This document shows, piece after piece, positions 1 to 64,000 of a DNA stretch of 64,000 nt. The notes below the pieces were generated by a model. That model ran no database searches, was not told the DNA's origin, and worked only from the letters and a program-made list of their open reading frames with translations. The DNA is taken from the NCBI RefSeq assembly GCF_021646685.1, contig NZ_JAKJHW010000001.1:310001-374000 (forward strand), in the 5' to 3' direction. The first letter of the stretch is position 1. Each line of letters opens with the position of its first letter. Source of the DNA: Pseudalkalibacillus salsuginis (GTDB lineage: Bacteria > Bacillota > Bacilli > Bacillales > Fictibacillaceae). Position numbers and translations under genes: made by a program.

Positions 1-237
1 CGGGAACAAAAAGAATATGATAATGGCCATATCCTCGGAGCACGGAATATCCCATTGTCGCAGCTCCGGATGCGCTATAAAGAGATCCGTAATGATCAGC
101 CTGTATATATGTATTGTGAAAGCGGAATGCGTACTGTCCGTGCAGCAGCTGTCTTAAGGAAGAAAGGTATCAAAGACCTGTACAGCCTTAAGGGCGGGTT
201 CAAGAAATGGAACGGAAAAGTGAAAAAGGGAAAATAG
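1..237 (+). CDS. yqhL: Rhodanese-like domain protein, C-terminal part (YqhL-like)
   Basis: The reading frame is open from the first base, so the gene starts before the window; about 78 codons are visible. The residues match the end of a single rhodanese (sulfurtransferase) domain: an HILGARNIPL stretch, then the active-site loop CESGMR with the catalytic Cys that would carry the persulfide, then a GGFKKW ending typical of the fold. Rhodaneses move sulfane sulfur to acceptors; the partner cannot be told from sequence. Its place next to gcvPB matches yqhL in B. subtilis, which is the basis for the symbol. The TTG at 55 is internal and is not the start. Confidence 0.8.
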   Translation, partial: REQKEYDNGHILGARNIPLSQLRMRYKEIRNDQPVYMYCESGMRTVRAAAVLRKKGIKDLYSLKGGFKKWNGKVKKGK

Positions 238-254
238 ATTTTTGATTTAGCAAA

Positions 255-300
255 AGGACTGCATTGTACAGATTTTGACGTACAACTTGCAGTCTTTTTT
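255..300 (+). terminator. Rho-independent terminator after the rhodanese gene
   Basis: GGACTGCA-TTGTAC pairs with GTACAA-TGCAGTC around a short loop, followed by a run of T. It lies about 15 bp after the rhodanese stop codon. Confidence 0.8.
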
Positions 301-418
301 ATAGTGATAAGGGGTGGGAGCAGTTTTTTACCATCTTTCCAATGGATTCATCAAGATTATTTATCAAAAAGCACGTTCATATGATTTTCGTGTACCCCCA
401 TTCATGAGCATAGATGGA

Positions 419-585
419 ATTGCTCGGTTTTGAAAGCCAATTGCACCGTTTTAAAGAAAAATTGCACGACTTTGAAAAGCATTTGCGCTGTTTTAAAGAA
501 TAATTGCACACCCTGGAAAATGGATTGCACCTTGTCATACTCAATTGCATCGCAAAGAAAGGATTTGCACGATTAGCCGATACTG
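419..585. repeat. Degenerate 21-bp tandem repeat, about eight units
   Basis: The tetramer TTGC recurs at 420, 441, 462, 483, 504, 525, 545 and 565, a spacing of 21 bp (20 in the last two). The consensus unit is roughly ATTGCACNGTTTTAAAGAAAA. It fills the gap between two convergent genes. Because 21 is a multiple of three, the minus strand reads as a 7-residue repeat of the type CNFSLKR, which explains the open frame 377-604. I do not regard that frame as a gene: it lacks a ribosome site and its composition is set by the repeat. Confidence 0.75.
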
Positions 586-591
586 AATATG

Positions 592-621
592 AGAAAACCC
601 TCATCAGTCTCGATAAGGGTT
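592..621 (-). terminator. Terminator after gcvPB
   Basis: AAAACCCTCATC and GATAAGGGTTTT form a hairpin ending 16 bp past the gcvPB stop. The flanking A and T runs let it act on the leftward transcript and perhaps both ways. Confidence 0.7.
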
Positions 622-637
622 TTCATATTGCTTAAAT

Positions 638-2101
638 CTATTGTTTTTCATAACGTAGTATCGGTTTACGTGCTGCGGTTGTCTCATCCATACGTTTGAT
701 AACTGTATTATGAGGTGCTTGTTGAACGACTTCAGGTGATTCTTCCGCTTCTTTCGCTATCTGGATCATCGCATCAATGAATTCGTCCAACGTTTCCTTC
801 GATTCCGTTTCTGTCGGTTCAATCATCATACATTCCTCAACATTCAGAGGGAAGTAGATCGTCGGCGGGTGGTACCCGAAATCGAGCAGACGTTTCGCCA
901 TATCCAATGTTCTTACCCCAAGCTTCTTCTGACGCTTACCGGAAATAACAAATTCATGTTTACAATGCTGTTCGTAAGGAAGGACAAAATGGGGTGCGAG
1001 CTTACGCATCATATAATTTGCATTCAAGACAGCGTAATCACTCACCTTTTTCAATCCTTCACGGCCCATCGTCTGGATATACGTATAGGCACGGACATTG
1101 ATTCCGAAGTTTCCGTAGAACGGTTTTACTCGCCCTATTGAATCAGGACGGTCATAGTCGAACACGTACCCATCTTCTGTTTTGGCAAGTATAGGCTTAG
1201 GCAAGAATGGGATCAGATCTTTCTTGACCCCGACCGGGCCTGACCCGGGACCTCCTCCACCATGCGGACCAGTAAACGTCTTATGAAGGTTCAAGTGAAC
1301 AACATCAAATCCCATATCGCCAGGGCGGGTTCTTCCCATGATCGCATTCATGTTCGCTCCATCATAATAGAGCTTTCCACCTGCTTCATGGATAATTCGT
1401 GCCATATCAAGAATATGCTCTTCGAAAAGACCCAGTGTATTCGGATTCGTCAGCATCAATGCTGCCGTATCGTCTCCGACCACACGTTTCAAGTCTTCAA
1501 GATCGACTAGCCCATTCTCATCGGATTTCACTGTAACCGAGTCGAAGCCTGCCACAGTTGCGGAAGCTGGATTCGTTCCATGTGCTGAATCAGGAACGAT
1601 TACCTTGGTACGGTGCTGATCCCCATTCTTTTCATGATACGCTCTGATCATCATCAAGCCAGTCCATTCCCCATGTGCACCAGCAGCCGGTTGAAGGGTG
1701 ACTTCATCCATACCTGTGATTTCTTCCAGAGATGTTTGCAAGTCGTACAGCATTTCCATTGCCCCTTGGACTGTGTTTTCGTCCTGATAAGGATGGGTGT
1801 GCGCAAAGCCTGGAATACGAGCAACATCTTCATTGATTTTTGGATTATATTTCATCGTACATGACCCAAGTGGATAGAAACCTGAATCAACACCGTGGTT
1901 GCGTTTTGATAGAGCTGTGTAATGGCGCATGATCTGAAGCTCGGATACTTCTGGCAATTCAGGCTCTTCATCCCGGATATATTCAGAATCGATCAGTTCT
2001 TCAATGGGAGTTTCAGGCACATCAAGAGCTGATAAACTATATCCTACACGTCCTGGTTTAGACAGTTCAAAAATGAGTGCTTGATCCTTTTTGTGGCTCA
2101 T
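638..2101 (-). CDS. gcvPB: Glycine dehydrogenase (P-protein) subunit 2
   Basis: This is the PLP-carrying half of the two-subunit P-protein of the glycine cleavage system. It decarboxylates glycine and passes the aminomethyl group to lipoyl GcvH. At 487 residues it has the usual length. The PLP lysine lies in [17 protein letters not shown] (near residue 272), preceded by the [10 protein letters not shown] segment of fold-type I enzymes. The ATG follows a GGGGGAG ribosome site by 5 bp and overlaps the end of gcvPA by 4 bp (ATGA), so translation is probably coupled. It is the last gene of the riboswitch-controlled operon. No gcvH is present in the window. Confidence 0.97.
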
Positions 2102-3441
2102 TGGACTCCCCCCAATTCTTTTACAAATGTATCGATTTCTTCTTTTGTCCGTTGTTCTGTTATAGCGATCAACATGTGCTGATCGAGATCGGGATAATAT
2201 TGGCGGAGATCATAACCACCGACGAATCCTTTTTCAAGAAGCGCTTTGTTTACTTCTCTTACAGGCTTTGAGACTTTGATGACAAGCTCATTGAAGAATG
2301 CCCCATTAAAATGAATTTCAACGCCGTTTTCTTCAAGCTTTTTCTTTGCATAGTGTGCTTTTTGAAGATTTTGAACAGCAATCTCCTTAATGCCTTTTTT
2401 GCCAAGAGCCGTCATGGCCACTGAAGCAGCTAGAGCATTCAACGCTTGGTTCGAACAGATATTGGAGGTCGCCTTGTCACGGCGGATATGCTGTTCACGC
2501 GCTTGAAGTGTAAGAACAAAACCACGTTGGCCTTCTTCGTCAGTTGTTTGTCCGATTAATCGGCCTGGTACTTTACGCATCAATTTCTTCGTCGTCGCAA
2601 AATAACCACAGTGAGGTCCTCCGAAAGCTGCAGGGATACCGAATGGCTGAGCATCCCCGATTACGATATCTGCACCGAATTTTCCAGGTGGCTTGAGTGC
2701 CCCAAGTGATAACGGATTGCTGGAAACGACGAACATCGCTTTTTCTTGATGGACAATTTCCTCAATGTCCTTTAAGGGCTCGATTTGGCCAAAAAAGTTA
2801 GGATATTGGACGATGACACATGCTGTATCAGAATCGACCGCTGCTTTCAATGCTTCCAGATCAGTCGTGCCATTCGCTGCTTCTACTTCCACTACCTCGA
2901 GGTTCGGGCCTTTCGCATACGTATGAAGGACACTCAACGCTTCTGGATGGACACTTTTAGAAACGACGACTTTCTTTTTACGAGTATGCGCAGCACTTAA
3001 GAAAGCTGCTTCTGCCAGGGCAGTCTGGCCATCGTACATGGAGGAGTTGGCAACTTCCATTCCCGTCAACTCACAAATCATCGTCTGGAATTCAAAGATC
3101 GCCTGAAGTTCACCTTGTGAAATTTCTGGCTGGTATGGTGTGTATGCCGTATAAAATTCCGAACGTGAAATCACATGATTGACGATCGAGGGGATGTAGT
3201 GGTCATATACCCCTGCTCCCAGGAAAGAGGTATAGTCCTTCGTATTTACATTCTTTGCCGCAAGCTGCGACATCTTTTTAAAAAGGTCATTTTCCGGAAT
3301 CGCCTCGGTGATGTTCAAATCCCCTTTAAATCGTACATTCTCAGGGATATCGCCGAACAATTCATCGATCGAATCGATGCCGATTTCTGCTAACATTTCT
3401 TTTTCGTCTTGCTCTGTCATTGGTAAATAACGAAATTTCAC
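2098..3441 (-). CDS. gcvPA: Glycine dehydrogenase (P-protein) subunit 1
   Basis: This is the N-terminal-type subunit of the split P-protein (447 aa), a PLP-fold chain that lacks its own PLP lysine and forms a heterotetramer with GcvPB. It opens with [12 protein letters not shown], as in Bacillus orthologues, and contains the [12 protein letters not shown] and [13 protein letters not shown] family blocks. The start is GTG at 3441, seven bases after a GAGGGGG ribosome site. The gene lies 18 bp after gcvT and overlaps gcvPB by 4 bp. Control is expected to come entirely from the upstream glycine riboswitch. Confidence 0.97.
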
Positions 3442-3459
3442 CTTTATTCCCCCTCTTCC

Positions 3460-4554
3460 TTAACGTTTATAAAAAGGTGCTTTTACGACTTCTGCTTTCA
3501 GGCGTCGTTTACGGACTTGGACTTCTACTTCAGTGCCGAGCTCCGTATACTTCGAGTCGATCAAAGCTAACCCAAGATTTTTACCAAATGTAGGAGATTG
3601 CGTACCAGTCGTAACCTCTCCGATTTTCTCATCATTTTTGAAAACATCATAATCGGTCCGTGGAATACCTTTATCTATCATTTCAATTCCGACCAACTTG
3701 CGTTTCAAACCATCTTCTTTCTGTTTGCGCAAAGCATCTTTTCCGATGAAATCGGGCTCTTTGTTCAATTTGACTGCAAAGCCGATTCCGGCTTCCAGCG
3801 GAGAAATCTCAGCAGTCAACTCTTGGCCGTATAAAGCGAGTCTCGCCTCAAAGCGTAATGTATCACGGGCACCTAACCCAATTGGAAGAACACCATCTTC
3901 TTTACCCGCTTCTAAAATCGCTTTCCATAAATGTGGAGCATCTTTACTATCGGTATAGATTTCAAAACCATCTTCTCCAGTGTATCCTGTCCGTGAAACC
4001 AGCGCTTTCTTTCCATCGATTTCTAAGTCTTCTGCAAACTTGAAGAAACCGATTCCGGAAAGATCGTATTCAGTAAGCTTCTGTAAGACAGCTTCTGCTA
4101 CTGGACCCTGTAGAGCTAATTGAGCAATATCATCCGAAATATTCTGAATTTCAATATTTCCTTTTTTATTCTTTATAAGCCAGTCATAATCTTTTTCAAT
4201 GTTTGCAGCATTTACAACTAGAAGATAATCACCTTCGCCACGCTTATAGACTAGAAGATCATCTACCGTTCCACCATCCTCGTAGCACATTGCGGTATAC
4301 TGGGCGCCGCCATCCTTCAGCTTGGATACATCGTTCGTCATCAGAAATTGAAGAAAAGCTTCCGCTTCCCCGCCTTTAACCGTGATTTCCCCCATGTGAG
4401 AAACATCAAATAGTCCAGCTTTCGTACGTACAGTTTCGTGTTCTTCTTTAATACTCGAAAATTGGACTGGCAATTCCCAACCACCAAAATCGATTACTTT
4501 TGCTCCGTATTCTTTGTATAATTCAAACAAAGGTGTTCGTTTTAAGGATGACAT
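3460..4554 (-). CDS. gcvT: Aminomethyltransferase (T-protein)
   Basis: GcvT releases ammonia from the aminomethyl-lipoyl arm of GcvH and moves the one-carbon unit to tetrahydrofolate. The protein (364 aa) has the expected landmarks: [14 protein letters not shown] at the N-terminus, VSHMGEI and LQFLMTNDV in the folate-binding domain, and [14 protein letters not shown] in the middle. An in-frame ATG lies two codons upstream, but GGAG sits only 2 bp from it and 8 bp from the ATG at 4554, so the latter is preferred. It is the first gene of the operon, behind a leader of about 200 nt that follows the riboswitch terminator. Confidence 0.96.
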
Positions 4555-4758
4555 CAGCATCTCTCCTTCAATTTAAAATTTTTATTCAGCTGCTGGATCA
4601 ATCTCTGTTCTTCTAAGTTTAATTAACGAAGCAGAAACGAGTAATTCGAGGCACGCAGATTTTAGGTCCGAGTCCTGATAATGAAGCCGGCTATACCCAT
4701 CACGTCCTGTGCGTCGAAATTCGCTGTTTATCATTTGGATACTTTTTGAACTTCCTCT

Positions 4759-4811
4759 AAAAAAAGAGAGGACAAAGAAGACTTTTAATAACACAAGCCC
4801 TCTCTGTCCTC
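4759..4811 (-). terminator. Riboswitch-controlled terminator of the gcv operon
   Basis: On the minus strand GAGGACA (4811-4805) can pair with TGTCCTC (4774-4768), followed by a run of seven T. The 5' arm is also the closing strand of the second glycine aptamer, so glycine binding should hide it and permit read-through: an ON switch. Confidence 0.8.
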
Positions 4812-4984
4812 GTACCTGAAAGTTTGATCACAGAACTTCTGGTCCTGCGACTTTCCCCTTTGGTGGCTCCAAAAGCGGAGCACTCTCCAGAGTTGCGTCA
4901 AACAAGAGTCCCTTTGCCTGAGAGATTCGCGTTTGCTTGCTCCTTCGGCGCTACCTTGAAGGGTAGACTCTCCCCTTGTTCTCA
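4798..4984 (-). ncRNA. Tandem glycine riboswitch
   Basis: Upstream of gcvT the minus strand carries two glycine aptamers in a row. The first has GGAGAGTCTACCC, the conserved GCCGAAGGAGCAA block and AATCTCTCAGGCAAAGG. The second has CTCTGGAGAGTG, CACCAAAGGGGAAA and TTTCAGGTACGAGGACAG. This is the well-known cooperative class that controls gcv operons in Bacilli. The expression platform is the terminator just downstream, which shares its 5' arm with aptamer 2. Confidence 0.95.
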
Positions 4985-5239
4985 CTCGCAAATATATGAT
5001 TGAACATACAAATTCCACACACCATAAAGACTAAATCGGTAACAGCTATTATATTTCTCAGTTCACTTGTTCATACTAAGGATGAATCTAGTTATATCTT
5101 ATCATCGAATAACGTATAATCGCAATTATCTTTTCTATGGAAGCGTTACTATTTTTGATATTGACGAACATTATGGCATAAATCATCGAAATTCGTTCGA
5201 AAATCAATCTAATTTTACATTCGGAAAGGGTTTTCGTCT

Positions 5240-6919
5240 ATGACTTTTAAAATCCAGCATGATCAATCCTGGAGTACCGATTTCATTAAGCGCCTGGATG
5301 AAGATGGTCCATGGGCAAATTGGGAACTTTACAAGCTTGCATTAGAGGCAGAAGAGAGTTTGATAATACCCGATTTTCTCGGCCTGCAGGCACCGAAGCA
5401 TATCCCCCATGTCCAAATACTTCCTCATCAGCTGGAGGTTGCCCGAAAAGTCATTGAGGATATGAATGGAAAAGGGATTTTGGCAGATGAAGTAGGTCTG
5501 GGAAAAACGATCGAAGCCGGTTTGATAATGAAAGAATACATGATTCGTGGTTTAGCAAAAAAAATCTTAATTCTCGTCCCCGCTTCCCTTGTTTTGCAAT
5601 GGACCTATGAATTGAATACGAAGTTCCTCATCCCTGCTGTTCCCCAAAAGAAAGCTTATGTCTGGGAGCAATATGATGTGGTCGTTTCATCCATCGATAC
5701 AGCGAAGAGAAGCCCGCACCGTGAAATTGTTTTAGACCAGGATTATGATTTGATCATTATCGATGAAGCACATAAATTGAAAAATAAAAAGACGAAAAAC
5801 TATGATTTCGTGCAGCATTTAAAGAAAAAGTACTGTCTTCTACTAACTGCAACACCAATCCAGAACCGGATCCAGGAGGTCTTCAACCTTGTTTCATTAT
5901 TAAAGCCTGGTCATCTGGGCAATGAAGAGTATTTTGACGAAGCCTATAGATCAGGACGGTATGATGTTCAAAATGAAGAAAAGCTCAAGCAGTTGATCAA
6001 TAAAGTGATGGTTCGTAACAGGCGTGAAGATACTGGTTTGAAATGGCCGAAACGTATCGTAAAGACTGTTCCGATCACACTTTCACCTACAGAACGTAAA
6101 CTCTATGAATCCATTACACAAGCTCGGTCAAATACCGCTTATGAACAACACCATGCTTTTTCGACGATTACCCTTCAACGGGAAGTCTGCAGCAGTCGTG
6201 AAGCGGTTTTCTTAACGTTGAAAGCGATGGCTGAAAAAGAAGGTATCAGTGAGAGTGCAAGGGAGACAGCAATCTCCTTAATGCACGAAATCGAAAATGT
6301 CGATCGGAACTCAAAAGCGGAAAAAGCGCTGGAAATCATCCAGTCCATTGATGGAAAAGTGATCATCTTCACTGAATACCGGGCTACTCAACTTTATCTG
6401 CAATGGTACCTTCAACAGCATGGCATCAAATCTGTACCTTTCCGTGGCGGTTTTAAACGGAATAAGAAAGATTGGATGACACAACTTTTCAAAAATCACG
6501 CGAAAGTGCTGATTGCCACTGAAGCAGGTGGTGAAGGTATCAATCTTCAATTTTGTCAGCATATCATCAATTATGATTTGCCTTGGAATCCGATGCGGAT
6601 CGAGCAAAGGATTGGAAGGATTCACAGAATCGGCCAGGAGCATGACGTGCATATTTACAATTTTGCGACAGAAAACACGATTGAAGAACATATCCTCCGC
6701 CTTTTATATGAAAAAATCAATCTATTTGAAAATGTGATTGGTGACTTGGATGAAATCCTTTCCCGTGTGGGGATGAAAAACATTGAACAACATATACGGG
6801 ATATTTTTTACGATTCTGATACCGAGGGAGAAATCAGAGTGAAAATGGACAATTTGACTTCATTGTTGACTTATCCGAATAGTGAGGGGGATGCATATGC
6901 TTCAGAAGGACATTCATGA
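5240..6919 (+). CDS. yqhH: SNF2-family DEAD/DEAH-box ATPase (YqhH-like)
   Basis: This is a 559-residue superfamily 2 helicase-like ATPase of the Swi2/Snf2 type. Motif I reads ADEVGLGKTIEAG (near residue 81), motif II is DEAH in IIIDEAHKLKN, motif III is TATPIQN, and the C-terminal RecA lobe has ATEAGGEGINLQ (motif V) and QRIGRIHRIGQ (motif VI). Such proteins move along duplex DNA or remodel DNA-bound proteins such as RNA polymerase; the target of this one is not known to me. It overlaps the next gene, yqhG, by about 23 bp, so the two are probably made together. Confidence 0.9.
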   Translation: MTFKIQHDQSWSTDFIKRLDEDGPWANWELYKLALEAEESLIIPDFLGLQAPKHIPHVQILPHQLEVARKVIEDMNGKGILADEVGLGKTIEAGLIMKEYMIRGLAKKILILVPASLVLQWTYELNTKFLIPAVPQKKAYVWEQYDVVVSSIDTAKRSPHREIVLDQDYDLIIIDEAHKLKNKKTKNYDFVQHLKKKYCLLLTATPIQNRIQEVFNLVSLLKPGHLGNEEYFDEAYRSGRYDVQNEEKLKQLINKVMVRNRREDTGLKWPKRIVKTVPITLSPTERKLYESITQARSNTAYEQHHAFSTITLQREVCSSREAVFLTLKAMAEKEGISESARETAISLMHEIENVDRNSKAEKALEIIQSIDGKVIIFTEYRATQLYLQWYLQQHGIKSVPFRGGFKRNKKDWMTQLFKNHAKVLIATEAGGEGINLQFCQHIINYDLPWNPMRIEQRIGRIHRIGQEHDVHIYNFATENTIEEHILRLLYEKINLFENVIGDLDEILSRVGMKNIEQHIRDIFYDSDTEGEIRVKMDNLTSLLTYPNSEGDAYASEGHS

Positions 6920-7697
6920 TTTTCTGGACCGCTATTTTACTGCAAATGACTGTGAAATGCTCGAGCAGGGTAATGACCTTCTTCATGTCCAATTGACGAT
7001 CGAACTTGATAAACTGTTGATGAACCGACCTTTTTATTGGCATTATCAGGAGCTGACAGGTGCAGAACCCAACCCTATGAAACTGAAGCTTCGAACAAAG
7101 CAGTCTGAAGAAGATTCAGACGGGGAGTTCGTCCATTTTGGATCACCTAGGTTACATCAGATTTTCCAATCAACTCGACAGCTCGGCTCTTATATCCGGC
7201 TTTACGAGAACGTCCAACAAAATGAAAATGCCTATGTCCCACTTGTGCCTTGGCTCGGTTTGAACATAAAAGTATCCTATCAATGTGACAGGAAGAAGGA
7301 TTTCCTCTATTCTATAGGTCTTAATCTGATCAACGGGATGATGGTCAGTGAATTCCAGGGCTTGTTAGAATCAAAGCCTTTGACACCAAAAATCCCTGAC
7401 TATTGCTATACGATGAGCACTTTGATAAGACCTGGCAGCGGAATCAAACGTATTGAACAGTATATTGAGCAAGTTATACAAGAAGATGACCCACAATGGT
7501 CGATTGATGCAAGGAAACGATGGAAGGAAGATGAGGAGCTGCTGGACCACTTCTATCAGGATATTGAAGAGCTTCCAGAGAGCTATCATGTCGAAAAGCA
7601 GGCACTGAAGGAACTGTATGAGCCAAAAGTTGTGATACAGATCATAAATGGTGGAATGTTCTATCTATCTAATCATACAATGATGAATTTGAATTGA
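6897..7697 (+). CDS. yqhG: Conserved protein YqhG
   Basis: A 266-residue soluble protein whose order after a SNF2 helicase matches yqhG of B. subtilis. No catalytic motif is visible. It begins MLQKDIHDFLDRYF and has a polar C-terminal third rich in Glu and Lys. Upstream in-frame starts exist (GTG 6882, ATG 6891), but AGGGGG ends 6 bp before the ATG at 6897, which is the best start. The gene begins inside the helicase coding end, which suggests translational coupling and a shared process. Function unknown; assignment rests on synteny and overall look. Confidence 0.75.
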   Translation: MLQKDIHDFLDRYFTANDCEMLEQGNDLLHVQLTIELDKLLMNRPFYWHYQELTGAEPNPMKLKLRTKQSEEDSDGEFVHFGSPRLHQIFQSTRQLGSYIRLYENVQQNENAYVPLVPWLGLNIKVSYQCDRKKDFLYSIGLNLINGMMVSEFQGLLESKPLTPKIPDYCYTMSTLIRPGSGIKRIEQYIEQVIQEDDPQWSIDARKRWKEDEELLDHFYQDIEELPESYHVEKQALKELYEPKVVIQIINGGMFYLSNHTMMNLN

Positions 7698-7701
7698 TAT
7701 A

Positions 7702-7743
7702 AAAATGAGGGATGCACCGTTTATAGTACATCCCTCATTTTTC
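7702..7743. terminator. Bidirectional terminator between yqhG and yqzE
   Basis: AAAATGAGGGATG pairs with CATCCCTCATTTTT around an 11-nt loop, with A and T runs at the two ends. It serves the rightward yqhG and the leftward comG-aroK-yqzE transcript. Confidence 0.85.
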
Positions 7744-7918
7744 ATTTCCGTCTGATTAACATTGAAATGGCCATCGGCAACAAACCAAACCATTTTACTG
7801 ACAATGGAGGTTTCTGTTCTTTTCGTTCCTTCTTTTTCTCCACCCGGTCTTTCTTGGGCTGGTCAACATACCTTACAAATTGTTGCGTCAGAAATTTTAC
7901 GAAATCATTCGTCGACAC
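7742..7918 (-). CDS. yqzE: YqzE-family small membrane protein
   Basis: A protein of about 58 residues with the family pattern: TNDFVKFLTQQFVRYVD, a highly charged KKDRVEKKKERKEQK middle, then a hydrophobic WFGLLPMAISMLI and a basic end. It is the last gene of the comG operon here. Its function is unknown. The start is uncertain: GTG at 7918 (after GGGTGAT) or GTG at 7927 three codons earlier. No ATG is available in frame. The terminator shared with yqhG overlaps its stop codon. Confidence 0.8.
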   Translation of the reverse strand: MSTNDFVKFLTQQFVRYVDQPKKDRVEKKKERKEQKPPLSVKWFGLLPMAISMLIRRK

Positions 7919-7945
7919 AGGAATCACCCGTTTTTATTACACATT

Positions 7946-8455
7946 TTAGGCAATCTCTATGGATTTTATCCATGCAAAAATTTCATCTGCAACTTGTTCG
8001 ATCGTTTTGCCATCTGTCTGGACCGTCAAATCAGCATCTTCGTAATATGGTTGCCTTTTTTCAGCTAATTTCTCAATATCGCTTCTAGACTTCCCTTTAG
8101 CAAGTGGTCTGCCGTCCTGTTGTGAAAGCCGCTCGAATATGGTGTCGACAGTAGCTTCCAAATAGACGACATATCCGTTTTCTTTCATATGATTCCGGTT
8201 TTCTTTCCTTAAAACAACCCCTCCGCCTGTTGTGACAATGATATTAGAGGTCGGTAATTCCTGCAGTGCACTTTGTTCTTCATCCCGAAAGTAAACTTCC
8301 CCTTTTCGCTCAAATATTGAGGGAATATCCCATGCTAGCTTCTCTTCAATGTAGTTGTCCAAATCAATGACCCGTACCTCCATTTTCTCAGCTAACGCTT
8401 TGCCTACAGATGTTTTCCCTGCTGCCATGAAACCAATAAGATAAATTGCTCTCAC
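7946..8455 (-). CDS. aroK: Shikimate kinase
   Basis: The 169-residue P-loop kinase phosphorylates shikimate at the 3-hydroxyl in aromatic amino acid synthesis. Walker A is GFMAAGKTSVGKAL near the N-terminus. DLDNYIE supplies the shikimate-binding Asp, TGGGVVLR follows, and RPLAKG provides the lid Arg. The chosen start is GTG at 8455, after GGTGGT; the G of that GTG is the last base of the comGG stop codon (TAGTG), so the two are tightly coupled. It is unusual that an aromatic-pathway gene should be read with competence genes. B. subtilis keeps its shikimate kinase elsewhere (from memory). Confidence 0.93.
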   Translation of the reverse strand: MRAIYLIGFMAAGKTSVGKALAEKMEVRVIDLDNYIEEKLAWDIPSIFERKGEVYFRDEEQSALQELPTSNIIVTTGGGVVLRKENRNHMKENGYVVYLEATVDTIFERLSQQDGRPLAKGKSRSDIEKLAEKRQPYYEDADLTVQTDGKTIEQVADEIFAWIKSIEIA

Positions 8456-8835
8456 TATACCACCACCCATTTGATAACTTCTTTGTTAACATAATTATAA
8501 TACATTAAACCAGATCCTTTTCCAGTCTTGTCTAATTGTACATCAAAACTGACCATGTAAACTTCCTCTGATATTTGTGTAACCTTGTAGTGTACCGTTC
8601 CATCTTTGTAAGTGATTGATCCATGCTCATCTGCAGGGATGCTTCCGGATTGCAGTCCGTTGAAAACCTCGCCCCGAGACAACTCCAAGGTTACATTCAC
8701 TTTAAACCAGACATAGTGTTTCTGTAGAAATTGCCTTTCACTATCCAAAATCTTAATATTGAAAAGCGTTACTGAAACCAGGAGCAAAGAAATGATGATT
8801 GAGAAAGCGGTTATATAACCGCTTTCCTTGTTCAT
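8455..8835 (-). CDS. comGG: Competence pseudopilus minor protein ComGG
   Basis: A 126-residue single-pass protein. After MNKESGY comes one hydrophobic segment (about residues 8-27), then a polar extracytoplasmic domain. It lacks the full GFTLIE prepilin motif, as is usual for ComGG, and is called mainly by position as the seventh comG gene. The start ATG at 8835 follows GGAGG by 5 bp; an earlier in-frame ATG (8847) lies before the ribosome site. It overlaps comGF by 4 bp and aroK by 1 bp. Confidence 0.8.
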   Translation of the reverse strand: MNKESGYITAFSIIISLLLVSVTLFNIKILDSERQFLQKHYVWFKVNVTLELSRGEVFNGLQSGSIPADEHGSITYKDGTVHYKVTQISEEVYMVSFDVQLDKTGKGSGLMYYNYVNKEVIKWVVV

Positions 8836-9293
8836 TGATTCCTCCATTGATTGGCATGAGGTTGGACAAGGATCGTCTTATGTTCGTATTCCTGGTCAAA
8901 CGAATGGATCAGCAGTTGGACTGAATATTGGGTATGTATGACTTTGAAATCATTCACTTTTTGTAAAATGATTTCAAAACCCCTTCCATTCACCTTCCTT
9001 ACAATACGCTCACCATTTTTTTCATACGTTACCTCGTTGCCATCCGATTGTAATAAATACAATCGATTCCATCGGCTTTCTGCATGGAGCGAACCCTGGA
9101 TTTCTTTATCAGCCTGTTCAAAAAACAAACTGATTTCTTGGTAATGCAGCGTTTTTAGGCTTGTTGAAAATATCGCAGAAAACATCAAGGGAGTCAAGGC
9201 TGCCAATGTGAGAAAAATACTTAAGGATAAGATCATTTCCAGCAACGTATATCCCGCTTCATGCTTCTCCACAAATCGACTTTTGTCTTCCAT
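8832..9293 (-). CDS. comGF: Competence pseudopilus minor protein ComGF
   Basis: A 153-residue prepilin-like protein. After a short charged leader (MEDKSRFVEKHEAG) is the type III signal G-YTLLEMIL followed by a hydrophobic helix, the usual layout for cleavage by the prepilin peptidase ComC. The C-terminal domain is polar, consistent with the ComGF domain. A TTG start three codons upstream (9302) is possible; no strong ribosome site decides between them. It overlaps comGE by about 35 bp and comGG by 4 bp. Confidence 0.82.
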   Translation of the reverse strand: MEDKSRFVEKHEAGYTLLEMILSLSIFLTLAALTPLMFSAIFSTSLKTLHYQEISLFFEQADKEIQGSLHAESRWNRLYLLQSDGNEVTYEKNGERIVRKVNGRGFEIILQKVNDFKVIHTQYSVQLLIHSFDQEYEHKTILVQPHANQWRNQ

Positions 9294-9588
9294 TTGATCC
9301 AATCCAATCTAAACAAATTTTAACATGATCATCCGGATACTCTGTTGATTTGATCTTATATTCTATGCCGTTTGCTTCTAGAGCTGTGTTATTTTCTTGA
9401 ATCCTTTTTGTCAGTTTCCATTCCTGCAACAAGTTATGGCATTTTCCTATGGCATACTCCTCTTGTCGAATAGAAATCCTTTCTTCATAAACCGTTGTAA
9501 GTTGGGGAATGATCCAAAGTACAGCAAACATGAATATGCTCATGCCACACATCGCATCAATAAGTGTGAAACCGTTACACTTTTTCAA
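9259..9588 (-). CDS. comGE: Competence pseudopilus minor protein ComGE
   Basis: A protein of about 109 residues starting at TTG 9588, seven bases after a GGGAAGG ribosome site. The open frame runs further upstream, but that part lies antiparallel to nothing and inside comGD, so the TTG is preferred. The N-terminus LKKCNGFTLIDAM is a clear prepilin signal (cleavage G-F), with the usual Glu replaced by Asp at position +5. Two or more Cys in the mature part may form a disulfide. Role: minor pseudopilin of the DNA-uptake pilus. Confidence 0.82.
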   Translation of the reverse strand: MKKCNGFTLIDAMCGMSIFMFAVLWIIPQLTTVYEERISIRQEEYAIGKCHNLLQEWKLTKRIQENNTALEANGIEYKIKSTEYPDDHVKICLDWIGSNGRQKSICGEA

Positions 9589-10042
9589 TGTAAAACCTTC
9601 CCTTCCCCAACAGGAAGACGATTTTATATGTCTCTTTCTTTGTTCGTAATAACATCGTTCCGCCCTTCTGAATCGTTCCATTAGCTCCATACTCCAGTAT
9701 CAAACCCGATGTCAGGTCTTGAAAATAAACACCTTCCGGAAAGTTGTTCGTCTTAAGCTTTTCCCTTTTCATCGAGTCTGTTTCAATGATATATATTCCA
9801 TCAGCATTATTGAACTTGATCTGGACTTTGGTTTTTTCTGTCAATGCATACTGTTGTGCGTAGTGTAAGTCAGCCGTCAATAGTTGGATGAACTGATGTA
9901 CTTCCCTATTTTCCTTCAATGGAATCATGCTGATGACAACTATCACAGTCATGACAACAACAATCGAAAGGACCATTAAGAGCTCGATCATCGTATATCC
10001 TTGTTCATTATGGTCTGCTGACTTTCCCTGTAGCAGGATCAT
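9575..10042 (-). CDS. comGD: Competence pseudopilin ComGD
   Basis: A 155-residue minor pseudopilin. The prepilin signal is QG-YTMIELLMVLSIVVV, with the conserved Glu at +5 of the mature protein followed by a hydrophobic helix. The only usual start in reach is ATG 10042, ten bases after GGAG, which makes the gene overlap comGC by 35 bp. The C-terminal half is mostly beta-type sequence as in type II/IV pseudopilins. Sits in order between comGC and comGE. Confidence 0.85.
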   Translation of the reverse strand: MILLQGKSADHNEQGYTMIELLMVLSIVVVMTVIVVISMIPLKENREVHQFIQLLTADLHYAQQYALTEKTKVQIKFNNADGIYIIETDSMKREKLKTNNFPEGVYFQDLTSGLILEYGANGTIQKGGTMLLRTKKETYKIVFLLGKGRFYIEKV

Positions 10043-10322
10043 AATTCAGGTCTCCATCCTCACCGGGACATTTCATATCCTCTGAATCGATATACTCTGA
10101 CAAATCTTCAATACGTTCAGGCAATGTATTATTTTCCACTTCATAAGCTGCTACCTGGCTTTGAATCAATTTAACTGTGGCATTACAGCTTTTGTCCTTG
10201 ACGACATCATTGTTCTTCGCCATATTCGGGACAGCAATCAATAGCAAAATTGAAATGATTAGAATGACGATCAGCATCTCGATCAACGTAAATCCATGTT
10301 CATTAGGACTTCGACCAGACAT
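10008..10322 (-). CDS. comGC: Major competence pseudopilin ComGC
   Basis: The 104-residue main subunit of the DNA-uptake pseudopilus. It has a short leader, then HG-FTLIEMLIVILI, the textbook prepilin cleavage site, and a hydrophobic helix to about residue 35. Two Cys in the mature region (SCNATVKL and MKCPGEDG) match the intramolecular disulfide that oxidoreductases form in ComGC. The ATG follows AAGGGAG by 7 bp. Confidence 0.95.
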   Translation of the reverse strand: MSGRSPNEHGFTLIEMLIVILIISILLLIAVPNMAKNNDVVKDKSCNATVKLIQSQVAAYEVENNTLPERIEDLSEYIDSEDMKCPGEDGDLNYDPATGKVSRP

Positions 10323-10343
10323 AATATAACTCCCTTCGTATCT

Positions 10344-11375
10344 CTATAGTGATTGAAAAAGTTGAAAAACCGGTATCATGACTGATAGGAAAAGTGCCAA
10401 TACAATCGTCCCGATAATACCGAACAGAACAGGTTGTAATAGTGCCATCAACCGCATCAAACGATTCTCGGCATTTTCAAGTAACATTTCACTGTACAGT
10501 ATTAACTCCTCTCCTAATCTTCCATTTGACTGACCTAAGAAAGTGACCTGGGCCAGACCTGGTAAAAAATAAGGCTTGGCTTTTAAAGTTTCACTCAGCG
10601 ATTTACCTCCCCTTAAATCAGCCATAAACAAGGCAGACTCTTCCTGGAGCAACCGTGAATAACTTTGTTGTTCAAACAATTGGAACGCATGGGATATCGA
10701 CAATCCCCCTTTTAATAGATGACCAAGTTGAAATGAAAAATATTGGGTAAGAACCGTTTTCAGACCTTCACCCAAGAAAGGGAATCGTAACCAGAAAGAA
10801 ACCTTGTCATGTGTGTTTCTATGTTTGAACCTAAAATGGTAGACAAGGAAAAACACTAAGTTGAAAATCAACGTTAGATACATGAGTATTGGGATGAACT
10901 CCAGGAAAGTAATTAAAAAACGTGTAAAAAACGGGAGTGATAGATCAACGGATTGAAAAAGCTTCGAAAACTGGGGAAATAGAAATTTGAGCATTAAAAA
11001 CATCATCACCGTTAATGTGACAAGAAGAACGGTTGGATAACGGATGGATTGCAGAAACGATTTTTTTAGATCTTCGCGTTTTTGGAGGATGGAACTTCCT
11101 ACTAATAATCCAAATGATAAATGTCCTTGTTCTGAAGCGAAAAAAAGGTATCCAAGTATGTCTGGAGGCACTCTTTGATGTTCAAGCGCTTCAAATAAAG
11201 GAATTCCTTTGACAAGATCTCTTCTTATCGAATCAATCGGAAAGTTTAGCTGACGATTATCCAGAAGACTGAGTAAAGTAAGTGACTCTGAGATTGAATA
11301 ACCTTTTTCGAGTAATGTACCCATACTTTTCAAAAACAGGGCTTGTTGGGAATTTGACCATCTACGCCTTCTCAT
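10344..11375 (-). CDS. comGB: Competence pseudopilus inner-membrane protein ComGB
   Basis: A 343-residue GspF/PilC-family polytopic protein, the membrane platform on which ComGC polymerises. Two copies of the T2SF domain can be seen (about residues 15-140 and 215-335), with hydrophobic segments near 125-145, 170-195 and 310-340. The open frame extends 39 codons upstream inside comGA, but the ATG at 11375 has an AAGAAGG site nine bases away and gives the family-like N-terminus RRRRWSNSQQALFLKSMG. It overlaps the comGA end by 14 bp. Confidence 0.92.
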   Translation of the reverse strand: MRRRRWSNSQQALFLKSMGTLLEKGYSISESLTLLSLLDNRQLNFPIDSIRRDLVKGIPLFEALEHQRVPPDILGYLFFASEQGHLSFGLLVGSSILQKREDLKKSFLQSIRYPTVLLVTLTVMMFLMLKFLFPQFSKLFQSVDLSLPFFTRFLITFLEFIPILMYLTLIFNLVFFLVYHFRFKHRNTHDKVSFWLRFPFLGEGLKTVLTQYFSFQLGHLLKGGLSISHAFQLFEQQSYSRLLQEESALFMADLRGGKSLSETLKAKPYFLPGLAQVTFLGQSNGRLGEELILYSEMLLENAENRLMRLMALLQPVLFGIIGTIVLALFLSVMIPVFQLFQSL

Positions 11376-12444
11376 AGCCGATAGCCTTCTTAACCCCAAA
11401 TGGCCGCAAGGGAGTATAACCCATTGCCATAGCACGTATATGATAATCATCCAATTGGGGAAAACGTTTAAAGTTGCTTTCTCTCTTCTCAATAGAAGCC
11501 ATCGTCTCCTTCAGCAGTTCACCTTGCAACGTTTCATAAATCCCCATCCGCCGATTTTTTCTCCTAAGTATGCAATAGAGCGAACAATCCGAGCCACAAT
11601 ACGGACACTCGATTTCACATAACCTTTGGGAGACGATGCCCAGTAATGTCTGTTTCAAATCTTCCAATTTCAATCCGAATTCAAGCAGTCTGAAGAGACA
11701 TCCAATCGTATCTTTTGCATGGAGGGTTGATAAGACTAGATGACCGGTTAAAGAGGCCCGTATCGCTAAATGTGCCGTCGCGTCATCCCTTATTTCCCCG
11801 ATCATGATGACATCCGGGTCATGACGCAATATCGACTTGAATCCATCAAGATAGGTTACACCTGCTGGCTCATTGATTTCAATTTGCAGCAAACTGTCCA
11901 TTCTTTTTTCAATAGGGTCTTCCAACGTAATAATCTGTCGCTTCAGTTGATGTTGGGATTCTTTCAACAAGGAGTATAGGAGTGTTGTTTTTCCCGATCC
12001 AGTAGGCCCTGCGAACAAAAGTAGACCTTGTGGTTTTGAGAGGAGTTTGAAGATGTTTTTGATGGAACCGGGGAATATGGAAAGGTTCGTATAGGTGTTT
12101 AAATCATCTTGAGGTAAAAAACGTATGGCTAGGGCTTCATTATAAGCGGATGGTAAGGTTGACAACCTCAAGTGGATATTACCATTGATAGGTAGGTAAT
12201 GGTGGATGGAGCCATTCTGTGGCCTTCGTCTTTCTCCAATATCCATACCTGCTAAGTATTTAAAGTGGGAAATCAGACGTTCACTTTGCTTCAATGGCAT
12301 CTCTTCAAGGGTGAATAGACGTTGATCAACTCTCGCTTGAATGGCTGCGAACCGACGCTTCGGGATCACATGTATGTCGGATGCTTGCATGCCTAGTGCT
12401 TGTAAGATTAGTTTTTCACTCTTTGTTTCGACACTAATTTCTAT
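11362..12444 (-). CDS. comGA: Competence ATPase ComGA; start codon appears non-standard
   Basis: The GspE/PilB-type ATPase that powers pseudopilus assembly for DNA uptake. Walker A is GPTGSGKTTLLYSL, the Asp box is ITLEDPIE, and Walker B is DPDVIMIGEIRD, followed by LTGHLVLSTLHAKD. A Cys cluster (CPYCGSDC) lies near the C-terminus. The first ATG (12390) sits directly before the conserved ASDIH motif, whereas relatives carry about 20 residues before it. The in-frame upstream codons read ISVETKSEKLILQALGMQ, which resembles that missing part. The only ribosome site, AAGGTGG, sits just before ATA (12444) and ATT (12438). I give the ATA as the outer limit; the exact start is open. Confidence 0.9.
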   Translation of the reverse strand: MEISVETKSEKLILQALGMQASDIHVIPKRRFAAIQARVDQRLFTLEEMPLKQSERLISHFKYLAGMDIGERRRPQNGSIHHYLPINGNIHLRLSTLPSAYNEALAIRFLPQDDLNTYTNLSIFPGSIKNIFKLLSKPQGLLLFAGPTGSGKTTLLYSLLKESQHQLKRQIITLEDPIEKRMDSLLQIEINEPAGVTYLDGFKSILRHDPDVIMIGEIRDDATAHLAIRASLTGHLVLSTLHAKDTIGCLFRLLEFGLKLEDLKQTLLGIVSQRLCEIECPYCGSDCSLYCILRRKNRRMGIYETLQGELLKETMASIEKRESNFKRFPQLDDYHIRAMAMGYTPLRPFGVKKAIGYEKA

Positions 12445-12724
12445 AAAACCACCTTCTTTCGGGAAGTATATAAATAATTCGACAGATATGAAATTTATCC
12501 TTTTTTAAAATTCAAATTCCTGTATATTTTTTCATATTGCCATTATACTATATATAGCTTTGAAAAAATTAGAGTGTCGACACAAAATTAACACAGCAAA
12601 TGTAATTTACTTTTTTGATTCATTTGATTTATAATACTAAAAGAGTCCATTTAATTTTGGATGGAGAATCGTTCAACCGCACTTATCTATCCGTAATGAT
12701 CATTGCTGCAAAGGAGGATTACAT

Positions 12725-12970
12725 ATGGCAAGAATGTACCGCATGATGGGATTTTGGACGGCAGTCATCGCTGTAATGGCTTATGTAGGTGACATGCAGG
12801 CATTTTCCCTTCTGTTCGTAGGACAAACGGTCATGTTTGTTGCACTTGGATACCTTAATTTATCTGAAAGAATGTATATTTATATTTTCGGTGCCTACCT
12901 AACAGTCTTCTTTATCGGCTTCACATACTGGAGCACTTTTATGATGACACCTGGTTCAGGCGGACATTAA
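12725..12970 (+). CDS. yqgY: DUF2626 membrane protein (YqgY-like)
   Basis: An 81-residue, three-helix membrane protein. It reads MARMYRMMGFWTAVIAVMAY and later LNLSERMYIYIFGAYLT, which match YqgY (DUF2626) closely, and ends in a Gly-rich GSGGH tail. Function unknown. AAAGGAGG ends 7 bp before the ATG, a very strong ribosome site. It is monocistronic, closed by a shared terminator. The Gly-His tail resembles that of the nearby DUF2759 protein at 15476. Confidence 0.88.
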   Translation: MARMYRMMGFWTAVIAVMAYVGDMQAFSLLFVGQTVMFVALGYLNLSERMYIYIFGAYLTVFFIGFTYWSTFMMTPGSGGH

Positions 12971-12980
12971 TTTGAGCGCA

Positions 12981-13013
12981 AAAAAAAGATGGACCCTCAG
13001 TCCATCTTTTTTT
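12981..13013. terminator. Bidirectional terminator after yqgY
   Basis: AAAAAAAGATGGAC and GTCCATCTTTTTTT are perfect arms around a CCTCA loop. It ends yqgY and overlaps the stop of the leftward methyltransferase gene. Confidence 0.92.
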
Positions 13014-14115
13014 AACGCCCTTTTTCTTGTACGATTACATAAAATGCATCGCTGATCCCTCCTGGAGTTACAAAGGAACGGATTGCACGATTCAATCTGT
13101 TTTCTTCTGAAAATGGATTACGATTGTCATGTTCGACCAAATGATTGAACAAGCCGTTTTCCAGTAAAAAATCCCTCTGTTTCCCAACATATCTATTTTG
13201 AAGACCCAGTTGTCCCCCTTTTTTAATCAAGGCATCCAGCTGGATATGGGTCGTCAAATCCATCTGCCCAGGGTATGAAAGTGGATTCTCAATCAGTTGA
13301 TGATCGAGATACCCCCTAAGGCTTCCATTGCGTAGTGCAGGATCCAATAGTTCATCGTTTTTATACCCATAATCCACTGTTACTACTAACCCTGATTTAA
13401 GGAGCTTCGCCATATCAGAAAGCCAATTCATCATCTTCAACGGAACTTCGAATCGGTGTTTTTCTGGTAGCTCTATACCGCTCCACTCCAACCATTGCAA
13501 GAGCTCGTTGTTAACCGCTGGATCCAATACTTCCTTTAAGGTATACCACTTATCGAGTGTAAGCTTCACTTCATGAATGGCATCTTCTCGTTTCTCGACA
13601 ACATGAACAGGGAAAGCATCCAACAGTTCATTCGAAAAAATGATCCCTTTAAATCCAATGTTGTCTTTTTGGAACGTAGAAAGCGATGAATAATATTTGA
13701 TGTTTTCATGGTCAGACAGGTTCATCTGGGCTGTTTTCAGATGGTCTTGACTTACGTCAATGAAGGAAAAGATTATTTCACGATATCGAACTGGTTTCGT
13801 TCCTTTCAGATAGTCGAGAACTTGTTTTGTGAATGTCCCATTTCCTCCCCCAATTTCACAAATATGAAACGGAAGCTCATGATCTCTACAATATTTATCG
13901 AAGTAATCGGCAAACACCCAGGCAAATACAGGATGGATTGAGCTGGACGTGTAAAAATCCCCCTCTTTCCCGATTTTTGTATCTTCTTTTTGGTAATACC
14001 CGGCCTGATGGTAAAGGACAGTCTCCATATAATCGGCATAGCTTATTCTTTGATCCTCAGTCGATTGGATCCTCCCATACAGAGCCTCTTCAATCGTCAA
14101 TTGCTCTTTCTTCAT
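13012..14115 (-). CDS. SAM-dependent methyltransferase, MidA/NDUFAF7 family
   Basis: A 367-residue protein of the DUF185 family, whose mitochondrial member methylates an arginine of complex I. Here the substrate is unknown. Family marks visible: GDFYTSSSIHPVFAWVFADY near residue 50, the SAM-binding loop CEIGGGNGTFTKQVL (about residue 88), and ISNELLDAFPVHVVE (about residue 170), where Asn-Glu-Leu-Leu-Asp is diagnostic. It overlaps the metallo-hydrolase gene upstream by 4 bp (ATGA), so the two form an operon. I do not know a B. subtilis 168 counterpart at this position. Confidence 0.88.
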   Translation of the reverse strand: MKKEQLTIEEALYGRIQSTEDQRISYADYMETVLYHQAGYYQKEDTKIGKEGDFYTSSSIHPVFAWVFADYFDKYCRDHELPFHICEIGGGNGTFTKQVLDYLKGTKPVRYREIIFSFIDVSQDHLKTAQMNLSDHENIKYYSSLSTFQKDNIGFKGIIFSNELLDAFPVHVVEKREDAIHEVKLTLDKWYTLKEVLDPAVNNELLQWLEWSGIELPEKHRFEVPLKMMNWLSDMAKLLKSGLVVTVDYGYKNDELLDPALRNGSLRGYLDHQLIENPLSYPGQMDLTTHIQLDALIKKGGQLGLQNRYVGKQRDFLLENGLFNHLVEHDNRNPFSEENRLNRAIRSFVTPGGISDAFYVIVQEKGR

Positions 14116-14753
14116 AACGAAAAGCCATTTAAGAATGGGTTTGAATCCATTTCTTCACCAATCGTTGTAGTAGGACCGTGTCCTGAAAGTACAAGTGTCT
14201 CCTCATCCAATGATAGTAATTGATTGTGGATGCTTTTCAGAAGGAGCTTATGATCACCTCCGGGTAGATCCGTTCGCCCGATACTGCCCATAAATAACGC
14301 ATCTCCACTTACAACTAAATCACTTTCTTTAAAATAAAACGAAACACTTCCTGGTGAATGTCCAGGAGTATGTAGAACTTGGCACGTAAAGAAACCTGCT
14401 TCAAGGTCTTGTCCACCTTTCAATACATGATCCGCCTTGTTCATGGCGATCGACTGGACCATCGGGAAAAAACTAGAACCATTCAGATCCGGGTCCCCTA
14501 ACCATTCCAGTTCCTCTTTATGGAGATAGACTGGGGCCTTCCATCTGGACCGGACCTCATCCAGTGCCCCGATATGATCAAAATGAGCATGCGTCAGGAG
14601 AATGGCCACCGGTTTCAACCCTAACCTTTCTATTTCCTGATTTATCCGATCCGCCTCACTTCCTGGGTCGATGATCAATGCTTCCCTTTGCCCATTCCAC
14701 AGTAAATAGCAATTTGCCTGTACAGGACCGACCGTGAGTTGTTTCCATTCCAT
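14112..14753 (-). CDS. yqgX: MBL-fold hydrolase YqgX (glyoxalase II-like)
   Basis: A 213-residue metallo-beta-lactamase-fold protein. The metal site is LLTHAHFDHIGAL (HxHxDH), with further ligands in HTPGHSPGSV (His) and VVSGDALFMGSIGRTD (Asp) and the late His in LSGHGP. This is the glyoxalase II branch of the fold, acting on thioesters such as S-lactoyl thiols. The start ATG 14753 follows GGAGG by 8 bp; the earlier ATG (14768) contains the ribosome site. The end, NPFLNGFSL, is nearly identical to YqgX. Confidence 0.9.
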   Translation of the reverse strand: MEWKQLTVGPVQANCYLLWNGQREALIIDPGSEADRINQEIERLGLKPVAILLTHAHFDHIGALDEVRSRWKAPVYLHKEELEWLGDPDLNGSSFFPMVQSIAMNKADHVLKGGQDLEAGFFTCQVLHTPGHSPGSVSFYFKESDLVVSGDALFMGSIGRTDLPGGDHKLLLKSIHNQLLSLDEETLVLSGHGPTTTIGEEMDSNPFLNGFSL

Positions 14754-14872
14754 TCTTATCGCCTCCATTGCTAAACTTCTTCATTTATTCTACACTATAA
14801 GAAATTCAAAATTGAAGTATGTATTCCATTCTACAATACCAATTCTATTGTTATAAGGAAAGTGAGGGAACT

Positions 14873-15349
14873 ATGCAAATTCTCTATGGCGTTGAACATC
14901 GGGATTTAAAGGGGCACTCCTCAGGGTTTTCCAGCCAATTTGTACGTAAAATAGCCGAAACGGCATCGATCCTTGATCGTGATGATCGTTTGTGTATTGT
15001 CCAAACAGAATCCGAAAAACAAGCACTTAAAGATCTTTTTGAACGAGAGAATCTATATGAAGAGACATTTGAGCTATACCCGCTTCAGTCACCAGCAGCT
15101 TCTTTCAATACGGATTATGGGTTTGTTTCATCCTCAAATCGTGTTTACTTGTATAAAGAAATGACGGTACCCTTTCGTATAAATGATGAGGAAGAAGATG
15201 ATATCAAAATGGCCATGCTCCAAATGGAAGAACATTTAGTTGCAGTCGATGAATCTGTAAATCCTTTCGTCTATTTTGCAGATCGGCAACAGGGGGATCT
15301 TATCAAACAAATCGGTTCAGCCTATCAAGTGTCCGTCACACTTTTGTAA
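14873..15349 (+). CDS. Uncharacterised soluble protein
   Basis: A 158-residue protein I do not recognise. It begins MQILYGVEHRDLKGHSSGF, has no membrane segment or signal peptide, and carries an acidic stretch (NDEEEDDIK) about two thirds along. The frame extends upstream to 14819, but GTGAGGG lies 4-5 bp before the ATG at 14873. It is divergent from yqgX and stands alone. Codon use looks like its neighbours, so there is no sign of recent transfer. Confidence 0.65.
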   Translation: MQILYGVEHRDLKGHSSGFSSQFVRKIAETASILDRDDRLCIVQTESEKQALKDLFERENLYEETFELYPLQSPAASFNTDYGFVSSSNRVYLYKEMTVPFRINDEEEDDIKMAMLQMEEHLVAVDESVNPFVYFADRQQGDLIKQIGSAYQVSVTLL

Positions 15350-15475
15350 GGAATGGAATCTCGACAAGCAAACAAAAAACAGGTACAATAGGGTAGGCAA
15401 TCATTCTATTACATAGATTGTTTTCGGAAAATTAGGTTATAGTAAAACTAACAACAACATAAGGGGGGAAAGTTT

Positions 15476-15661
15476 ATGGCATTGGCAATCATCTTTGGCC
15501 TTGTAACCCTTTTCGCAATTTGGGCGTTATTTAGAGAATTTAAAAGAAAAAATATTTTTGCATTAGGTTTTGCCTTCTTGACTGTTGCAGTATTCGGATG
15601 GTTTACGGTGATGACCGTAATTGACATCTTCCATACTGGTGGTTGGGGCGGCGGACACTAA
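15476..15661 (+). CDS. yqgW: DUF2759 small membrane protein (YqgW-like)
   Basis: A 61-residue protein with two hydrophobic helices (about 2-18 and 28-50) joined by a basic loop REFKRKN, ending GGWGGGH. Length, topology and position between yqgX and yqgV match YqgW. Function unknown. The ATG has a strong AAGGGGGGAAA ribosome site. Followed closely by a terminator. Confidence 0.82.
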   Translation: MALAIIFGLVTLFAIWALFREFKRKNIFALGFAFLTVAVFGWFTVMTVIDIFHTGGWGGGH

Positions 15662-15673
15662 ACCGTCCACAGG

Positions 15674-15706
15674 AAAAAAGATTGACCGTTTCGGTCAATC
15701 TTTTTT
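15674..15706. terminator. Bidirectional terminator between yqgW and yqgV
   Basis: AAAAAAGATTGACC pairs with GGTCAATCTTTTTT around a four-base loop GTTTC-like turn. It ends the rightward yqgW; the A run on the other side fits the leftward yqgV as well. Confidence 0.9.
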
Positions 15707-15713
15707 ATTACTC

Positions 15714-16016
15714 TTATAATTTTTGCTCAACGGATTCTACTTTATCTTCCATACTCACTTTTTTGTCCCGGCGATCATCTAAGCGGATATTCGTTGAAAC
15801 TCTCTCTATGCCATTTTTGAACGGTACTTCGTGAATTTGTTTGATTACATCGAATAGATCATCAAGTTCCCCTTCAATCAAGGTACTCATCGGTGTGAGT
15901 TTGTACGTGATCTTGTCCGTGTTTCGGTCAAGAACTTTTTGGACTTCAGCTACATCCTCACTCATACTCGGGGTTTTCGTTCCTAGCGGTACTACTGTTA
16001 CATCAACTATTGCCAT
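15714..16016 (-). CDS. yqgV: MTH1187/YqgV-family thiamine-binding protein
   Basis: A 100-residue protein of the UPF0045 family, small ferredoxin-like homomers, of which YqgV has been reported to bind thiamine. Typical blocks: IVDVTVVPLGTKTPSMSEDV at the start, YKLTPMSTLIEGELDDLF in the middle and GIERVSTNIRLDDRRDK. The second half matches the beta-alpha-beta repeat. It lies 12 bp after the FetB-like gene and might be co-transcribed with that ABC pair. Confidence 0.85.
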   Translation of the reverse strand: MAIVDVTVVPLGTKTPSMSEDVAEVQKVLDRNTDKITYKLTPMSTLIEGELDDLFDVIKQIHEVPFKNGIERVSTNIRLDDRRDKKVSMEDKVESVEQKL

Positions 16017-16028
16017 TGTAACCCTCCT

Positions 16029-16799
16029 CTAAGAATTTATATTGATTAGTTGCATTTTATCATTAAAATAAAATCTGTAAAGTAATATGGTCACCATCAT
16101 CGCACAGACCGCCACAGAAACAAAAATACTTAGTGAGATGACGATTTGATAACGGACTGCATCCATTGGTGAAACGCCTCCTAAGATCAGGCCTGTCATC
16201 ATGCCAGGCAATTGGACTAAGCCGATCGTCTTCAAACCGTCTATATTCGGAATCATAGCTGCCTTCAATGTCTTTTGTACAATTTGTAAAGAAGCTTGCT
16301 GTGGAGTTGCTCCTAAAGATAAGGCTGCTAATACCCTTCCTTTCTCTTCTCTGAATTGACTCTGCAACCGTTCGATGGCAAGTCCAATGGCGATCATGCT
16401 ATTCCCTATTATCATGCCGCTGATAGGGATCACTTTTTCAGCAGAAAAAGGGATATATCCAAATAATAACCATAACGAAATGATAAACACTTCCGTGAGG
16501 GCAATGATGATGAATACAACTGGGAATACGAAAGGAATATTTTTGCCTTTTCTGGCAGCGTTTATCGTTGCTACAACAACCATGACTGCCACCCATAGAC
16601 CGATCCCTTGCCAATTAGGCAAATCAAATAGAAAGGTCAATACATAACCGATGATGAATAGCTGTACCACTCCACGTATGGATGACCATATGATCGTTTT
16701 TGATAGGTTCAGCGAAAACCAGTAAGAAAGCGATACTGGAATGAAAACGAAAACAATAATGAATAATAACGATAAGTTGGATAGTTCAGTACCTTCCAT
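16029..16799 (-). CDS. FetB-like ABC exporter permease (UPF0014)
   Basis: A 256-residue integral membrane protein with about seven hydrophobic segments, of the YbbM/FetB family. The conserved mid-protein region ALSLGATPQQASLQIVQKTLKAAMIP and the following PGMMTGLILGGVSPMDAVRYQI are diagnostic. The family includes an E. coli system linked to iron export and resistance to oxidative stress. A ribosome site AAGGAGTAGG precedes the ATG. It follows the ATPase gene by 6 bp. Confidence 0.85.
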   Translation of the reverse strand: MEGTELSNLSLLFIIVFVFIPVSLSYWFSLNLSKTIIWSSIRGVVQLFIIGYVLTFLFDLPNWQGIGLWVAVMVVVATINAARKGKNIPFVFPVVFIIIALTEVFIISLWLLFGYIPFSAEKVIPISGMIIGNSMIAIGLAIERLQSQFREEKGRVLAALSLGATPQQASLQIVQKTLKAAMIPNIDGLKTIGLVQLPGMMTGLILGGVSPMDAVRYQIVISLSIFVSVAVCAMMVTILLYRFYFNDKMQLININS

Positions 16800-16805
16800 C
16801 GGGTC

Positions 16806-17510
16806 CTACTCCTTTAAAAATTTCTCAAAATGATTTGTCTCAGGATGTGCGAACATTCTAGTCGTCATCCCTCTTTCAATAAGTTTTCCTTCTTCCATAT
16901 ATAGAGTTTGGCTTCCCATTCGTTCCGCCTGTTTAAGATTATGAGTGACCATCAATATAGAAATTTCTTTCTCATCCCTTAAACGGATCAAAAGCTCTTC
17001 TATATGTTCCGTTGTCTTTATATCCAATGCGCTTGTTGCTTCATCAAGCAATAGCACTGAAGGTTTATTGGCAAAAGTCCTCGCTATGGCGACCCTCTGC
17101 TGTTCTCCGCCTGATAATGATGTGACGTGGCGCATCTTGAAGGACTTAGGAAGGTCTACCAAATCAAGTAAGCGGTCAACATTGCAGTCCTCTAATTTTC
17201 CACTCATTTTCGGACCATATTGTATATTTTCCTCTGCAGTTCCATCAAATAGATAAGCCGACTGAAAAACCATCCCAATTTCACATCGCAATTGAGTAAC
17301 AGGTATATCTTTGATGTTCTGGCCTAAATAATAAATTTTGCCAGAGATCGGTTCTTCCAATCGGTTCAATAAAAATAGCAAGCTGCTTTTTCCCGCTCCA
17401 GAAGGACCGACAATTGTCATAATCTGTTTACGTCTAAGCTCGAATGAAATGTCTTTCAAGCGATCTGTAGATACATCTTTACAAGTGATGATCGATTGAT
17501 TCTTGTCCAT
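16806..17510 (-). CDS. FetA-like ABC transporter ATP-binding protein
   Basis: The 234-residue ATPase partner of the FetB-like permease. Walker A GPSGAGKSSLLFL, Q-loop VFQSAYLFDG, signature LSGGEQQRVAIAR, Walker B VLLLDEATSALD and the switch His in MVTHNLKQAE are all present. The GGAGG ribosome site lies 3-4 bp before the ATG at 17510. With the permease it would form a complete half-transporter pair. No Fur-type operator was recognised upstream by eye. Confidence 0.9.
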   Translation of the reverse strand: MDKNQSIITCKDVSTDRLKDISFELRRKQIMTIVGPSGAGKSSLLFLLNRLEEPISGKIYYLGQNIKDIPVTQLRCEIGMVFQSAYLFDGTAEENIQYGPKMSGKLEDCNVDRLLDLVDLPKSFKMRHVTSLSGGEQQRVAIARTFANKPSVLLLDEATSALDIKTTEHIEELLIRLRDEKEISILMVTHNLKQAERMGSQTLYMEEGKLIERGMTTRMFAHPETNHFEKFLKE

Positions 17511-17599
17511 ATACCTCCGACTCCAATATCCTATATTATCAAATAGTCTTTACCTGAAACGTATACTTTACAAACCACAAGGGAAATGTTTTATATATA

Positions 17600-18070
17600 A
17601 GGACCATCTTTCTGCTGAACCTCATCCAATATACGTTATTTTTAATCGCTTCCAGATACCTTCCAACCCATGCTCATTTATTTTGAGACCTAACGCAGTA
17701 GCAGTCTCGGGAAATTTCGAAATTGCGTCTACAGTTGATATATAAGGCGGAATGTCCTTCACAAGGTACATTCTTGCTTCATTTTGACTGACCATGGGGG
17801 ATATCAGGCTAGAACATGTCCAAATCGTTCTCTAATTTCTATTCATGACCCTCATCAAATGTAATTTGAATTGAAGCAGAGGACATCGATATCCGCCAAA
17901 TTTCGTCCGTTAGTTGAATTCATGTAAGGTGTCCCAAATTTTTGTACGGACAAATCCTGTGCAATCCACCAATCAGGGAGAATCATTTGCTTTACTGCAT
18001 ACAAGTAACCTATCATCCAAGCGTCATTCTCAACTATTTCAATGATATCTTTTTCAAATACTATACTCAA
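17600..18070 (-). pseudogene. Decayed nucleotidyltransferase-family gene
   Basis: Pieces of one protein appear in different frames. From 18070 the frame reads FEKDIIEIVENDAWMIGYL to LPDWWIA. A 2-bp insertion then shifts it; in the next frame it continues GFVRTKIWDTLHEFN. It shifts back to LADIDVLCFNSNYI and stops. After two in-frame TAG codons come PDIP and, following a lost A in a run, NEARMYLVKDIPPYISTVDA and ISKFPETATALGLKI. Together these match the usual order of the DUF925 nucleotidyltransferase family (about 190 aa). At least three frameshifts and two stops make it non-functional. The left end is approximate. Confidence 0.75.
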
Positions 18071-18176
18071 TAGTCATTCCCCTTTACCTAAGGATTATGG
18101 TTCTTCATGATGGTTGTTGTTTTTGATAGGCTGATCGTATACGCCATCACAGGTTCTCGTTTCTTATTTTTGTAAA

Positions 18177-18210
18177 AAGTAAAAACCACACCAGTAAGTG
18201 TGATTTTTAC
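18177..18210 (-). terminator. Terminator after the M14 peptidase gene
   Basis: On the minus strand AAAATCACAC and GTGTGGTTTTTAC pair around TTACTG, followed by T-rich sequence. It overlaps the last codons of the gene. Confidence 0.7.
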
Positions 18211-19397
18211 ATATATAGGCTTGCAAGCATGATTCCTAAAGTTTCTTGATAGATCTCGTCATACTGGTTTAATGGAAGGGGATTAACCCCTTCCCCAAGT
18301 TCAACAGTAAATCCTGGGCGGTGCCATTCCTTAATGAACCAGTCTTTATAACCTGCATAACTATCTAAATACCGAACTGCTTTATAACCGCTTACCCGTT
18401 CAAATTCATTCACAATTGTCTCAGTGTATGGAGGTTCTACCCCTTCATATCCCCAATAGATTTCTTCTCCTTGTGTATGAAAAGCGATGACCCGGTCAAA
18501 ATCCTCATTACGAGTCAGCTCTGCCATAGCGATCGTTTCCGGTTCGGTTAAGGGTCTTTCTCCTGGATAGTCTCTAGGTGCAGGGGATTGTGGCTTCCTA
18601 GGTTTTTCTACCTCCCATTTTGCAGGGAACTGATTGTTCAAATCTATTCCTCTTATATTCGCCTTCCACCTAGAGAAATCTGTATTTCCTTGATTCAGTT
18701 CAAGCACAAAGTCTCTGTAATACTCACTTTCCGGGGGGCCATTAAGAACAAGATCCACACCATCAGGATTGACCATGGGGACAATCGATAAAGTTTCCCC
18801 ATCATAAAAAGGTGACATGTTTAATCCCCGTATCATCCATTGGTTCGTCAAAGCTAACAAATAGTCATTCAAGAAATTCATTATGACTGCTGTTGTAATC
18901 CATTCTTGAGCATGAAACGCCCCATTCATATGGACTTTCTTTTCTCCGTTGCCAATTTGGATTTCAGGAATTGATTTTCCGAGTACTGATTTGCCAATTG
19001 ATTTCACCCGAATAAAAGGATAAGCCTCCTTTAAAGAACTCACGTTTTTCTGCATCGCTGCCCAATCATATTTCGTTTTAGGGTTCACATATGGAGTGAC
19101 TACCCTAACAGGCACGTTAATGATTTGTCCAATTTGAAGATTACTTGGAGAAGTGTTTGGATTCATGATTGTGAGGGCATCAAGTGCCAGCTTTCTTCTT
19201 TGTGAAATCTTGTAAAAGGTATCTCCTTTTTGGATTGTATATTTTTCCGTTCTATATGCAGGTATTTCTACCTCTGAACCTACCTGTAGACTAGATGGAT
19301 TGAGCTTTCGGTTTGAATCGATTACAAGTCGGAGTGGCACATTGAACAATTTAGCAAGATACCAAAGTGTATCTCCTTTACGTACGCTCACCTTCAT
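18207..19397 (-). CDS. yqgT: LysM-M14 peptidase, gamma-D-glutamyl-diamino acid endopeptidase (YqgT-like)
   Basis: A 396-residue peptidoglycan hydrolase. Two LysM repeats at the N-terminus (about 1-45, RKGDTLWYLAKLFNVP, and 48-95, IQKGDTFYKISQR) bind the wall. They are followed by a zinc carboxypeptidase M14 domain: zinc ligands in NGAFHAQEW (His, Glu), substrate Arg and Asn region, MVNPDGVDLV, FHTQGEEIYW and the catalytic Glu in FTVELGEGVNP. This is the layout of endopeptidase I that cuts gamma-D-Glu-diaminopimelate bonds in spore or wall peptides. There is no signal peptide. The ATG 19397 follows GGGGGGAAG; the longer frame start is not supported. Confidence 0.88.
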   Translation of the reverse strand: MKVSVRKGDTLWYLAKLFNVPLRLVIDSNRKLNPSSLQVGSEVEIPAYRTEKYTIQKGDTFYKISQRRKLALDALTIMNPNTSPSNLQIGQIINVPVRVVTPYVNPKTKYDWAAMQKNVSSLKEAYPFIRVKSIGKSVLGKSIPEIQIGNGEKKVHMNGAFHAQEWITTAVIMNFLNDYLLALTNQWMIRGLNMSPFYDGETLSIVPMVNPDGVDLVLNGPPESEYYRDFVLELNQGNTDFSRWKANIRGIDLNNQFPAKWEVEKPRKPQSPAPRDYPGERPLTEPETIAMAELTRNEDFDRVIAFHTQGEEIYWGYEGVEPPYTETIVNEFERVSGYKAVRYLDSYAGYKDWFIKEWHRPGFTVELGEGVNPLPLNQYDEIYQETLGIMLASLYM

Positions 19398-19575
19398 TAT
19401 AACTTCCCCCCTAATAACCATTCTCCCACCATATATATGGTTTGGATATACAGTTATGAATCATTTTATGTATGATTACAGGAAGAATCCGCAGGGCTTT
19501 AGGTTAATTTTAATTCTTGATTTTTTTCACTGCTAGAATGTATTTCATACTTTCTTTAGGAAAAAAGCTAACCTT

Positions 19576-19665
19576 TCAATAACTCCTGCAGGAAAAACGA
19601 ACAAGCCAACCCCAGCGAGGAAAGGGTGAGGAGTCCTGTGGACCCCATGTGGAAGAGGAGAATAT
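19576..19665. repeat. Remnant of a second intergenic repeat type (family B)
   Basis: The 320-bp gap between yqgT and the LTA synthase gene holds CCTGCAGGAAAAACGAACAAG and AAAGGGTGAGGAGTCCTGTGG-type sequence. It is GC-rich against an A/T-rich surround and resembles the GCGGGAA...CCCCGCA repeats seen at 24970 and 45090. The rest of the gap shows only the terminator at 19699. Confidence 0.45.
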
Positions 19666-19698
19666 TTCATCAACAATCAAGGTACGACAAAGCATTAT

Positions 19699-19732
19699 AA
19701 AAAACCGTGCCAACATTTGGTTGACACGGTCT
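19699..19732 (-). terminator. Terminator after LTA synthase gene
   Basis: ACCGTGCCAAC pairs with GTTGACACGGT (one mismatch) around ATTTG, with an A run on the plus-strand left side that gives a U tail to the leftward transcript. Confidence 0.85.
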
Positions 19733-19741
19733 CTGTTATAT

Positions 19742-21616
19742 CTATTCTTCTTTGATTGTTCCCGTTTTCGGATCGAAGAAACGTAGCAAGTCTCCATAAA
19801 CGATACGGTCAGAGTAATCAAGTTCTTTCTTCGCTTTTTCCATAAATGGCTCACAAGCTGTTTTCTCTACTTCTTCACCAGACTCTTTATCGTAGCAAGT
19901 GTTATCTGTATATACGTGATCTTTAGTGATAAAGCTTCCGTCACGCAATACTGCAAAGTCTTGACGTTCTTTAGAGAACAAGTCAGATCCAAATTGGATA
20001 GTATTTTTGGTATCTTTTCCTAGTAGGTGCATGATCGTTGGTCTTAAGTCAACTTGACCACCGACAGTATCCATCACTTTACCATTTCCATCTCCAGGAA
20101 TGTGGATATACATCGGTACACGTTGCAGCTGTGTCGATTCGAATGGTGTGATTTCCTTACCGAGATATTCTCCCATAGCTTTATTATGGTTTTCTGAGAT
20201 TCCATAATGATCTCCGTAAAGGATAAATACGGTATCTTCGTACATACCCTCATTCTTTAGACTATCGAAGAACATCTTAACAGCTTCATCTGTATAACGA
20301 ACTGTTGTAAAATAACGGTTTACCGTACCATCGTTAGACGACCACTCCGGAATGAATTCGTCTTCCTGTTCCAAAGTGAATGGGAAGTGGTTTGTCAACG
20401 TGATGAACTTCGTGTAATAAGGTTCAGGTAATTCTTTCATATGATCCACTGATTGTTGGAAAAAGAATTCATCCTTCATACCCCAACCAACTGATTCTTC
20501 AGGTTTTATATCGTAATCCGTCGCTGAGTAAAACTTATCATAACCAAGCGAGTTGTACATGATATCACGATTCCAGAAACTTTTGTTGTTCGCATGAAAG
20601 TTTGCCGTATGGTAACCTTCTTCTTTTAAAAGTTCTGGTGTAGCTTGATATTCATTTTGTGAATGAGTGAAGAAAACTGCTCCACTTGGTAAAGGATACA
20701 TAGAGTTGTCTAATAAGAATTCTGAATCAGATGTTTTTCCCTGTCCTGTCTGATGATAGAAATTAGGAAAATAATACGTGTCTTCATCCTTCTTCAATTC
20801 ATTAAGAAATGGAGTAATTTCTTTTCCTTCTAAATTGTTATCAATTACAAAGTTCTGCATTGATTCTAATGTAATGATAACGACATTTTTATCTTTTGCA
20901 GCTCCGAACATCTCTGGGTCCGGGCTTTTATAATCAGCTTTAACATAGTTTTCAATATCAGCGATTTCACTGCCATCAGCTAAGGCACGTTGCGCTTTCG
21001 CTTTTGACTGGATGATCGCATCATATGCATGGTAATTGTATGCTCCGATATTCTTAATCAACATTTCACGGTCAAAAGAACGTGTCAATAATTGTGGGCG
21101 CTCCGTCTCGGCGATTCCAACATTGACGATGAAAATGATCAAACTTGTCGCAAACACAAGCCCAATTTTCTTCGATGACAGTTTTGGCGATTCAATTTTG
21201 CGTAATTTCATGTAAACTGCAAGAACAATAATATCCACGAATAATAAAAGATCATATGGATAAATTAACGACGTAATACTGCTCCCCAGGTCACCCATGT
21301 TACTTGTTTGGAATAATACCGGAATTGTAATGAAATCATTGAAGAACCGGTAGTAGACCATATTTGCGAATAAAATGAATGACGCTACGAAATTCAATAG
21401 TAGAACCACGATATTGCGAGCTTTTCCTGAGAAAAAGAGGGCAATACCTAGAATGAATACTACTGAACTAAGCGGATTGATCAAAAGAATGATTTCTTGA
21501 ACAGCATTTTCTATTTTCAGATCAAACGAAATTTTATATACCAGATACGATTTCAACCATAGTAAAACACCTGTGATGATGATAATCTGATATTTTGATA
21601 GGGTGTTTTTCAACAT
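19742..21616 (-). CDS. yqgS: Lipoteichoic acid synthase family protein (YqgS/LtaS-like)
   Basis: A 624-residue polyglycerolphosphate polymerase-type enzyme. Five membrane helices fill the first 200 residues. An extracellular sulfatase-fold domain begins near 250: VVIITLESMQNFVIDN (metal Glu), HQTGQGKTSDSEF with the catalytic Thr, NNKSFWNRD, KFITLTNHFPF and YGDHYGISENH for the Mn ligands. It would transfer glycerolphosphate from phosphatidylglycerol to the growing teichoic acid chain outside the membrane. The position next to glcK matches yqgS. GGAGG lies before the ATG. A sigma-A promoter stands about 100 bp upstream. Confidence 0.92.
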   Translation of the reverse strand: MLKNTLSKYQIIIITGVLLWLKSYLVYKISFDLKIENAVQEIILLINPLSSVVFILGIALFFSGKARNIVVLLLNFVASFILFANMVYYRFFNDFITIPVLFQTSNMGDLGSSITSLIYPYDLLLFVDIIVLAVYMKLRKIESPKLSSKKIGLVFATSLIIFIVNVGIAETERPQLLTRSFDREMLIKNIGAYNYHAYDAIIQSKAKAQRALADGSEIADIENYVKADYKSPDPEMFGAAKDKNVVIITLESMQNFVIDNNLEGKEITPFLNELKKDEDTYYFPNFYHQTGQGKTSDSEFLLDNSMYPLPSGAVFFTHSQNEYQATPELLKEEGYHTANFHANNKSFWNRDIMYNSLGYDKFYSATDYDIKPEESVGWGMKDEFFFQQSVDHMKELPEPYYTKFITLTNHFPFTLEQEDEFIPEWSSNDGTVNRYFTTVRYTDEAVKMFFDSLKNEGMYEDTVFILYGDHYGISENHNKAMGEYLGKEITPFESTQLQRVPMYIHIPGDGNGKVMDTVGGQVDLRPTIMHLLGKDTKNTIQFGSDLFSKERQDFAVLRDGSFITKDHVYTDNTCYDKESGEEVEKTACEPFMEKAKKELDYSDRIVYGDLLRFFDPKTGTIKEE

Positions 21617-21718
21617 CGTACAGTTACCTCCTTGACTTGATGACTCATTCTTTCTCTTGTTTGAATTAGTATAGTTTTCTTAATTGTTTTTTCTCCATTC
21701 GCTTTTCACATGATTGTT

Positions 21719-21747
21719 ATAATACTCCCTTTTATATTTTTTTTCAA
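21719..21747 (-). promoter_or_regulatory. Sigma-A type promoter of the LTA synthase gene
   Basis: TTGAAA (21747-21742), a 17-bp spacer and TATTAT (21724-21719), within a very A/T-rich stretch. The rest of the 463-bp gap to glcK shows only the glcK terminator; I see no gene in it. Confidence 0.75.
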
Positions 21748-22000
21748 GAGAAATTTAGCCTTTTTCAATAATTTGTAAATTATATTACACCTATGTTAAG
21801 TTAACTATCCCCTGTTGAAAATACCGTTAAACCTATAGACGATCAAATAAGAAAAAAGTTTTAAGTTTGTATACGATTTGAAGTAACTTCACACTTTGTT
21901 CATACTTTTTATGTAATGGCTTTGGGAGTTTATGACTAAACCGGCGACATGTCATTACATTTTGCCTATAATCAATGATTCAAGACAAGCCATTATATGA

Positions 22001-22024
22001 AAAAAAAGAGTCAAAAATGACTCT
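22001..22024 (-). terminator. Terminator after glcK
   Basis: GAGTCA-TTTTT-TGACTC hairpin followed on the minus strand by eight T, about 55 bp past the glucokinase stop. Confidence 0.85.
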
Positions 22025-22079
22025 CCTGTAGATTTGTATAGTATTCGATTAATCCAAGTACTTTACGTGGATATGAATA

Positions 22080-23048
22080 TCAATTACTGTTTCTTAGGGT
22101 CAAAAGGCGAGCAGAGCCGATGACCCCTGCATCATTTCCTAAGCTGGCAATTGCAAAATCAGCACCTACATGTACTCTTGGCAGTGCATACTTCCCGAAT
22201 ACTTTTTTCAAAGGAGCCATCAGATGGTCACCAGCTTTTGATACACCGCCCCCAATGACAATCCGTGAAGGATTGATTACATTCGCCATATTTGCAATCG
22301 CTAGGCCGAGATGGTGGGTGATGGTCTTAACCACCTCATTGGCCCAATCATCACCTTCAGCGGCACATGTAAATACATCTTCAGCCGTAACTCTTCCCTT
22401 CTCAATCCACTTTTTATAAAGCATACTACTAAGGTTTTCTTCAAGACCTTCAGTAGCGATTCTTGAGATTCCAGTGGCCGATGCGATCGTCTCGAGACAG
22501 CCTGTCTTTCCACAATTACATGGTGCGCCACTTTCAACAATCGACGTTATATGGCCGATTTCCCCAGCCATACCATTCGCTCCATGCAGGATGGTTCCAT
22601 TTGAAATGATACCACCCCCAATTCCAGTTCCTAAAGTGATACAAATCAAGTCAGATGCTTGTTTTCCCGCTCCTTTCCACATTTCGCCGAGTGCAGCAGT
22701 ATTCGCATCATTATCTACCACTACTTTAAGACCGGTCTTACGCTCTAAGTCATCTTTAAGAGGGTAGTTTTTCCATCCAAGATTTACTGCATGGAAAATG
22801 AAACCGTTTTCCATATTGATGAAACCAGGCGCTCCAATTCCGATCCCATCTATATCCTTCAGTTTCCATCCACCGTTTTCCGTCTTCTCTTTAATCGAAT
22901 CTGCAATATTTTGTGATATATTTCTACCATTATTGCTTGTATCCGTAGGGATTTCCCATTTATCTACAATGTTACCCTGTTGATCTACGATAGCCATTTT
23001 GATCGTTGTCCCACCTAAATCGATTCCGATTGACACTGTTTCCGTCAT
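22080..23048 (-). CDS. glcK: Glucokinase (ROK family)
   Basis: A 322-residue ROK kinase that phosphorylates glucose with ATP. The phosphate-binding motif is GIDLGGTTIKMAIVD, the sugar-binding Asp sits in VVDNDANTAALGEMWKGAG, and the zinc motif is GHITSIVESGAPCNCGKTGC with the Cys cluster CxCGxxGCxE. FDTP-type ends are replaced by IGGGVSKAGDHL. Length and sequence match GlcK closely. AAGGG is nine bases before the ATG at 23048; the ATG three codons earlier overlaps the ribosome site. It is in an operon with yqgQ, 12 bp upstream. Confidence 0.95.
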   Translation of the reverse strand: MTETVSIGIDLGGTTIKMAIVDQQGNIVDKWEIPTDTSNNGRNISQNIADSIKEKTENGGWKLKDIDGIGIGAPGFINMENGFIFHAVNLGWKNYPLKDDLERKTGLKVVVDNDANTAALGEMWKGAGKQASDLICITLGTGIGGGIISNGTILHGANGMAGEIGHITSIVESGAPCNCGKTGCLETIASATGISRIATEGLEENLSSMLYKKWIEKGRVTAEDVFTCAAEGDDWANEVVKTITHHLGLAIANMANVINPSRIVIGGGVSKAGDHLMAPLKKVFGKYALPRVHVGADFAIASLGNDAGVIGSARLLTLRNSN

Positions 23049-23060
23049 ATAACTCATCCC

Positions 23061-23252
23061 TTAGTTCAATTTATTCTGTTCACTTTTAATAATTAGGATC
23101 GCTTTTCTATATTCCTCGATGCTGATCATCCCATTTTGATATAATTCTTGTATTTCAGATACATACATTTCCAAGTCAGCGCTGCGGTTGCCAGTATATA
23201 TAAATGTACCGAAGCGCTTCAAGAATTGTTGGACGTCCAATATCGTTTTCAT
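23061..23252 (-). CDS. yqgQ: YqgQ-family small protein
   Basis: A 63-residue, mostly helical protein (DUF910): MKTILDVQQFLKRFGTFIY, a short turn, then QELYQNGMISIEEYRKAI. The family has been described as small three-helix, nucleic-acid-binding-like proteins, but no role is settled. It precedes glcK by 12 bp, the same pair as in B. subtilis. The ATG at 23252 is placed after GGTGA; an in-frame ATG three codons earlier is less well placed. Confidence 0.88.
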   Translation of the reverse strand: MKTILDVQQFLKRFGTFIYTGNRSADLEMYVSEIQELYQNGMISIEEYRKAILIIKSEQNKLN

Positions 23253-23353
23253 AAAATTCACCCAATCGTATTATATCATTATTACTGATTTTAAAAAGAC
23301 AGAAGAATATGATGGATAGTAGACAAAATAATAGAGAAGCAGTAGCTGCTTCC

Positions 23354-24814
23354 CTAACGATCGGGATCTTTCGGATGTAATACTGTCGGCCTTCGATTCT
23401 TGAGTGGAATCGGGGAACGGATCAGTACATCCCTGAGCCCTTTATATGAAAATGGAAGGAAGGGCCAAAGATAAGGAATGTGGAACGACTTGAGCCGTGA
23501 AAGTAAAATGATCCACAATGTGGTTCCTATCATATAGCCGGGCAGGGCGAACAGGGCTGTCAAAATCAAAAGCATCAGCCTTGTCAATCGATTCGCAAGA
23601 CTGAGTTCATATGAAGGGGTTGCAAATGAACCGATCGCTGCGATTGAAATATACAAAATGACTTCATTCAGGAACAATCCAACCTCAACTGCCACCTGGC
23701 CAATAAGTATAGCTGCAACTAGCCCTAAAGCAGTCGCTAAAGATGATGGGATATGTACAGTTGCCATCCTCATGATATCCAAACCAATTTCAATCAGGAT
23801 GAGTTGGACGAACAGAGGAATATCCCCTGCTTCTTCCGGACCGATAAAGGCCAATTGTGCAGGCATCATCTCAGGACTGATTGAGAACAAATACCAAAGA
23901 GGGAGAGAAAAGATCGACAATAAGACTGCGAAAAATCTTACAAATCTGAGATATGCTCCGACGACAGGTTTTTGTCGATATTCCTCCATATGTTGCAAAT
24001 GATGCCAAAAAGTTGCTGGGGTTATCAAGACACTCGGGGAACCATCGACAAAAACCAGCACATGACCTTCATAAAGATGGACAGCAGCAGTATCTGGCCG
24101 TTCCGTATACCTTACTAATGGATAGGGATTCCAATGCTGTCCACATACAAATTCCTCAATGGTCTTTTCAGCCATCGGAAGCCCGTCGGTATCGATCTTT
24201 GATAATGAATCTTTAATCTTTTCAACAATTTTCTCATCGGCGATATCTTCTATATAGGAAATACAGATGTCTGTCTGTGATCTTCTTCCGATCTTCATGT
24301 ATTCCATACGTAAGGTACGGTCACGAACCCGTCTCCTTGTTAAAGAGGTGTTAAAGACGATCGTCTCTACAAATCCATCCCGAGATCCACGCACAACCCT
24401 TTCCAAGTCAGGTTCCGATGGCCCTCGGACTGGATAGGTCCTTGCGTCGATTACGATTACAGTGTCTACCCCTTCAACGATCAATAGACTTGGTCCCCCT
24501 AGTGAGAAATCAATCGCTTTTTCAAGATCCGCTTGTTCTTCTATCTCCATGTAGGGAAGATGTGTACGCATCAATTTCGTCAAAGGATCGGGGTCAAGGT
24601 CCTCAGGATCAAGTTTTGATAGCAGCTTCATCAAATAGTGCATGATATCATCTTTAACAAATCCATCAATCATGAAAAGACTCATGCGTTTTCCGGCATA
24701 ATCCAGCTCAAGATGGATCTGATCGAAGCTTTTGTCAATTCCGAGTTCTTCTTTAATATAAGCAATGGTTGCATCGTAATCTTTGATCTGTGGAACTTTT
24801 TTATCTCGCGTCAT
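23354..24814 (-). CDS. GerA/SpoVAF-family spore germination membrane protein
   Basis: A 486-residue protein of the GerA A-subunit family. The N-terminal cytoplasmic domain (about 1-290) is followed by five or six membrane segments (about 300-450), with GPEEAGDIPLFVQLILIEIG and the FATPSYELSLANRLTRL block before the last helices. The VAF marks such as YPVRGPSEPDLERVVRG and DGFVETIVFNTSLTRRR point to SpoVAF rather than a nutrient receptor. It is alone, with no B or C subunit and no spoVA genes beside it. It probably acts in the spore inner membrane during germination. A GGATGGGG site precedes the ATG at 24814. Confidence 0.85.
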   Translation of the reverse strand: MTRDKKVPQIKDYDATIAYIKEELGIDKSFDQIHLELDYAGKRMSLFMIDGFVKDDIMHYLMKLLSKLDPEDLDPDPLTKLMRTHLPYMEIEEQADLEKAIDFSLGGPSLLIVEGVDTVIVIDARTYPVRGPSEPDLERVVRGSRDGFVETIVFNTSLTRRRVRDRTLRMEYMKIGRRSQTDICISYIEDIADEKIVEKIKDSLSKIDTDGLPMAEKTIEEFVCGQHWNPYPLVRYTERPDTAAVHLYEGHVLVFVDGSPSVLITPATFWHHLQHMEEYRQKPVVGAYLRFVRFFAVLLSIFSLPLWYLFSISPEMMPAQLAFIGPEEAGDIPLFVQLILIEIGLDIMRMATVHIPSSLATALGLVAAILIGQVAVEVGLFLNEVILYISIAAIGSFATPSYELSLANRLTRLMLLILTALFALPGYMIGTTLWIILLSRLKSFHIPYLWPFLPFSYKGLRDVLIRSPIPLKNRRPTVLHPKDPDR

Positions 24815-24892
24815 TTTCCCCATCCTTTCAATTACCATCATTAACCAATCATAATATTTGCATACTTGGACAGGGGTATATTGTGGGAAAAC

Positions 24893-24924
24893 GAAAAAGC
24901 ACTGATGAGTTCAGTGCTTTTTCG
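24893..24924 (-). terminator. Terminator downstream of the M42 peptidase gene
   Basis: GAAAAAGCACTGA and TCAGTGCTTTTTC pair around TGAGT. A repeat remnant lies between it and the M42 stop codon. Confidence 0.85.
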
Positions 24925-24958
24925 TTAGACTGGTTCATTTTAATGTTGACATAGAATA

Positions 24959-25075
24959 CTGCATTTAGCGGAATTTACATCCGGCGGGAAACCGAGCCAG
25001 GCAAGACCCCGCAGTTTGGATGAAGAAGTGATGCCAGCTCAGCGACCAGTCATTCGGATCACTTCAAGCCCCTTT
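24959..25075. repeat. Family B intergenic repeat
   Basis: Holds GGCGGGAAACCGAGCCAGG, AGACCCCGCAG and an AAGTGAT/ATCACTT inverted pair. It is GC-rich and lies just past the M42 peptidase stop. Similar sequence occurs at 45080-45125. Function unknown. Confidence 0.5.
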
Positions 25076-25078
25076 CTT

Positions 25079-26131
25079 TTAAGAATTCATATCAGATTTC
25101 AGATAGTGATAGATCAACCGTGCTGTATGTAATAGTGACGTTTCATGTGTACGTTCGAATGCGTGAGATGCATCGATCCCCGGACCGATAAGACCATGTT
25201 TCAAATCGAAGCCCGCTCGGATTGCAGCAGAAGCATCAGATCCATAATAAGGATAAATGTCTATCCTGTATTCAATATGATTCTCTTTTGAAAGGTTCTC
25301 AAGGTGCTTTCTCAATCCTAGATGATAGGGCCCACTAGAGTCCTTTGCACAAATGGATACGGTGAATTCATCTGTAGTTTGTCCATCTCCGATCGCCCCC
25401 ATATCAACTGCCAGATATTCTTCTGTTTCATTCGGAATGTTAGAGTTACCTCCATAGCCGATTTCTTCATTATTGGAGATCAAAAAATGGGTTGTAAATG
25501 GAAGCTTTGTACCTTCTTCTTTTAACAGTTTGATGACATGCATCAATAGTGCCACGCTGGCTTTATCATCAAGATGTCGGGATTTGACGAATCCGCTCTC
25601 TGTAATTTCGACACGAGGGTCGAACGACACAAAGTCCCCTACTGAAATCCCTAATTCTTTAACATCCTGTTCTGATTCCACTCGCTCATCTATACGGACT
25701 TCTATATTATTTTCATCACGTTTGGCATTGCCTGCTTCTTTGTACACGTGTACCGAAGTTTGGTGCATGAGGATTGTGCCCGTAAAAAGCTTGTTATCAG
25801 CCGTCTCGATTTGACAGTATTCCCCTTCAACGTGATTCCACCTGAAACCACCAATCATCGTTAATTTCAACCTTCCGTTCGGTTTGATTTCTTTGACCAT
25901 CGCACCAAGTGTATCAACATGGGCTGTCAAAAATCGATGACGGTCGTCATTTTCTCCAGGTAGGGTGACGAGTAATCCGCCTTTATGATTTCGTTTCGTT
26001 TCCAAACCAAGTTTGTTGAAATATTCATCTACATGCCTGATGACTTGTTCCGTATTACCCGATGGGCTTGGAATTGATACCAAACCTCTGATCAAATCCG
26101 TTATTTCTTTCGTATTGACTTTTTGACTCAT
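25079..26131 (-). CDS. M42-family metallopeptidase
   Basis: A 350-residue cocatalytic di-metal aminopeptidase of the M42 (TET, glutamyl/deblocking aminopeptidase) family. Metal and catalytic residues seen: TAHVDTLG (His, Asp), RHLDDKASVALL (bridging Asp), NNEEIGYGG (catalytic and metal Glu), AVDMGAIGDGQ (Asp) and DASHAFERTH (His). A typical M42 dimer or dodecamer would trim peptides in the cytoplasm. It stands alone, facing away from the secreted-type protein at 26224. Homologues in this clade have been misnamed endoglucanases; no glucanase feature is present. Confidence 0.9.
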   Translation of the reverse strand: MSQKVNTKEITDLIRGLVSIPSPSGNTEQVIRHVDEYFNKLGLETKRNHKGGLLVTLPGENDDRHRFLTAHVDTLGAMVKEIKPNGRLKLTMIGGFRWNHVEGEYCQIETADNKLFTGTILMHQTSVHVYKEAGNAKRDENNIEVRIDERVESEQDVKELGISVGDFVSFDPRVEITESGFVKSRHLDDKASVALLMHVIKLLKEEGTKLPFTTHFLISNNEEIGYGGNSNIPNETEEYLAVDMGAIGDGQTTDEFTVSICAKDSSGPYHLGLRKHLENLSKENHIEYRIDIYPYYGSDASAAIRAGFDLKHGLIGPGIDASHAFERTHETSLLHTARLIYHYLKSDMNS

Positions 26132-26223
26132 ATTTTCCGTTCCCCCTCAAAACTATTTCCTTCTAAACTTCCGGACAAGTTCATATTTTATATGGATAGG
26201 ATGTCCATGGAGGTTTAAAAAGT

Positions 26224-27099
26224 ATGAAAAAACAAGTGCTCATCTTTCTTATTCTAGGGATAATTACGGCAACGTCCCTGTATATGTATAATAACCAAAC
26301 TTCCAAAGTAAAGGAAAGCATTATCTATTTTCCAATCGATCCTTCAGTTTCTTTTGCTTCTGCAGAAACAGAAGTCATCCTTCTTGAGGAAAAGGATGAA
26401 GACGAATATGAAATAAGATGGAAAGTGAATTCTTCTCTCGGTACTAAAGCTTATTTAAGGCAAGATATATCCCTATTGTATGAAGATGGCATGTTAAAAG
26501 ATACGTTGTCTAAATGGGAAGAAAACACCGATACACTTCAACAGAGAAAAGTTGTCACGAATGAAGACAGCGGCCACTTTGAGGCAATCAGCTTCCATCA
26601 TGCTGAATTACATTACCCGAATGACGTAATCAAAAGCGCACAAACCATGAGCTATGATCAACTCTATGTTATCGATACTCCGCTCCAGCCGCTGGAGTCA
26701 TTCAAAACTCCTGAAAACGAAGAGGACCTCAACAATAAAAAGATGTTGGATCATGCCACGAATCAACAGCTTAAGGTTATTTGGCATAACTTGATACGTT
26801 ATTTCAATGTGCCTATCGAAAATTATTATGTACTTCCTTTGACCAAACTTTATGATTATTCATTGCTGCCTTTACCAGGCCTTTCGAAAGAAAAAACCGA
26901 CCAGGTGATCGGCGGTTTGTGGGAAGGAATCTATAAGAATTATTTTCTAGGGATCAAATTGCCTAACGGACAAATCGAATCACCAATCGGCAGTAGTTTG
27001 CCACTTATTTTGATCAGTAAGGATATGAGTCATTTGATGTTCCTGACAGAATCAAAATCAGGAGAGAACGTTCAACTTATTCAATATATCAACCCGTGA
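26224..27099 (+). CDS. Uncharacterised membrane-anchored protein
   Basis: A 291-residue protein with a single N-terminal hydrophobic segment (KKQVLIFLILGIITATSLYMY) and no lipobox, so it is probably a signal-anchored extracytoplasmic protein. The rest is polar with no motif I can name. Positions 225-290 (PLPGLSKEKTDQVIGGLWEG) look the most conserved-like. The ATG follows GGAGG by 10 bp. Divergent from the M42 gene, monocistronic. Possible sporulation or envelope protein, by context only. Confidence 0.65.
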   Translation: MKKQVLIFLILGIITATSLYMYNNQTSKVKESIIYFPIDPSVSFASAETEVILLEEKDEDEYEIRWKVNSSLGTKAYLRQDISLLYEDGMLKDTLSKWEENTDTLQQRKVVTNEDSGHFEAISFHHAELHYPNDVIKSAQTMSYDQLYVIDTPLQPLESFKTPENEEDLNNKKMLDHATNQQLKVIWHNLIRYFNVPIENYYVLPLTKLYDYSLLPLPGLSKEKTDQVIGGLWEGIYKNYFLGIKLPNGQIESPIGSSLPLILISKDMSHLMFLTESKSGENVQLIQYINP

Positions 27100-27161
27100 T
27101 GAATTAAATAAGAAGAAATGCGATGGCTAAAGTGCAAGATAACAAGCAACATTTCCATTTG

Positions 27162-27341
27162 CTAAAACATGTCCTGCACAATTTTATCACGAACACCGGG
27201 AATTTTTAAGAATCCGCGGATTGCCAGTGTACGTAAAAGCCTCATACCAAGAATCAAATTTAACAACTTGTAGCGATTCTGATACATCATGAATGCAGCA
27301 ACTGCAAGGATCATCCATTTCATTATACCGTATCTCATCAT
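27162..27341 (-). CDS. Small conserved membrane protein
   Basis: A 59-residue protein with one hydrophobic helix (KWMILAVAAFMMYQ) followed by a basic amphipathic tail, LLNLILGMRLLRTLAIRGFL then KIPGVRDKIVQDMF. I recognise this as a small Bacillaceae family of unknown role but cannot name it. AAAGGTGG lies 5 bp before the ATG at 27341; the longer frame starts inside the ribosome site. Confidence 0.6.
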   Translation of the reverse strand: MMRYGIMKWMILAVAAFMMYQNRYKLLNLILGMRLLRTLAIRGFLKIPGVRDKIVQDMF

Positions 27342-27448
27342 CCAAACCACCTTTCCTTTCCTCTATACTATCTGATATTGGCAAAGGAATTATGCAACTT
27401 TTTTGCAAGAAATACACCCCTAATTGAGTTGCTTGAGCAATTGTAAAA

Positions 27449-27570
27449 AGGGGCAGTCCCATAAGTGTTCGACTTTCATCGTTCCTAACAACATTTTTAG
27501 AGAAATGCGTGGTTTTGATACTAAATGTTGTTTGTGAAAGTCTGACACGATTTTTTTGGGAGTACCCCTT
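27449..27570. repeat. Long imperfect palindrome, about 49-bp arms
   Basis: The left arm (27449-27497) begins AAGGGGCAGTCCC and ends CAACATTT; the right arm (27523-27570) is its near reverse complement, beginning AAATGTTG and ending AGTACCCCTT. The 25-bp loop is unpaired. It begins 6 bp after the M24 peptidase stop. The minus strand ends GGGACTGCCCC then five T, so it could stop transcription. The size suggests a MITE-like insertion or a long terminator. The core GGGGCAGTCCC recurs in the terminator at 40352. Confidence 0.7.
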
Positions 27571-27575
27571 CATCA

Positions 27576-28679
27576 TTATCCCCTTATGATTTGAAGCTCT
27601 TTCGGAAATCTGGTCAGTGTTTCATATCCTGTTGAAGTGACAAGGACATCATCTTCTATCCGAACACCGCCAATATCAGGTAAATAAATTCCTGGTTCTA
27701 TTGTGTAGGTCATGCCTTCTTTTAATAGATTGTCATTATTTTCACTCAATGATGGATATTCATGTACATCGATTCCGATCCCATGTCCGATCCTGTGAGG
27801 GAAAAAGTCACCGTAACCTGCAATCGTAATGATTTCCCTCGCTTTTTTATCAAGATCACCAAGACGAGTACCTGGCTTCGAAATCTCTAATGTCTCAAGC
27901 TGGGCTTTCAAGACGATATCATAAATCTCCTTTTGTTTTTCACTGACCTCCTGAAAAGCGACCGTTCTCGTTATATCCGAACAATAGCCATCCAATAAGA
28001 CTCCAAGGTCGAACAAGACAAAATCACCTTTCTTAAGTTCTCGACTACCAGGATTACCATGAGGCTGCCCCGATTTTTCACCGAAAAGAACCATTGTTGA
28101 AAAAGACATTTCGCGAATCCCTTTTTTCTTCAATTCATATTCAATCGTCGCAAGGACTTCCATTTCTGTGCATCCTTCTCGTAATGCACCAATACCTGTT
28201 TCAACACCAAAATCAGCTAATTCAGCAGCTTTACGGAGGATTTCCAATTCTTTTTCATCTTTTATAAGCCTTAGTTCATGGAGTTTTTCCTCTGCACTCG
28301 TAAAAGTTACAGATGGGTACATATTCATGATTTGCTCTGCACGCTCATAAGAAAGTGTTTCTTTTTCTATGGCCACATGATCTGCAGCAGTTATGCCTCT
28401 TGTTTTAAGGGCTGATCGGATCATTTCCCAAGGATTATCTGCATCCCCATGCCCGATGATCTCATATTCCCACCCTGCATCTCTCGCCTGAGATACTTCC
28501 ATTCCAGGACAAACCAGAAACGGTTCATGTTCTGGAAAGATGAATAGACCCAATAATCTTTCATGAGGTTCACAGTTGAAATTCGAGAGATAGAATACAT
28601 TGGCTGAGGAATGAACAAATGCGAAGGTTTGCTCTGTTTCTTGCAGCCAATTTGAAAATTGCTGTAAACGATGATTCAT
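27576..28679 (-). CDS. M24-family Xaa-Pro dipeptidase (YkvY-like)
   Basis: A 367-residue creatinase-fold peptidase. The N-terminal domain runs to about 125. The catalytic pita-bread domain has di-metal ligands in FDLGVLLDGYCSDITR (two Asp), HRIGHGIGIDVHEYP (His), TIEPGIYLP (Glu) and VRIEDDVLV (Glu). This arrangement removes amino acids from X-Pro dipeptides or short peptides. It resembles YkvY more than the longer aminopeptidase P. The ATG at 28679 gives MNHRLQQFSNWL; four codons upstream a second ATG exists. No partner gene is adjacent. Confidence 0.88.
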   Translation of the reverse strand: MNHRLQQFSNWLQETEQTFAFVHSSANVFYLSNFNCEPHERLLGLFIFPEHEPFLVCPGMEVSQARDAGWEYEIIGHGDADNPWEMIRSALKTRGITAADHVAIEKETLSYERAEQIMNMYPSVTFTSAEEKLHELRLIKDEKELEILRKAAELADFGVETGIGALREGCTEMEVLATIEYELKKKGIREMSFSTMVLFGEKSGQPHGNPGSRELKKGDFVLFDLGVLLDGYCSDITRTVAFQEVSEKQKEIYDIVLKAQLETLEISKPGTRLGDLDKKAREIITIAGYGDFFPHRIGHGIGIDVHEYPSLSENNDNLLKEGMTYTIEPGIYLPDIGGVRIEDDVLVTSTGYETLTRFPKELQIIRG

Positions 28680-28812
28680 TGTGTACCACAACCTTTTTAA
28701 TATTATTCTATTGAAACATACCGCTATGTATATCGTTAGTCAACAAAGACACCCCCTTATTGATGTAAGCTGGCAGAGATTTAAGGGGGCTCCGTTTTCA
28801 TAATAATGCCGA

Positions 28813-29109
28813 CTACGATATTACCCATGTGATTTGTATGATGGCTGCTGCCAGGTTAGGTATTCCGAATACTAGGATGCAATATGCACACTTGTTTCGA
28901 TTGTGTCTTTGATCCCTCGTTTCGGTGTTGTAATTTGCCCTTAGCTGAGTTCCACTGATAAAAGCACCTAAAAGGATTCCGCCTAAAAGGACAGATATGA
29001 GTCCGACTGTACCGCAAATTTTGTATACGAGAGCCGGGTCATCCACTACTATACTTGTAATGATTGCAATGACCAATAACATCAGACCCGCACATAAAGA
29101 CTTATTCAC
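28813..29109 (-). CDS. Small membrane protein, DUF5316-like
   Basis: A 98-residue protein with three hydrophobic segments (about 5-20, 30-52 and 75-95). The name DUF5316 is a tentative recollection from overall look. It starts at GTG 29109 after GGGGGATG. The linker between helices 2 and 3 (NYNTETRDQRHNRNKC) is very polar. Lies 43 bp downstream of the next small membrane gene and may be co-transcribed with it. Confidence 0.5.
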   Translation of the reverse strand: MNKSLCAGLMLLVIAIITSIVVDDPALVYKICGTVGLISVLLGGILLGAFISGTQLRANYNTETRDQRHNRNKCAYCILVFGIPNLAAAIIQITWVIS

Positions 29110-29152
29110 ATCTGCTCATCCCCCATTTCGTGAAAACTCGCATGACTGATCA

Positions 29153-29347
29153 TTACTCTTTCTCCATTTGCTCTTCCAATACCTTTTCAATTTCTTCATC
29201 AGAAACGACTTCTTCGGCATATTCGTTAATTTCAAGATGATTCATGACCGTGTCCAGTTTAGATTTAATCAATGATAGGCTATACAGGACATACAGGATG
29301 ATAAAGAGTGGTAATAGATATAATATATACCCAAATAAAATCTCCAT
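29153..29347 (-). CDS. Small membrane protein with acidic tail
   Basis: A 64-residue protein: one long N-terminal hydrophobic helix (about residues 3-27), then an acidic, likely coiled tail (NEYAEEVVSDEEIEKVLEEQ). No family recognised. AAGGGAGG precedes the ATG at a good distance, which supports it being a real gene. Confidence 0.55.
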   Translation of the reverse strand: MEILFGYILYLLPLFIILYVLYSLSLIKSKLDTVMNHLEINEYAEEVVSDEEIEKVLEEQMEKE

Positions 29348-29469
29348 AAGACCAGCCCTCCCTTTAAATTAGGATTTCTTACTTCGCCTTACTTGATTTT
29401 ATGTTTTCAATGATCGAAAGTATTACTTTAAGAGTCGACATCCATTGCCTTCAACTGGACTTTAGATAG

Positions 29470-29658
29470 GGACGGCGACAGCCTCCTCGTCGGACTTCCA
29501 GTGACCTGCGTGGCTGATCAGGGCGTTTACGCTTTTCTTGATGTCCAGCTTCAACGCCCAGCCACTTGGATCACTTCAGTTCTCCTGCGGCGGCGACAGC
29601 CTCCTCGTCGGGCTTCCAGTGACCTGCGTGGCTGATCAGGGCGTTTACGCTTTTCTGA
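29470..29658 (-). repeat. Family A dispersed repeat, one partial and one full copy
   Basis: Reads on the minus strand. The full copy is 29540-29657 and the partial copy 29471-29539. The full copy has AAAAGCGTAAACGCCCTG, CAGCCAC, GGTCACTGGAAG, CGACGAGGAGGCTG, GCCGCCGCAGGAG, GAAGTGATCCAAGTGGCTG and GGGCGTTGAAGCTGGACAT. Its outer arms pair (AACGCCC...AGCCAC with GTGGCT-GGGCGTT). It is the only content of the 375-bp gap below the NhaC gene. Confidence 0.85.
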
Positions 29659-29722
29659 TTAACCTTCTTCATATAAAAAAACTGCCTGGATCAGAGTTCC
29701 AAGCAGTGCAAGATTATATCTT

Positions 29723-31099
29723 CTATCTATGTCTCACATCGTTTCCTACACCTATTCCTGTATAACCGAGCAGAATTGTAAACAGGGGCGATAGAAAAAG
29801 GAAGAATACATACGGCAAATAACCTATTACATCGACCCCTAGAGTCGATGCAAAAAATGCACCGCTCACACCCCATGGAATCAATGGGTTGACGAGTGTT
29901 CCTGCATCCTCTAACGTCCTCGATAAATTCCTCAAATCAATTTGCTGTCTTTCAAAATGAGGTCTGAACGATTGCCCGGGAATCAAAATCGATAAATATT
30001 GTTCTCCAGTCAGTACATTCACACCGATAGAAGAGAGAGCCGTTGTTGCAATTGTGTTCCCCCGGCTTTTGATCTTTGTTTCCAGCAAATTCACGAATGT
30101 TTCAAGCATGCCTAAGGCTCGGACCAACCCGCCTAATGCTAAAGCTATCCAAATGAGTGAAATGGACCACATCATAGACTGGACTCCCCCACGATTGACG
30201 ATTTCATCGACTGTTTGGTCACCTGTCTGCATCTGGAATCCATTCTGCAGCATATCAATGATGGCAGAACCAGACATTTGTCCCTGAACAAGCAGTATGG
30301 TGAGGATTCCTGTAATGACCCCAATCATTAGTGCTGGAATAGTAGGGAACCTTATAAGGGCTAATATAATGACCACAAGAGGAGAAACTAAAGTCCACCC
30401 ACTGATGTTAAAAGTTTGCGAAAGATGCCCTTGTACATTCTCTATCGAAGTCAAGGCTCCCTCACTTGTTCCTGTACCCATGATAACAAAAATAACGATT
30501 GTAACGATTAATGCTGGGATCGTCGTCCACATCAAATGTTTGATATGGTTGAATAATGAAACTCCAGCAACTGCAGGGGCAAAATTCGTTGTATCTGAGA
30601 GCGGAGACATTTTGTCACCAAAACATGCCCCGCAAATGATGGCTCCAGCTGCAAGACCAGGATGGACACCTAGACTTGCAGAAAGACCCATCAAGGCGAC
30701 ACCTACCGTACCGATCGTTGTAAAAGAACTTCCTGTAAAACTTGAAACGATAATCGTGACGAGCAAAGCACCTATCGTAAAGAATTGGGGTGAAATAAAG
30801 TCAGTTCCATAGAATAGCATTGTCGGTACAGTCCCGCTCATCATCCAAGTCCCGATCAACATGCCGATCACCATTAATATGAGAACCGGTTTGATTCCAA
30901 CGATGATCCCATCTATCAACCCTTTTTCCATCTGGCCCCACGTGTAGCCGAATCCTTTTGCAAGAATGGCAATAGACACAAGGGAAAGAAGGAGAGGGAT
31001 ATGGGGTTCAGTTTTTAAAATCAGGATAGCGTATAAAATAATGCATGCCAGCAAAATAAATGAAATTAGTGAGAAAGTTAAGCTTTTCTTAGATGTCAT
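29723..31099 (-). CDS. NhaC-family antiporter or transporter, T-box controlled
   Basis: A 458-residue polytopic protein with about eleven hydrophobic segments. Family marks: SSFTGSSFTTIGTVGVALMG and ICGACFGDKMSPLSDTTNFA (the NhaC signature), plus LEDAGTLVNPLIPWGVSGAF near the end. The family is named for Na/H antiport, but members that carry a T-box in front are thought to move an amino acid. The leader here ends in a T-box with a likely tyrosine codon, so tyrosine uptake is the best guess. The ATG has a GAAGGAAGG site. Confidence 0.85.
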   Translation of the reverse strand: MTSKKSLTFSLISFILLACIILYAILILKTEPHIPLLLSLVSIAILAKGFGYTWGQMEKGLIDGIIVGIKPVLILMVIGMLIGTWMMSGTVPTMLFYGTDFISPQFFTIGALLVTIIVSSFTGSSFTTIGTVGVALMGLSASLGVHPGLAAGAIICGACFGDKMSPLSDTTNFAPAVAGVSLFNHIKHLMWTTIPALIVTIVIFVIMGTGTSEGALTSIENVQGHLSQTFNISGWTLVSPLVVIILALIRFPTIPALMIGVITGILTILLVQGQMSGSAIIDMLQNGFQMQTGDQTVDEIVNRGGVQSMMWSISLIWIALALGGLVRALGMLETFVNLLETKIKSRGNTIATTALSSIGVNVLTGEQYLSILIPGQSFRPHFERQQIDLRNLSRTLEDAGTLVNPLIPWGVSGAFFASTLGVDVIGYLPYVFFLFLSPLFTILLGYTGIGVGNDVRHR

Positions 31100-31146
31100 C
31101 TTTCTAGTCCTTCCTTCAATTAATATCTTTCTTTAGATTAACCATT

Positions 31147-31392
31147 AATCAAAGAAAAAAGCTGTCGACTTGGCAACAGGGGCGAATTTATCGCGGTACC
31201 ACCCTGCTTGACGTGTTCAACAGCATCAACTCTTCAGTGATAAAGGTTATGAACCTATAAGCTCCACGAATGTAATTTCGTTCTGTCCCTTCCTTAGCTT
31301 GCACCAACCGCTAAGTCTCTGATGTTTGAAGAATACCAACTACTATGTTCGTTTCAATGCTTTTATGCTTTTGTGCGTTCAAGTGTAAATGT
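31147..31392 (-). ncRNA. T-box leader of the NhaC-family gene, probable Tyr specifier
   Basis: The minus strand carries the T-box bulge motif AGGGTGGTACCGCG (31205-31192) in the antiterminator. Stem I is also visible: 5' ACGAA closes with TTCGT, and inside the lower loop are AGTA on the 5' side and GAAATTACA on the 3' side, giving TAC (Tyr) followed by A just before the closing stem. AGAGA and GGTTGGTGCAAGC of the upper stem are present. Uncharged tRNA would bind both and allow read-through. Confidence 0.9.
31155..31224 (-). terminator. T-box terminator
   Basis: GCTGTTGAACACGTCAAGC with CAGGG pairs with CCCCTG and GTCGACAGC ahead of TTTTTT on the minus strand. It is exclusive with the antiterminator around the GGTGGTACCGCG motif. 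Confidence 0.8.
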
Positions 31393-31398
31393 ATTTCT

Positions 31399-31427
31399 AC
31401 TATAAAACCTTTTCCATTAGACGTCAA
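31399..31427 (-). promoter_or_regulatory. Sigma-A promoter of the T-box transcript
   Basis: TTGACG (31427-31422), 17-bp spacer, TATAGT (31404-31399). Initiation would fall about 31392, just before stem I. Confidence 0.85.
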
Positions 31428-31447
31428 GGGATTTTTCACAACATAAT

Positions 31448-31800
31448 AAGAAAAGCGATAACGCCCGATTAGCCACGAAGGTCACTGGAAGACCGACGAG
31501 GAGGCTGTTGCCGCCGCAGGAGGGCTGAAGTGATCCAAGTGGCTGGGCGTTGGAGCTGGACATCAAGAAAAGCGATAACGCCCTGATCAGCCACGAAGGT
31601 CACTGGAAGACCGACGAGGAGGCTGTTGCCGCCGCAGGAGGACTGAAGTGATCCAAGTGGCTGGGCGTTGGAGCTGGACATCAAGAAAAGCGATAACGCC
31701 CGATTAGCCACGAAGGTCACTGGAAGACCGACGAGGAGGCTGTTGCCGCCGCAGAAGGACTGAAGTGATCCAAGTGGCTGGGCATTGAAGCTAGACATTA
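31448..31800 (+). repeat. Family A repeat, three tandem units of 117-118 bp
   Basis: Units start at AAGAAAAGCG, positions 31448, 31565 and 31683. They are nearly identical and run head to tail without spacers. Each has 5' arm AACGCCC-AGCCAC, inner arm GGTCACTGG, centre CCGACGAGGAGGCTGTTGCC, then AAGTGATCC and the 3' arm GTGGCTGGGCGTT, ending GAGCTGGACATC. The third unit has one arm mismatch (GGGCATT). They lie between the T-box promoter and the end of mobA, antisense to both genes. Confidence 0.92.
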
Positions 31801-31876
31801 CTTTATCGAAAATAAAGTTATTATACATTTTTATCTTTTTAAAAAAACACTTTCACAATGATCTTGTAAAAGTGTT

Positions 31877-32473
31877 TCAACGGAATATTTCTGTATAATC
31901 TGGAGGTCTATTGACATTTTTAAAACATGCGATCATTTCTTTCGATTCATAGGAAACGTAAGCACATACTATATGATCAAGTAAATCGGTCAACCGTCTT
32001 TTTTCGTTTTCCAACAGACCAGCAATGTAGGGGAGACTCGTTGATGAATATAAAGCAGCTAAGGGCTGAACATGATTGTCTGCACATGGAATCACATTGC
32101 ATTCAGATTTTAAGAAGGCGTGAATACCTACCAACTGCTGATAGATTCGTCGCTCCATGAGGGGCATATCACATGCCAGGACTAAATAGTGAGAGGCTTC
32201 ATAAGCTTTCATTCCACTATAGATACCTGCAAGCGGACCCTCACCCTTGATCTTCGGTTCATCCATGATGATTGTAACACCTTTGTGTTCTGGTTCTATG
32301 GATTCTTTTATAGAGGGGTGGACAACGAGCACGAGATGTTGAACGAATGGTTCAAGCACGTCCATCGCTTTTTTATAAAAAGGGATGCCGTCAACCGATT
32401 CCAAGGCTTTCGGTTTTCCATACCGTTTTGACTCTCCACCTGCCAATACAATCCCTGCATACGTCGTTACCAT
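31877..32473 (-). CDS. mobA: Molybdenum cofactor guanylyltransferase
   Basis: A 198-residue nucleotidyltransferase that joins GMP to molybdopterin. The N-terminal VLAGGESKRYGKPKALESV is the GTP-binding G-rich loop (LAGGxSxRxGxxK). GEGPLAGIYSGM and the metal Asp in LACDMPLM follow. It stands alone: no other moa, moe or mob gene is in the window, so the cofactor genes must be elsewhere or MobA is used with an unlinked set. The ATG follows AGGGAGG. Confidence 0.88.
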   Translation of the reverse strand: MVTTYAGIVLAGGESKRYGKPKALESVDGIPFYKKAMDVLEPFVQHLVLVVHPSIKESIEPEHKGVTIIMDEPKIKGEGPLAGIYSGMKAYEASHYLVLACDMPLMERRIYQQLVGIHAFLKSECNVIPCADNHVQPLAALYSSTSLPYIAGLLENEKRRLTDLLDHIVCAYVSYESKEMIACFKNVNRPPDYTEIFR

Positions 32474-32486
32474 ATGATCCCTCCCT

Positions 32487-33053
32487 TTAAGTTTCTATAA
32501 TTTCATCTGGCAGAACCAATCGATCAACAGGTTGATCAAACGGCTCTGTAGGAACCCTTGCTGTCATTTGCACTGGATGCAAAAGCGAGATAGTGGCACC
32601 ATTGTATCGCTTCAAATAACGATCGAAATAGCCACCGCCAAACCCAATCCGATAACCGTTCAAATCATATAATAAACCCGGGACGACCAATAAATCGATT
32701 TCAACAGGTTCTACTCTTACTGTCTTTGACACGATAGGTTCTTTAAGTCCGAAATAAACAATTTCAAGATGGTCAAATGAGGTAAGCTTCCTGAAATCCA
32801 TCGAGTGATCATTGGAATTACATTTTGGTACAGCTACAGTTTTCTTTTGTTCCCAGGCTTTTTCAATGATCGGATATGTATTGAATTCATTTCCTCTTGA
32901 AACAGTTACCCCTATTGTAGTGGCCATATTCCATATTTCAAGCTGAAATAATCGTTCCCTGACCTTTTCTTCATTAATTTCCTTTACGGATTTAGAGAGT
33001 GCAGATAATTTTATCTGGGTAGATTTTCTGAGCTCGCTCTTCTCCTCCATCAT
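32487..33053 (-). CDS. yqgN: 5-formyltetrahydrofolate cyclo-ligase (YqgN-like)
   Basis: A 188-residue enzyme that converts 5-formyl-THF to 5,10-methenyl-THF with ATP, salvaging a dead-end folate that the glycine-serine cycle produces. Family marks: VTVSRGNEFNTYPIIEKAW near residue 60, VAVPKCNSNDHSM, and LLVVPGLLYDLNGYRIGFGGGYFDRYL near the C-terminus (PG-FD and GGGxYDR type). The start ATG 33053 is 8 bp after AAGGTGG. It ends 13 bp before mobA starts and may be co-transcribed with it. Functionally linked to gcvT earlier in the window. Confidence 0.92.
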   Translation of the reverse strand: MMEEKSELRKSTQIKLSALSKSVKEINEEKVRERLFQLEIWNMATTIGVTVSRGNEFNTYPIIEKAWEQKKTVAVPKCNSNDHSMDFRKLTSFDHLEIVYFGLKEPIVSKTVRVEPVEIDLLVVPGLLYDLNGYRIGFGGGYFDRYLKRYNGATISLLHPVQMTARVPTEPFDQPVDRLVLPDEIIET

Positions 33054-33105
33054 CAATTCATCCACCTTACTTGAAAAAATAATTTGAAGTACTAGCTTGA
33101 TATAG

Positions 33106-33134
33106 AAAAAACAGCAGGAATTCCTGCTGTTTTA
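33106..33134 (-). terminator. Terminator after rpmG
   Basis: AAAACAGCAGGAA and TTCCTGCTGTTTT are perfect arms, followed on the minus strand by six T. It overlaps the rpmG stop codon. Confidence 0.92.
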
Positions 33135-33281
33135 CTTCGTTTCACGGTGTAAAGTGTGACGCTTCAATCGTGGGCTGTATTTTTTAAGCTCCATACGATC
33201 AGGGTTTGTACGTTTGTTTTTAGAAGTGATGTAGTTACGGTCACCAGTTTCTGTGCAAGCTAATGTTACTTGTACGCGCAT
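33132..33281 (-). CDS. rpmG: Ribosomal protein L33, zinc-free type
   Basis: A 49-residue large-subunit protein: [20 protein letters not shown] ... [17 protein letters not shown]. In the zinc form two CxxC pairs bind a metal; here only one Cys (ACTETG) is left and the second pair reads SPRL, so this is the C-minus form that needs no zinc. The long open frame upstream (to 33332) is leader. The ATG follows TTGGAGGG. It sits where rpmGA sits in B. subtilis. A consensus promoter lies 110-136 bp upstream. Confidence 0.95.
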
Positions 33282-33388
33282 TTCGTTTCCCTCCAAACTA
33301 TCTTCAATGTTCCAAGCGTATGAAACGATCATCCCGAGATGACCGATCGCTTTACATGTTTTTTTAATCGCTAAATGACACCTTTAGT

Positions 33389-33417
33389 ATCATACCAAAA
33401 TTTTTCACAACAATCAA
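33389..33417 (-). promoter_or_regulatory. Sigma-A promoter of rpmG
   Basis: TTGATT (33417-33412), exactly 17 bp, TATGAT (33394-33389). No Zur box seen close to it by eye. Confidence 0.75.
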
Positions 33418-33461
33418 GATAAAATGAAGGGATCCCATGCCACACAGGTGGTAGGCGCGGC

Positions 33462-35861
33462 TTACATCTGTTGGAAAGTCTTTATTTTATGGATGAAAGA
33501 TTCGGATGTACGCCGTGCAAACTCCAAATCTGGCGCTTGGGAATATACCGTGAATGTAGGATCTACGATGTCTGGCAGTATCAGGGTCCATCCACCGTTC
33601 GGATGATATACTTTAATGCCATCTACAAGATCAGTCATTTGATCGCGTGTTTCTTCCATCAATCTTCGCATCACTCTGCCTTTTACCCTTGAAGGACATT
33701 CAACCTGTTCGCGGATCAACTTGGTGTTAGGAAGCATTTTGACAAGTTGAGATAAAGGCTTCTGTTGGTTGGCCATCATATTCAGTATAGAAGTGAGGGC
33801 AAGGATTGCATCGTATTGGACATTCAGGACTGTCCCTCCTATTTTCATGATGGAACGAGCATCAGCCTTCGTACGGACTAATTTTCCACGCAGGGAATCA
33901 GCTAAGTGATCGAGCTCGGATGAACCGTAAACAGGAATGGCATATTCATCAAACTCTAAGTCCCCTAGCGATAATAGAACATAAAGCGAGAGCAGTTGAT
34001 CATCACTCAGCCAATCACCCTCCTCTGTCAGTAACTTCAGTTTTTCTCCCGTCTCATCAATCCATACCCCAAGATGTGCATCTGTAACATTCAATACACC
34101 ATGCATTTGAGTGGCAGTCGTATTCATCGGTATTGAAACAATTTGACATTTTAGACGCTCCAAAACCCTTGATACCGCAGAGTCATGAGATTTCGATGCT
34201 ATATTCGTCACGATCTTGAACTCACATGCTTGGATATTCGACTGGTTGATTCTTTGTAAGATAGCCTTTTCATATTCTTCATTTTTGCTATGGTCCGATT
34301 CCTGCATACCAATCCGGTCATACGGCGCTCGGCGATAATCTTCCTGCCAGAATGCGTTTTCTATTTTACGTTCAAAATCTGTGGAAACCGGGTATCCATC
34401 TTCATCATAAAACTCGATGGCCGTTTGTTGATTACCGAATCGTATAAATGCACCTCCTGCCCACCCCTCTTTTTCAACCGAATACCTTAGAATTGGGCTA
34501 AGCGAAGGGGAAAGATCAACAGTGTGTATGCCGGAAGAGTGCAATCCCTGTTCAAATGATTGTAGGATCAGTTGAGAGAACGGATGGTTATCAGATGCGA
34601 TGGCCAGCTTTTTGCCCTGCATGAGGCAGGCTCCATATGCTGAAGCTACTCTAGCCGCAAAATCAGGTGTGATTTCGATGTTTGCAATACCTCTTATGCT
34701 TCGATTAGTGAATAAGGACCTTGAAATCCTTTTGCTCCAGATCAAGGAGGTGTGAATGGTCGAGTTATCGACAATCTCCTTTTTCGGCCATACTTTGACT
34801 TCAGGTTTGACGGTAACCTTTTTACCGACTTGGACTTGATTCCCGATCACACTATGTTCGAACATACTCGTTCCTTCACCAATGAATGTTCCGTTTGCAA
34901 TGGTTGAGCCACGTAATTCTGAATTGGCGCCAACATATACATCATTCCATAAAATCGATCGTTTCAGGGATGCGTTAGAAGAAATGATGCTATTGGAACC
35001 GATCACTGTATAAGGATAAATTTTCGCATTCTGACGGACTGTCGTTCCGCTTCCAATATAGGCAGGGGTCTTAATCGATGCATGGTGCTCGATCACCACA
35101 TTTTCCCCGATCCGAAGACCTGGGAGGACTTCCTTACCTGGAAGAGGCAGATTGATCTGTCCATCCAGAAAGTCTTCATGGCTTTTACGGTATTGACTCA
35201 GGCTTCCAATATCCGACCAATACCCCTCTGCCGGATATCCATATAGCGGCTTATGTTCTTTCATCAATAATGGAAACAGATCTTTACTGAAATCTGTCGG
35301 TACCCCTGCGCTCAAATAGTTGAAAACTTCCGGTTCCAATACATAGATTCCAGTGTTGACTGTATCGCTGAAAACTTCATTCCAACTCGGCTTTTCAAAG
35401 AATCTAATAATCCTCTGATCTTTATCAGTCATGATGACACCGTATTCAAGCGGATTTTCAACCTGTTTCATGAAGATCGTTACGAGTGCTTCTTTTTCTT
35501 GATGGAAATTGATTCCAGTCTGTAAATCAAAATCAGTAAGTGCATCACCGCTTATTACGATAAATCGTTCGTTTAGAAAGCTTTCGGCGTTTTTAATACT
35601 TCCAGCTGTTCCCAAAGGTGTCGTTTCTTCGAAATAATGGAGATCGACTCCAAAATGGCTGCCATTGCCGAAGTATTCTTTGATATGCTCAGGCAAGTAT
35701 TGAACAGTCACTGCAATTTCAGTGATTCCATATTTCTTAAGAAGTTCGATGGTATACTCCATGACCGGTTTTTCGAGAATCGGTACCATCGGTTTAGGTA
35801 AATTGCATGTTAACGGACGTAAACGTGTTCCTTTACCGCCTGCCATTATGACTGCCTTCAA
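33462..35861 (-). CDS. NDP-sugar pyrophosphorylase fused to phosphohexomutase-like domain
   Basis: A 799-residue fusion. Residues 1-235 are a nucleotidyltransferase: MKAVIMAGGKGTRLRPLT (GGxGTRLRP), EKPVMEYTIELL, and metal Asp in VISGDALTDFD. Residues about 245-370 are a left-handed beta-helix of hexapeptide repeats (YIGSGTTVRQNAKIYPYTVI). Residues 380-790 look like a phosphomannomutase/phosphoglucomutase, with LSPILRYSVEKEGWAGGAFI. The place where active mutases have the phosphoserine (TASHNP) reads IRFGNQQTAIEF, with no Ser, so the mutase half is probably inactive or altered. It starts at TTG 35861, nine bases after AGGAG, 1 bp beyond the upstream stop: last gene of the operon. Confidence 0.88.
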   Translation of the reverse strand: MKAVIMAGGKGTRLRPLTCNLPKPMVPILEKPVMEYTIELLKKYGITEIAVTVQYLPEHIKEYFGNGSHFGVDLHYFEETTPLGTAGSIKNAESFLNERFIVISGDALTDFDLQTGINFHQEKEALVTIFMKQVENPLEYGVIMTDKDQRIIRFFEKPSWNEVFSDTVNTGIYVLEPEVFNYLSAGVPTDFSKDLFPLLMKEHKPLYGYPAEGYWSDIGSLSQYRKSHEDFLDGQINLPLPGKEVLPGLRIGENVVIEHHASIKTPAYIGSGTTVRQNAKIYPYTVIGSNSIISSNASLKRSILWNDVYVGANSELRGSTIANGTFIGEGTSMFEHSVIGNQVQVGKKVTVKPEVKVWPKKEIVDNSTIHTSLIWSKRISRSLFTNRSIRGIANIEITPDFAARVASAYGACLMQGKKLAIASDNHPFSQLILQSFEQGLHSSGIHTVDLSPSLSPILRYSVEKEGWAGGAFIRFGNQQTAIEFYDEDGYPVSTDFERKIENAFWQEDYRRAPYDRIGMQESDHSKNEEYEKAILQRINQSNIQACEFKIVTNIASKSHDSAVSRVLERLKCQIVSIPMNTTATQMHGVLNVTDAHLGVWIDETGEKLKLLTEEGDWLSDDQLLSLYVLLSLGDLEFDEYAIPVYGSSELDHLADSLRGKLVRTKADARSIMKIGGTVLNVQYDAILALTSILNMMANQQKPLSQLVKMLPNTKLIREQVECPSRVKGRVMRRLMEETRDQMTDLVDGIKVYHPNGGWTLILPDIVDPTFTVYSQAPDLEFARRTSESFIHKIKTFQQM

Positions 35862-35862
35862 T

Positions 35863-38646
35863 TCACTTCACTCCTGCCATTGTCGGTTTCTTTTTGTCAC
35901 TTGCTAACACTTCACCAGTTTTTATGGAGATATCTTCCCAACTGTACTTCGTATGAACATCTTCTTGGGCTTGTTTACAGATGCGAAATGAAAGCCCTGC
36001 ATCTTTATATAGACGGATGATTTGATCCCGGATGCTTTGAGGATTGCCTGGATAGACTTTCAATCCGTTCACATCATGCTCGATGATATCGCCTAATCCT
36101 CCTGTGTCACTGACGATGACGGGCGTACCCGCTGCCATCCCTTCTAACGCGACGATACCGAACGGTTCATAATGGCTAGGGAAAATGACAGCATCCGATT
36201 CGTGTAAATAGTTGTTCCGTTCCTCATCGGATACAAAACCGATAAAAAATACCTGGTCTTCCAAACCTCTATGTCTCACTTTATTCCGGTACTCTTCAAG
36301 CATCGGTCCTTTCCCAGCGATGATGAATTTTATGTCGGGGTATACGTTTTTCAATAATGCGGATGCTTCAATAAGTGTTAGGAAACCTTTTTCCGGCACC
36401 ATCCTTCCAAGTGAAAAAACATGAAAGCAAGACCGCCCTCCAAAATTCGTTTTCCAATCTACAATCTGGTTTCCGGTTTTAAATAAATCAGACTCTACTC
36501 CGTTCGGAATAATCGTCATTTTGTCTCTCGGAACCTGGAAGACTTCGATTAAGTCTCGTTTCATATATTCACTGCAAACAATGATATGCCTCGACTCATA
36601 CATTAATTCCCATTCTTTATGATGGATTTCCGCCTGCTGGTCATTATGGATCCCTTTATTCCTACCGTATTCCGTTGCGTGAATTGTCGAATAAAGCGGG
36701 ATTTTCAGCCGTTGTTTCAACCCTTTGGCGGCAACACTTACGATCCAATCATGCGCATGGATGCAATCGAATGTGATTTGTTCGCCTAATTGTGATCCGA
36801 GTTCAGAAATCGCTATATTTAAGCTACCGGCCCAGTGATAAAAATCGTCATGATGAGGTTGTTTCCCACTTACACGAAAAACATGGACACCTTGATTGAT
36901 TTCATAATCCGGATAGCCATCGACGGCACAAGTAATGACATATACTTGATGTCCTTGCTTGACAAGTGTCCTTGATAAATCAAAAACATGTCTGGATAAA
37001 CCGCCAACGACCATTGGTGGGAATTCCCATGACAACATCAAAATGTTGAGGTTCTTTTCTCCGGTTCTATCATTTGGTTTCGAAAGGATATATTCATCGT
37101 GCCGTGACGAAAAACTCGATCCCTTCTGCCAATGGAGAAATGGATATCTCTCTTCATAATCCTGCAAATCACTCTCGAAAACCCTTTTATCATTCAGTTC
37201 TTTTACGAGTTCATTGAATACAGAGATATGCTCTTTCAATCTTGAAACAGCATAATCTGAGGCGCTCTGCTGATCCATAATGAATGACCAGTCACTGCTC
37301 GTTGCCAACAGCCATTCACGCTTCAATTGATCCAAAGCCCTCTGTGTAAGGGGGGCAGGGTTTTTATGAATCGTCATTTGTTTTACAAGTTCATGCTCCA
37401 TTGCGTGAAGATGTCTATAGATCCAGGCATTGGATTCATTTAGCCAGACTTCACCGTACCCATTTCTTCCCCATGTTGAAAAACATGTATGATGGGTCTG
37501 CAATTCTTGGTAATGGCGCTTGATGAATTCTTTAGGTGTGATCCATGGAATATTTGTTTTTTCAGACTTCATCAACATTTGAAGCCATTCAGGACCTTCA
37601 AACCACCAGTGTCCAAACAGCTCAGCATCAAAAGCTGCAAGCGTCACGCTAGCCGAGTCAGTGCCGCATTCCTTTATTCTTTCGCTCACAGTATGGAGGA
37701 AGTCTTCACAATGTTGTTCCGCCTTTCTAATTGCCTTTTCTCTAATATAGGTTTCTTTAGCTTCTGTATCCCCAGTTATGCGATAATATTTCAACCCTGT
37801 ATCGACCCTGATCCCATCTGGATGGATATAAGGTGCAATATAGTCATGGTCTCGGCCATACCCTACGTCACGATAAAATTCACGGTATTCATAATCACCT
37901 GGATAACCCGTCCTTGCATCCCACACCTTTTTAGATGTACTCACACATCTCGGGAATAAAACGATTCCATGCGGTGAGAAAACGGGTGTATTTTTTCTTT
38001 GAGATTCTGGATCCAGCTTTCTGATCGTATCCTCGTCCACAAATACATAACGGACCCCATCTTCATAAAGCACCTTATCAATACCAGGCGAAAAAGCACA
38101 TTCCGGCAGCCAGAAACCATCTGGCTTAAACCCAAAATGATGCTCAAAGCATTTCAATCCATCTTTGATCTGTGCACGGATTCCTTGTTCCGTTTGAATA
38201 TAAGGAAGGATAGCGTGTGTAGCGGATGAGGTGATGCCTTCTACTTTATCTTGAGTCATGAAATATCTGTAAGCTGAAATGAGATCGCAGTTCCATTCAA
38301 GAAAAGTTTCTTTGATTTTCTTGAAACGTTCTATGTAAAATTCTACGACTCTGCTTTCCTCAGGCTCTTTAACAAAGTCCCTTTCTTTCAACAAAAGCTC
38401 TTGTGTATTTCGAATATGGGCCAAATACCGTTCTTGGAACGTATTGCTAGCGAGCATTTCAAGTAATGGAGGTGAAAGTGAAAGTGTATATTTCACTTCT
38501 GATGAACATGATTCCAACCCCCACAGGAGAGGAATATAGGTTTCAGAAACTGCTTCAAATAACCATCTTTCCTCAAGACGATCAGGTTCCCTATGTAAAA
38601 CAAAAGGTAAATGCGCATGTAATACCAATGAAAAATAACTGTTCAA
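35863..38646 (-). CDS. GH57 (DUF1957) - GT4 glycosyltransferase fusion
   Basis: A 927-residue two-domain enzyme. Residues 1-520 are a GH57 alpha-glucan branching-type domain: VLHAHLPFV (motif 1), GFWLPECAFSPGI with the nucleophile Glu (motif 3), AAFDAELFGHWWFEGP with the acid Asp (motif 4), and STWGRNGYGEVWLN. Residues about 545-920 are a GT4 GT-B transferase: LSWEFPPMVVGGLSRHV at the acceptor side, FSLGRMVPEKGFLTLIEA, and HYEPFGIVALEGMAAGTPVI with the EX7E motif. Making and branching an alpha-glucan in one chain is the simplest reading. Starts at TTG 38646 after GTGAGG. Middle gene of the operon. Confidence 0.9.
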   Translation of the reverse strand: MNSYFSLVLHAHLPFVLHREPDRLEERWLFEAVSETYIPLLWGLESCSSEVKYTLSLSPPLLEMLASNTFQERYLAHIRNTQELLLKERDFVKEPEESRVVEFYIERFKKIKETFLEWNCDLISAYRYFMTQDKVEGITSSATHAILPYIQTEQGIRAQIKDGLKCFEHHFGFKPDGFWLPECAFSPGIDKVLYEDGVRYVFVDEDTIRKLDPESQRKNTPVFSPHGIVLFPRCVSTSKKVWDARTGYPGDYEYREFYRDVGYGRDHDYIAPYIHPDGIRVDTGLKYYRITGDTEAKETYIREKAIRKAEQHCEDFLHTVSERIKECGTDSASVTLAAFDAELFGHWWFEGPEWLQMLMKSEKTNIPWITPKEFIKRHYQELQTHHTCFSTWGRNGYGEVWLNESNAWIYRHLHAMEHELVKQMTIHKNPAPLTQRALDQLKREWLLATSSDWSFIMDQQSASDYAVSRLKEHISVFNELVKELNDKRVFESDLQDYEERYPFLHWQKGSSFSSRHDEYILSKPNDRTGEKNLNILMLSWEFPPMVVGGLSRHVFDLSRTLVKQGHQVYVITCAVDGYPDYEINQGVHVFRVSGKQPHHDDFYHWAGSLNIAISELGSQLGEQITFDCIHAHDWIVSVAAKGLKQRLKIPLYSTIHATEYGRNKGIHNDQQAEIHHKEWELMYESRHIIVCSEYMKRDLIEVFQVPRDKMTIIPNGVESDLFKTGNQIVDWKTNFGGRSCFHVFSLGRMVPEKGFLTLIEASALLKNVYPDIKFIIAGKGPMLEEYRNKVRHRGLEDQVFFIGFVSDEERNNYLHESDAVIFPSHYEPFGIVALEGMAAGTPVIVSDTGGLGDIIEHDVNGLKVYPGNPQSIRDQIIRLYKDAGLSFRICKQAQEDVHTKYSWEDISIKTGEVLASDKKKPTMAGVK

Positions 38647-38656
38647 TCTGTTCGCC

Positions 38657-39304
38657 TCACTTTAATAAACTATAGATCGAGTAGGTTGAGAATTGTTCAT
38701 ACCATTCAGGAGACTTTTGGGCGCCCGATTTCCATCTATCCACCGCCTCATTATGTCTCATAGAACCTCCTGCAGTCCGCGGTGTTTCTATAGGGGCAGA
38801 ACGTAATACTGTAAAAAATCCACTACACTCACACTGTATTCCGAAATCAACGATAAACGTCCGGTTATCTTCCAAATTGTTGATAAACCAGTTATCCGTC
38901 ATTTCTGGCAAACTGATATCAAAATACCAGTGACTGTTATGACCGTTAAAATGCAAGTCACTGATATCATAAACTCTCAATTGTTTATTCAGATCCGACC
39001 ACGGTTTCCTAAAATGATGAGCAACCATATTACTCGTAATAGTTTTCAGATCCCAATATGCATAGACGGTGTGAGGGCCTTGCGGTAAAAGGGCAAGGCG
39101 ATCCATTTCGTAAGTAGAAGGGATCTTTCTTGATATATGAACACGGGTCTCTGGAAGCTGATTTTTTTTGAATGAAGAGGTTCTATCAAGTTTTTGTAAT
39201 TTCCGAAGACGGTATTGGATTTTCCCGACAGTGCTGTCCATCTCTTCTGCGATCTGTTTGATTGTGTAGCCTTTGTTCTTCAGCGCTAAAATCTTTTCAA
39301 CCAT
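38657..39304 (-). CDS. DUF4912 protein with N-terminal helix-turn-helix
   Basis: A 215-residue protein. The first 45 residues form a helix-turn-helix-like unit (LALKNKGYTIKQIAEEMDST then VGKIQYRLRKLQ). Residues about 65-185 are DUF4912: LALLPQGPHTVYAYWDLKTI, LRVYDISDLHFNGHN, YFDISLPEMTDNWFI and GFFTVLRSAPIETPR. The domain looks like an immunoglobulin or CBM48-like beta-sandwich and travels with glucan enzymes. It could sense a glucan and control the operon, or bind the product. It is the first gene; TAGGAGG lies 5 bp before the ATG and the next gene is 10 bp on. Confidence 0.85.
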   Translation of the reverse strand: MVEKILALKNKGYTIKQIAEEMDSTVGKIQYRLRKLQKLDRTSSFKKNQLPETRVHISRKIPSTYEMDRLALLPQGPHTVYAYWDLKTITSNMVAHHFRKPWSDLNKQLRVYDISDLHFNGHNSHWYFDISLPEMTDNWFINNLEDNRTFIVDFGIQCECSGFFTVLRSAPIETPRTAGGSMRHNEAVDRWKSGAQKSPEWYEQFSTYSIYSLLK

Positions 39305-39632
39305 GATTACCTCCTATGACAGTAATATGAATAGTTTTCAACATCGTATCACCGGTTGATACCCCCATCAATAAGCGTAAAATGTAGAAAGTTGCGGTTT
39401 GTATGTACATCAATTTACTAGAGGTTTTATTTTATTTTTGCAAACGCATGCAATACAGATTACGCTATATTTTTACTTATTTTTCTTTCGTTGGACGAAA
39501 AGAGTAAAGATAAGCGGTAGAAATTGTCGAATTTTAATAGGAATTTAGGATTAGATTTAGTGAAAAAGCTACCCCATCGACAAAGTCTGTGATATAAAAG
39601 TATGTGAGATTATTTTTTATAGGGGGAGCAGG
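39305..39632. other. Divergent intergenic region, 328 bp
   Basis: A/T-rich gap between the glucan operon and the rightward small gene at 39633. It must hold both promoters. On the minus strand I see CATATTA about 20 bp upstream of the DUF4912 ribosome site, which could be a forespore-type -10, but no convincing -35 goes with it. No gene or RNA structure seen. Confidence 0.4.
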
Positions 39633-39836
39633 ATGGAATTCACAATATTGGCACTATTGGTTGCTGGAATAGTCTTAATCGTTCTATCATTTTTCAAACA
39701 GAACCGGACTCAGCAGATTGAGACCCAACTCGAAAACGTATCGATTCAATTGATGAAAGAACTTTATCAAATTAATAAAAAAATCAAAGTTCTAGAAGAA
39801 GAAATGATGATCACAGATAGAAGAGAGATTAAATAG
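39633..39836 (+). CDS. Small membrane protein with coiled-coil tail
   Basis: A 67-residue protein: one N-terminal membrane helix (EFTILALLVAGIVLIVLSFF), then a heptad-like helical tail (QIETQLENVSIQLMKELYQ then KIKVLEEEM). Such proteins often scaffold at the membrane. The ribosome site is AGGGGGAG. It is 1 bp before the next gene, with which it forms an operon. It occupies the yqzC-yqzD region next to phoU, but I cannot assign it to either gene with confidence. Confidence 0.7.
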   Translation: MEFTILALLVAGIVLIVLSFFKQNRTQQIETQLENVSIQLMKELYQINKKIKVLEEEMMITDRREIK

Positions 39837-39837
39837 C

Positions 39838-40323
39838 ATGATGAACAGTGGTTTAAGAGGGTTTGGTGCAGGGCTGATCATTGCTTCTGGTATTCTGGCA
39901 TTAGTTCATTTCCAGGGAACAGATAAATTGGATTCCGAAGCCAATGCAGAATCAGCTGAAGAAATTACATATTCGGAAGTAAACACATTCCTTGAAAAAG
40001 AAGGTCTTGTAGCGATCGATCAGGGAAAGCTGGATCAGCTGGAAGGTAATCAAAATACTGAAGATGAAAAGACAGCAGAAGAAGCTCCAACAGAAAAACC
40101 TGAGGAGGAAACCGTTGTCAAAACGACAGTGGTGATTTCAAAAGGAACGTCCACTGGGCAGGTCACAGATTATTTAGAGAGTGAAAAAATCATAAAAAGC
40201 AGTGATGAATTGTTAAATTATCTCCGTTCCAACAACTTGGAAAACAAAGTGAGATTCGGAAATTATGAAGTGAACAGCAAGATGACGATAGCTGAAATCG
40301 CAGAAGTCATCACTTCACCATAA
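39838..40323 (+). CDS. MltG/YceG-like N-terminal domain protein without catalytic part
   Basis: A 161-residue membrane-anchored protein: an N-terminal helix (FGAGLIIASGILALVHF), an acidic low-complexity linker (residues 70-90, rich in Glu, Pro and Thr), and a C-terminal LysM-like domain reading VVISKGTSTGQVTDYLESEK then RFGNYEVNSKMTIAEIAEVI. That resembles the small domain ahead of the catalytic part of MltG, the endolytic transglycosylase that sets glycan strand ends. The catalytic region with its Glu is wholly missing, so it may only bind wall or a partner. Confidence 0.7.
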   Translation: MMNSGLRGFGAGLIIASGILALVHFQGTDKLDSEANAESAEEITYSEVNTFLEKEGLVAIDQGKLDQLEGNQNTEDEKTAEEAPTEKPEEETVVKTTVVISKGTSTGQVTDYLESEKIIKSSDELLNYLRSNNLENKVRFGNYEVNSKMTIAEIAEVITSP

Positions 40324-40351
40324 AGAAATTTATACTTTCTTTAAATTAATA

Positions 40352-40402
40352 AAAGGGACTGCCCCCTAAGTCTTTGTTCAGACATCTGGGGTACAGTCCC
40401 TT
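40352..40402. terminator. Bidirectional terminator between the MltG-like gene and phoU
   Basis: AAAGGGACTG-CCCC pairs with GGGGT-ACAGTCCCTTT. The loop is about 20 nt. It shares the GGGGCAGTCCC core with the palindrome at 27449. Confidence 0.88.
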
Positions 40403-40410
40403 TCTGTTCG

Positions 40411-41070
40411 TTATTCATTTAAATCATAATGCTTACCTTTTACGAGGTAAACGATGCTTTCAGCGATGTTCGTTGCATGATCTGCAGTACGCTCTATATA
40501 ACGGCAAACAAAGCTTAACTGGATGATCTGATTTGTTGAATCTGGATACTCCTTCATCATGCTAAGAATCTCCTGGATCAATTGACCATATTTTTCATCC
40601 ACGTAATCATCCTTATCCGCCATTCTCTTCGCAAGCACAATATCCTCTTCTTTATAGGCTTGGATGGCTTCAGTCAGCATTTCCTTAGCCGTTTCTGCCA
40701 AAGCAGGAATATCTATGAGCGGTTTAATCAATGGTTCATTTCCAATGCGGATAACGGATTTTGCGATATTTACTGCAAAATCTGCTATCCGTTCTATATC
40801 AGAAGAAATTTTGATGGACACGATGATACGACGGAGGTCACTTGCAACTGGCGCTTGTTTCGCAATTAGGAGAATCGCTTTATCATTGATTTCTTCTTCA
40901 AGATCATTGATTCGGTAATCATTATCAATAATACGCAATGCTTGATCGATATCTTGATTTTTCAGCGCGTCAATCGCTTCCTCCAATGCATTCTCTGCCA
41001 GCTGACCTAATTGAACCAACATTTCTCTCAATTCATCCAACTGGGTTTGGAAACTTTCCCTCACAACCAT
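40411..41070 (-). CDS. phoU: Phosphate signalling protein PhoU
   Basis: A 219-residue all-helical protein built from two three-helix repeats. Each repeat has its metal-binding motif: DYRINDLEEEI with SSDIERIADFA, and DKDDYVDEKYGQ with RYIERTADHATNIAE. PhoU links the Pst transporter to phosphate control and restrains uptake. Last gene of the pst operon, 13 bp after pstB, closed by the terminator at 40352. Confidence 0.95.
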   Translation of the reverse strand: MVVRESFQTQLDELREMLVQLGQLAENALEEAIDALKNQDIDQALRIIDNDYRINDLEEEINDKAILLIAKQAPVASDLRRIIVSIKISSDIERIADFAVNIAKSVIRIGNEPLIKPLIDIPALAETAKEMLTEAIQAYKEEDIVLAKRMADKDDYVDEKYGQLIQEILSMMKEYPDSTNQIIQLSFVCRYIERTADHATNIAESIVYLVKGKHYDLNE

Positions 41071-41083
41071 TCAACACACTCCC

Positions 41084-41917
41084 CTATCCGAATCGACCTG
41101 TGATATAGTCTTCGGTTCTTTTATCTTCTGGATTGGAAAACAATGCATCTGTACCTGAGAATTCCACAACTTCACCATTCAAGAAGAATGCGGTCTTGTC
41201 GGAAATCCTTGCTGCTTGTTGCATGTTATGGGTGACGATGGCAATACTGTAGTCTTTCTTCAGTTCTTGCACCAATTCCTCCACTTTTAAAGTTGAAATC
41301 GGATCAAGTGCAGAGGTAGGTTCATCCATTAAAATGACATCCGGTTCGATTGCAAGGCAACGAGCAATACAGATACGTTGCTGTTGTCCACCGGAAAGAC
41401 CGTATGCATTTTCATTCAAACGGTCTTTCACTTCATCCCAAATCGCAGCTCCCCGCAAGCTTTTTTCAACAATCTGATCGAGTATCTTCTTGTTGCGTAT
41501 GCCATGGATACGTGGTCCATAGGCAATATTATCGTAAATGGATTTTGGAAACGGATTCGGCTTTTGAAAGACCATACCTACTTGAGTCCTTAATTCTTCC
41601 ACACGATATTTAGGTTGAAAAATATTTTTCTCACGATATTTGATCGCACCGGATATTTTTACGATAGGAACCATTTCTACCATACGATTTAATGTTTTAA
41701 TAAAAGTCGATTTTCCGCAACCGGATGGTCCAATAATTGCTGTCACTTCATTTTCAGGAATCGAGAGGTTAATTTCTTTTAATGCGTGCTCTTCTCCATA
41801 CCAGAGATTCAAATCCTTTGTCTCGAAAACATTCTTTTTGTTGCTGGCATTGCTGGTTGATTGATTCTTTTCTATTTTTCGTTTGTTGTTCTTTTTTTCT
41901 ATAGTAAGAGTGGTCAT
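41084..41917 (-). CDS. pstB: Phosphate ABC transporter ATP-binding protein
   Basis: A 277-residue ATPase of the high-affinity phosphate importer. Walker [19 protein letters not shown]-loop [16 protein letters not shown], signature [14 protein letters not shown], Walker [15 protein letters not shown] and the [14 protein letters not shown]-terminus are typical. It carries an extra basic N-terminus of about 30 residues ([18 protein letters not shown]) ahead of the ABC domain, which most PstB proteins lack. Start ATG 41917 after GGAGGG. Only one pstB is present, whereas B. subtilis has two. Confidence 0.96.
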
Positions 41918-41934
41918 TGATAATCCCTCCACAT

Positions 41935-42819
41935 TTATAATCTTCTTTGATATTTGTTCCGTATGATGATCGCTATTGAATTCATCAAGAATAAAAGCAT
42001 AAGCAGCACGACAATTGCTCCTGCAGCCAAGTTTGCATATTCCTTAGTCAGTGCAGAATCTATTGTCCAATAATAGATCTGTAACGGCATGACAGTGAAT
42101 TTATCAAAAATACTATCCGGAAATGGAATCAGCAATGCTGGGATTCCCAGAACAACAAGTGGAGCCGTTTCACCAATGGCACGGGATAACGATAAGATGA
42201 CACCAGTCAATATTCCTGGGAGTGATGCAGGCAAGACAACATTCTTTACCGTTTGCCATTTGGTAGCTCCCATACCATAAGAGGCTTCCCTTAAATATTG
42301 TGGGACAGCACGGATAGACTCTTGACTAGCCACTACCACGATCGGAAGAACCAGCAGGGACATCGTCAATCCACCGGCTAACACTACGTTTCCTAAACTA
42401 AAGCCTTTTACAAACACAGTTAGACCTAATAAACCGAAGACGATGGAAGGAACACCAGCCAGGTTGGCAATATTGGTTTGTATAAGTGATGGAATACGCC
42501 CTTTTTTTGCGTATTCCTCTAAATAAATCGCAGTTCCAACGCCAAGAATCATGGTTAGTGGGGCAACGACTAACATCAACCAGAAAGATCCTAAAAGCGG
42601 ACCCATTACCCCAGCATTTTCGGCAAAGGTGGATAATTTACCAGTCAGGAATTGGAGGTCGATCCATTGGATTCCCTGTGAAAACACACGATAAATCAAA
42701 ACAACTAGCACGATCAAGCCAAACATCGTTGATAAAAAGAACAATGACTTGGCTAATTTATTGGTTGTAAGGCGTAAGTTCATTCTCTTTTGTACTTGAG
42801 CCGTATCAACATATTTCAT
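41935..42819 (-). CDS. pstA: Phosphate ABC transporter permease PstA
   Basis: A 294-residue integral membrane subunit with six helices. The ABC-coupling EAA loop is [29 protein letters not shown]-like (about residue 175). An 11-residue internal stretch, [12 protein letters not shown], is the usual PstA block. The TTG at 42825 is a possible start, but ATG 42819, ten bases after GGAGG, is chosen. Its start overlaps or abuts the pstC stop. Confidence 0.95.
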
Positions 42820-42821
42820 AA

Positions 42822-43754
42822 TCAATATTCCTCCCTGTACCTACGAGAAACATACTGTGCAATCAAGTTCATAATTAGTGTGAAGACAAATAACGTCATA
42901 GCAACAGCATATAAACTGTAGTATAGAGTTGAACCTGCTGGTGCCTCTCCACCGGTAACTTCAACAATATACGCCGTCATCGTCTGCATGGACTGAGTGA
43001 CATCGAAGGTAAAGTTTTTTGAACTCCCACTTGCGATTGTCACGATCATGGTTTCACCAATCGCACGTGATATAGCTAGTACAAACGATGCAACGATACC
43101 GGAGATCGCAGCAGGAATGACGATTTTAAAAGTAACCTCAAGCCTTGTAGCTCCGAGTGCTGATGCACCTTGCCTCATCTCTGATGGTACAGAACTCATT
43201 GCGTCCTCTGAAAGTGAGGCTACCATCGGAATGATCATTACCCCCATCACAATACCAGGACTTAAAATATTGGTTGGTTCCAATCCCGGTATGATCGACC
43301 GTAATAAAGGCGTAACAAATGTAAAGGCGAAAAAACCATATACGATAGTTGGAATACCTGCAAGGATTTCTAATAAAGGCTTAAACGTCCTTCTTATCCT
43401 ATCTGAAGCATATTCACTTAAATAAACGGCTGTCATAAGGCCGATCGGTATCGCAACAATCATAGCAATGACCGTAGAAATCAAGGTACCGGTCAATAAC
43501 GGCAATACGCCGAACTGTGCATCTGCACCTAAAGGTTTTAATTTCGTTCCAGTAAAGAAATCAAGAAATGGGACTTGTTTGAAAAAAGCGATCGTCTCGA
43601 CTAATAAGGTAGACAAAATACCTACCGTAGTAAGAATGGATATGATTGCAATTGCTAATAGAATTTTCGGGATGATCTTCTCCCATATTCTTGTAAAATT
43701 CATTGTACTTCTGTTCTTTTGGATCATTTCGTTGACATTCAATTTCTTTTCCAA
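42822..43754 (-). CDS. pstC: Phosphate ABC transporter permease PstC
   Basis: A 310-residue permease partner of PstA with about six helices. The coupling loop MRQGASALGATRLEVTFKIV and the following AISRAIGETMIVTIASG are diagnostic. Start is TTG 43754, seven bases after AGGGG. It follows pstS by about 130 bp, a gap without obvious terminator. Confidence 0.95.
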   Translation of the reverse strand: MEKKLNVNEMIQKNRSTMNFTRIWEKIIPKILLAIAIISILTTVGILSTLLVETIAFFKQVPFLDFFTGTKLKPLGADAQFGVLPLLTGTLISTVIAMIVAIPIGLMTAVYLSEYASDRIRRTFKPLLEILAGIPTIVYGFFAFTFVTPLLRSIIPGLEPTNILSPGIVMGVMIIPMVASLSEDAMSSVPSEMRQGASALGATRLEVTFKIVIPAAISGIVASFVLAISRAIGETMIVTIASGSSKNFTFDVTQSMQTMTAYIVEVTGGEAPAGSTLYYSLYAVAMTLFVFTLIMNLIAQYVSRRYREEY

Positions 43755-43884
43755 TTTAGGACCCCTCTCACTCTAGACATTCTATATATTAGGGAATTTC
43801 ATTGTCTTTTTATATAAACAAGCCAAGAAGATGAGAAGTGCAACGACCCCTCATCCCCCTGTATTTTCCAATTAAGTGAATAGT

Positions 43885-44847
43885 TTATTTTTGCAACTCT
43901 TTTAGCTCATCTACTGTTTTTTTGTATTCTTCATCACTTAATGGGGCAAATCCAGTTTCCTTAGCAATTTCACCAGCATTTTCCATAGCGTAGATTGCAA
44001 AGTCTAATACTTGTGGTTTTTCTTTAGCCTGGTCTTCGTTCAAGTATGTGAATACTGGTCGTGTAAACGGACCATATTCACCATCTTCCTTGATTGTGTC
44101 GATGGAAGGTTCGACTGGTCCATCACCGAAATCGATTTTAACTGCCTTCACTTTGTCACTGTTACTTTCGTAATAACCGTAACCGAAGTATGCGATCGCA
44201 TTTTTATCTTTTGAAACCATATCTACAAGTGTTGAGTATTCTTGTTGAAGACTCACATCTTCTCTTAAAGGTTGCTCATCCAGGATTTTTTCGTAGAAGA
44301 ATTCATAAGTACCATGATTTTCATTCGGTCCATAAGCCTTGATTGGTTTATCAGGGAAGTCTGAGCGTACATCAGACCATTTCTTTTTATTTCCGCTAGC
44401 AAGGAAGATGTCAATTACTTCTTCTTCCGTAAGGTCGTCAATCCAATCATTATCTTTATTGACTACAATCGTGATCCCATCTAATGCAAGCTTTAACTCT
44501 TTATAGTTCATGCCAAGCTCTTCAGCTTTTGTTTTTTCTTCGTCTTTAATTTGGCGTGAGGCATTACTGAGATCCGTACCATTTTCAGCTAGAAACTTTT
44601 TAAATCCAGCACTTGAACCGGCACGTCCTACTTCAACAGAGACATTTTCTTGTTCATTTACCATATAATTCTCTGCTATTTTCGCCATCAATGGATAAAC
44701 TGTTCCAGATCCGTCTACAACTACACTACCTTCGAGTTCTTCATCACCGTTTGCAGATCCGCTTCCATCACCATTTCCACATGCTGTCGCAACGATGAGT
44801 AAAGCTGCCATCATCATGAAGAACGTGCTGCGTTTAAAAGCTTTCAT
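43885..44847 (-). CDS. pstS: Phosphate-binding lipoprotein PstS
   Basis: A 320-residue extracellular binding protein tethered by lipid. Signal peptide and lipobox are clear: FFMMMAALLIVATAC-GN with cleavage before Cys22. A Gly/Ser/Asp-rich spacer follows. Phosphate-binding blocks include VVDGSGTVYPLMAKIAE near the mature start, GRAGSSAGFKKFL and the late HGTYEFFYEKIL. First gene of the pst operon, preceded by a four-repeat PhoP box. GGGGG lies before the ATG. Confidence 0.96.
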   Translation of the reverse strand: MKAFKRSTFFMMMAALLIVATACGNGDGSGSANGDEELEGSVVVDGSGTVYPLMAKIAENYMVNEQENVSVEVGRAGSSAGFKKFLAENGTDLSNASRQIKDEEKTKAEELGMNYKELKLALDGITIVVNKDNDWIDDLTEEEVIDIFLASGNKKKWSDVRSDFPDKPIKAYGPNENHGTYEFFYEKILDEQPLREDVSLQQEYSTLVDMVSKDKNAIAYFGYGYYESNSDKVKAVKIDFGDGPVEPSIDTIKEDGEYGPFTRPVFTYLNEDQAKEKPQVLDFAIYAMENAGEIAKETGFAPLSDEEYKKTVDELKELQK

Positions 44848-44940
44848 TTTGAAATCCCCCTGGTTTTTTATTGGTTGATGGAGGTATTTATGAGAAAAGT
44901 ATGGTTCTCTTAACCTCCTATGGGCGAATGCCCTACATTG

Positions 44941-44997
44941 CCTATAGTAACTTGGACTTATTAAGCATGTATAAACGAATTGTTAAGGTTTTGTAAA
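44941..44997 (-). promoter_or_regulatory. PhoP box and promoter of the pst operon
   Basis: Four direct repeats at exact 11-bp steps on the minus strand: TTTACA (44997-44992), TTAACA (44986-44981), TTTATA (44975-44970) and TTAATA (44964-44959). TATAGG (44946-44941) follows 12 bp later as the -10. This fits a PhoP-activated promoter that is used when phosphate is scarce. Confidence 0.92.
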
Positions 44998-45059
44998 GAT
45001 GTGTCGAATCATGTATATTTTTCTGTAATAGGCTGTATTTCTAAAAATGAATGCTGATA

Positions 45060-45180
45060 ACGAGATGAAAACTGGAATTATGCGAGAATCCTGCGGGAAG
45101 GAAGCCTAAGCGTGCTTGCATAATCAGGCTAATTCTGGGAATGATGTCCAGGCGTTTGCGCTTTTCTTTCGTCCGTGGAA
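45060..45180. repeat. Family B repeat and short family A remnant
   Basis: 45080-45125 has GAATCCTGCGGGAAGGAAGCC, a family B core. 45145-45169 reads, on the minus strand, AGAAAAGCGCAAACGCC joined to TGGACATC: the two ends of family A with the middle removed. Then CCGTGGAAAGCGAGTATATTTCC, another common Bacillaceae intergenic motif. No gene is seen in the 437-bp gap apart from these and the Pho box. Confidence 0.55.
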
Positions 45181-45239
45181 AGCGAGTATATTTCCAAATT
45201 GTTAAACAACAATCTATACGAAACCAGCCTTGTAAAAAG

Positions 45240-45275
45240 AAAAAGGATCACCCTGGCATACAGGGTAATCCTTGC
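45240..45275 (-). terminator. Terminator after pbpA
   Basis: AAGGATTACCCTG and CAGGGTGATCCTT (minus strand) around TATGC, followed by TTTTTC. Overlaps the end of the gene. Confidence 0.88.
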
Positions 45276-45284
45276 TGTTCATTA

Positions 45285-47336
45285 TTAATATGGGTCTTGA
45301 TTATTGTCTGAAGGTTTCTTGTCAGGTTGTTTAATGATCTCTTTCTTATGCCCCTCTTTTTTAATGTCAAAATAAGCATCCAAGATTGCCCGGCCGATCT
45401 TATTGTTGATCCCGCCTTCTTCAGCATATGGACTGACAACGACAAATGCGACTTCTGGATTATCATATGGAGCATAACCGACTAGTGAGAGCAGGTAAGA
45501 ATCACCATCATATTGTGCTGTACCTGTTTTACCAGCAGCTTCGTATCCTTTCGTATTTTTAAAATAAGAGCCGGCTGTACCTTTCGTCGTATTCATAACC
45601 ATATAAAGGCCTTTTTGGACCCTTTCGATCCATTCTGGCTTCATATCAATACGGTTTAATATATTTGGTTGGAATTCATAAGCTGTATCGCCTTGTTCAT
45701 CAGCGCTAATACCTGGTTTTTTGATTTCCTTTAATAGATGGGGTTGCATACGATAGCCGCCATTGGCAATTGTCGAGATATACTGGACCATTTGCATCGG
45801 TGTATACGTATCAAATTGTCCAATCCCCATATCCATCAAGTTACCAAGTGCTTGAGATCCTCCGTTATAGCCATCATCTTCATATGGTAGATCGATCCCT
45901 GTAGGAACTCCTAAACCGAATTGATTAAAATAATATCGCATCGTTTCAAAAGCTTCCTGACGATTATTGAATCCTCTTTTATTCTCAAAATCATAACCAG
46001 CGATCCTCATTGCAATACGGAACATGTAAACGTTGGAAGATTGCTGCAGTGCTTCAATATCATTCACATATCCCATATTCCGATAGGATTTTTTAATCGG
46101 TGTGCCTGGTAATTCCAGGGGTGTATCATATAATACTGTACCGGGTTCAATTACACCCGTTTGATACCCTGTCAAAACTGTGGCCCCTTTTACTGTAGAA
46201 CCCATCGGATACTGATTGTAGACATTCCCGAATGGGGCATCCTGGAACTTACCATCTTCTAATACTTTACCAACCATAGAGTAGATTTCACCTGTATGAG
46301 GATTAGCCATAATTACGAAAGAACTGCTTAACTTATTGTTAGCTGCATATTTTTGCCGGGCATCCAAGATTTCACGTTCTACGATCTTTTCGACTCTCTT
46401 TTGAAGTTCCATATCGAAGGTCAGAATGATATCCTGGCCTCTTGAGCCCTGATCCTCTATTGGCTTGCCGATTGGATTTCCAGATTTATCAGTAACATAG
46501 TTGATTTTCGTTTTCGTTCCTCGAAGGACCGATTCATATTGTTCCTCAAGAAAGCTGGTCCCTACTAAGTCGTTACGGTCGTTCCCCTCTAATACATAGC
46601 CGTCGATCAATTCACTTGGAATTTGGCCAACCTTTCCAAAGATCGATTTAAGTGTCCCTTCGTAAGGATAGGTTCTTTGTGCATCCGGTTTGATATCGAT
46701 CTTTCCATCAAACTCCTCCAGATGCTCGCTGACCACTGCAATTTCCTTTTGAGGCACGTCGACTTTTACACGCTGTGGTGTCAGGGAATAGCCTCTTATC
46801 ATTTCACGCCAAATTGCCGCGATTTCTTTATCTTCTTTTGAAAGATTCAATTCATCTGCTTCAAGGCGATCAATGACGAGGAGATATTGTTCTTTATCAT
46901 TAAGTTCATCCATTTCTTTTTTTGTGAGAAGCTTTTCATAAATTTTACGCTGATCAGCTCTATAGGATAAGTAAAAGTCTTTCTTATCCCTTTTTGTCAG
47001 CTCATCTGTGTCCTTTTCAATATATCCGGATAATTTTTTTGCTATTTGATACATCTCATCTGGCTTCATATTATCAGTTCGAGTAAATGTAATCGAAAAC
47101 ACTGGTTCGTTATCTACTACTACCCGTCCATATCGATCATACATCTTACCGCGAGGCGCATCCAATTTTGCGGTGACATTCTCTTGCCGTTCTGCTTCGG
47201 CTTTGAAAGAATCACCGTAGACGATCTGAACGACCCCTAATCTTAAAATCAGGGTCGTAAACAATAAAAAAACTGCTAAAAACAGTATGTTCAAGCGAAA
47301 AGGAACGTGGCTTTTCTTTTTTTTCTTCGCCTCCAT
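45285..47336 (-). CDS. pbpA: Class B penicillin-binding protein, PBP2A-like
   Basis: A 683-residue transpeptidase for side-wall peptidoglycan. One membrane anchor (about residues 15-38, [18 protein letters not shown]), then the dimerisation domain ([19 protein letters not shown]), and the transpeptidase domain with PMGSTVKGA (active-site Ser-x-x-Lys), QSSNVYM (SxN) and [10 protein letters not shown] (KTG). A GGAGAGAGG site precedes the ATG at 47336; the longer frame is not supported. Its place beside pst and the MFS gene matches pbpA of B. subtilis. Confidence 0.94.
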
Positions 47337-47439
47337 ATCCTCTCTCCTTTTATGTAAAATAGACACCTCGAAAGGTGCCTTTATATGACGGAAACGCCAT
47401 TATATTGTAACGCAGTTATATATTAAAAAAAAGATTAAC

Positions 47440-48702
47440 TTATACATTTGATCCATTTTCGTTCGATAGTACGACTGGTTCTTCTGGAATCGGGTTCAAA
47501 TTGATTTTCCGGACAAATAAATAGATGAGTGAATGTCCCATTCCAATGATCGGGATTAGATAGGGTATGCTTTTTTGCTCATCAAATAATGTAATAGTAA
47601 TAATAAACAGTACAATTGAAGTAATTCTTCCGTAATTGAGATATAATTCCCGCACGACAATGTACTCGATACGCATTTCCCTGGCATTCCAGCTTCGTCC
47701 TATTACATCGTATGTCAAGGAGACATAAGGCACCAACAGGATCGGATAAGCGATGGATATGATCACTCCATATGTCAGCAGTTTGGCGAATGTCAACTCG
47801 AAGATAATCAAGGCTAAAGCAGCGTATAAGATGATCCCCCCTACTAATATCGCCTTTTTCCGGTAAGAAGACTTTATATACCGTGTAGCCATATAATAGG
47901 CTAAAAAAGATACAGCAGAGTTGATCAAACCGTATGTCCCCAACGCCAATTCACTATTTGTGGTGATGAATACCCACACGACGATGACAAAGACGAAGGT
48001 CCCTTCACGTAACCCTTGAAAGAAATGGGCATACAGGATACGGTTCCAATTCGGATTTTTTTTCCGTTCTTTAATGATCCGCACAAAAGAATAAATCCCT
48101 TTCGCAGTCCGACGATTCAGCATAAAACTCATGATCACTGCCGCAAAAAACAAGCCTAAAGATATCGCAAAAATGGTTTTATAACCGATCATCTTATCCA
48201 TCCTCGTAATAATCCAACCGGCTAGAAAAGGTCCGACCATGCCCGCAAAAGAAGTAAGCAGTCCTAGAAATCCATTAAAAAAATCTCTCGTATCAGGCTC
48301 TGTGATTTCGAACGTAAGAACATTGAACGCAAGCCAATAAAACCCCATTCCAATACCAAGCAAACCCCCGAGGAGGATAAGGAAATCCTCTGCCCTTGCA
48401 CCGAGTAACAAGACAGTTAAGTAAAATATCGATAAACTGATAACCCCTAATCTCAAGACAATAACACGATCGATCCGTTTAGCTAACCGCCCTGCAAATA
48501 TGAATGTAATGGGTTGAAAGATCACAATAGATAAGTTGTATATTGCTATATCAATGAATTTACCCGACTGTTTCCAAAGAAAAACATTGACGAATGTATT
48601 TGATAAAGCAATGCTCAATGCATATAAACCGCCGATAATCAAAAGAAACATCAAATCTTTTGTTACTTCAATATTGCCGATCATTTTTTGTAATGCCTTC
48701 AT
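47440..48702 (-). CDS. yqgE: MFS transporter (YqgE-like)
   Basis: A 420-residue major facilitator protein with twelve predicted helices. The loop between helices 2 and 3 carries AGRLAKRIDRVIVLR, a variant of the MFS A-motif. A long charged central loop (MLNRRTAKGIYSFVRIIKER) separates the halves. The substrate is unknown. Located between pbpA and sodA as yqgE is in B. subtilis. Confidence 0.88.
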   Translation of the reverse strand: MKALQKMIGNIEVTKDLMFLLIIGGLYALSIALSNTFVNVFLWKQSGKFIDIAIYNLSIVIFQPITFIFAGRLAKRIDRVIVLRLGVISLSIFYLTVLLLGARAEDFLILLGGLLGIGMGFYWLAFNVLTFEITEPDTRDFFNGFLGLLTSFAGMVGPFLAGWIITRMDKMIGYKTIFAISLGLFFAAVIMSFMLNRRTAKGIYSFVRIIKERKKNPNWNRILYAHFFQGLREGTFVFVIVVWVFITTNSELALGTYGLINSAVSFLAYYMATRYIKSSYRKKAILVGGIILYAALALIIFELTFAKLLTYGVIISIAYPILLVPYVSLTYDVIGRSWNAREMRIEYIVVRELYLNYGRITSIVLFIITITLFDEQKSIPYLIPIIGMGHSLIYLFVRKINLNPIPEEPVVLSNENGSNV

Positions 48703-48838
48703 AAGAACGACTCCCCTTTACTTACAACCCTAGTTTTCCTTAAACTGACGACGTTATTCTTAATTAAGGATTTGGATAAAGTCGGAAATCGCTGTGTAAA
48801 CACAACTATCTATGGCAAAGATGTAAAAAAAAGGAGGG

Positions 48839-49180
48839 ATGACCATATACGAATTTTACATTTTTCGTTCAAAAGATTGTTTTAGGACAGATATAGAACA
48901 TATGATTCAGGCAATAGTGATGAATTATGCCAAAGAGAAAAAATGTGACTATTTCGAACAACAAGCGGGCTGGGAAGTACTCTATCGCGTCGTAAATGAG
49001 ACTGTAACCGTATTTTACAATGGCGATCAGTATGTATTGCGTTCAGATGAAGATTTTGAAGATGGGAATGTATTGCTGGATGAGATCATCGGAATGTGTC
49101 TGAAGGAAAATTATTGGATCAAGTTAATCCATTTGTCCAATGTCCTGCACACAAAAATTAGAGGACATATGTTCCGCTAA
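48839..49180 (+). CDS. Uncharacterised protein, ribosome site unusually close
   Basis: A 113-residue soluble protein I do not recognise. It reads YEFYIFRSKDCFRTDIEHM then AGWEVLYRVVNETVTVFYNG. AAAGGAGGG directly abuts the ATG at 48839 (1 bp), too close for good initiation; the next codon that could serve in frame at a usual distance is ATA at 48845. The last codons (IRGHMFR) run into the 52-bp repeat that follows, so the natural C-terminus may have been altered. Confidence 0.5.
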   Translation: MTIYEFYIFRSKDCFRTDIEHMIQAIVMNYAKEKKCDYFEQQAGWEVLYRVVNETVTVFYNGDQYVLRSDEDFEDGNVLLDEIIGMCLKENYWIKLIHLSNVLHTKIRGHMFR

Positions 49181-49290
49181 TTGTGACAGAAAGGCGTGTT
49201 TTGGAGAATTTGAGGACCATTGTTCCGTTACCCGTGAACAAGGCTTGTGATTTTAAATGAATTTAAGGCTCTTGTGTCCGTTAACCTTTT
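49158..49290. repeat. Degenerate repeat of about 52 bp, 2.5 units
   Basis: GAGGACATATGTTCCGCTAA (49161), AGGACCATTGTTCCGTTACC (49212) and AGGCTCTTGTGTCCGTTAAC (49265) recur at about 51-53 bp. The first lies at the end of the uncharacterised gene. Similar TGTTCCGTTA motifs are common between genes in Bacillaceae, from memory. Confidence 0.5.
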
Positions 49291-49297
49291 TATGAAA

Positions 49298-49335
49298 CCA
49301 AAAGAACACCCCGCCTGGAATACAGGTCGGGGTGT
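49298..49335 (-). terminator. Terminator after sodA
   Basis: ACACCCCGACCTG and CAGGCGGGGTGT (minus strand) around TATTC, then TTCTTTTGG. Eighteen bases past the stop. Confidence 0.88.
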
Positions 49336-49352
49336 GCCCTACTAGTAAAAAT

Positions 49353-49964
49353 TTACTTAGCTTCTTGGAAACGTTTTTCAACTTCATCCCAATTGACAAC
49401 ATTCCAAAATGCCGCAATATAATCAGGACGACGATTTTGATAGTTAAGGTAGTAAGCGTGCTCCCAAACGTCAAGTCCAAGGATTGGTGTCTTACCATCC
49501 ATTAATGGAGTATCTTGGTTCGGTGTGCTTGTCACTTCAAGCTCACCATTGTTGACAACAAGCCATGCCCAGCCCGATCCAAAACGACCAGTTGCTGCAG
49601 CAGTAAATTCATCTTGGAACTTTTCGAAGCTTCCAAATTTAGAATTGATGGCATCCGCTACTTCCCCTGTAGGAGTTCCTCCACCATTCGGGCTTAAAAG
49701 TTGCCAGAACAATGTGTGGTTGGCGTGTCCTCCACCATTATTACGTACAGCCGTTCGGATGTTTTCAGGAACAGCGTCTAAATTGCTGACAAGTGAATCA
49801 ATTCCTTTGTCTTGTAGATCGGCATGTCCTTCAAGTGCACTATTCAGCTTTGTTACATACGTGTTGTGGTGTTTACCATGGTGGATTTTCATTGTTTCTT
49901 CGTCGATGTGTGGTTCTAAAGCGTTAAACTCATATGGTAGTGCTGGTAGTTCGTATTTTGCCAT
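49353..49964 (-). CDS. sodA: Superoxide dismutase (Mn/Fe)
   Basis: A 203-residue cytoplasmic superoxide dismutase. Metal ligands: His in [11 protein letters not shown], His in HANHTLFW, and [15 protein letters not shown] (Asp and His). GGHANH and the Gly-Gly-Gly stretch before it fit the Mn type. The start is [13 protein letters not shown] at 49964, after AAGGAGGAG; the upstream ATG at 49997 is leader. Same location as sodA in B. subtilis. Confidence 0.97.
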
Positions 49965-50274
49965 TTGAATCTCCTCCTTTAAAAGTATGTAGTTCAAAGC
50001 ACGAAAACTGTGCCTTTAAACCTAACAATATCAAATTTACCCAGAGGATTCAATTTTAAAACACTGAGAGGTGGAGGCAGGTTGGATTATCAGGGGATGA
50101 AGAGGTCATCTAGTAAGATGTTTATACATACGGACTTTTGTAAATTGATTGCTGGATATGCTTGAATCATCCACATGAGAAAGCGTGAGCCTTACAAAAA
50201 GTTAACATTGCCAACAAAATGGGAAAATACCTGCATAAATTGAAATTGAGTCTACAAAAACCTTTATAAAACAC

Positions 50275-50301
50275 AAAAAACTTCTTATCTTCAAGAAGTT
50301 T
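50275..50301 (-). terminator. Terminator of the tRNA operon
   Basis: AAACTTCTTGAAGATAAG and AAGTTT form a stem followed by six T on the minus strand, a few bases past tRNA-Phe. The 310-bp gap from sodA to here holds nothing else that I can see. Confidence 0.88.
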
Positions 50302-50307
50302 GAAATA

Positions 50308-50383
<76 letters not shown>

Positions 50384-50479
50384 ATATACAGTTAAACTTA
50401 TTAAATTGGTTACACCCCTCCGGGTACTCCATATGTTCATTGAATGTCAGGCTATCCGACGTTGGCAATGAACTTAAAT

Positions 50480-50556
<77 letters not shown>

Positions 50557-50704
50557 ACGATAATAGTATACGGACGATGATTTTGTTTCAATGATGTTGA
50601 AGTATTAAAAAATTGGATACTACCTGTCCCTTCCTCTACAAGTTCCTTCTATCGAAGTTAGCTGCGTCGGGACAACTCATCGCTTATTCATGAAGTAACG
50701 TTCG

Positions 50705-50726
50705 TTGCTCCACCCCGCGACGATAT
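50705..50726 (-). pseudogene. Fragment of tRNA-fMet 5' end
   Basis: The minus strand repeats about 20 bp found at the tRNA-fMet start: ATCGTCGCGGGGTGGAGCA, which is the spacer plus the first 14 tRNA bases. It then diverges. No acceptor 3' arm or anticodon follows. Confidence 0.75.
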
Positions 50727-50754
50727 ACAATAAATTATGCTATAAAAATAAAAA

Positions 50755-50847
50755 TGGAGGAGGTAGAGGGATTCGAACCCCCGCGGGCTGTTACACCCCT
50801 GGCGGTTTTCAAGACCGCTCCCTTCAGCCAGACTTGGGTATACCTCC
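50755..50847 (-). tRNA. tRNA-Ser (TGA)
   Basis: 93 nt with CCA. Acceptor GGAGGTA/TACCTCC, anticodon loop CTTGAAA (TGA), long variable arm starting CAGGGGTGTAACAGCCC, as expected for serine tRNAs. Confidence 0.97.
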
Positions 50848-50857
50848 ATATGGTGAG

Positions 50858-50934
<77 letters not shown>

Positions 50935-50962
50935 ATGATTATGTACTTGTAAACAGGGTTGA

Positions 50963-51039
50963 TGGGGCGGCTGATGGGAATTGAACCCACGAATGCCGGA
51001 ACCACAATCCGGTGCGTTAACCACTTCGCCACAACCGCC
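50963..51039 (-). tRNA. tRNA-His (GTG)
   Basis: Acceptor GCGGTTG with an extra 5' G (G-1) opposite C73, diagnostic for histidine. Anticodon loop TTGTGGT. CCA encoded. Confidence 0.97.
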
Positions 51040-51053
51040 ATGCGTTTTGTTAA

Positions 51054-51130
51054 TGGTAGCGGCGGAGGGAATCGAACCCCCGACCTCACGGGTATGAACC
51101 GTACGCTCTAGCCAGCTGAGCTACACCGCC
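51054..51130 (-). tRNA. Elongator tRNA-Met (CAT)
   Basis: 77 nt with CCA. GGCGGTGTAGCTCAGCTGG body and anticodon loop TTCATAC; acceptor paired at position 1, so not an initiator. Confidence 0.95.
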
Positions 51131-51131
51131 A

Positions 51132-51206
51132 TGGCTCCACAGGCAGGACTCGAACCTGCGACCGATCGGTTAACAGCCGATAGCTCTACCACTGAGCTAC
51201 TGTGGA
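51132..51206 (-). tRNA. tRNA-Asn (GTT)
   Basis: 75 nt with CCA. Acceptor TCCACAG/CTGTGGA, anticodon loop CTGTTAA. First gene of the operon. Confidence 0.97.
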
Positions 51207-51232
51207 ATAAAATAATTTTAACGACAAGATTT

Positions 51233-51261
51233 AGCATAACATTTTTTGTGTTAGATGTCAA
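51233..51261 (-). promoter_or_regulatory. Promoter of the tRNA operon
   Basis: Perfect TTGACA (51261-51256), 17 bp, TATGCT (51238-51233), 26 bp before tRNA-Asn. No rRNA gene is nearby, so this is a separate tRNA operon. Confidence 0.92.
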
Positions 51262-51341
51262 TGTTTTTTCTCATCTTTCGACAAAAGGAAAACAGGGACA
51301 AGAACTAATATATCATGTTCTTCCCCTGTATGCAATACGTA

Positions 51342-51824
51342 TTATAAGACTTTCATTAGGAAATAAATGACCATTCCACTTTGAATGATGAATTTCACGG
51401 CACCACCGCCAATAAAACCTAACAAAGAACCGATACCCACTCGGACAGCCTGTTTCAAGTCGCCTTTTTGGTGTATCCATTCTCCTACAATCGCCCCGAC
51501 AAAAGGACCGATCAGAATTCCAATGATTGGTATGATAAAAGGACCGACAATAATACCGATTGTACTTCCCCATATAGCGTGTTTACTTCCGCCCCTTTTT
51601 TTCACCCCGAAATAATTACTCGCATAATCAGTGGCAAATAAAAGAAGGATGAGAATTCCTTGAATGATCCAAAACCAAAGACCTAAAGGGTCAAAACTGA
51701 ACATCCATCCATAGACAAGAAAGCCAGCGATAAGAAAAAGAGAGGCCGGTAAAACCGGATAAACAAGTCCAATGAAAGACAGGACAAATAATGATCCGAT
51801 TACCAGCCAAGCAATGATCGTCAT
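51342..51824 (-). CDS. yqgC: DUF456 membrane protein (YqgC-like)
   Basis: A 160-residue polytopic protein with Gly-rich helices (IIGILIGPFVGAIVGEWIHQ) that belong to DUF456; four or five membrane segments. Function unknown. It follows the Na/Pi cotransporter gene by 1 bp, so they are co-transcribed. GGAGAAG precedes the ATG. The location near sodA fits yqgC. Confidence 0.85.
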   Translation of the reverse strand: MTIIAWLVIGSLFVLSFIGLVYPVLPASLFLIAGFLVYGWMFSFDPLGLWFWIIQGILILLLFATDYASNYFGVKKRGGSKHAIWGSTIGIIVGPFIIPIIGILIGPFVGAIVGEWIHQKGDLKQAVRVGIGSLLGFIGGGAVKFIIQSGMVIYFLMKVL

Positions 51825-51825
51825 A

Positions 51826-53457
51826 TTACTCTTCTTCTCCTAAAACATATTCTGCGATATTTACTGCATGATCCCCGATACGTTCAAGGTTGCTGATGAT
51901 ATCGACGAAGACGATACCAGCAGCCCCACTGCATTTTCCTTCATTTAAACGAAGGATGTGTTGTTTACGCAAGGTTCTCTCCATTTTGTCAATCGCGTCT
52001 TCCATTTTGACAACCTTACGTGCTTTTTCTTTATCATTATTTTCCATTGCATGGAATGCTTCATCAATCGTAGACATGGTCAACTGAAACATTTCCTCCA
52101 GATCCGCTTTCGCCTTTTCTGAAATAATCACTTTATGTGTCAATTGGTAGTCCACTAATTCAACGATATTTTCCATATGGTCTCCGATACGCTCTATGTC
52201 ACGTACGGAATCCATAAGAATTGAGTGTTGTTCAGAGTCGTGAGCGGACAACGTGTAAGATGACAATTTTACGAGATAGTCTGTAATACGCTGGTCCAAA
52301 TTGTTGATTGCTTCTTCATATTGATACGCTTTTTCAGCGCTCTTCTTATTATTTGTATCTAGATATTCGAATGATTCTGTCAGTGCATTTTTAGCATAGT
52401 CCGCCATACGCATGACTTCCATCTTAGCTTGTCCTAAGGCAACTGCTGGGGAACGCTCTAGGAATATCGGATCGAGATGTTTTGCTTTGTATTCAATCAC
52501 TCCATCATCACCAGGGATGATTTTCGTAACGATATATGCAAGAGCTCCTATAAACCATACTTGAATGAGAGTGTTCACTATATTAAACGATCCATGGGCA
52601 AAAGCTATTTGCATTTTCGGACCTAACCCTAACCAAGTAGTAAGAAAATCAACATATGCTCGGAATGGAATGAGTAAAAGTAAGAAAAGCGTTGTTCCGA
52701 TCAAGTTGAAGATAACATGAGTCAATGCTGCCCTTCTTGCTGCGACACTAGCTCCGATCGCTGCAAGGACTGCCGTAATTGTCGTACCGATGTTGTCACC
52801 GAATAAGACAGGTAAAGCTGCATCGAGAGTCAAGGATCCTTGTGAATATAGCTCTTGGAGTATTCCGATTGTTGCACTTGAACTTTGGACGATGACTGTA
52901 AACAAAGTTCCGATGACGACTCCTAACACTCCATGTTCACTCATACTAACGGTCAAGTCCTGGAATGCTTGAAGGCTGCGTAATGGCTTCATTCCCTCAC
53001 CCATCAGCTCAAGGCCATAAAACAGCGCACCAAAACCAAAAATGATCTGACCGATATTCTTCACCCTTTTTGAACTGAAGAAGAATATCATTAATGTACC
53101 AACCGCAATGATAGGTAATGCATATTCCCCAATATCGATACCGATGATAAAGGCAGTTACGGTAGTACCGATATTGGCACCCATGATTACCCCGATTGCT
53201 TGTCGCAATGTCATGAATCCAGCGTTGACAAGTCCTACTGTCAAGACGGTCGTACCCGAACTTGATTGAATCAAGATTGTTACGATAATTCCTGCAAGTA
53301 CTCCCATGAAAGGATTTGACGTAAACCGATCAAGAATATCCCTTAAACGATCGCCTGCAGTGTTTTGAAGTCCGTCTCCCATATACTTGATACCGAATAG
53401 GAAGATACCTAGTCCCCCAAGAAATTCAAATATCAGTTTCTGAATATCTAAATCCAA
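51826..53457 (-). CDS. Na/Pi cotransporter family protein with PhoU-like tail
   Basis: A 543-residue protein. The N-terminal 310 residues have about eight helices and the two inverted QSSS repeats of the NptA/PNaS family: ILIQSSSGTTVLTVGLVN and VIVQSSSATIGILQEL. Residues 350-540 are helical and PhoU-like (SVRDIERIGDHMENIVE and SNLERIGDHAVNIAEYVL). It should import phosphate with sodium at low affinity. Start TTG 53457, about 10 bp after AGGAG. Second phosphate system of the window, not behind a Pho box that I can see. Confidence 0.92.
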   Translation of the reverse strand: MDLDIQKLIFEFLGGLGIFLFGIKYMGDGLQNTAGDRLRDILDRFTSNPFMGVLAGIIVTILIQSSSGTTVLTVGLVNAGFMTLRQAIGVIMGANIGTTVTAFIIGIDIGEYALPIIAVGTLMIFFFSSKRVKNIGQIIFGFGALFYGLELMGEGMKPLRSLQAFQDLTVSMSEHGVLGVVIGTLFTVIVQSSSATIGILQELYSQGSLTLDAALPVLFGDNIGTTITAVLAAIGASVAARRAALTHVIFNLIGTTLFLLLLIPFRAYVDFLTTWLGLGPKMQIAFAHGSFNIVNTLIQVWFIGALAYIVTKIIPGDDGVIEYKAKHLDPIFLERSPAVALGQAKMEVMRMADYAKNALTESFEYLDTNNKKSAEKAYQYEEAINNLDQRITDYLVKLSSYTLSAHDSEQHSILMDSVRDIERIGDHMENIVELVDYQLTHKVIISEKAKADLEEMFQLTMSTIDEAFHAMENNDKEKARKVVKMEDAIDKMERTLRKQHILRLNEGKCSGAAGIVFVDIISNLERIGDHAVNIAEYVLGEEE

Positions 53458-53669
53458 AGTTTTTCAACTCCTACGCATTTATTCGACAGAATTTGCCCCA
53501 TTCATTATTAACTAACTTTATTTTGTTTGTAAAGACTTTTAGTGTTATTTAATTGTTTTGTAAATTAACCTGTGGGACTATGGTATTTTTTCCCTTAATC
53601 CCATTTTTTATCTTGTCCGTTTGATACAGTAAAGATACAATGATTTTAGATACTTGAAGGAGGATACCA

Positions 53670-54449
53670 ATGAACATTTTCAAACAGTTTGTGATGAGCT
53701 TGTACTCTCCGAAAACCATAGCCATGTTTCGGTTCCAAAAAATAGGCAAGACAATCGGCTATGTTTTCGTCATGATGTTGATTTCTTTTATCTTCATAGG
53801 AATCAATATAGCAGTGTCCATCACGAATGCAGTCAATGAATTTGATAACGCACTTAAGGAGGACATCCCGAACTTCCAATTCCAAAATGGAGAATTGAAT
53901 TCGGATATTTCAGAACCGATCATTCGTCAGGATGGGAACCAAACCATCATTTTTGATACGACTGGTACAATTACTCGAGATGATTTGGATCAATACTCGG
54001 ATGCCATTGCGGTTTTGGATGATCGATTAATTGTTGTAACAGCCGGAAGTGCAGATTCGTTCGATTATGGAATGATGAGGGATGTAAATTTCCAAAAGAG
54101 CGATATTGTCAATTTCTTGAACTCGGCTAATACTTTATTACCCTTGATCATCAGTGTGATAATCCTTATTTCGTATATTTTCATGACTGCACTCAAATTC
54201 ATCGGAATCACGATTCTTGCATTAATTGGGTTGATTGTTAAAAATATAATGAAGCGAAAGATATCCTACGGACAATTATGGATCCTCTCCGCTTATTCAG
54301 TTACATTGCCGACCCTATTTTTTGCGATTATAGATGCTTTACGTATTACGATTCCTGGTCAATTCTTCCTTTATTGGGCAGTAGCCATCTTTTTCTTGTC
54401 ACAAGTCATTAAATTTGTACCGCTTCCCAAGCCAAAAGAAACAGAATGA
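53670..54449 (+). CDS. yqgB: DUF1189 membrane protein (YqgB-like)
   Basis: A 259-residue protein with an N-terminal helix (GYVFVMMLISFIFIGINIAV), a polar outside domain of about 110 residues, then four C-terminal helices (152-250). This layout and the start FKQFVMSLYSPKTIAMFRFQ belong to DUF1189. Function unknown; possibly an outside sensor. GAAGGAGG lies 6 bp before the ATG. A family A repeat begins 12 bp after the stop. Confidence 0.85.
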   Translation: MNIFKQFVMSLYSPKTIAMFRFQKIGKTIGYVFVMMLISFIFIGINIAVSITNAVNEFDNALKEDIPNFQFQNGELNSDISEPIIRQDGNQTIIFDTTGTITRDDLDQYSDAIAVLDDRLIVVTAGSADSFDYGMMRDVNFQKSDIVNFLNSANTLLPLIISVIILISYIFMTALKFIGITILALIGLIVKNIMKRKISYGQLWILSAYSVTLPTLFFAIIDALRITIPGQFFLYWAVAIFFLSQVIKFVPLPKPKETE

Positions 54450-54461
54450 TTATGTAGACAT

Positions 54462-54637
54462 AAAGAAAAGCGCAAACGCCCTTGTTAACCACGAAGGTCA
54501 CTGGAAGTCCGACGAGGAGGCTCAAACCAAACAAAGTTCGATTCTGCGTGTGGGTAACACTTCGACCTAAATCAATGTGTCGACCGCCACAGGAGGACAG
54601 AAGTGATCCAAGTGGTTGGGTGTTAGAGCTAGACATT
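54462..54637 (+). repeat. Family A repeat, long subtype
   Basis: Starts AAAGAAAAGCGCAAACGCCC. The centre is longer by about 65 bp than in the 31448 copies: after GACGAGGAGGCT comes CAAACCAAACAAAGTTCG, GTGTGGGTAACAC (a small hairpin) and TCAATGTGTCGACCGCC. The outer arm reads AACCAC with GTGGTT in place of AGCCAC with GTGGCT, a compensatory pair. Same direction as yqgB, just past its stop. Confidence 0.88.
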
Positions 54638-54713
54638 TCTTCACCGCAACAAAATTTTTATACTTTCTTACCCTTTGACAAAGAGGATGACAATAGCGTC
54701 ATCCTCTCAATCA

Positions 54714-55580
54714 TTATTTGAAAAGGTTTTTCAGTGCTTCGATCAATGAGATCAAGAAATCGAGAATGGTTCGAATGAATCCCTGTGTCTCTTCCTTATT
54801 CAAAAATTCGCCCAGGTTGTTTCGAACATTTTCAAGGTTACTTTTCACTTGATCCCAATCAATGTTCAGTTCCTTCATACGATTGAACAGGGATACAAGC
54901 CCATCAAGTTCTTCATCCGTCAATTGAATGCCGACATCCTCTGCAACACGTTGGATTAATGCACGAAGATCTTCTTCTGTCTCAACAGGGTTTTCAGCTA
55001 ATTCCTGCTTGATTTTCGTCATCAGTTCAGTAGCTTTTTCAGCACCGACACGATCACCAAGCTTAACCGTTTTCACCATCTCTTCATTGGCAACCTGCTT
55101 CTTCTCTTCAGGAATTTTAACATCAGCTTTCACTTCATAAGCTTTTAAAATACCTGTCAGTGCAGCTGTACCTGATACCTCAAATGGAGCTGTTACATAG
55201 ATATCAGCATCAGTGACACCCGCAGTCGTCAGAGCGTTCGCATACATCTCTTCGGTTACCCAATTGATATTGTTTGTCTCGACATTCAGTCCGGAATCTT
55301 TTTCACCGACTGTAATTTTAGTAGATGAAATTGCTTTTGAACCGATTTGTGCTTTCGATATATATTCACCTAAATATTGATGCTCTTCGTCATTAGTAAC
55401 GGTCACTGTTTCTACGTCTGCCGGAACATCCATTTCTTTTAGTAAGTTTTGTTTTTCACTATCTGTTAAATCTTCCCCTAGAGTGACGATGATATCTCCA
55501 GGTGCTGCATCTGCAAAAGCAATTCCTGGAACCATACAAGCTACTAAGATCATGATTGCAATCCATTTTTTAAATCTCAT
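54714..55580 (-). CDS. DUF1002 secreted protein (YpuA-like)
   Basis: A 288-residue exported protein. A signal peptide (AIMILVACMVPGIAFA-DA) is clear. The body is DUF1002: DIIVTLGEDLTDSEKQNLL, NNINWVTEEMYANALTTAGV then DADIYVTAPFEVSGTAALTG. The C-terminal third is helical (MKELNIDWDQVKSNLENVR). The function is unknown, probably at the cell surface. GGAGAG lies before the ATG. Confidence 0.88.
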   Translation of the reverse strand: MRFKKWIAIMILVACMVPGIAFADAAPGDIIVTLGEDLTDSEKQNLLKEMDVPADVETVTVTNDEEHQYLGEYISKAQIGSKAISSTKITVGEKDSGLNVETNNINWVTEEMYANALTTAGVTDADIYVTAPFEVSGTAALTGILKAYEVKADVKIPEEKKQVANEEMVKTVKLGDRVGAEKATELMTKIKQELAENPVETEEDLRALIQRVAEDVGIQLTDEELDGLVSLFNRMKELNIDWDQVKSNLENVRNNLGEFLNKEETQGFIRTILDFLISLIEALKNLFK

Positions 55581-55864
55581 GTTTTCTCTCCTTTGATTGA
55601 AACAATTCCTTATACCATACGTTTATTATTTGTTTTTTTGTAGGTACTGTTTATATTTTACAATGCCCACCCCCGCATGGCTATATCTATTTATCAGGAT
55701 ACCTTAATGATAATAGACGCTTTAAAGAGAAAATCGTTTCAAGTGAATTTGATAAAAATTGGTATACACTTTGTCTTTTTATGAATAGTAGAGTTGGACA
55801 GGCATATACATTTACTAGAAGGATTAATAGATTTGATTTCTACCCGCTATGGAGGGGATTGGTT

Positions 55865-56188
55865 ATGAAGAAATTCATCATCACATGTTTGATCATTCTA
55901 TTTTTTTATAGCGCCTATTTCGATTTGAAGATCGGAACTTTGCCGACAGAAGCTAAAAATGACATACAGGTTCAAGTGGCAAATTCTGTACCGACAAAAG
56001 AGGCAGCTTTCAAAGAAATCCAAGTCCAGCCTGGAGAGACCGTCTTGACTATTCTTGAACGGATTCATAATGGAAGCCTTCCAGTTTCTATAGAAGAAGC
56101 AGTTACAGAATTCGAACGTTTGAATCAGAATACATCCGCTCATTCGGTCCAGGCAAATAAGACATATCGCTTCCCATTATTTAAATAA
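55865..56188 (+). CDS. yqfZ: LysM-type small exported protein (YqfZ-like)
   Basis: A 107-residue protein: an N-terminal hydrophobic signal or anchor (FIITCLIILFFYSAYF), then one LysM-like domain (QVQPGETVLTILERIHNGSL ... ANKTYRFPLF) that would bind peptidoglycan. The ATG 55865 is 7 bp after GGAGGGG; the earlier in-frame ATG (55781) has no ribosome site. It precedes ispG as yqfZ does in B. subtilis. Confidence 0.82.
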   Translation: MKKFIITCLIILFFYSAYFDLKIGTLPTEAKNDIQVQVANSVPTKEAAFKEIQVQPGETVLTILERIHNGSLPVSIEEAVTEFERLNQNTSAHSVQANKTYRFPLFK

Positions 56189-56277
56189 AACACATTTCCT
56201 TGCCAAAACCTTCAATCCATTGCTAAAATGAAGTCGGTAACAAATGTCATTTACGTCCTTAAAGGAGCGATATATAC

Positions 56278-57390
56278 ATGAGTGAAATGACTCACCGTAC
56301 GAAAACGAGGCCTGTAAAAGTTGGTAATCTAACAATTGGCGGCAATAATGAAGTTGTTGTGCAAAGTATGACAACTACTAAAACACATGATGTTGAAGCA
56401 ACAGTCAAGGAAATTCATCGATTAGAAGAAGCGGGCTGCCAGATTGTACGTGTAGCTTGTCCAGATATGAAAGCAGCAGAAGCGATCGCAGAAATTAAGA
56501 AGCAGATAAACATTCCTTTAGTGGTCGATATCCATTTCGACTATAAATTGGCACTCAAGGCAATTGAAGGCGGAGCTGATAAAATCCGGATCAACCCGGG
56601 GAATATCGGTAGGAAAGAGAAGGTTGAAGCCGTAGTTAAAGCAGCAAAAGAAAAAGGGATTCCAATTCGGATCGGTGTAAATGCCGGCTCATTGGAGCGA
56701 AAAATCCTTGAAAAATATGGTTATCCTACTGCAGATGGCATGGTGGAAAGTGCTTTAAGCCATATTAAAATTTTAGAAGACCTTGATTTCCATGATATCA
56801 TCGTTTCTATGAAAGCATCTGATGTAAATTTAGCTGTTGAAGCGTACGAAAAAGCAGCGAAAGCATTTGATTATCCATTGCATTTAGGAATTACTGAATC
56901 TGGTACACTTTTCGCTGGAACGGTCAAAAGCGCTGCAGGACTCGGAATTATTCTGCATAAAGGAATCGGAAACACCGTACGGATCTCCTTGAGTGCAGAT
57001 CCTGTGGAAGAAGTGAAGGTTGCTCGTGAATTGCTGAAAACATTCGGTTTAGCATCTAATGCAGCAACACTTATTTCTTGTCCGACATGCGGGCGTATCG
57101 AAATTGATTTAATTTCAATTGCCAATGAAGTTGAGGAATACATCTCGAAAATCAAAGCTCCTTTAAAGGTTGCCGTGTTAGGATGTGCAGTAAACGGTCC
57201 TGGTGAAGCGCGTGAAGCAGATATTGGAATCGCCGGAGCACGAGGGGAAGGACTCCTTTTCCGTCACGGAGAAATCATCCGTAAGATTCCTGAAGATATT
57301 ATGGTTGACGAGTTGAAAAAAGAAGTTGATAAGTTGGCAAAAGAGTACCACGAGAAAAAAGCAAAAGAAGAAGCAGAACAACAGGTTTAA
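56278..57390 (+). CDS. ispG: 4-hydroxy-3-methylbut-2-enyl diphosphate synthase (flavodoxin)
   Basis: The 370-residue 4Fe-4S enzyme that reduces MEcPP to HMBPP in the MEP isoprenoid pathway. N-terminal TIM-barrel: [17 protein letters not shown] and [13 protein letters not shown]-terminal iron-sulfur domain: [11 protein letters not shown] and [17 protein letters not shown] supply the three Cys, with a Glu ligand. The ATG is 9 bp after AAAGGAG. The C-terminal tail is a Lys/Glu-rich helix. Confidence 0.97.
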
Positions 57391-57393
57391 TTG

Positions 57394-57430
57394 AAAAAAA
57401 GCTGGACGAAAACAAATCGTTCAGCTTTTT
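57394..57430 (+). terminator. Terminator after ispG
   Basis: GCTGGACGA and TCGTTCAGC pair around AAACAAA, followed by TTTTT; an A run precedes it. Confidence 0.9.
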
Positions 57431-57471
57431 CCTATATAATCTGGAATTTCCGAGGTGATTAACCCCTTGAT

Positions 57472-58047
57472 TTAACTTCCATCCCACCATTGTGTTTTTT
57501 CTGCAACCGGTCTTCGTGGAGAAGGTTTCGGTTCCGCAGCAGGATAACCTACATATAAAAATCCCATCAGATGACCTTTTTCTGAAACCCCGAATCTATC
57601 CTTCATTTTCTGTTTGTACGTTGGTTGACCTGTACGCCAAATAGACCCTAAACCGAGAGAATGTGCCGCTAACATCATATTTTGTGCAGCACAAGCACAT
57701 GCAGCTATTTCTTCAAGCCAAACAACTTTCTCGTTATTACTTGGCTCCATTATGAGGACAATGATCACAGGGGCTCTTCTTGCTTTTTTAAGACCTTTTT
57801 CTCTCGCTTGTTCAACTTCTTCATCTGTGGGTTCCGTTAATGATTCCACAGCAATTTCACCATATAGTTCACCTAATGCATCTCTGCCTTTGCCAGAGAG
57901 AACGATGAATTTCCAGGGTTCCGTCCGATAATGACTAGGTGCCCATGTTCCCGCTTCCAGGATGGATTCGATCATTTCCTTATCAGGTACTTGCTCTGTA
58001 ACCTTTCCAATCGTTCTTCTTGTTATTATCGCTTTCATGACATCCAT
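57472..58047 (-). CDS. Nitroreductase-family FMN oxidoreductase
   Basis: A 191-residue enzyme of the small YdjA-type nitroreductase subgroup. FMN contacts: ITRRTIGKV (Arg-Arg), LEAGTWAPSHYRTEPWKFIVL, and SLGLGSIWRTGQP near the C-terminus. It reduces quinone, nitro or related substrates with NAD(P)H; the real one is unknown. ATG 58047 follows GAGGTG by 6 bp; GTG 58056 is a less likely start. Not part of the B. subtilis yqf set as I recall it, so it may be a local insertion. Confidence 0.9.
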   Translation of the reverse strand: MDVMKAIITRRTIGKVTEQVPDKEMIESILEAGTWAPSHYRTEPWKFIVLSGKGRDALGELYGEIAVESLTEPTDEEVEQAREKGLKKARRAPVIIVLIMEPSNNEKVVWLEEIAACACAAQNMMLAAHSLGLGSIWRTGQPTYKQKMKDRFGVSEKGHLMGFLYVGYPAAEPKPSPRRPVAEKTQWWDGS

Positions 58048-58145
58048 AAGGTTCACCTCTAATTGATACTCATTATCACTATCCTATGTATTTATTTTAA
58101 ATGAAGAAGTTACACCTTCCAAATGATATCCATAAAAACATATAT

Positions 58146-58175
58146 AAAAACGAAGGCAGAAAAACTGCCTTCGTT
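58146..58175 (-). terminator. Terminator after yqfX
   Basis: AAACGAAGGCAG and CTGCCTTCGTTT around AAAAA, just past the stop. Confidence 0.85.
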
Positions 58176-58180
58176 TACAC

Positions 58181-58540
58181 TTAGAAAAATGGAACGAATA
58201 TCAGACTGATTACAATTGATGCGATACCAAGTCCAATTGCCCAGTTCCCAAGTGTCTGCGCTCCTCGTCGTCTTGCAAAAAATCCTACAATGATGCCAGC
58301 GGCACCTAATAAAACGGGAAGGAAGAATAAGGATAGGATCGATAAGGCAAGGGCAAATATACCTACGCCTCGACCTCCGGTATCTTCTTGATCCGCATCA
58401 CCATTATACGCATCTTCACGTTCTTTATCCATAACTCGTTCTTGCTCAGGTAGAGGGAGAACCTCCGCTGCTGTTTCTTCCATGAAATCCTCTTCATACT
58501 CTCGGTGATTTCCGTTTTCACGATCGTATCGATTTTCCAT
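58181..58540 (-). CDS. yqfX: Membrane protein YqfX-like
   Basis: A 119-residue protein. The first 60 residues are strongly acidic and disordered-looking (YDRENGNHREYEEDFMEETA). Two hydrophobic helices follow (FALALSILSLFFLPVLLGAA and NWAIGLGIASIVISLIFVPF), separated by ARRRGAQTLG. This fits YqfX in topology and position. ATG 58540 follows GAGAGGG. Function unknown. Confidence 0.8.
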   Translation of the reverse strand: MENRYDRENGNHREYEEDFMEETAAEVLPLPEQERVMDKEREDAYNGDADQEDTGGRGVGIFALALSILSLFFLPVLLGAAGIIVGFFARRRGAQTLGNWAIGLGIASIVISLIFVPFF

Positions 58541-58690
58541 CAGGATCCCTCTCTTTCTCAAAAGTGGAGGAGCCTTTTTATTATTAGTCACTTACCAGGG
58601 TTTCATAATGTCAATCATTGTTAACCTAAACCCCAACAACACTTGGGAATTTTTTCTCTTTAAAATTCCTTTACAGGTAGGAACAGGGAT

Positions 58691-58767
58691 AAAGAAAAAT
58701 GCAAGCCCCTGTTTACCGCCGCAGGAGGACTGAAGTGATCCAAGTGGTTGGACGTTGGAGCTAGAAT
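58691..58767 (+). repeat. Family A repeat, left arm deleted
   Basis: AAAGAAAAATGCAAGCCCCTG runs straight into CCGCCGCAGGAGGACTGAAG, so the GCCACGAAGGTCACTGG arm is gone; the rest (AAGTGATCCAAGTGGTTGG then ACGTTGGAGCTAGA) remains. Antisense to the flanking genes. Confidence 0.8.
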
Positions 58768-58859
58768 CCCATTTTCGAAAACAAAATTTTTATACTTTCT
58801 TATCCTATAAAGAAAAAATCCACCCGATTGTTAGATCTGGATGGATTTCAAGAAAAGAG

Positions 58860-59072
58860 TTAATGCCTGGAACGGAACGTGTGGCAGCATGTTTCTGCAA
58901 CAGTACTCGCCTTGTCCTTATGGAGAGCATCGTCCACAAAATGTCCAGCTGCAGACATATCGTAATCTTCATTCGCATGTTGGTCCACTTCAACCAAAAT
59001 AGTATCAGCATGACAATTGTTTCCTTCAGCCCAATATACACAGTTCGATACATTACATTTTACCTCTGGCAT
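58860..59072 (-). CDS. DUF1540 small Cys-rich protein
   Basis: A 70-residue protein with the family pattern CNVSNCVYWAEGNNCHADTI and a later ETCCHTF: four or five conserved Cys likely bind a metal, probably zinc. The central part is acidic. AAGGAGGAG precedes the ATG. It is immediately downstream of zur, in the same direction, 66 bp on. A role in metal storage or sporulation has been suggested for such proteins, but nothing here proves it. Confidence 0.82.
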   Translation of the reverse strand: MPEVKCNVSNCVYWAEGNNCHADTILVEVDQHANEDYDMSAAGHFVDDALHKDKASTVAETCCHTFRSRH

Positions 59073-59138
59073 TTTAATCTCCTCCTTTAAGGGTTAGAAT
59101 GCCACATTCCCGGCTAATTCATTAATATATACGACATT

Positions 59139-59543
59139 TCATTGGCACTCCTGGCAATAGCCGTATATTTCAAATTTATGATCGGTAATCATAAATTCAT
59201 CGGGTGTGATATCTTTCATTGGGCATGCTTCAATAGCGTTTGTTTTTCCACATTGAAGACAGATCATATGGTGGTGGTGACCTTTTGTCGAACAAGAGAA
59301 CCTGAAATGTTTTTCCCCATCAAGTTCGGTCTCTTCAACAATCCCTAACTCGGTAAAGACAGACAGGTTACGATAAATGGTATCAAAGCTAAGACCTGGA
59401 TAAGATGGTTTCATGTATTCCAGTACATCCTTTGCCGTTAAATAACGTCTCTCATTTGAAAAGAGCTCTAGAAACATTTCCCGTTTGGTTGTATGCTTGT
59501 AACCATTTTCTTTAAGGATGTCGAGAGCTTCACTTACATTCAT
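59139..59543 (-). CDS. zur: Zinc uptake regulator Zur (Fur family)
   Basis: A 134-residue Fur-type repressor. The winged helix is at the N-terminus (TTKREMFLELFSNERRYLTA and SFDTIYRNLSVFTELGIV). The metal sites include STKGHHHHMICLQCGKTNAI, CP, and the final GYCQEC: the two CxxC pairs hold structural zinc and the His-rich piece the regulatory one. With zinc it would bind the operator at 61213. It overlaps znuB by 4 bp (ATGA), so Zur is made with the importer it controls. Confidence 0.93.
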   Translation of the reverse strand: MNVSEALDILKENGYKHTTKREMFLELFSNERRYLTAKDVLEYMKPSYPGLSFDTIYRNLSVFTELGIVEETELDGEKHFRFSCSTKGHHHHMICLQCGKTNAIEACPMKDITPDEFMITDHKFEIYGYCQECQ

Positions 59544-60406
59544 GCTTCTTCCCCCACTTTACTGTTTGTCCCGAAAGAATACCTGAATTTTTTCCAGATA
59601 ATCACAAGAACAAGAATCAATGCTGCTAGTAATACTATTGTACCACCAGGAGCTAAATCAAAATAGTAAGCTGATACCAATCCTGTAATTACGGATGTTT
59701 CACCGAAGATAATTGCAATGATGATCGTCTGTTTAAAGCCTCTGGCAATCCGGATACTTGCTGCAACTGGTAATGTGATAAGCGATGATACAAGTAAAAT
59801 ACCGACGATTCTCATCGAAGCTGCAATGACAAGCGCAACCATCACCATGAACATGGAATGGATGAAACGTGAACGAATCCCTGAGACCTGTGCTTGATCT
59901 TCATCAAAAGACAGCAGAAAAAGCTCCTTATAAAACAGGACGACAGCAATTACAACAAGGATCAATATAAAAAGTACCATCCAAACATCAGATGTTCCTA
60001 CGGCGATGATACTGCCGAATAAATAATTGAACAAATCAGTGTTGAAGCCGTTTGCGAGTGAAATAAAAACAACACTTAATCCGATCCCGACCGATAAGAT
60101 GATCGGTATTGCCAATTCTTGATAGTGTTTATATTCTTTTCGTAAACGCTCGATCAATATTGAACCCGCTACTGAGAAGGCCATTCCCAGATAAACTGGA
60201 TTCAACATTTTAAAAGCGGTGACTTGTTTACTTAATAACAAACTGGCTGCAATTCCTGCCAATGTGATATGTGATAAAGCATCTGCAATCAATGCTTGCC
60301 TGCGGACAACGATGAAGACACCCAACATCGGTGCCAAGAAGCCAATCATCAGTCCAACGAACGCAGCATTCCGTATAAAATCATACTGTAAAAAATCTTG
60401 GATCAT
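59540..60406 (-). CDS. znuB: Zinc ABC transporter permease
   Basis: A 288-residue membrane subunit of the ABC-3 family with about eight helices. Family blocks: LQYDFIRNAAFVGLMIGFLA, VVRRQALIADALSHITLAGI and VVALVIAASMRIVGILLVSS. The open frame goes further upstream, but GAGGAG lies nine bases before the ATG at 60406 and the upstream part overlaps znuC. Transports zinc (or Mn) with ZnuC. The binding protein gene znuA is not present in the window. Confidence 0.93.
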   Translation of the reverse strand: MIQDFLQYDFIRNAAFVGLMIGFLAPMLGVFIVVRRQALIADALSHITLAGIAASLLLSKQVTAFKMLNPVYLGMAFSVAGSILIERLRKEYKHYQELAIPIILSVGIGLSVVFISLANGFNTDLFNYLFGSIIAVGTSDVWMVLFILILVVIAVVLFYKELFLLSFDEDQAQVSGIRSRFIHSMFMVMVALVIAASMRIVGILLVSSLITLPVAASIRIARGFKQTIIIAIIFGETSVITGLVSAYYFDLAPGGTIVLLAALILVLVIIWKKFRYSFGTNSKVGEEA

Positions 60407-60422
60407 ATATGTGCACTCCTCA

Positions 60423-61178
60423 TTAATGCTGGTGGTCCACCAGATGGACTGGATGACCGTAGAAAGATGACCATTCACGGTTGTCGAGGACCTCATATTC
60501 ATATGTGTCACCATGAAAATGCAGTTGTTTGTTCAGACAAGCTACATGGGTTACCAAATTTGTTACAGGTCCGATATCATGTGTAACAAGAATCAAGGTG
60601 ATTCCCTTTTCTTGATTCAACTGCTCTAAAAGTCCATAAAAACTTTCCACTGAAGAAGCGTCGACACCTACGGTAGGTTCGTCTAAAATCAACAACTGTG
60701 GATCACTCACCAAAGCTCTAGCGATAAAAGCACGCTGCTGCTGACCACCTGAAAGTTCACCAATATTTTGATTCGTATATTCTGTTAAACCTACTGTTTC
60801 TATCGCTTCAATAACCCTCTTTTTATGATGTTTTTTTAAGAAATTGAAAATTCCGACCTTCCCAAAAAGCCCCATTGAGACTACTTCAAATACAGTTGCA
60901 GGAAAACCACTATTGAAACTGTTCGCCTTTTGGGACACATATCCGATGTAGGGCCAGTTTTTGAACTTTTTCACATTTTGGCCAAACAAAGAGATCGTAC
61001 CTTTCTGTATCGGCAACAGTCCCAGAATCATTTTGATAAGTGTCGATTTACCAGAACCATTTGGTCCTAATAAAGCGAGAAAGGATCCTTCTGGAACATC
61101 CAAGTTTATGTTTTCGAGCACTCTACGCTCTTGATAATTGAATGAAACGTTTTTTATGGACACGATAGACGAGTTCAT
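60423..61178 (-). CDS. znuC: Zinc ABC transporter ATP-binding protein
   Basis: The 251-residue ATPase of the importer. Walker A GPNGSGKSTLIKMILG, Q-loop GYVSQKANSFNSGFPATV, signature [15 protein letters not shown], Walker B LLILDEPTVGVD and switch VTHDIG are all present. It ends with a His-containing tail (YGHPVHLVDHQH) that could bind zinc. The first gene of the operon znuC-znuB-zur, after a promoter with a Zur box. Confidence 0.94.
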   Translation of the reverse strand: MNSSIVSIKNVSFNYQERRVLENINLDVPEGSFLALLGPNGSGKSTLIKMILGLLPIQKGTISLFGQNVKKFKNWPYIGYVSQKANSFNSGFPATVFEVVSMGLFGKVGIFNFLKKHHKKRVIEAIETVGLTEYTNQNIGELSGGQQQRAFIARALVSDPQLLILDEPTVGVDASSVESFYGLLEQLNQEKGITLILVTHDIGPVTNLVTHVACLNKQLHFHGDTYEYEVLDNREWSSFYGHPVHLVDHQH

Positions 61179-61212
61179 CGTAATCCCCTTTCAGTAATGT
61201 AATTCTAATATA

Positions 61213-61234
61213 AAATTAGGAATGATTCCGATTT
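61213..61234 (-). promoter_or_regulatory. Zur operator of the znuC operon
   Basis: The core TCGGAATCATTCCTA (61231-61217) is a 7-1-7 palindrome with one mismatch, inside AAA/TTT flanks, close to the Bacillus Zur box. It lies just after the -10. Confidence 0.85.
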
Positions 61235-61243
61235 ACTTTAATA

Positions 61244-61271
61244 AGTATATCTCAAATAAATCATTTGTAAA
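61244..61271 (-). promoter_or_regulatory. Promoter of znuC-znuB-zur
   Basis: TTTACA (61271-61266), 16 bp, TATACT (61249-61244). Start would fall around 61237, so Zur on the box at 61213-61234 would block early transcription. Confidence 0.72.
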
Positions 61272-61409
61272 GGGACCTGCTCAATATAAAGAATACTTAG
61301 AAAACACGAGCCTTTGGCCCATTTTTATATGGAATGAATTCTTATATTGGCTATAAGAACAAAAAAAGAGACTGTAATCAGTATCCCATTCCCCTGTATT
61401 TAAGCAGAC

Positions 61410-62279
61410 TTAATGGATTGGGGACTTGAACTTTGCTCCTTTCGTTTCCTGTGTATTCATGATTGTTATGAAGGCTTGTTTATCGATATCGTAAACAATA
61501 TTCTTAAGCTTCGTCACTTCAAGCCTTGTGATAACTGCATAGATCACTTCTTTCTGGGCATCGGTATATCCACCCTTTCCCATTAGTTTCGTCGTCCCCC
61601 GGCCCAATCGATCTAGAATGGCACTTGAGATTTCCTCATAATGGTCTGAAACAATGAGAACGGCTTTGGTCTCATCTAGCCCTTGTATCACGGTGTCAAT
61701 TGTCTTGTATGCGATATAGTAGGTAAGAATTGAATACATCGCACGTTCTGGTCCGAATACGAAACCTGCCCAGGCAAATACGAAAATGTTTAAGAACATG
61801 ACAACTTCGCCAATAGAGAAAGGAATTTTTTTCGTGATAAGGATCGAAAAAATCTCCGTGCCATCTAATGATCCTCCATGACGGATGACAAGCCCTACTC
61901 CAACACCTAATGTCAGCCCCCCAAAGACTGTTGCTAGGATTAATTCTGAGGTAAAAGCCTCGAAATGATGGAATTGAGTCTCGAAAATCGCTAAAAATAC
62001 AATTCCTACCAATGATGAAATAGCAAACGTCTTCCCGATCTGTTTATAACCTGAAAACATGAATGGAAGATTCAATACGATCACAAGGATAGCAAAATTA
62101 AGGGGAGTGATATAATCCAAAATCAAGGAAATTCCGATTATCCCTCCATCGATGATTTGATTTGGTATCAGAAACAGCTCAATCGAGGCTGCTGCAAGAC
62201 CGGCTCCTAAAATAATCATCGTGAATCGGTAAATCAGATGTGGAATACTTTCTTTTTTATGTTGTTTAATTGGTTCCAT
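61410..62279 (-). CDS. yqfU: YitT-family membrane protein (YqfU-like)
   Basis: A 289-residue protein: five or six helices form the DUF161 (YitT) part, with [20 protein letters not shown] and [20 protein letters not shown] as the diagnostic blocks, then a soluble C-terminal DUF2179 domain ([20 protein letters not shown] then [14 protein letters not shown]). Function unknown. Start ATG 62279 after GAGGAG. The location agrees with yqfU. Confidence 0.9.
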
Positions 62280-62339
62280 TGGTCACTCCTCAAAAAATCT
62301 TTTTCTTTGTATTACATGAAATAATTATAGCATGATTAC

Positions 62340-62367
62340 TTGAAACTCCTGAAATTTTCGCTATAAT
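62340..62367 (+). promoter_or_regulatory. Promoter of the purine permease gene
   Basis: TTGAAA (62340-62345), 16 bp, TATAAT (62362-62367). No purine riboswitch fits between it and the gene; only about 60 nt of leader exist. Confidence 0.8.
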
Positions 62368-62431
62368 TAACAATCGTGGCATATGTTCTGCCATGGGTGG
62401 GAGAGGGATCATTTTAGAAAGAAAGGTTATG

Positions 62432-63706
62432 ATGAAACAACTTATTGAAAATTGGTTCCGATTGGCTGATCACGGCACAACGATACAGAAGGAACTGATA
62501 GCGGGGATCACCTCATTTTTTACGATAAGTTATATCATTATCGTCAATCCGTTAATCCTGGCTGATGCCGGCATCCCATACTATGGCGCTTTAATGGCAA
62601 CCATCCTAGTCAGTATCATTTCTTGTATTTTCATTGGAATTTACGGAAATGCACCAATCATATTATCTCCTGGCATGGGCGTTAATGCTTTTTTCACCTA
62701 TACGATTGTTCAAGGTATGGGATTGACATGGCAAGAAGGACTTGGAGCAGTAATGATGGCGGGAGTACTATTTTGTATTGCAGCTTTCACACCGATCAAA
62801 TCGTTATTGTCTCGTTCTGTACCAGAATCCCTAAAGCATGGAATTACGGTAGGCATCGGTTTGTTCCTCGCATTCATCGGCTTACAGAAAGCTGGTATTG
62901 TAGAAAAGAGTCCGGATACGTTCGTTAAACTTGGGGATTTGAGCGAACCATCAACATTGTTGGCTCTTGCAGGGTTCTTGATTTGTTTGACATTGTTTGT
63001 GAAAAAGGTAAAGGGAGGTTTCATCCTCTCAGTCATTTTCATCACATTGGTGGCTCATTTCTTTGATCTTACACCTGTACCGAAAGAAACAAGTCAAGAA
63101 TCAGCACTGATTCTTTTCAGTTCTGATTTATCCGGTTGGATGGAAACAGAATTCTGGATTGCCTCATTTTCGTTGGCACTCATATTGATTGTTGAAAATA
63201 TGGGATTGTTACACGGAATGCTTCCAGATACATCCAAATTCGATCGATCCTTCCAATCAAGTGCTTTTTCCAGTGTATTATCTGGATTTTTCGGGACAAG
63301 TCCTACAATTTCAACAGCTGAAAGTGCTTCAGGTATTGCTGAAGGCGGACGGACAGGGTTGACAGCGGTCATAGCCGGCTTGTTATTTATACTTTCCATA
63401 TTCACCATTCCAGTCCTTACAGGCATACCTGATGCGGCAATTGCTCCGATACTGATTATCATAGGCGGAGTAATGATGCAATCGATCCGACATATTCCTC
63501 TTGATGATTTTACGGAAAGTTTTCCGGCATTCATGATCATCGCATTGATTCCGTTAACTTATAGCATCGTTGATGGACTTGCCTTCGGATTCATCGTCTA
63601 CCCAATCATCAAAATGGCGGTTGGACAATTTAAACAGGTTCCGAGGACCATGTACGTGATGGCATCATTGTTTATCTTGAATTTTGTATTCCACTTTTAT
63701 ATGTAA
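62432..63706 (+). CDS. NCS2/AzgA-type purine permease (PbuG/PbuO-like)
   Basis: A 424-residue permease with 12-14 helices. The AzgA branch marks are plain: TIQKELIAGITSFFTISYII, NAPIILSPGMGVNAFFTYTI and STAESASGIAEGGRTGLTAV. These carry hypoxanthine, guanine or adenine in Bacilli, with a proton. Starts at ATG 62432 after AAAGG (ATG 62429 is also possible). It has no visible purine riboswitch, unlike pbuG. A family A repeat starts 5 bp after the stop codon. Confidence 0.9.
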   Translation: MKQLIENWFRLADHGTTIQKELIAGITSFFTISYIIIVNPLILADAGIPYYGALMATILVSIISCIFIGIYGNAPIILSPGMGVNAFFTYTIVQGMGLTWQEGLGAVMMAGVLFCIAAFTPIKSLLSRSVPESLKHGITVGIGLFLAFIGLQKAGIVEKSPDTFVKLGDLSEPSTLLALAGFLICLTLFVKKVKGGFILSVIFITLVAHFFDLTPVPKETSQESALILFSSDLSGWMETEFWIASFSLALILIVENMGLLHGMLPDTSKFDRSFQSSAFSSVLSGFFGTSPTISTAESASGIAEGGRTGLTAVIAGLLFILSIFTIPVLTGIPDAAIAPILIIIGGVMMQSIRHIPLDDFTESFPAFMIIALIPLTYSIVDGLAFGFIVYPIIKMAVGQFKQVPRTMYVMASLFILNFVFHFYM

Positions 63707-63710
63707 TGAC

Positions 63711-63900
63711 AAGAAAAGCGGAATCGCCCTGTTTAGCCACAAAGGTCACTGGAAGTCCGACGAGGAGGCTCGAACCAAACAGTTCGGTTCTGCGTGGGTA
63801 ACACTTTGACCTGAATCAATGTGTCGGCCGCCGCAGGAGGTCTGAAGTGAGCCAAGTGGTTGGGCGATGAAGCTGGACATCAAGAAAAGCGGAATCGCTG
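63711..63900 (+). repeat. Family A repeat, long subtype, with start of a second unit
   Basis: Starts AAGAAAAGCGGAATCGCCC. The long centre CGAACCAAACAGTTCGG, GCGTGGGTAACAC and TCAATGTGTCGGCCGCC matches the 54462 copy. Its outer arms are ATCGCCC with GGGCGAT, where other copies have AACGCCC with GGGCGTT: a compensatory change. After GACATC the next unit begins (AAGAAAAGCGGAATCGC) but ends at once. Confidence 0.9.
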
Positions 63901-63930
63901 ACTGAGTGTTTAACACACTTATCTAACGAT

Positions 63931-63964
63931 AAAAGAACAGCTGACATTTCAGCTGTTCTTTTCT
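63931..63964. terminator. Terminator near the right edge
   Basis: AAAAGAACAGCTGA and TCAGCTGTTCTTTT pair around CATT-like loop. It overlaps the stop of the leftward partial gene and should stop that transcript. Confidence 0.88.
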
Positions 63965-64000
63965 GATAAAAAAGGCAAACGGAATCTTATCGTCGTTCCC
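63949..64000 (-). CDS. C-terminal end of a leftward gene, perhaps a histidine kinase
   Basis: From the window edge the minus strand reads GTTIRFRLPFLSEKNS then TGA, inside the terminator. G-T-x-I/F-R-F-x-L-P is how many sensor kinase ATPase domains end. Only 16 codons are visible, so the call is a guess from that ending and the terminator. Confidence 0.35.
   Translation of the reverse strand, partial: GTTIRFRLPFLSEKNS

Follow-up and report, generated by a model that had tools for sequence, protein, structure and literature searches.

The window analyzed here, a stretch of 64,000 nucleotides from Pseudalkalibacillus salsuginis, carries three open reading frames on the minus strand, whose products were assigned with Pfam. 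Gene 1 (38657..39304) encodes a DUF4912 protein of 215 amino acids, gene 2 (35863..38646, TTG start) encodes a GH57-GT4 fusion protein of 927 amino acids, and gene 3 (33462..35861, TTG start) encodes a protein of 799 amino acids with a nucleotidyltransferase domain, a left-handed beta-helix and a pseudo-phosphohexomutase domain. The intergenic gaps are 10 bp between genes 1 and 2 and 1 bp between genes 2 and 3, and the ORFs thus bear out the tight leftward three-gene operon proposed in a preliminary description of this DNA. The co-occurrence of the three genes across genomes, suggested there as a check, was also found: the same gene order and the fusion were present in 30 of 30 fetched Fictibacillaceae loci (one of them, L091, has a short third gene) and in 17 of 17 named Bacillaceae loci, two of which come from the same genomes as Fictibacillaceae loci. 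Therefore, the arrangement is not a product of chance. The neighbours of the operon are pst/phoU, a 5-FTHF cyclo-ligase gene and a mobA-like gene, which represent a housekeeping synteny. A link to the spore coat (ytxO/cotSA) was considered and dropped, as the synteny puts the locus beside pst/phoU and the 5-FTHF cyclo-ligase gene.

The gene 2 product starts with an AmyC-type GH57 catalytic domain (Pfam Glyco_hydro_57, amino acids 7–326, 37669..38628), followed by the branching-enzyme C-terminal domain, BE_C (amino acids 412–504, 37135..37413, 78 bits), and the GT4 domain (amino acids 534–905, 35932..37047), all encoded on the minus strand. Alignment with the solved GBEs showed that the catalytic Glu182 and Asp340, the latter just past the end of the Pfam GH57 match, are intact, in agreement with the earlier view of this protein as a GH57 domain with intact Glu and Asp motifs joined to GT4. 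The GT4 half scored 148 bits with Glycos_transf_1 and 105 bits with Glyco_transf_4, and its motifs GGLSRHV, GRMVPEKG and EPFGIVALE, the last of which is the E-X7-E motif, are intact. The best of the 25 NCBIfam matches listed, out of 51, for this half was TIGR02149 (Corynebacterium-type glycogen synthase) with 119 bits, below the cut-off of 302, and the GlgA (GT5) model TIGR02095 gave only 84 bits on the fusion against a cut-off of 328. The GT4 class spans many donors and products. No activity of any GH57-GT4 fusion was found in the searchable literature. The structure prediction of the full-length fusion (mean pLDDT 76, pTM 0.55) was too weak for the domain arrangement and was left unused.

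The gene 3 product, also read from the minus strand, consists of a nucleotidyltransferase domain with intact signature residues (NTP_transferase, amino acids 2–231, 35169..35858), a left-handed beta-helix (LbH, amino acids 253–351, 34809..35105) and a mutase-like domain (PGM_PMM_I, amino acids 383–799, 33465..34715). In comparison with 9du5 and 1wqa, the Ser loop, the DGDxDR (Mg) loop, the sugar loop and the phosphate loop of the mutase domain are all gone. Among the rows covering each region, out of 61 rows of relatives, the Ser loop was kept in 0 of 53, the Mg loop in 0 of 53 and the phosphate loop in 0 of 49, while the sugar loop was judged in the window protein. As far as the aligned sequences indicate, the domain is a conserved pseudo-mutase, whose catalytic loops are gone in the relatives as well. 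The three-part fusion described earlier is confirmed with a mutase-like domain, but an active mutase is unsupported. The GlgC model TIGR02091 scored 124 bits on gene 3, and 119.5 bits in the six-frame search, against a cut-off of 425.

The gene 1 product matched DUF4912 (PF16258) with 97 bits, well over the gathering cut-off of 29.4. The helix-turn-helix that had been described together with this domain was a sub-threshold match in Pfam (E 0.006), and the predicted model contains three confident, HTH-like N-terminal helices. The predicted fold of DUF4912 is an FN3-like beta-sandwich according to Foldseek. The idea of a glycogen-binding CBM was rejected, as the 50 Foldseek rows listed were FN3 domains or receptor chains containing such domains, with no CBM among them. 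DUF4912 precedes the GT4 relative in all of the 40 Bacillales loci examined, 7 of which repeat named genomes.

Comparison with relatives revealed a conserved sigma-A type promoter on the minus strand upstream of gene 1 (TTGATG, 17 nt, TACGAT, with an extended-10 TG; 39343..39371). A scan with the sigma-70 consensus did not list this promoter and gave promoters no commoner than in shuffled sequences, and therefore, the promoter call comes from the comparison alone. No convincing terminator 3' of gene 3 was seen in the same scan. A conserved element, CTACATTTTACGCTTATTGATG (39366..39387, minus strand), overlaps the -35 and has five mismatches to the Bacillales consensus CKACAAWWTGCGTTYATTGTAG; exact occurrences of this element of about 20 bp were located only at the operon in the 23 genomes searched. 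To the eye, the element has a tandem 10–11 bp look, which, with the pst neighbours, raised the idea of PhoP control. Exact Spo0A boxes were present in 6 of 31 Fictibacillaceae upstream regions (shuffled mean 0.5) and in 4 of 14 other named ones (shuffled mean 0.1). Although these boxes are enriched, the full conserved element is not a Spo0A site. Autoregulation by the HTH-DUF4912 protein through the element was also considered. However, the element is still present at L146, L148, L149, L150 and L151, where DUF4912 lacks the HTH, and thus the co-occurrence gives this idea no support. A candidate CcpA cre-like site (39438..39452, minus strand) is an exact match to WTGNAANCGNWNNCW, which we take to be the cre consensus. 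This site is carried in the operon promoter in Fictibacillaceae, and it was found in none of the 14 other named loci with up to one mismatch allowed.

Classical glycogen genes were searched for with profiles of GlgA (PF08323), GlgP (PF00343), GlgB and GlgC. In the P. salsuginis genome, PF08323 matched the fusion alone and no classical GlgA, PF00343 (GT35 phosphorylase, an enzyme that could mobilize a stored glucan) had no match, which speaks against a storage pathway, and neither GlgC (best 119.5 of 425 bits, the operon's own gene 3) nor GlgB (best 37 of 464 bits) was detected over the curated cut-offs. The locus had been called separate from the classical glg operon, and a glgBCDAP operon doing the same work had been named as its rival. 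Because none of GlgA, GlgB, GlgC and GlgP was found by these profiles, that separation is unsupported. P. salsuginis thus appears, from its gene content, to have lost the usual glycogen-making genes and to keep the compact three-gene operon instead. Within the family, 31 of 34 Fictibacillaceae genomes have a fusion frame of 926–960 amino acids. Only one of the 34 (G030) has classical GlgA, GlgB and GlgC, its GlgA being a 485-amino-acid frame with 305 bits to PF08323, and this genome has no fusion. GlgB over the cut-off was not found in the other 33, and the Fictibacillaceae genomes searched for a GT35 phosphorylase gave none. In the Bacillales outside this family, the fusion and the classical genes were mostly found together; of the 14 other named Bacillaceae genomes with the operon, 13 also have classical GlgA and all 14 have GlgP. 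Therefore, the operon is not simply a replacement.

From these observations, we consider it probable that the operon is an alternative pathway for an alpha-glucan (glycogen-like) polymer, regulated by carbon, with GT4 and DUF4912 as its constant core. The conserved co-occurrence of genes for an NDP-sugar, a synthase and a GH57 enzyme is consistent with such a pathway, as had been predicted. Since the classical genes are apparently lost and the synthase is fused to a branching or trimming enzyme, a glycogen-like polymer is probably made in a way that has not been studied.

The product could instead be a specialized intracellular or envelope polysaccharide, such as the mycobacterial methylglucose lipopolysaccharide, and not a storage glucan, which we regard as unlikely. 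We presume that Rv3031 is a GH57 protein and Rv3032 a GT4 protein, and the Rv3030 methyltransferase belongs to the same mycobacterial cluster, for which we know of no DUF4912 or nucleotidyltransferase-mutase fusion. Most carriers tested outside Fictibacillaceae also have classical GlgA and GlgP, and the operon is kept within the family, where the genomes searched gave no phosphorylase; both points fit a specialized polymer. So does the parallel with Rv3031/Rv3032, a branching-enzyme-like glycoside hydrolase and an alpha-1,4-glycosyltransferase in one cluster according to PMC4555173, although the mycobacterial genes are separate and the pair here is a single gene. However, the three-gene operon contains no methyltransferase, acyltransferase or export gene, and no sugar methyl- or acyltransferase was found in the operon or the neighbours scanned. 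The housekeeping synteny and the fusion of a bona fide GlgA to GH57 in another phylum also argue against a specialized product.

A second alternative, which seems quite improbable to us, is that GT4 is the real enzyme while the GH57 half mainly hydrolyzes or trims, setting the chain length or the turnover of the glucan, and does not branch. Among solved structures, the GH57 half matches Thermotoga maritima AmyC best (PDB 2b5d, 385 bits; solved chain of 528 residues), which shares the aligned Glu and Asp, the same short catalytic loop and the same insert, and differs in not being fused to a synthase. A Cys follows the catalytic Glu (WLPECAF) and BE_C is present, the Cys agreeing with the criterion for GH57 GBEs given in PMC6616209. 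On the other hand, the flexible loop with a tip Tyr, which distinguishes the 'true GBE' group from the AmyC type in PMC6616209 and PMC10346327, was absent in the alignment. These papers report that hydrolysis by AmyC amounts to as much as 30% (PMC6616209) and that the loop-less T. maritima enzyme is low in branching, with the highest alpha-1,4-transfer of the three enzymes tested (PMC10346327). The claim of branching is weakened for this reason, whereas the intact catalytic pair stands. Evolution also dispenses with the GH57 half and not with GT4: two clades on the GT4 tree show decay of the former with GT4 still intact, and all genomes in which the GH57 half is degenerate or missing possess classical GlgA and GlgP (20 of 20). 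Thus, the polymer could be unbranched or something other than glycogen. Against mere trimming, AmyC itself forms 8.5% alpha-1,6 bonds according to PMC6616209, and 33 of the 34 Fictibacillaceae genomes gave no GlgB over the cut-off.

The subfamily scores of the nucleotidyltransferase are ambiguous. A polymer of GDP-mannose or another NDP-hexose origin is very improbable. In its favour, a mannose-1-P guanylyltransferase model ranks first among the NCBIfam matches listed, with 249 bits against a cut-off of 440, and the pseudo-mutase has a phosphomannomutase/phosphoglucomutase fold. Against it, the solved chain nearest to the domain (246 bits) bears the name UTP-glucose-1-P uridylyltransferase, the sugar-binding motif is NTG as in the solved glucose-1-P uridylyltransferase 8x7s and not NAG as in 7whr, which we take to mean glucose rather than mannose, and the fused GH57 is of an alpha-glucan-active type.

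In the alpha-glucan pathway that we favour, the nucleotidyltransferase half of gene 3 would supply NDP-glucose, the GT4 half of gene 2 would extend an alpha-1,4-glucan, and the fused AmyC-type half would remodel that chain, which it would branch, hydrolyze and use for alpha-1,4-transfer. The pseudo-mutase may be an appendage with a structural or allosteric role, and DUF4912, the constant partner of the synthase, may serve as a scaffold, a glucan contact or a regulator. In Fictibacillaceae, CcpA would control the synthesis of the polymer, and its consumption would proceed without a GT35 phosphorylase. Only tentatively do we extend this to an alpha-glucan system that is dedicated, works without a phosphorylase and differs from storage glycogen, with an ancient GT4 and DUF4912 core, a two-in-one synthase and remodelling enzyme, a pseudo-mutase that senses hexose phosphates for the pyrophosphorylase, and a promoter operator specific to the operon; it would be the only alpha-glucan synthase in Fictibacillaceae among the types searched, and in other Bacillales the GH57 and nucleotidyltransferase parts would erode stepwise to a DUF4912-GT4 pair, which we take to be yqgL-yqgM of Bacillus subtilis. 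If this is true, a GT4-GH57 enzyme builds the alpha-glucan in most of a Bacillaceae-type family, genomes scored as unable to synthesize glycogen are misread, and a function is gained for DUF4912 and an unstudied GT4 gene near pst in many Bacillales. The loci also provide a natural series for following how a fused hydrolase first dies and is then lost while its partner synthase persists.

The classical Bacillus glgBCDAP operon has the same inferred logic of pyrophosphorylase, synthase and branching enzyme. The present operon differs from it in having GH57 instead of GH13, GT4 instead of GT5, a nucleotidyltransferase below the GlgC cut-off, and no phosphorylase. An independent case was found in two Planctomycetota MAGs (L045 and L075), where GH57 is likewise N-terminal to a glycogen synthase, but this synthase is a true GT5 that carries the GlgA signature, with 506 and 480 bits against a cut-off of 328; no DUF4912 relative was found at either locus, the L045 contig being too short to tell. 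At L022, DUF4912, GH57 and GlgA lie side by side. The Clostridia MAG clusters (e.g., L023 and L028) have the same four components, GH57, GT4, the nucleotidyltransferase-pseudo-mutase with the same dead mutase, and DUF4912, but as separate genes in two convergent pairs, with GH57 and GT4 unfused.

The operon lies on the minus strand of the window, with the DUF4912 protein at 38657-39304, the GH57-GT4 fusion at 35863-38646 and the nucleotidyltransferase-mutase fusion at 33462-35861. Positions and the intergenic gaps of 10 and 1 bp agree with the preliminary description, and the domains claimed for the three open reading frames were upheld by Pfam, i.e., DUF4912; Glyco_hydro_57 and BE_C with GT4 domains; and NTP_transferase, a left-handed beta-helix and PGM_PMM_I. 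The locus presumably corresponds to yqgL-yqgM of Bacillus subtilis, and the B. subtilis control genome was positive for DUF4912. The adjoining region (40411-44847) contains phoU and a PBP-like gene, assigned by Pfam, and pstB/pstA/pstC-like genes between them, assigned by eye. A phoU relative is close to the operon in 29 of the 30 loci examined in the family and in 25 of the 40 from the order, and loci with GT4 only have the same neighbours as the fusion loci. The 119-aa frame at 31469-31828 has no Pfam match, and its protein contains the segment NAQPLGSLQS.CGGNSLLVGLPVTFVA twice; it is probably a DNA repeat and not a gene.

The operon had been described as separate from the classical glg operon. 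In the window's genome, which is 99.6% complete, the GlgA profile PF08323 matched the fusion only, PF00343 for GlgP gave no match, and TIGR02091 and TIGR01515 for GlgC and GlgB gave none above cut-off. That description is thus wrong for this genome, where a glgBCDAP operon, sought by profile, was not found, and the three genes weigh more for this bacterium. The sequence evidence is best explained by a putative alternative alpha-glucan pathway, the sole one found in the window's genome by a search covering the GlgA, GlgB, GlgC and GlgP profiles. Another match to the GH57 profile, a weak one of 32 bits (G000:C13:387099-387419), was located inside a 1050-aa frame elsewhere in this genome.

Among the 34 genomes of the family, 31 have a frame of 926-960 aa bearing the GT match, which is missing in G022, G027 and G030. 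G030 alone gave a match of the classical GlgA type, at 305 bits in a frame of 485 aa, and it alone has GlgC and GlgB above cut-off. GlgP was found in none of the 11 family genomes searched, and in neither genome of L002 and L003, two loci of the window's genus. In 14 other named Bacillaceae (loci L004-L013 and L015-L018), classical GlgA (13/14) and GlgP (14/14) coexist with the fusion, and therefore the operon outside the family is not simply a substitute for the classical genes. The fusion of Halalkalibacter akibai (L015, 5989-8767) is broken into two frames, which is either real or an assembly error.

A contig scan found 254 relatives, of which 80 were retained. A DUF4912 relative was detected in 63 of these 80 loci (phmmer E ≤1e-5; several contigs are short), and in 59 it lies upstream of the best GH57 frame, on its strand and no more than 300 bp away; loci with DUF4912 beside the GH57 frame span Bacillota, Nitrospirota, Omnitrophota and others. 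DUF4912 is present in 87 of the 299 genomes of the order sample, and 77 of these 87 are not members of the family. Forty of the 77 were fetched down the ranking, mostly passing over others of the same genus, and seven of these are the genomes of named loci. The fusion relative adjoins DUF4912 in all 40, and a third-gene relative is present in 28.

The GT4 motif is intact in 40/40 order loci whatever the state of the GH57 half: 20 loci have an intact one, 17 a degenerate one and 3 none. Scoring by Glu and Asp only gives 21, 16 and 3; L138, counted as degenerate, keeps both columns and has lost HxH and FGHWW. The GT4 proteins whose GH57-like N-terminal half is degenerate (L121, L128, L129, L131-L133, L135-L139, L141-L143, L146, L148 and L150) make up, as judged from their motifs, a series of dead enzymes within Bacillales. 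They fall into two distinct clades of the 83-row GT4 tree, and loci with GT4 only are twice nested within degenerate rows; because support is not good at every fork separating these clades, a single decay event may have occurred rather than two. Classical GlgA and GlgP are present in 20/20 genomes with degenerate or absent GH57. Those with intact GH57 have GlgP in 20/20 and GlgA in 17, the latter being absent in G078 and G118 and ambiguous in G237 (62% complete). The association of decay with GlgA and GlgP is suggestive only, as the genomes are related.

In the window's fusion, GGLSRHV, GRMVPEKG and EPFGIVALE of the GT4 half are all intact. The E-X7-E pair is kept in 88/92 aligned rows, the four exceptions being non-Bacillales rows without any GT4. 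Among the 25 of 51 NCBIfam matches listed, TIGR02149, the Corynebacterium-type glycogen synthase, was the best to cover the GT4 half, under its cut-off.

In the third protein of the window, the nucleotidyltransferase motifs (GGKGTRLRPLT, PKPM, SGDALTD, EKP, NTG and DIG) are intact. Its mutase-like domain aligns over its full length with 9du5 and 1wqa, but compared with these all four loops are gone: the Ser loop, DGDADR, GEENGG (sugar) and SGTEP (phosphate). The Ser motif is kept in 0/53, the Mg motif in 0/53 and the phosphate motif in 0/49 covering rows of a biased alignment of 61 rows (the window and 60 loci above 150 bits to its protein, two genomes twice), eight of which stop before the mutase domain. 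Because the loss is common to Clostridia MAGs as well, the domain is an old, conserved pseudo-enzyme, and not decay in the window's strain. In Bacillus sp. Marseille-Q3570 (L002/L091; 8786-10003 in L002), the third gene stops at 405 aa, either truly or by assembly error.

Upstream of the operon, a cre-like site with at most one mismatch was found in 31/31 family upstreams, compared with a mean of 4.5 and at most 11 over 20 shuffles, and was exact in 16/31 (shuffle mean 0.1), these upstreams being from related genomes and not independent cases. It is followed downstream by a sigma-A-like promoter with an extended -10. Comparison of upstream regions also revealed a conserved element of about 20 bp overlapping the -35 (39366-39387, minus strand). 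Its consensus, CKACAAWWTGCGTTYATTGTAG, derived from the same loci it was scored on, was matched within three mismatches by 29/79 deduplicated upstreams versus 0/1580 shuffled sequences. The element is almost invariant in 21/40 order loci (L112-L151) and poorly matched in most other named loci and in the family's largest genus; the window's copy has five mismatches. In 23 genomes, most of them chosen since the locus carries the element, all 17 exact matches to its core were upstream of the DUF4912 gene with 0 elsewhere, and the element therefore looks operon-specific at the sequence level. With up to two mismatches, 34 matches were obtained, 20 at the operon and 14 elsewhere (reversed control, 10). 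One two-mismatch copy, at 6848-6866 on the plus strand (G000:C7:316848-316866), is at the background rate for such matches.

In the predicted model of the DUF4912 protein (mean pLDDT 86), three helices at the N-terminus, modelled with confidence, precede a beta-sandwich. The best 50 of 1819 Foldseek matches were FN3 domains or receptor chains containing them; the predicted fold would suit a scaffold or a binding protein and does not demonstrate glucan sensing. In a literature search that covered mainly open-access papers, the only mention of DUF4912 found concerns cotton callus, and none of the GH57 papers found contains 'GT4 domain'. In passages of the review PMC11046441 (12 of 22 places), no GH57-GT4 fusion is mentioned.

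Pairing of GH57 with a synthase is seen in other arrangements. In two Planctomycetota MAGs (L045:219-3315 and L075:503-3622), GH57 is fused to a glycogen synthase that is truly GT5 (480 bits in L045 and 506 in L075; cut-off 328). As an independent case of joining these activities, the two proteins support the pairing. In L022, a weak DUF4912 match (33 bits), GH57 and GlgA are adjacent to each other. As the preliminary description stated, the window's GH57 half has both catalytic residues in place by alignment (E182 and D340). Among solved chains it scores highest with Thermotoga maritima AmyC (385 bits; next chain, 233 bits), with which it shares a short form of the loop that bears the tip Tyr in the Thermococcus and Thermus enzymes. 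AmyC is a branching enzyme with hydrolysis up to 30% and 8.5% alpha-1,6 bonds, according to PMC6616209. According to PMC10346327, 92% of GH57 branching-type sequences are without the loop and beta-strands, and TmGBE57, which is without them, had the highest alpha-1,4-transglycosylation among three enzymes tested. Because the GH57 half is AmyC-like with a short loop, and from these published activities of AmyC and TmGBE57, the proposed branching is plausible but probably weak.
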